17,163 nucleotides of DNA from Mycobacteriaceae bacterium (GTDB lineage: Bacteria > Actinomycetota > Actinomycetes > Mycobacteriales > Mycobacteriaceae), in the NCBI GenBank assembly GCA_019242135.1, contig JAFAWC010000021.1, positions 1 to 17,163 of the forward strand, given 5' to 3'. Positions 1 through 17,163 of this stretch are shown piece by piece. Positions within the stretch are counted from its first letter, which is position 1, and each line of letters opens with the position of its first letter. A model generated the notes under the pieces. It saw nothing but the letters and a program-made list of their open reading frames with translations, ran no database searches and was not told where the DNA came from. The position numbers and the translations under genes were made by a program.

Positions 1-46
1 TGGTCACGGGGTTCCTGACCGCCTCCGGGCGCATCGCGTCGCTCAC
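1..46 (-). CDS. Start of an unidentified gene downstream of hemL (partial)
   Basis: A GTG at 46-44 overlaps the hemL stop (TGA at 45-43) in the GTGA arrangement typical of translationally coupled genes. The frame stays open to the window edge and reads [15 protein letters not shown]. An in-frame ATG at 34-32 is an alternative start. In M. tuberculosis, as I remember it, a histidine phosphatase-family gene follows hemL in the same direction, which would fit, but 15 residues cannot identify the product. The call rests only on the overlap and the open frame. Confidence 0.4.
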
Positions 47-1386
47 CGTCCCGGCTCCTGACTCGCTGCGGCCGCCTCGGCGGCGGCCGGTAGTGCGGCG
101 TCGATCACCGCGAAGGCGTCGTCGTCCATGGCGGCGTTGACGAACCACGCCTCGTACGGGCTCGGCGGCCCGTAGACGCCCCCGGCCAGCAGTGCGTGGA
201 AGAAGGCGGGGAACCGCCAGGTCTGCGTGGCCCTGGCGCTCGCGTAGTTGTGCACGGGTTCGCCGGTGAAGAAGACGGTGACCAGGTTCCCGGCGAACTG
301 TATCTGATGCGGCACGTCCGCCCTGGTCAGCGCCTGGTCGAACAGCTCGCCCAGCCGTTTCGCGTTCGCGTCCAGCGCGTCGTACACGGCGTCGTCTGCG
401 GCGCGCAGCGTGGCCAGCCCGGCGGCCACGGCGACCGGGTTCCCGGACAGCGTGCCCGCCTGGTAGACGGGCCCCAGCGGCGCGAGCCGCTCCATCACCT
501 CGGCGCGGCCCCCGAACGCCGCCGCCGGCAGGCCCCCGCTCATCACCTTGCCGAACGTGTAAAGATCCGCGGTCACCGGCTCCAACCCGTGCCAACCGGA
601 GCGGCTGACCCGGAACCCGGTCATCACCTCGTCGCTGATCAGCAGCGCGCCGGCGTCCTCGGTGACGCGGCGCAGCGCCGCGGTGTAGCCGGGGTCCGGC
701 GCGACGGTGCCCATGTTGCCCGGGCAGGCCTCGGTGATGATCGCCGCGATCTGCTCGCCGTACCGGGAGAACGTCTGCTCGACGGCGCTGACATCGTTGT
801 ATGGCAGCACGATCGTGTCCGCGGCGGTGGCGCCGGTCACCCCCGGCGAGGACGGCAGGCCCAGCGTCGCAACGCCTGACCCTGCATCGGCCAGCAGCGC
901 GTCGACGTGGCCGTGGTAGCAGCCGGAAAACTTGACGATCTTCGGCCGGCCGGTGAACCCGCGGGCCAGGCGCACCGCGCTCATCGTGGCCTCCGTGCCG
1001 GAGTTGACCAGCCGGAGCCGCTCGGCCGGCGGCACGCGTCGGCTGATCTCGGCGGCGAGCTCGGTCTCCGCCGGGGTCGGCGCGCCGAAGGACAGGCCCG
1101 TGGCAGCGGCGCGCTGGACAGCGTCGACGACAGCGGGGTGCGCGTGGCCCAAGATCATCGGTCCCCAAGAGCACACCAGGTCGACGTAGCGGTTGCGGTC
1201 GGCGTCGACCAGCCAGTAACCCCGCGCCGACGTGATGAACCGCGGTGTGCCGCCCACCGACTTGAAGGCGCGCACCGGCGAGTTCACCCCCCCGGGAATC
1301 AGCGCACACGCCTCGGCGAACAGCCGGGCGGAGGCAGCAGCACGCGCGATGCCGCTGTCGCGTGAGACCTGCTCGGCGCTGCTCAT
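43..1386 (-). CDS. hemL: Glutamate-1-semialdehyde 2,1-aminomutase
   Basis: HemL converts glutamate-1-semialdehyde to 5-aminolevulinate, the second step of the C5 tetrapyrrole pathway, as a cytosolic PLP enzyme. The protein is a full-length class III aminotransferase fold (447 residues). Visible features are the VNSPVRAF substrate-binding segment near residues 34-41, [11 protein letters not shown] for the cofactor phosphate (129-139), the YHGH segment, DEVMTGFR around 252-259, and the PLP lysine in FGKVMSGG (about K280). ATG at 1386 is chosen because the MSSAEQ start matches the length I remember for the M. tuberculosis protein and GGTGG lies just upstream; GTG at 1392 would add two residues. 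It follows the Ddn-type gene by 51 bases and may be partly read through from that cassette. It is separated from hemACDB by about 3.5 kb but supplies the same pathway. Confidence 0.96.
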
Positions 1387-1437
1387 GACCACCAGTGTCC
1401 CAGCCCGGGCGCGGCAGCGACTACGGGGTGTAGTTGA

Positions 1438-1836
1438 TCAACCCGTCGTCGTGAGCGCGAACACCGGATGGTCGGCCTCGCGCGGAAGTTTCCGGAAGTA
1501 ACCCTCGACGGTCCTGCCGGCCTTCTCGCGGTAGGCGGTCAAGATCCGCTGGCGGTCCTGCTCGGGGACTTCGCGGGCACGGTAGCCCGTCGTGCCCGAC
1601 TTGTTGCTGATCGTGATGTCCGGGTTGGCCCGAACGTTTTTCACCCACTGCGATTCGCCGCGGGTAGACACCAGGTATTTGGTGCCGTCGACGTCGACCG
1701 TGAGCACTGGAATCTTTTGCGGCTCTTTGCTGCCGCGTTTGGCAACGGTGAGCGTTTCGGTGTCGGCGATCCCTGTCGCCATCGCGATCGGATTGAAAAT
1801 CTTGGCAGTGAACCAGGGCGGCTTAAGGTAGGCCAT
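1438..1836 (-). CDS. Ddn-type F420-dependent nitroreductase/quinone reductase family protein
   Basis: This 132-residue protein resembles the deazaflavin (F420)-dependent nitroreductase family (PF04075, Ddn/FGD-linked reductases), small split-barrel proteins that use reduced F420 to reduce quinones and other acceptors. Family-like features are the N-terminal aromatic/hydrophobic stretch (FTAKIFNPIAMA), the KIPVLTVDVDGTKYLVSTRG strand pair (41-60) and the WVKNVRANP motif (64-72), which helps bind F420 in characterised members. It starts 3 bases after the TetR stop codon, so it should be the last gene of the DUF2236-TetR transcript. The physiological substrate cannot be told from sequence; a redox partner role for the neighbouring oxygenase is only inference. 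Confidence 0.85.
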   Translation of the reverse strand: MAYLKPPWFTAKIFNPIAMATGIADTETLTVAKRGSKEPQKIPVLTVDVDGTKYLVSTRGESQWVKNVRANPDITISNKSGTTGYRAREVPEQDRQRILTAYREKAGRTVEGYFRKLPREADHPVFALTTTG

Positions 1837-1839
1837 GAC

Positions 1840-2475
1840 CTACGAGTTTGATGGCCGGGATGCAGTTACCGCAACTGACGACCTCAGACGCACCGTCCGC
1901 ACCGCTGTGGGCAGGCTCGGGAGGAAGTGCGTGGCGGCGAATGCCCTGACGTCATCCGGTGTGGAAAGCGGGCGCGCTGACGGCAGCAGCAGCAACATTG
2001 CCGCGTAGCGCAGAATCGTGTCGGCCAGCTCGGTGACTGTCTCGTCGCCGACCTGAGCGGCGAAGCCGGCCGGAAAGATCACCCGCAGTGCGTCGGCCAT
2101 CCGCGCCACCACGGCGGGATAGTGCAGTCGACTCAGGGCAAGTGTCAGCTCCGGCTCCTCGGTGATCATCCGGTTGAGAACTCGGTGATGGCGCAGTTGC
2201 ATGATCGCCGACGTGAACGCCTCCACGTAATAATTGCTCTGGGGTCCGGCGTTTTTGAGCTCGTTGGCGATGTCTGCGAACAGCATCGCATTCTCGCGGT
2301 CGATCACCGCGGTGACGAGTTCGTCGCGGCCGGCGAAGCGCCGGTAGATCGTCATCCGGCTCACCCCGGCGCGCCGCGCAACGTCGTCGAGCGCCGCCCT
2401 GCGAAATCCGTGCCGCTCGAACTCGACGACGGCGGCGTCCAGGATTGCCGCGGTGACCGGATCAGGATCGGCCAT
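1840..2475 (-). CDS. TetR-family transcriptional regulator
   Basis: A 211-residue one-domain repressor. Residues 7-55 form the TetR DNA-binding domain: [16 protein letters not shown], then [25 protein letters not shown] (helix-turn-helix about 29-48, recognition helix with SRMTIYRRF). The remainder is the variable helical ligand-binding and dimerisation part. The ATG lies inside the 3' end of the oxygenase gene (14-base overlap) with GGAG six bases upstream, so the two are probably translationally coupled. The gene sits in the middle of the cassette and most likely represses its own operon through the palindrome at 3325-3350. Its inducer is unknown. Confidence 0.9.
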
Positions 2476-3316
2476 AGCCGCTCCGCGCGAACGTGTTGTA
2501 CCGCAACCGCATTGGCAGCTGGGCCCATAACCAGTTGACGGTCCGTGACTGGCACAGCGCGGCGAACCGCCGGTAGCGCCGCTCCTGACGATCGCTCCAC
2601 GGCAGCCCGAGAAGCGTTCGCGCTCGCGGCGGCAGGCCCCCGGTGGTCAAAAACGCGGCGATCGGGTTGAACGCCGGCGCGATGACCCGCCACACCGCGC
2701 GCGGCACCGCCTGGGGGCGCGGGAAGCCCTTCGTGACGTAACCGACGCCGTATTTCGCGGTGGGATGGGCGACCACGACCTCGTCGAGCATCCACTTCCA
2801 ATAGCGTTCGAACGCTGCGTAATCCGGCGGCATCGGCCGGTCGCTGACGCAGTAGCGCCGGTACCACGTCTTTGATTCCAGGTAGATCTGTTCCTTCTCG
2901 GCGCGCGTCAACCGCTTGACGAAGGTGTCAGCGAAATACAGCACCTGATCGACGAACGTCGCGTGCGCCCAGAAGTACGTGTCGGGATCGAGTGCGTGAT
3001 ACCGCGCGCCGTCTGGCATGTTGCCCTTGATCTCAAGGTGGAAGTCGCGGACCTGCTGTCCGGGATGATCGGCGTCTGACCCGTAGACCGTGTTGAAGAT
3101 CGGCGGCAACGACCGCTTCAACCGGGCCGCGGTGTCGGTGAAGAACACCGAGTGGTCGAGCACACCCTGGCCCAGTTCGGCAAGCATGTTCTGCAGCACC
3201 GCGGGCCGAGGGCCAATCAAAAACATCCGGTTGTCGCCGAAATAGCGCCACACCATCGACTGCGGACCCAGCGGCAGGGCATCCACGTCCGGCGATGACG
3301 GGGCGAGATCACTCAT
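2462..3316 (-). CDS. DUF2236 / MpaB-type oxygenase family protein
   Basis: The 284-residue protein carries the DUF2236 (ER-bound oxygenase MpaB / latex-clearing Lcp-like) pattern: [20 protein letters not shown] near the N terminus (23-42), then [17 protein letters not shown] (105-121), with His107 and His118 placed like the conserved histidines of this largely helical family, and a YWKWMLDE segment. Some family members bind heme b and cleave carbon-carbon double bonds; most mycobacterial ones are uncharacterised. No signal peptide is seen, so a cytosolic or membrane-associated place is likely. It is the first gene of the three-gene cassette and no Shine-Dalgarno stands before its ATG, consistent with a leaderless transcript. 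The substrate is unknown. Confidence 0.85.
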
Positions 3317-3323
3317 CGGGACA

Positions 3324-3329
3324 ATGTTA
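3324..3329 (-). promoter_or_regulatory. Probable -10 box of the DUF2236-TetR-Ddn operon
   Basis: On the minus strand TAACAT fits the mycobacterial TAnnnT -10 pattern and ends 7 bases before the oxygenase ATG. Transcription would therefore begin at or one base before the start codon, giving a leaderless mRNA, which is common in mycobacteria and agrees with the missing ribosome binding site. No convincing -35 box is seen. The box overlaps the left arm of the operator palindrome. Confidence 0.45.
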
Positions 3330-3350
3330 CAACCTATGCACTCTGTAACA
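3325..3350. promoter_or_regulatory. Putative TetR operator: perfect 7-bp inverted repeat with 12-bp spacer
   Basis: TGTTACA (3325-3331) and TGTAACA (3344-3350) are exact reverse complements separated by 12 bases. The site lies immediately upstream of the oxygenase start and overlaps the likely -10 box. A two-fold symmetric, comparatively AT-rich site at the promoter of an operon that encodes its own TetR regulator is the expected form of an autoregulatory operator. Binding by this particular protein is inferred. Confidence 0.7.
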
Positions 3351-3379
3351 CGGGCGGCCGCTAATTGTCCGGGCGGCCG
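3351..3379. repeat. Short direct repeat of CGGGCGGCCG around a stop codon
   Basis: CGGGCGGCCG occurs at 3351-3360 and again at 3370-3379, flanking the stop codon of the small membrane protein at 3363-3361. Because CGGCCG is self-complementary, the two copies could also pair as a GC-rich hairpin at the end of the hem transcript. No T-run follows, so it is not a standard intrinsic terminator, though mycobacterial terminators often lack one. Confidence 0.3.
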
Positions 3380-3612
3380 GACCGACGCCAGCGGGCGAGG
3401 CCGACGACCAGCAGCACGCCGGTGAGCGTGCCGAGCACAAACGCCAGCGCCAGCAACGGTGGGTAATAGACGGCCGACGTGGTGGTCGGTTCACCGTCGG
3501 CGATCGGTGGGATCACCACCGTCGACACCGAATGCAGCCAGGTGACGACGCATCCGACCGCCGCCGCCACGGCCAGCAGTAACTCAAGCACGGCGCGCGG
3601 ACGGCCCGTCAC
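3361..3612 (-). CDS. Small two-helix membrane protein, last gene of the hem cluster
   Basis: Starting at GTG 3612, the frame encodes 83 residues: one hydrophobic helix at about 7-25, a short loop rich in Ser/Thr/Pro, a second helix at about 51-72, and a basic tail (ARWRRSGR). GTG is chosen because it forms a GTGA overlap with the stop of the preceding gene (TGA 3611-3609). The same frame stays open further upstream, but that part is the shadow of the preceding gene and lacks membrane character. It is probably the counterpart of the roughly 100-residue membrane protein that I remember downstream of hemB in M. tuberculosis (Rv0514). Function unknown. Confidence 0.7.
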   Translation of the reverse strand: MTGRPRAVLELLLAVAAAVGCVVTWLHSVSTVVIPPIADGEPTTTSAVYYPPLLALAFVLGTLTGVLLVVGLARWRRSGRPDN

Positions 3613-4112
3613 GACGCCGCGCCGGGCGGCCGGTTCTCCAGACTTTCCTGACCCAGCAGCTCCGCCAGTGCCGCGCGCAGCTGTTTGTGCTTGCGCGCCC
3701 ATGCCTGCACGGTGCGGCCCTCGATGAGCCTGAGCCCTATTCCGGTGCGGCCGCGCGGCACGCCCGTCAGCTCTCCCAGCGCGCGCGACGACTGCCACTT
3801 CGCCGGCTCGGCGCCCGATTCGGGTTCCGGAAACATCCGCAGGATGCTGTTCACATCGATGGTCTCGGTGCCCTGTCGCAGCGTCTCGCGCGTCAATTCG
3901 ACCGATGTGTGAATCCGCGCCGCCTTCACCTGGATGGCCAGGAAACCGGAGACGAGAACGAGAAACAGAATCGGCGCGAGCAATTGGACGCCGAGGCCGG
4001 AATTGATCTCGATGCCCAGCATCATCAGCGCCGATACCGGTCCGGCGAGCACCCAGTACCAAGTCGCCCCCGGCTCGTGGAACAGCAGTTCGGGCGGGGC
4101 GACGTCAGGCAC
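3609..4112 (-). CDS. Conserved mycobacterial membrane protein with C-terminal cytosolic domain
   Basis: A 167-residue protein with a GTG start that overlaps the end of the preceding gene by 8 bases. Two hydrophobic helices (about 18-36 and 42-62) are followed by a soluble region of about 100 residues that alternates strand-like stretches (ARIHTSVELTRETLRQG) with the conserved-looking GVPRGRTGIGLRLIEGRTVQ (117-136) and a basic helix AWARKHKQLRAALAELL. I do not recognise a named domain; the layout of two helices plus a beta-rich tail recalls membrane-anchored PH-like proteins, which is only a structural guess. The tight packing behind hemB suggests co-expression with heme synthesis. Confidence 0.75.
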   Translation of the reverse strand: MPDVAPPELLFHEPGATWYWVLAGPVSALMMLGIEINSGLGVQLLAPILFLVLVSGFLAIQVKAARIHTSVELTRETLRQGTETIDVNSILRMFPEPESGAEPAKWQSSRALGELTGVPRGRTGIGLRLIEGRTVQAWARKHKQLRAALAELLGQESLENRPPGAAS

Positions 4113-4497
4113 CGTCGGCTCCCAGATTGACAGCGTCGAACCAGGTGGATGCGGTCTCCCGAGTGGCCGAGACGATCGCTACGAGCAGCGGGGTCACCGC
4201 CACCACGGCGAAGAGGTTTACCCCGCCCAGCAACACCGCGGTCGCCAGCACGAGCACGACCGCAACGATTGACAGCACGACGCTGGCGCGGCGAAAACGC
4301 TTGTCGCCCCGGCGCGTCCGGCCAGCAAGGTAGCCGATCCCCAGACCCAGCACGACGCACACGCCGGCGACTCCGCGGTAGTACATTCCGGCCACCGTCA
4401 TCTCGAGCAGCCCACCAAGGATCAGCAGAGCTCCCGCCGTGACCCAGCACCAGAAGGCCACCTCAACGATGCGGGGCCGCGGGTCAGCTGACGTCAT
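4105..4497 (-). CDS. Small four-helix membrane protein (second of a tandem pair)
   Basis: This 130-residue hydrophobic protein has four predicted transmembrane helices (about 13-32, 41-58, 70-90 and 94-112), with a basic cytosolic loop RTRRGDKRFRR between the second and third. By eye its layout and parts of its sequence match the gene directly upstream (4535-4945): an AF-x-W segment opening helix 1, and a basic loop ending in R-(F/W)-x-R before helix 3. Function unknown. It belongs to the train of short genes behind hemB, separated from the upstream one by 37 bases. Confidence 0.75.
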   Translation of the reverse strand: MTSADPRPRIVEVAFWCWVTAGALLILGGLLEMTVAGMYYRGVAGVCVVLGLGIGYLAGRTRRGDKRFRRASVVLSIVAVVLVLATAVLLGGVNLFAVVAVTPLLVAIVSATRETASTWFDAVNLGADGA

Positions 4498-4534
4498 AGT
4501 CGGACCAGCCTACTTGTGCGAAGCTTGCCCGCCA

Positions 4535-4945
4535 TCACCGAGTGAAAAACGCGTGGGCATCCTTGCGGTGCAACAGGTACACCCCTCCGGCGATCAGCAC
4601 CGAACCGAAGATGGCGGTGATTGCGTAGGTCACCGCGGCGCCCGTGCCGCGCGCAACGGTGAACAGGCTGGTGAGCACATAGACGACCGTGGCGACGCCG
4701 CCACCGGTGAGCACCGTGCGCGTCCAGCGGTAGCCCTGCCGCATCAACAGCAGAAACGTCACCACCACCGCGCACACCAGCACGAGAAACACACCGGTGA
4801 CCGCATACGCGATGACCCCGCCGGGCACGTTAGGCGCGAGCGCCGTGTCGACGGCCTGCCCCACCATGAGCAGCAGCAGAGCCGTCAGCCACAGACCGAA
4901 GGCGGTGTCGACGTCCACCGGGCGCGTGGGCGGTTGCTCCTCCAT
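4535..4945 (-). CDS. Small four-helix membrane protein directly behind hemB (first of a tandem pair)
   Basis: A 136-residue protein with four hydrophobic segments (about 15-36, 42-68, 78-98 and 103-125) and a basic loop RQGYRWTR between helices 2 and 3. The ATG lies five bases after the hemB stop codon, so it is almost certainly on the hemB mRNA. Its N terminus is acidic and proline-rich (MEEQPPTRPVDVD) with no cleavable signal. No catalytic or metal-binding motif is evident. It looks paralogous to the next gene. A role linked to heme or its precursors is suggested only by position. Confidence 0.75.
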   Translation of the reverse strand: MEEQPPTRPVDVDTAFGLWLTALLLLMVGQAVDTALAPNVPGGVIAYAVTGVFLVLVCAVVVTFLLLMRQGYRWTRTVLTGGGVATVVYVLTSLFTVARGTGAAVTYAITAIFGSVLIAGGVYLLHRKDAHAFFTR

Positions 4946-4950
4946 GTGTC

Positions 4951-6006
4951 TCAGCCGAGCCAGCGGGCGACATCAGCGGCCCAATAGGTCAGCACGATGT
5001 CGGCGCCGGCGCGACGAATGCTGGTAAGCGTCTCCAGCGCGGCCGCGCGCCCGTCGATCCAGCCGTTGGCCGCCGCGGCGGTGATCATCGAGTACTCACC
5101 GGATACCTGGTAGGCGGCCACCGGCACCGGCGAGATTTCCGCCGCCGCTGCGACCACGTCCAGGTACGCCATCGCCGGTTTGACCAAGATGATGTCGGCG
5201 CCTTCGTCGATGTCCAGGGAGATCTCGTGCACCGCTTCGCGGGCGTTGCCCGGCTCCTGCTGATAGGTGCGCCGATCACCGGACAGGCTGGACGCCACCG
5301 CCTCCCGGAACGGACCGTAGAACGACGACGCGAATTTCGCGGCGTAGGCGAGGATGACGGTGTCGGTGTGTCCGGCAACGTCGAGTCCGTTGCGGATGGC
5401 CGCGACCTGGCCGTCCATCATGCCGCTTGGCGCCACCACGTGGGCGCCCGATTCTGCTTGTGTGACAGCCATCTCGACGTAGCGCTCGACTGTGGCGTCA
5501 TTGTCGACCCGAGCCGACCCGTCCAATATCCCGCAGTGACCGTGGTCAGTGAACTCGTCAAGGCAGGTGTCGGCCATCAACACTGTGGACTCACCGAGCT
5601 CCTTGCTCAGATCGCGTAAGGCGATGTTGAGGATCCCGTCGGCGTCGGAGCCGGCCGAGCCGACGGCGTCCTTGTCCTCGTCACGCGGCACCCCGAACAA
5701 CATGATGCCCCCGACCCCGGCGGCGACGGCGTCAACCGCAGCCCTGCGCAGCGTCTCGCGGGTGTGCTGTACCACGCCGGGCATCGACGCAATAGGAACC
5801 GGTTCGTCGATCCCGTCGGCGACGAACATCGGCAACACCAGATGCCTTGGCTCCAATGAGGTCTCTGCGACCAGCCGGCGCAGCGCCGGTGTCGCGCGCA
5901 GTCGGCGCGGCCGCTTGGGCAGAGACGTATGTCGCGATGAGCCGCTTGCGCGAAGAGCCTCAGCTGGCGATGAGCCGCTTGCGCGAAGAGCCTCAGCTCT
6001 AGCCAC
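4951..6006 (-). CDS. hemB: Delta-aminolevulinic acid dehydratase (porphobilinogen synthase)
   Basis: HemB condenses two 5-aminolevulinate molecules to porphobilinogen in the cytosol. The two Schiff-base lysines lie in AYAAKFASSFYGPFR (K224) and ILVKPAMAYLD (K276), and DGILN, SGMMDGQ and YQVSGEYSM are intact. The metal-site segment DTCLDEFTDHGHCG (146-159) has Cys, Asp, Cys where classical zinc enzymes have three Cys. At 351 residues it is about 20 longer than the M. tuberculosis protein I remember: residues 4-25 are two copies of an 11-residue unit (AEALRASGSS plus P or R) encoded by the 33-base tandem repeat. No ATG, GTG or TTG exists between the repeats and the conserved RPRRLR, so GTG at 6006, two bases after the hemD stop, is the only usable start. 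Confidence 0.97.
   Translation of the reverse strand: MARAEALRASGSSPAEALRASGSSRHTSLPKRPRRLRATPALRRLVAETSLEPRHLVLPMFVADGIDEPVPIASMPGVVQHTRETLRRAAVDAVAAGVGGIMLFGVPRDEDKDAVGSAGSDADGILNIALRDLSKELGESTVLMADTCLDEFTDHGHCGILDGSARVDNDATVERYVEMAVTQAESGAHVVAPSGMMDGQVAAIRNGLDVAGHTDTVILAYAAKFASSFYGPFREAVASSLSGDRRTYQQEPGNAREAVHEISLDIDEGADIILVKPAMAYLDVVAAAAEISPVPVAAYQVSGEYSMITAAAANGWIDGRAAALETLTSIRRAGADIVLTYWAADVARWLG
5934..5999. repeat. Tandem pair of 33-bp repeats inside the hemB 5' end
   Basis: Units 5934-5966 and 5967-5999 are identical for 32 of 33 bases. Each contains GATGAGCCGCTTGCGCGAAG on the plus strand, the same core as the pairs at 14356-14409 and 16262-16327 with one extra C. Read on the minus strand, each unit gives 11 residues of HemB. 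The element points opposite to the gene. Confidence 0.95.
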
Positions 6007-6008
6007 CG

Positions 6009-7640
6009 CTACCGCCTGCGGCTCTTCTTACGCGGCGGCGGCAGGGTCCCTTCTGCGCGCAGCCGAGCTGCGTGTTCGGCGAGCGCGTCCACCAGCGGTC
6101 CGATCGCCGCTGTCTCCGGCCGCACATCGACACGCAACCCGAATTCGGCTGCGGTCTCGGCGGTCTTCGGCCCGATGCATGCCACGATCGTGCGTGCGTG
6201 CGGCTTGCCCGCAATGCCCACGAGGTTGCGCACCGTCGAACTGGACGTGAAACAAACCGCGTCGAACCCACCGGACTTGATCATCTCCCGGGTCGAAGCC
6301 GGCGGCGGCGCCGCGCGCACCGTCCGGTATGCCGTCACATCCTCGATCTCCCAGCCGCGTTCGCGCAGTCCCTCGGCCAGCGTCTCGGTGGCGATGTCGG
6401 CGCGCGGCAGCAGCACCCGGTTCACCGGGTCGAAAACATCATCGTATGGCGGGAATTCGTCGAGCAGACCCAACGACGACTGTTCACCCGAGGGCACCAG
6501 CTCGGGTGTGATGCCGAACGCGCGGACCCGGTCCGCGGTGGCCTGCCCGACGCAAGCGATCTTGACACCGGAGAACGCACGGGCGTCGAGGCCGAACTCG
6601 CCGAACTTCTCCCACACCGCGCGCACCGCGTTGGTGGACGTGAAAACCACCCACTGGTAGCGCCCGTCGACGAGGCCCTTGACCGCCCGCTCCATCTGGG
6701 CCGGGCTGCGCGGCGGCTCGACGGCGATCGTCGGCACCTCGATCGGCACCGCGCCGTGCGCAATCAGCCGTTCGCTCATTTCGCCGGCCTGATCCTTGGT
6801 GCGCGGCACCAGCACCGTCCAGCCGTACAGCGCCCGGCTCTCCCACCAGTTCAGCTTCGACCGATTCGCCACTGTGCGGCCGATCGTCACGATGAGCGGC
6901 CCGGTCAGCGGGCCCGCAGGGTCGGCCGCGCCCAGGGCCGTGCTGTCGGTGAGCGTCTGCAGTGTCCCCTCGACCGACCGCTGCTGGGTGGTGGTGCCGT
7001 GCGCGGTGACCACGCACGGCGTGGCTTCATCCAGCCCGTAGTCGATCAGGATGCGGGCGGCCTCGCCGAGATGCTCGGCGGTGGCCTGCAATATCAGCGG
7101 GCCGGGCGCAGCCGCCAGCGCAGCCCAGTCCACCTCCCCGCGTACGTCGGCCACGGTGTGCGATGAGCCCAGAGGCAACCCGGCGTACGTCGGCACCCCG
7201 ATGCTGGCAGGCAGACCCGGCACGATTTCGAAGGCGAGGTGGGATTTGGCGACTGCCAGCACCTCGGCGATGACGGCGTCCACCGACAGCGCGTCGCCCG
7301 CGACCAGCCGGACCACGTCCGCGCCACCACGCGCCTCGGCGGCCAGCGTCTTGGCCACCTCGACGGGATCGCCCAGCGCCGGACGCACGTCGGGCACCGC
7401 GGGGAGCTCCGGGCTCACGGTGTCGTCGGTGAGACCGGGGTCCGGCGACGACAACTTCGGCGGCGCGGGCAGACTCGAGCCGATCAGCGCCAGCACCTCG
7501 GCTGGCACATCAGGATCGGTGAACACCACCTCGGCACACGCCAGTACCTCGCGCGCCCGACTGGTCAGGAGCCCGGGGTCCCCTGGCCCCGAGCCTACGA
7601 ACACGACGCGCCCCGGCTTGGCCTTGCGCCCTCGCGTCAT
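6009..7640 (-). CDS. hemD: Fused uroporphyrinogen-III C-methyltransferase-like domain and uroporphyrinogen-III synthase
   Basis: A 543-residue fusion. Residues about 10-260 are SUMT/CobA-like: VGSGPGDPGLLTSRA (15-29), EIVPGLPAS and GLPLGSSHTVADVR (138-167), and VTAHGTTTQQRS (211-222). Residues about 273-525 are HemD, which cyclises hydroxymethylbilane to uroporphyrinogen III, with VFTSTNAVRAVWEKF, IACVGQATADRVR and CFTSSSTVRNLVGIAG. In the first domain the usual RLKGGDPFVFGRG region reads RLVAGDALSVDAV and the domain carries a Pro/Ser-rich insert (about 57-87), so its methylation activity towards siroheme/cobalamin is uncertain. ATG 7640 (MTRGRK) is chosen from the remembered M. tuberculosis start; ATG 7664 adds eight residues. 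Either start overlaps, or lies 13 bases from, the hemC end. A basic tail (KKSRRR) ends it. Confidence 0.94.
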   Translation of the reverse strand: MTRGRKAKPGRVVFVGSGPGDPGLLTSRAREVLACAEVVFTDPDVPAEVLALIGSSLPAPPKLSSPDPGLTDDTVSPELPAVPDVRPALGDPVEVAKTLAAEARGGADVVRLVAGDALSVDAVIAEVLAVAKSHLAFEIVPGLPASIGVPTYAGLPLGSSHTVADVRGEVDWAALAAAPGPLILQATAEHLGEAARILIDYGLDEATPCVVTAHGTTTQQRSVEGTLQTLTDSTALGAADPAGPLTGPLIVTIGRTVANRSKLNWWESRALYGWTVLVPRTKDQAGEMSERLIAHGAVPIEVPTIAVEPPRSPAQMERAVKGLVDGRYQWVVFTSTNAVRAVWEKFGEFGLDARAFSGVKIACVGQATADRVRAFGITPELVPSGEQSSLGLLDEFPPYDDVFDPVNRVLLPRADIATETLAEGLRERGWEIEDVTAYRTVRAAPPPASTREMIKSGGFDAVCFTSSSTVRNLVGIAGKPHARTIVACIGPKTAETAAEFGLRVDVRPETAAIGPLVDALAEHAARLRAEGTLPPPRKKSRRR

Positions 7641-7653
7641 CCGTGCACCCCGC

Positions 7654-8580
7654 TCACTTCTCATTCATCAACTCGCGCGCGCCCAGTTCGAACAGCTCGG
7701 CGGCCACGGAGCGGCCAAGCTCCGCGGCCCGCCCGGGCGTTCCGACTCCGGACGCACGGATCACGTCGGATCCGTCCACTGTCGCCACGCAGCCGCGCAG
7801 CGACAGCTCCTCGAAGACGCGGCCATCCTCATCGATCGACTCGACCACTTCCGCGATCGCGCCAACCGGTGCGGAGCAACCCGCCTCCAGCTCGGCGAGC
7901 AGGGCTCGTTCCGCGGTGACCGCCGCGCGGGTGTCCGCATCGTCGAACTCCGCCAACAACGCCGCGAGCGTGGTGTTGTCGCTGCGGCATTCGACCGCGA
8001 GCGCACCCTGAGCCGGTGCGGGCAACATCTGCACCGGCTCGAGGGTCTCGGTGACATCGTCGAGGCGTCCGATGCGGGCCAACCCCGCCCGGGCCACCAC
8101 GATGCCGTCGAAATCACCGCTGCTCACCCTGTTCAACCTGGTATCAAGGTTGCCTCTTAGGGGGCGGATTTCCAAACCGAGACCCAATGCTCTAAGCTGT
8201 GCCACCCTGCGTGGGCTCGATGTGCCGATCACCGAGCCCACCGGCAACTCGCCGAGAACTAGGCCGTCCCGCGCCACCAGCGCGTCACGGGCGTCTTCGC
8301 GCGGCGGGACCGCCGCGATCACGAAACGCGGATCGGCCGCGGTCGGCAGGTCTTTGTAGGAGTGCACGGCCATATCGACGCGCCCCTGCGAGATCGCCTC
8401 CCGCAGCGCCGCCGTGAACACGCCGACACCGATCGTGGCGATCGGTTCGTCGGAGCGGTCGCCCTCGGTCGTGATCGTCACCAGTTCCGCGGCATGGCCC
8501 TTCGCGGTCAGCGCGTCTCTGATGGCACCCGCCTGGGTGGTGGCCAGCAAGCTGCCCCGGGTGCCGATCCGGATCGACAC
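7654..8580 (-). CDS. hemC: Hydroxymethylbilane synthase (porphobilinogen deaminase)
   Basis: HemC polymerises four porphobilinogens into hydroxymethylbilane. The 308-residue protein has the full family pattern: [13 protein letters not shown] (5-17), VHSYKDLPT with catalytic Asp77, [13 protein letters not shown] (119-131), RGNLDTRLN (142-150), [11 protein letters not shown] (188-197), and the dipyrromethane-attachment cysteine in [11 protein letters not shown] (C235). It starts with GTG at 8580, 25 bases after hemA, and its 3' end lies 13 bases before the preferred hemD start, so hemA-hemC-hemD form one transcript. Confidence 0.97.
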
Positions 8581-8605
8581 CCTAGGTGCTCTCGCTCATC
8601 GCCGG

Positions 8606-9946
8606 CTACCTCGGGGCTTCGGGGCCGTCGACGGCCTGCAGTTCCCCGGCCGCCACCGCGTCGACGGCCTGCGGGTCGAGTTCGAAGAGTTCGCGCAGCG
8701 CCTCGGCGTAGGTGTCGCCGCCCGGCGCGCTGGCCAGCTGCTTGACGCGAACGGTCGGGGCGTGCAGCAGCTTGTCGACCACGCGGCGCACGGTGCGGGC
8801 GACTTCTTCGCGCTGACCGTCGTCGAGCCCGGGCAGCCGGTTGTCCAGCCGCATCAGCTCCGCCTCGACAACGTCGGCCGCGCGTTGTCTCAGTGCGGTC
8901 ACCGTCGGGGTGACCTCGGCCATCCGCTGCAACGAAAGATATTGCGCCACTTCGGCGGCAACGATCGCGCGGGCGGCTTCGGCGTCGGCGGCGGCGGCAC
9001 GCGCGGACGGCTCGCGCTGGATCCGCTCCATGTCGATGACGAACACCCCGGGCAGGCCGGCGACCGCCGCGTCGACGTCGCGGGGCATGCCGACGTCGCA
9101 GATCACCAGCTGCCGCGGGTCGGTGCCGTGCGCCAAGCCGCGGTGCACGTCGGCCAGCGAGACCACCGGCCGCACCGCACCGGTACAGCAGACCACGACA
9201 TCGGCCTGGGCGAGCACCGTGGGCAGGCTGTCGAGCCCCGACGCGTCGGCGGGCACCCCGACGTCGCGGATGTTGTGGGCCAACCTCCGGGCGCGGGGCA
9301 GGGACCTGTTGACGATGTGAACCCGCCCGACGCCGGCACGCGCCAGGTGCTTGGCCGACAACGCCCCCATTGCGCCGGCTCCGACGACCACAGCGATGCG
9401 CCCGCCGAGGCCGTCCAGGCGCGTCTCGGCCATCCCGAGCGCGACCGACACCACCGAGGCGCCGACCGCATCGATGCTGGTCTCGGAGTGCACCCGCTTG
9501 CCCACCGAAAGCGCCTGCTGGGCGAGCTCGTGCAGAACCCGCCCGACTGTTTTGTTCGCCTCTGCGTGCGCGTAGGCGCGCCGAACCTGGCCCAGCACCT
9601 GCTGTTCGCCGACGACGGCGGAATCCAGGCCGCTGGCGACGGCGAACAGGTGCTCCACGGCCGCCTCCGCGTAACGCACGTACGCATACTTGGTCAAGTC
9701 ATTCAACGACATTCCGGAGTGCTCGGCGAGCACCTGCCCGATCACCGACAGGCCGCCGTGAAACGCATCCACGACCGCGTAGACCTCTACGCGGTTGCAC
9801 GTCGACAGCACCATCGCTTCGGTGATCAACGATGATTGCAAGAGCCGGTCGGCGATCTTCAGCTCGTCGGAGTCGTCAGTGCTCAACTGCTCGAGCACCG
9901 GTACTGGTGCGCTGCGATGCGACACCCCGAAGAGCAGCACGCTCAC
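8606..9946 (-). CDS. hemA: Glutamyl-tRNA reductase
   Basis: HemA reduces glutamyl-tRNA(Glu) to glutamate-1-semialdehyde with NADPH, the committed and usually feedback-controlled step of the C5 pathway. GTG at 9946 is chosen because [15 protein letters not shown] is the canonical N terminus; the frame is open upstream to 9997, but that runs through the hairpin at 9979-9996. The 446-residue protein has the catalytic cysteine in [11 protein letters not shown] (C50), [17 protein letters not shown] (106-122), the NADPH-binding [13 protein letters not shown] (187-199), GMPRDVD, and the C-terminal dimerisation domain with [20 protein letters not shown]. It lies 60 bases behind the glutaredoxin-like gene and leads hemC-hemD-hemB. 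Confidence 0.97.
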
Positions 9947-9978
9947 GGCTGAATCACCACGGTATCCACGGTAAACAA

Positions 9979-9996
9979 TGGTCGGTTGGCCGACCA
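9979..9996 (-). promoter_or_regulatory. Perfect hairpin between the glutaredoxin-like gene and hemA
   Basis: On the minus strand TGGTCGG, loop CCAA, CCGACCA form a 7-bp stem with a four-base loop, 33 bases before the hemA GTG and 10 bases after the preceding stop codon. The sequence after it is only modestly T-rich (TTGTTTACC), so it may be a weak terminator or attenuator, an mRNA processing or stability element, or a protein-binding site controlling hemA. The role is not determined. Confidence 0.5.
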
Positions 9997-10006
9997 AATC
10001 CTGGGT

Positions 10007-10264
10007 TCAGTCCCGAGCTAGATCGGCCCGCAACCGCGCCTCGTCGACCTCCCAGTAGCTGTGCTCGCGCCCGTCGAGCAGCACCACCGGAAGCCGGTCG
10101 CCGAATTGCGCGCGCAGCGCCGCGCTGCCCTGCCGCGCCTCGGCATCGACGTCGGTGACCGCGAATTCGAAACCCAGCTCTCCCGCCAACGAGGACAACC
10201 GTTGGCGGGCGCGCTCGCACATCGCGCAGCCGTCTCGCGTGAGCAACACCAGCCGCGGGTTCAC
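10007..10264 (-). CDS. Glutaredoxin-like / thioredoxin-fold protein (DUF836 type)
   Basis: An 85-residue protein with a thioredoxin fold: strand VNPRLVLLTR, CxxC at 13-16 (CAMC), a helix, then FAVTDVDAE, the LPVVLLDG strand with the expected cis-proline, and HSYWEVDEARLRADL. It probably acts as a small disulfide or mixed-disulfide reductase in the cytosol. From memory it corresponds to Rv0508, which also stands just before hemA. The GTG at 10264 is preferred: the frame is open to 10315, but that extension is made of the 30-base tandem repeats and has no family similarity. A -10-like GATACT ends 6 bases before the GTG, implying a leaderless message. It is the probable first gene of the heme operon. 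Confidence 0.85.
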   Translation of the reverse strand: MNPRLVLLTRDGCAMCERARQRLSSLAGELGFEFAVTDVDAEARQGSAALRAQFGDRLPVVLLDGREHSYWEVDEARLRADLARD

Positions 10265-10270
10265 GGGGCA

Positions 10271-10276
10271 AGTATC
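10271..10276 (-). promoter_or_regulatory. Probable -10 box upstream of the glutaredoxin-like gene and heme operon
   Basis: Minus-strand GATACT ends six bases before the GTG at 10264, so transcription would begin at the start codon itself. No Shine-Dalgarno is present, which supports a leaderless start. The -35 region falls inside the first 30-base repeat and shows no clear consensus. Confidence 0.45.
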
Positions 10277-10335
10277 CCCGCGCACGTGAGGAGCGAGACA
10301 GCAGCCCCCGCGCACGTGAGGAGCGAGATAGCGGC
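10276..10335. repeat. Tandem pair of 30-bp repeats between divergent genes
   Basis: Units 10276-10305 and 10306-10335 match at 28 of 30 bases; each begins CCCCGCGCACGTGAGGAGCG and contains the palindrome CACGTG. They occupy the gap between the glutaredoxin-like and serB1-like genes, directly against the glutaredoxin -10 box. The sequence differs from the GATGAGCGC repeats, though both are arranged as two adjacent copies. Confidence 0.95.
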
Positions 10336-10383
10336 CCCGGTGTCTTACTGTTGATCAGACCCTGAAACGGGCGGCGGGATCCT

Positions 10384-10389
10384 GGGAGG
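10384..10389 (+). promoter_or_regulatory. Shine-Dalgarno site deciding the serB1-like start
   Basis: GGGAGG lies six bases before the second of two consecutive GTG codons (10396) but only three before the first (10393), so the second GTG is the better start. Confidence 0.6.
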
Positions 10390-10395
10390 TGCGTG

Positions 10396-11295
10396 GTGAG
10401 CGACTGGCAGGACGTCGCAGGCGATGCCAGCGCGGAAGCCGCCGTCGCCGACCTCGCGGCCGAGGTCGCCCGCCACGCCGAACTCCCGGAGGTGGGACGG
10501 CCTGGGCCGCCGCCACCGCCGGCCGACCTGACCGCGGCGGCGTTCTTCGATGTCGACAACACGCTTGTGCAGGGGTCGTCGATGGTGCATTTCGCCCGCG
10601 GACTCGCCGCGCGCAAGTATTTCACCTACGGCAATCTGGTGCGATTCGTGTTCGCGCAGGCGAAGTTTCAGCTCACCGGCCGGGAGAACAGCGAGGATGT
10701 GGCCGCCGGGCGGCGTAAGGCGCTGGCGTTCATCGAAGGTAGACCGACGGCCGAGCTGGTGGCGCTGGGCGAGGAGATCTACGACGAGATCATCGCCGAC
10801 AAAATCTGGCCGGGGACGCAGGCGCTGGCCCAGATGCACCTGGACGCCGGCCAGCAGGTGTGGCTGGTCACCGCGACGCCGTATGAGCTGGCCAGCACGA
10901 TCGCCAAGCGGCTCGGTTTGACGGGCGCGCTGGGCACCATCGCCGAGTCCATCGACGGGGTGTTCACGGGTCGGCTGGTGGGCGACGTCTTGCACGGCAC
11001 CGGCAAGGCACATGCGGTGCGCTCGCTGGCGATCCGTGAGGGTTTCAACCTGAGGCGCTGCACGGCATACTCCGACAGCTACAACGACGTACCGATGCTG
11101 TCGCTGGTGGGCACCGCCGTCGCGATCAACCCCGACGGTGATCTGCGGGAGCTGGCCCGTGAGCGGGGCTGGGAGATCCGCGACTTTCGCACCGCGCGCA
11201 AGGCGGCCCGCATCGGTGTGCCGTCGGCGCTGGCCCTCGGTGCTGCCGGGGGCGCGCTGGCGGCGATCGCTTCGCGCCGCCACGACGCACGATGA
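10396..11295 (+). CDS. serB1: HAD-IB family phosphatase, SerB1-like
   Basis: A 299-residue HAD hydrolase of the SerB-like IB subfamily. Motif I is [12 protein letters not shown] with the nucleophile and acid at Asp52 and Asp54; motif II is VTATP (Thr159); the motif III lysine is in GTGKAHA (K204); motif IV is DSYNDVPML (Asp227, Asp231). The first 45 residues are a linker ending in a Pro-rich stretch. The last 25 residues ([19 protein letters not shown]) are hydrophobic, followed by SRRHDAR, which suggests a membrane anchor. In M. tuberculosis the locus is named serB1 (Rv0505c), but mycobacterial phosphoserine phosphatase activity is assigned to SerB2, so the substrate is open. It is divergent from the heme operon and co-directional with the hadD-like gene. 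Confidence 0.85.
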
Positions 11296-11326
11296 CTGGC
11301 ATCGCAGCCGGCTGAGCGTTCGCTGA

Positions 11327-11351
11327 TAGGCTGCGCCGCTAAAGCAGCCTA
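11327..11351 (+). promoter_or_regulatory. Perfect 8-bp-stem inverted repeat between serB1 and the hadD-like gene
   Basis: TAGGCTGC (11327-11334), nine-base loop, then GCAGCCTA (11344-11351), exact reverse complements. It lies 32 bases after the serB1 stop and 24 bases before the hadD-like ATG. The left arm contains TAGGCT, which fits a mycobacterial -10 box, so the element may be an operator over the downstream promoter. Alternatively it is a leader hairpin or a terminator without a T-run. Confidence 0.5.
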
Positions 11352-11375
11352 CGAGGGTGGAGAACAGGCGCAGTC

Positions 11376-11933
11376 ATGGCCATCGCCGAAGAAATCATCG
11401 GTACCCACTACCGTTACCCCGACTACTTCGCGGTCGACCGCGAGAAAATCCGCGAGTTCGCCCGCGCCGTCCAAGACGACCATCCCGCCCACTTCTCGGA
11501 GGACGCTGCCGCGGAGCTGGGTTACTCGGCGTTGGTCGCGTCGCTGACGTTCCTCACGGTGGCCGGCCGCAAGGTCCAGCTGGAGATCTTCGAGAAGTTC
11601 GATGTGCCGATCAACTTGGCTCGGGTCTTGCATCGCGACCAGAAGCTGACATTTCACCGGCCCGTCCTGGCCGGCGACAGGTTGTACTTTGATTCGTATC
11701 TGGATTCGGTGATCGAGTCGCACGGGACGGTGATCACGGAGATTCGCGGGGAGGTCACCGGCGCGGCGGGCGAGCCCATCATGACGAGTGTCGTCACGGT
11801 GATCGGCGAGGCGCTGCACGAGGGCGAACCCGATGAGGTCGTTTCCGCGATCGCTGCCCGCCGCGACGCCGCCATCGCGAAGGCGCTCGGTTCGAGCTCA
11901 GCCCAGAAAAGTGTTCCGCCGGTTGGCGAGTAG
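11376..11933 (+). CDS. hadD: HadD-like (UPF0336, MaoC N-terminal type) dehydratase-family protein
   Basis: A 185-residue single-hotdog protein related to the HadA/HadC subunits of mycobacterial FAS-II 3-hydroxyacyl-ACP dehydratase. Visible are [22 protein letters not shown] (8-29), the hydratase-like segment [17 protein letters not shown] (34-50), [22 protein letters not shown] and [15 protein letters not shown]. From memory it matches Rv0504c, whose M. smegmatis counterpart was named HadD and linked to mycolic acid synthesis. The hydratase motif keeps Asp and His but has His in place of the usual Asn (DxNPxH) and lacks the HG that follows in active enzymes, so it may need a catalytic partner. 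The C-terminal tail of about 25 residues ([22 protein letters not shown]) is longer than I remember and overlaps the convergent acyltransferase gene. Confidence 0.88.
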
Positions 11934-12965
11934 CCGGTACAGCGTCTGCTGGATGGTCTCGCGGACCTGGTCGGTGAGCTCGAAAGTGACCATCGGGTCC
12001 TCGGGCGCCGAGTCGTCGAAGTCAACGGTACGGATCGGTTCACCGAATTCGATGTGCCACTTTGACGGCAGCGGGATCATCCCGAGCGGTCCGGCCAGCG
12101 GGAATAGCGGCGTGATGGGAAAGTACGGCAAGCCGAACAGCCGGGCCAGCAGGCGCATGTCGCCGAGCATCGGATAGATCTCCTCGGATCCGACGATCGA
12201 GCACGGCACGATCGGCGCTCCGGTCCGCAACGCAGCCGAGACGAACCCGCCGCGTCCGAACCGCTGTAGCTTGTAGCGGTCCTTGAATCGCTTGCCGAGT
12301 CCCTTGTAGCCCTCGGGGAAGACGGCCGTGAGCTCACCCTTGGACAGCAGACGATGCGCGTCCGTGGTGCAGGCCATGGTGTGGCCCGCTCTGCGTGCGG
12401 CCTGACTGAGCACCGGGGTGTCGAACACCATGTCGGCAGCAAGCAGCCGCAATGAACGGCTCCCCGGATGCTTGTCGTGCACCCCGACGGCGGCCATCAG
12501 CCCGTCGAAAGGCAGCACTCCCGCGTGGTTGGCCACCACCAGGGCGGGTCCGGCCTCCGGCAGGTTCTCGATTCCGGTCACGTCGACGCGGAACCACGAC
12601 GTGAACAGCCTTCGTAGTAACGGCATCACGATCGCATCGTTGAAGTGCGGGTCGAACCCGAACTCGTCGACACTGTAGTCACCGGTGAAACGACGACGAA
12701 CGAACTCGGCGACCGCGCCTATCCGGCGGGCGAGCTCGTTGGGTTCGTCCGGCTTTTCTGGCACACCGCTCGCGGCGGTACGGTGCGCGTCGATCTCCCG
12801 GACGACCGCGGCCGTGTCCTCCGCTGAGGCGCCGCCGTCCGGATCGGCCAGCAACGAGGGATGTCGCCGGGCGGCGTCGGCACGCTGCCCGGCGCGTCGC
12901 TGCGCCGTGGCACGGCCCGGATTCCCGTGCAGCGGAATCACTTTGGCCCTGGGTTCACCCGCCAC
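11898..12965 (-). CDS. PlsC-like lysophospholipid acyltransferase family protein
   Basis: A 355-residue LPLAT-superfamily protein. After a polar, charged N-terminal region of about 75 residues come [20 protein letters not shown] (131-150), where catalytic His147 is followed by Asp154 (NHAGVLPFD, spacing HX6D rather than HX4D), FPEGYKG (216-222, the FPEGTRS motif) and [13 protein letters not shown] (250-262). It would transfer an acyl chain to a lysophospholipid or similar acceptor at the membrane; the acceptor is unknown. GTG at 12965 has a strong GGGGGAAGGG upstream. It follows the galE2-type gene by 35 bases (Rv0501-Rv0502 order, from memory). Its last 36 bases overlap the 3' end of the convergent hadD-like gene. 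Confidence 0.88.
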
Positions 12966-13000
12966 GGTTTTTACCCTTCCCCCGTCCGTTCACCCTTTGT

Positions 13001-14086
13001 CTAACTTCCCCACCGCTGCGCAGCAGCCACAGCACGACTCTCCAGTGAGCGTACCCATCGCGGATCGATGATCGGGGTCAGATTTCGACCGCGAAAATAG
13101 TCATCGAAGGCTTCGAGCGTAGTCCACTTAGGGCTGTAGCCGAGATCGACACGCATGCGCGTGGTGTCCATGACCCTGCCGTAGCTCAAGTAGTTCAACT
13201 GCTCGCGGTTTATCTCAGTGTAGTGATTTATCCGCCGAAGGGAATCCACCGCCCACACACCGAAACCGGGCACCGGCAGGGCGATCCGGCCTGCTCTGCG
13301 AATCGCTTGCGACATCATGATGATGCCGTCGGCGCCGATGTTGAACGTGCCGGCCCTGCCCGCCGTGGTACCGCGTTCCAGTGCACCCAACGCGTCCTGC
13401 TCATGTAGCAGCTGCAGCCGCGCGTCGCGTCCGAGCACGGTCGGCACGATGGGGCCGGTCAGGTAGCGCGACAGCGCAGTGTCCATCGCGGGACCGATCA
13501 GGTTGGCGAGCCGAAGAATGGTCACCGCGATGTCGGGACGACGCCGGCCCAGGCCGCGCGCATATCCCTCGATGTCGAGACTGTCTTGCGCGAAGCCCGT
13601 CCCGAGAGGCCGGCGGCTCGTGCAGTCTTCGGTGAACACCACTGGGTCATGCGGGCTGGAGCCGTACACCTCTGAGGTGGACTTAAGCACCACACGGCGC
13701 ACCGACGGCGCCTTCTGGCAGGCCGCGAACAGCTGCATCGCGCCCATCACGTTGAGTTCCTTCAGCGTGGCGCGCCCGCCCGACGGCGCGTACGACGCCG
13801 CGGCGGCGTGCACGACGGTGTCCACATCGTTGTGGCGAATGACTTTTGCGATGAAGGGGTTTCGGATGTCGGCGCGGACGAACTCCGCACGTCCCATCCG
13901 GCGCAGCAAGTCCTTGCTCGGCGCGATCGCATCCACCGCGATCACGCGGTTGATCAGCGGGTTCTGGGCCAACCGAGCGGTCAGGTAGCCGCCGAGAAAG
14001 CGGCACGCGCCCGTAACCAACACCACTTTCGGGAAGTGCACGGCGTCGCCGTCCTGGGGACCGCCTCGCTGACCGGCCGAATCCAT
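13001..14086 (-). CDS. galE2: Extended-SDR NAD-dependent epimerase/dehydratase family protein, GalE2-like
   Basis: A 361-residue extended SDR protein close to mycobacterial GalE2 (Rv0501, from memory). A Rossmann fold opens with PKVVLVTGACRFLGGYL (19-35); VVHAAAASYAP, LNVMGAMQLFAAC and KSTSEVYGSS (135-144) follow the family order. Two family hallmarks are altered. The TGxxGxxG motif reads TGACRFLG, with Arg29 for the middle glycine. The YxxxK catalytic pair reads FAQDS (165-169), Phe for Tyr and Ser for Lys. The same replacements occur in the M. tuberculosis protein as I remember it, so this is a stable feature rather than decay. The gene is therefore unlikely to be an ordinary UDP-galactose epimerase. 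It lies upstream of, and probably co-transcribed with, the acyltransferase. Confidence 0.88.
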   Translation of the reverse strand: MDSAGQRGGPQDGDAVHFPKVVLVTGACRFLGGYLTARLAQNPLINRVIAVDAIAPSKDLLRRMGRAEFVRADIRNPFIAKVIRHNDVDTVVHAAAASYAPSGGRATLKELNVMGAMQLFAACQKAPSVRRVVLKSTSEVYGSSPHDPVVFTEDCTSRRPLGTGFAQDSLDIEGYARGLGRRRPDIAVTILRLANLIGPAMDTALSRYLTGPIVPTVLGRDARLQLLHEQDALGALERGTTAGRAGTFNIGADGIIMMSQAIRRAGRIALPVPGFGVWAVDSLRRINHYTEINREQLNYLSYGRVMDTTRMRVDLGYSPKWTTLEAFDDYFRGRNLTPIIDPRWVRSLESRAVAAAQRWGS

Positions 14087-14145
14087 CCTGACAGCCTAAC
14101 GACGACCGCCGCGCGTGGCATATCGGCTCCGGCGCGCTGCACGCC

Positions 14146-14160
14146 GCTCTTCGCGCAACG
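14146..14160. repeat. Possible single, partial copy of the GATGAGCGC repeat
   Basis: GCTCTTCGCGCAACG matches, on the minus strand, the TTGCGCGAAGAGC half of the repeat found at 14356-14409 (13 bases identical). It lies in the 92-base gap between bS22 and galE2. It may be a decayed copy or a chance match. Confidence 0.35.
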
Positions 14161-14178
14161 TGCCCGTCATCGGTCGGT

Positions 14179-14280
14179 TTACTTGCCGAGTTTTCTGCGC
14201 TGAACCCGGGTGCGTCGAAGCAGCTTGCGGTGCTTCTTCTTGGACATACGCTTGCGGCGCTTTTTGATGACTGAACCCAT
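14179..14280 (-). CDS. 30S ribosomal protein bS22 (AURKAIP1/COX24-type)
   Basis: A 33-residue, extremely basic protein beginning [18 protein letters not shown] and ending RRKLGK, with about half its residues Lys or Arg. It matches the small ribosomal protein bS22 recognised in structures of mycobacterial ribosomes (Rv0500B in M. tuberculosis, from memory), which shares a domain with mitochondrial COX24/AURKAIP1. The ATG at 14280 is preceded by GGTAGG at 11-16 bases upstream. It lies between the HTH gene and galE2, each gap about 90-140 bases, so it may have its own promoter. Confidence 0.93.
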
Positions 14281-14320
14281 AAACTTCGCTACCTACCATT
14301 GCCTCTCACCGGACCGGGCC

Positions 14321-14326
14321 ACCTTA
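14321..14326 (-). promoter_or_regulatory. Possible -10 box for bS22
   Basis: Minus-strand TAAGGT fits TAnnnT and would give a leader of about 35 bases before the bS22 ATG. No clear -35 element is seen, and the assignment rests only on position and pattern. Confidence 0.25.
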
Positions 14327-14355
14327 CCCGGGTCGCGCGGGAGAAACGAAAACCG

Positions 14356-14409
14356 CCCGATGAGCGCTTGCGCGAAGAGCATGGGCCCCGATGAGCGCTT
14401 GCGCGAAGA
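14356..14409. repeat. Tandem pair of 31-bp-spaced repeats upstream of bS22
   Basis: The core GATGAGCGCTTGCGCGAAGA, preceded by CCC, occurs at 14356-14378 and 14387-14409, identical over 23 bases and spaced 31 bases apart. The pair lies between the stop codon of the HTH gene and the bS22 promoter region. The same core forms the pairs inside hemB and the thioesterase gene. Confidence 0.95.
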
Positions 14410-14418
14410 CCACCCCGC

Positions 14419-14676
14419 TTAGCTGACGTCGAAGTACGACGTCTCAAGCATGTCGTGCACCGCCTTTGCGTGCACGCGAAACGACCGGCCCACGCGAACC
14501 GCCGGCAATTCGCCGTTATGCACCAGGCGGTAGACCGTCATCTTGCTGACGCGCATCAAGCTCGCCACCTCGGCCACCGTCAAAAATTGAGCCCTGGCCG
14601 GCTGAACGTCGGCAGCGCCGGAATCCCGCTTGCTGTTTGCCGACTCCCGCCCCGATGGCCCGTTCGTTGACGTCAT
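14419..14676 (-). CDS. Excisionase-type (MerR-like) helix-turn-helix DNA-binding protein
   Basis: An 85-residue protein with a disordered, charged first 28 residues followed by the compact winged HTH of the excisionase/HTH_17 family: FLTVAEVASLMRVSKMTVYR (31-50), LVHNGELPAVRVGRSFRVH (51-69), then a short C-terminal helix. Despite the name this family includes many chromosomal regulators, and no phage genes are nearby. It sits between proC and bS22 as in M. tuberculosis (Rv0500A, from memory). Target unknown. Confidence 0.85.
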   Translation of the reverse strand: MTSTNGPSGRESANSKRDSGAADVQPARAQFLTVAEVASLMRVSKMTVYRLVHNGELPAVRVGRSFRVHAKAVHDMLETSYFDVS

Positions 14677-14752
14677 CGCAACCCAATCCGTCAGGCACGG
14701 CCAGGGCCAGCAGCTTCCCCTGCGCTGGCACGAACGCGTGCATACATCGAGG

Positions 14753-14758
14753 AGAATA
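14753..14758 (-). promoter_or_regulatory. Possible -10 box for the HTH gene
   Basis: Minus-strand TATTCT in the 139-base gap between proC and the HTH gene fits the TAnnnT pattern and would give a leader of about 70 bases. No strong -35 is seen. The rest of the gap shows nothing recognisable. Confidence 0.3.
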
Positions 14759-14815
14759 GCGGTACAGGTGGGGTTACTGCGACGGGTGTTGGCTAATCCA
14801 TCGAAAATTGATGAA

Positions 14816-15658
14816 CTACTCTGATGTAATTCCTAGCTGGCCAGCACGGTTTTTCGCAGCCGCCACCGCGGCTCCAACCGCCGCCCGAAAGCCCGCGCGC
14901 TCGAGTTCGGCCAACCCGGCCGCCGTAGTGCCCGCCGGGGACGTGATCGTAGCCCGCAGCCGCGCCGCAGTCGTGTCGAGTTCGGTCGAACCGCTGTTCA
15001 TGCGCTCCAGCAGCATCGCCGCCGATCCGGCCATGGTCTGCACCGCGAGGTCGGTAGAAACGGCGCGGCTCAGCCCGGCCGCAACGCCGGCGTCGACCAG
15101 CGCCTCGACCATGAGGAAAAAGTACGCGGGCCCAGACCCCGACACCGCCGTCACCGCGTCGAGCTGCGACTCCGGCACCGTCAGCACGCCGCCGACCGCA
15201 TCGAACACCGCCGAGACGTCTTTGAGCTGCTCCTGGGTGGCGAACCGGCCCTTGGCCATCGCGCTGATGCCGGCACCGACGACCATCGGCGCGTTGGGCA
15301 TCACCCGGATGACGGCAACACCCGCGGGCAGCTTCGCCTCGTAGTACGCGGTGCTGACACCGGCGACGACGGTGATGAACACCTGCTCGGCGGCCTTCGC
15401 GCGTGCGACCGCGTCGGCGATCTCCTCCGTCACCGACGCCACATCGGACGGCTTGACCGCCACAACGACGAAGTCGGCGTTCTCGACGGCGTCGGCGGTG
15501 GTGGTCACCAGCACGGAGTAGGTCTCGGACAGGTAGCGCGCACGCGCGCTGACACGTTCGGCGACCACAATGTCCCCGGCCTGCCGGCCAGATCGCAGCA
15601 GGCCAGACAGCAGCGCCTCACCGATGTTTCCGCCGCCGACGATTGCGATTCTGGACAC
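14816..15658 (-). CDS. proC: Pyrroline-5-carboxylate reductase
   Basis: ProC reduces 1-pyrroline-5-carboxylate to proline with NAD(P)H, the last step of proline synthesis. The 280-residue protein begins with the dinucleotide-binding MSRIAIVGGGNIGEALLSGL (1-20) and has VVVAVKPSDV (68-77), the family motif MPNAPMVVGAG, and the C-terminal signature region SGSGPAYFFLMVEALVDAGV followed by AGLSRAVSTDLAVQTMAGSA. Length is normal for the family. The GTG at 15658 places the glycine-rich loop at the correct distance. It is separated from the upstream thioesterase by 89 bases containing a hairpin. Confidence 0.97.
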   Translation of the reverse strand: MSRIAIVGGGNIGEALLSGLLRSGRQAGDIVVAERVSARARYLSETYSVLVTTTADAVENADFVVVAVKPSDVASVTEEIADAVARAKAAEQVFITVVAGVSTAYYEAKLPAGVAVIRVMPNAPMVVGAGISAMAKGRFATQEQLKDVSAVFDAVGGVLTVPESQLDAVTAVSGSGPAYFFLMVEALVDAGVAAGLSRAVSTDLAVQTMAGSAAMLLERMNSGSTELDTTAARLRATITSPAGTTAAGLAELERAGFRAAVGAAVAAAKNRAGQLGITSE

Positions 15659-15680
15659 GGCAGCAGCATGCCAGGTCCGG

Positions 15681-15712
15681 CGGCCAGGAGCGATGGGGGT
15701 CCCTCCCGGCCG
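15681..15712 (-). repeat. Imperfect hairpin between the thioesterase gene and proC
   Basis: CGGCC (15681-15685) pairs with GGCCG (15708-15712), and GGAG (15687-15690) with CTCC (15703-15706), leaving one mismatch and a 12-base loop that can itself pair GG with CC. It lies 23 bases upstream of the proC GTG. No T-run follows on either strand, so it is not a clear terminator; a leader structure or dispersed palindromic element is possible. Confidence 0.4.
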
Positions 15713-15747
15713 AGGCGCAGGCGGATGACTCGAAGATGCGCGCCAAC

Positions 15748-16644
15748 TCAGTGATCGGGCACCAGCGCCAGCTGACGGGTCTGCACGATGATGCGGCCCT
15801 CACAGTCCACGACGAGATGGTCCTCGTCGAACCAGTCCTGTCCGATCTGGGTGGTCGTGGCCATCACCCGCAGCCAGCCATCGGCGGGAAGGCCACGCAG
15901 ATACGCGGTCAGCTGCACAGTCGGCGCCCACCCCCGGCGGCCCACCGCGAACGCGACGGGCGGCGAGACGTCCCCGCACATCAACGCGAACAGGATGTCG
16001 GGAGGCGTCCCGCGCGGCCGGGCCCAGATTTGAATCACCGGCGCCCTGCCATCCGGCGACGGCCCGTCCGGAACGGTGGACATCAGCGGGCGGACATCCA
16101 CACCTCGCCAATAGTTCACGGTGCCGTACATGGGGTGTCCGGGCCCGATCGGCTCGACGTCGGGCGGCGGTTCAGGGCTCATCACCGAGGCGAGCGGATT
16201 GGCGGACAGCAGCGGGGGGACCAGGTGCTCGGGCTCGCCCAGTGTCACCACCGCATGCACGGCTGATTTCTGCTCTTCGCGCGAACGCTCATCGCGAGAT
16301 TCCTGCTCATTGCGCGAGCGCTCATCGCGCACCCGCTCCCCTCCGATCAGCTCGACGTCGACCACGCTGACCCTGCGGCCCCGCTTGCGCACGAAGGTTT
16401 CCAGCCTCATCTCCCCCGGATTCGGCGCCGACAGGTAGTTCGCGGACACCGAAATCGGCTGCACGGACCCGCCGTGCGCCGCGCGGGCGGCGGCCGCGCA
16501 CAGCGCCAGCATGGCGCCGCCGTGCACCTTCGGCCCAATGGTCCAGTGCTTGTTCAACTCACCCGCATACGCGCCGTCGCCGAGCGGCCGCACCGCCATC
16601 GCGTCGGAGAACGCCGCATCAGAAATCGGAGTGGATTCAGCCAT
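15748..16644 (-). CDS. TesB-like double-hotdog acyl-CoA thioesterase family protein
   Basis: A 298-residue protein of the thioesterase/TesB-like family (Rv0499 position, from memory), which hydrolyses acyl-CoA or related thioesters. The first hotdog includes HWTIGPKVHGGAMLALCAAAAR (33-54), SVSANYLSAPNPGEMRLE (65-82) and RGRRVSVVDVELI. The second includes PVIQIWARPRG and GWAPTVQLTAYLRGLPADGWLRV. Between the strand ending ELIGGERV and the strand AVHAVVTLG lie two 11-residue repeats (106-116 and 117-127, RDERSRxEQxS type) encoded by the 33-base tandem repeat. They should extend a surface loop without breaking the fold. The substrate is unknown. It starts 12 bases after the isomerase-like gene, so the two are co-transcribed. 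Confidence 0.85.
   Translation of the reverse strand: MAESTPISDAAFSDAMAVRPLGDGAYAGELNKHWTIGPKVHGGAMLALCAAAARAAHGGSVQPISVSANYLSAPNPGEMRLETFVRKRGRRVSVVDVELIGGERVRDERSRNEQESRDERSREEQKSAVHAVVTLGEPEHLVPPLLSANPLASVMSPEPPPDVEPIGPGHPMYGTVNYWRGVDVRPLMSTVPDGPSPDGRAPVIQIWARPRGTPPDILFALMCGDVSPPVAFAVGRRGWAPTVQLTAYLRGLPADGWLRVMATTTQIGQDWFDEDHLVVDCEGRIIVQTRQLALVPDH
16262..16327. repeat. Tandem pair of 33-bp repeats inside the thioesterase gene
   Basis: On the minus strand, units 16327-16295 and 16294-16262 begin CGATGAGCGCTCGCGC and CGATGAGCGTTCGCGC, period 33 bases, with several differences between copies. The core is the same as in the hemB and bS22 loci, but here the element runs in the direction of the gene, and each unit encodes 11 residues. 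Confidence 0.88.
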
Positions 16645-16656
16645 ACCGGTCCTTCC

Positions 16657-17163
16657 TCAGCGCAGCAGGTGGGTGCGGGCGAACTCCAGCGACTCCTTCA
16701 GCAGCGCTTCGCGCTCCGCCTCAGTGCGCGCGCCCGACGTGGTGACCTCAAGGATCACATGACCGGAAAACCCGCTCGCCGCCAGCATCTGGCACACCTC
16801 GACGGTCGGCTGGGTGCCGCGCCCGGGTACCAGATGCTCGTCGATGTACGCGCCGGACCCGTCGGCCAGGTGCAGGTGGGCAAGACCGGAGCCCATTCTG
16901 CGGGCCATGTCCAATGCATCGCTGCCGGCCGTAGCTGTGTGCGACAGGTCGAGGGTGTAGTGCTCGTGATTGCCGTCGAGCGGGTCATAAGACGGCGAAA
17001 ACGCCGAGATGGCCGGCCCCGGCCTGCCGCCGCGCCTGCGCATCCGCTCGATTGACGCCTGGGTGCCGCCGAAGAAACGGTCCGCGCGGAACGGGAACAT
17101 GTTCTCCACCGCCACGATCACCTCGGTGGATTTCTCCAGGCGTGCGACCTGCTCGCCGAAGCC
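16657..17163 (-). CDS. Sugar phosphate isomerase/epimerase-like TIM-barrel protein (C-terminal part)
   Basis: The C-terminal 168 residues of a xylose isomerase-like TIM-barrel protein; the gene continues beyond the right edge. The visible strands carry metal-ligand-type residues in barrel order: VAVENMF (Glu), HYTLDLSHT (Asp and His), LAHLHLADGSG (two His), the IDEHLVPGRGTQP loop, and HVILEVTT (Glu). This is the usual Asp/Glu/His divalent-metal set of AP-endonuclease family 2 proteins. From memory it corresponds to Rv0498. Substrate unknown; the next gene is the thioesterase, 12 bases downstream. Confidence 0.8.
   Translation of the reverse strand, partial: GFGEQVARLEKSTEVIVAVENMFPFRADRFFGGTQASIERMRRRGGRPGPAISAFSPSYDPLDGNHEHYTLDLSHTATAGSDALDMARRMGSGLAHLHLADGSGAYIDEHLVPGRGTQPTVEVCQMLAASGFSGHVILEVTTSGARTEAEREALLKESLEFARTHLLR

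Follow-up and report, generated by a model that had tools for sequence, protein, structure and literature searches.

The stretch of DNA analysed here (17,163 nucleotides, hereafter the window) is contig 6 of a 724-contig draft genome (3.8 Mb, 84% complete) of a Mycobacteriaceae bacterium, hereafter the source genome. It contains three tandem pairs of a repeat of about 32 letters, with periods of 33, 31 and 33, distributed as follows:

4951..6006, minus strand: gene that we take, from its sequence, to be hemB (delta-aminolevulinic acid dehydratase), with pair 1 as an N-terminal extension
5934..5999, plus strand: pair 1, cores 5936-5956 and 5969-5989, period 33
14356..14412, plus strand: pair 2, cores 14359-14378 and 14390-14409, both exact, period 31
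15748..16644, minus strand: presumed thioesterase-like gene, which contains pair 3
16262..16329, minus strand: pair 3, cores 16307-16326 (first) and 16274-16293 (second), period 33

A scan of the window located all three pairs where the preliminary description had placed them, and the two peptides that it had derived from one DNA element, AEALRASGSS (antisense, in hemB) and DERSRxEQ (sense, in the thioesterase), are correct reading frames. Pair 1, read antisense and in frame, falls in the N-terminal region of hemB, right after the GTG start (6004-6006); each of its cores has one extra C in the inner stem (GATGAGCCGCTTGCGCGAAGA), and its flanks (gc..gc) are paired. Pair 2 is intergenic and antisense to its neighbours, about 10 nt beyond the stop of a small helix-turn-helix-like gene called on the minus strand. 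Pair 3 is sense and in frame (DERSRNEQESRDERSREEQ) within the thioesterase-like protein, with two mismatches in 16274-16293 and three in 16307-16326. At up to three mismatches the window has four matches to the core, as against none in 200 dinucleotide shuffles. A known RNA family was rejected: in six sources (the window and five loci) Rfam gave nothing at gathering score, and the one sub-threshold match, at 5349-5425 of the window, is off the repeat. A tandem pair of another 30-nt unit (CCCCGCGCACGTGAGGAGCGAGAYAGCRGC) is located between divergent genes at 10276-10335, and GTGAGGAGCGAG within this unit resembles part of the long unit of a second family of the order (f2, locus L430).

The core is dispersed well beyond the window. 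The source genome has 93 matches (up to three mismatches) and none to the reversed-pattern control, in agreement with the earlier proposal of a small dispersed, amplifying element that is sometimes tolerated in frame. At up to two mismatches, at least one match occurs in 111 of 148 genomes of the genus and none in the other 37, with counts from 0 to 132 (132 in G122, 111 in G026, 108 in G144, 90 in G078 and 89 in the source genome in this survey). In the sample of the order, 72 of 249 genomes have matches, many of them single or weak, and matches to the reversed pattern are rare and single; amplified copies are present in three other families (f2, f6 and f12; for example 34 in G308, 28 in G289 and 16 in G252). 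A tolerant unit scan (at most one mismatch across the two loop strands, at least three of the four inner-stem pairs) was run on loci selected for containing the core. It gave 85 distinct units in 172 kb from the source genome (none in the reversed sequence); from the named contigs, 610 kb in all, it gave 190 (one in the reversed sequence). Among the matches listed, the titles of dimer-bearing contigs are nearly all Mycobacterium, Mycolicibacterium or Mycobacteroides. One dimer is on a contig titled Candidatus Melainabacteria (L045), which is possibly a mis-binned mycobacterial contig. Phage and plasmid collections gave no match to a 60-nt dimer query, a weak test with so short a query, and no polarity along the chromosome was seen by eye in partial match lists of genus genomes. 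No description of the repeat was found among the matches listed from the open-access literature.

What the earlier reading missed is that the unit forms an inverted repeat, its arms covarying, and has a micro-ORF that could relay translation. Each unit has a 20-nt inverted-repeat core, NN-GATGA-GCGC-TY-GCGC-GAAGA-N'N' (in its wider form NN-GAYGA-GCGC-TY-GCGC-GARGA-N'N'), followed by a tail of about 10 nt that, in the source-genome copies with their flanks, is common within an array and different between loci. The claim that the element always lands as a dimer, and with it an obligate dimer, was discarded: with five further arrays at contig edges left out, the 55 arrays of the source genome comprise 32 single, 19 double, 3 triple and 1 quadruple. 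Periods are mostly 30-35 in Mycobacterium, and between genes 32 is the commonest (24 of 43 in three genomes). The proposed rule that the period is a multiple of three in genes and not between them holds as a tendency in these genomes (all six short periods within called genes, and 16 of the 43 between genes, are such multiples), but fails for the antisense arrays inside genes of the named-contig set, where gene calls are approximate and only 2 of 6 are multiples of three.

The ATG within GATGA begins a micro-ORF of about 11 codons (MSA[C/R]AK...). The commonest core variant, TT or TC in the loop, exchanges Cys for Arg in this micro-ORF, and so the nucleotides rather than the micro-peptide seem to be conserved. 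A GACGA..GAGGA subfamily has been amplified although its ATG is lost, and still forms arrays of three and four (G178:C38:9372 and G184:C2:5560410). In family f2 tandem copies are spaced by 80-98 nt, and the core is read in a DERSREE frame within a longer mini-ORF; one f2 locus (L427) has four copies within what its sequence leads us to regard as a ribosomal-protein gene cluster.

The core-flanking bases pair across the core in the set of 270 distinct exact-loop units. To quantify covariation we used only the first units of arrays, in 229 distinct contexts from all available loci. Watson-Crick pairs are formed at -1/+1 in 211 of 229 (123.5 expected) and at -2/+2 in 150 (107.3 expected); within the internal loop, the central Y/R pair is matched in 224 (201.4 expected). 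In 5000 permutations no value was as high as any of these three, which overstate independence since the permutation ignores relatedness; the -1 and -2 bases are, however, locus-specific. At -3/+3 pairing is below expectation (15 against 42.3). Within three genomes the -1/+1 pair is formed in 54/58, 32/35 and 32/34 units (raw counts); here, first units with T at -1 have an A after the core in 16 of 19 cases, as against 3 of 108 for those without this T. The central pair of first units is T-A in 213 and C-G in 10, with zero T-G and C-A; the 166 later units include two T-G and one C-A, and the order-level list at least five copies with a single change in this pair. Part of the explanation for the C-G type could be that it is synonymous in the DERSREE frame.

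RNA pairing is not favoured by the mismatch counts, because G.T and A.C are about equally rare at -1/+1 (7 and 5 of 229) and A.C exceeds G.T at -2/+2 (19 and 4 of the first units). Of the units folded as RNA, both of the TT type have the proposed hairpin as their minimum-energy fold and the TC-type unit does not; no fold exceeds its shuffles in stability (z of 0.55, 0.12 and -0.06); with DNA folding parameters the hairpin is not predicted. The data may fit a conserved RNA, a single-stranded DNA or a double-stranded recognition site alike.

To place the repeat relative to genes we used 124 arrays from match lists at up to two mismatches, 55 from the source genome (a draft, with three edge cases left out), 35 from G184 and 34 from G224 (both near-complete, less one place). 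These replace position counts from named contigs, which were biased because the scan pattern required GATGAGCG after the core. Genes were called with a custom codon-usage caller whose starts are imprecise, for example at hemB; for this reason we took overlaps from the sequence itself, using the frames of the called genes. The repeat shows a preference for junctions of co-directional genes, in sense orientation: 74 of 124 arrays are so placed (20/55, 28/35 and 26/34 in the source genome, G184 and G224), and 8 lie in the opposite orientation between such genes. The stop of the upstream gene overlaps the ATG of the first unit, as ATGA or TGATG, in 54 arrays (16, 18 and 20 in the same order), and the TGA of the unit ORF overlaps the downstream start by 4 nt in 40 (9, 13 and 18), the source genome being the weakest of the three in this respect, with 9 of its 55 arrays. 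Only 16 of the 124 arrays are inside called genes, 6 of them antisense. Thus enzyme interiors, where two of the three window pairs are located as had been described, are not the commonest habitat, and the hemB and thioesterase copies are in-frame insertions in a minority habitat of the repeat family.

Comparison of species reveals gain and loss. Units are present in one species and missing in the other in pairs such as L098/L116 and, at about 87-96% flank identity, G178/G184. At L371, G178 has a unit where G184 has ACCGACGAGCGG, with ACCGACGAGCG at both ends of the insert and unalignable sequence just beyond; at L367 the unit of G184 is flanked by CCCTGAGCGGYT repeats, of which G178 has one copy, and the adjoining left flank differs. 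These two cases have direct repeats of about 11-12 nt, each with one unaligned flank, and in the 30-nt gain between L098 and L116 a clear direct repeat was not found. The orthologue comparison that had been proposed to find exact insertion borders thus reveals gain and loss, but clean empty sites are few and the borders untidy. When the bases that precede an array were compared with those that follow it, the excess pointing to target duplication was modest and confined to positions -1 to -6 (79 of 190 arrays usable).

The insertion point in the thioesterase is recurrent, with a scan-detected unit in 6 of 30 fetched orthologue loci, ours included, and a decayed unit in one further locus (L152). 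At the hemB junction, where several of the 29 other fetched loci hold other inserts, and at the site of pair 2, again with 29 other loci, scanning detected no further unit. Several unrelated palindrome-like inserts of up to about 100 nt occur in different species at the hemD-hemB junction (L178-L206), which looks like an insertion hot spot. At a junction that we assign to mltG and aroE (30 loci), L270 has an ATGA overlap and no unit, several other loci have one to three units, and further loci have repeats with other letters, in some cases on the same GATGA-hairpin-GAAGA plan. Five loci at this junction (L258, L260, L264, L265 and L268) have a tandem repeat of about 24 nt (GATAGGCGGCCCGCCGCCGTGCCC) with letters unrelated to the core. 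A superfamily of differently lettered GATGA-hairpin-GAAGA elements was considered and rejected, as such elements are not dispersed (family C in 3 and family B in 4 of 148 genomes); a strict scan, which detected one array of three units in 400 kb of a genome rich in A copies, found no B copies in 400 kb of a B-bearing genome.

Mycobacterial interspersed repetitive units (MIRUs) reportedly go back to Supply et al. in 1997. We consider that the repeat described here is probably a miniature, MIRU-like interspersed element, placed in trans at start codons with translational coupling. In the proposed mechanism, the ATG within GATGA would start a micro-ORF at the junction, and GAAGAGCAG/GAAGAGGAG after this start, which resembles a ribosome-binding site, would serve the next start 8-9 nt on. 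With a period of 32 the TGA of the micro-ORF would overlap the ATG of the next unit or gene as ATGA; in this way an insertion would convert gene1-ATGA-gene2 to gene1-ATGA-(unit)n-ATGA-gene2 with translational coupling preserved. By recognising the core, either folded or as an inverted repeat, a trans-acting activity would place copies at existing GAYGAG-like sites, and slippage or recombination would then lengthen and shorten the arrays. Copies inside genes, such as those at the two window loci, would persist where the frame stays open, and the flanking genes are probably still readable around the repeat, given its own start and stop signals. No enzyme moving the repeat was found, and Y1_Tnp (PF01797) is absent from the source genome, G122 and G026.

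Compared with MIRUs by description, length and behaviour, the repeat works like a MIRU and is not classed as one. In the passages cited here, MIRUs are interspersed tandem repeats of mycobacteria with variable copy number (PMC12548453, PMC3914561, PMC2734929), and appear mobile, inserting at start codons and coupling an internal ORF to the next gene with a -4 nt overlap (2025 translational-coupling article, PMC12548453). Our repeat is likewise interspersed, often tandem and variable in copy number in mycobacteria, and shares the co-directional junctions and the -4 overlap for part of its arrays. It differs in unit length, which is 30-35 bp in Mycobacterium against the 46-101 bp given for MIRUs (PMC3914561), and in its covarying core, which the cited MIRU passages do not mention. 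One other family has units of 80-98 bp built on this core. MIRUs of senX3-regX3 are described as restricted to M. leprae and the M. tuberculosis complex (PMC4213456). On our reading, if it is right, translation starts are rewired, with operons left unbroken, by a minimal structured repeat that is present in many genomes of Mycobacterium and in parts of the order; this repeat adds many micro-ORFs and shifts gene starts and protein lengths. It would also be a small, tractable model for the spread of MIRU-type elements, with no enzyme for this named in the cited passages.

Target-side and unit-side bases covary, which suggests that target pairing may help to choose the insertion site. A stronger version, to which we give a small chance, is that the element is guide-matched: the 3' arm (GARGA-N'N') would pair with a target NN-GAYGA, and insertion would occur where a joint hairpin forms. 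Base pairing would then select stop/start overlaps (ATGA or TGATG), and would explain the A after the core with T before it and the T-A/C-G switch of the central pair. If true, this would be an enzyme-less (in cis), structure-guided micro-element landing on start codons.

It is unlikely that the repeat is instead an immobile cis-regulatory RNA hairpin, selected at particular operons to control translation initiation. Such a role would suit a start codon and ribosome-binding-like sequence in the internal loop, the mostly sense placement immediately upstream of genes, and the GATGA-hairpin-GAAGA plan that several species retain with different letters at mltG-aroE. However, 16 of 124 arrays are inside genes, 6 of them antisense, presence varies between close species, and the identity of the genes gives the impression of being arbitrary; in addition, the six sources have no Rfam match at gathering score, there is no G.U excess and the fold is not unusually stable.

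A mutational origin, by local tandem duplication and quasi-palindrome correction through template switching, with the core arising at ATGAGC gene starts, is in our view very unlikely. Template switching makes compensatory changes in a single step, GATGAGC is common to target and unit, and arrays expand and contract, all of which this origin would accommodate. An identical 20-mer at unrelated loci, antisense, in genes and across families is nevertheless hard to generate locally, and the arms retain G.A mismatches that correction would remove.

It is also very unlikely that the repeat is a REP/RAYT or IS200/IS605-type hairpin mobilised by a Y1 HUH transposase. REP elements are short, palindromic, many-copy and non-autonomous, with a conserved 5' tetranucleotide beside the palindromic core. 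Our repeat is also a short imperfect palindrome in many copies with no enzyme-coding capacity; its covariation between target side and element side recalls guide/target pairing, and the copy-rich G078 (90 copies) and G144 (108 copies, a weak match) have partial Y1_Tnp matches. Matches to Y1_Tnp are nevertheless limited to 26 of 148 genomes, and G122, G026 and the source genome have none, so that a Y1/RAYT transposase was rejected as the mover. The position table has no GTAG-type flank, the arrays are direct and not inverted pairs, and the location at start codons sets the repeat apart.

Rickettsia palindromic elements, of about 100-150 bp, are also tolerated in frame inside genes, as some of our copies are, but are much longer, and here genes are the minority habitat (16/124 arrays). 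The palindromic amphipathic repeat coding element of Mollicutes and others is, as described in the cited passage, likewise a palindromic element spread among genes, and differs by that description in coding repeat proteins (PMC2996958).

That the repeat is no element and reflects only the codon usage of conserved protein segments (DERLREE-like) is hardly credible: although in that frame the variants of GACGAGCGCTTGCGCGAGGA are synonymous, and ordinary coding sequence may account for some of the single copies, the 93 matches against 0 in the control, the 108 of 124 arrays outside called genes, the commonest intergenic period of 32 and the presence or absence between orthologues, including thioesterase loci without the pair, contradict such an artefact, which was rejected.

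The same arrangement is found in other families. In L436, L437, L438 and L439 the upstream stop is at +5 and the downstream start lies exactly one further period of 32 on, and L435 has the upstream overlap only. In L439, from a distant relative, 19 consecutive 32-nt units lie between two genes, with micro-ORFs that overlap by ATGA; the first of these genes has its end at +5 and the second its start at 609 (18 × 32 + 33), a 19-unit relay that would be an extreme test of translational coupling.
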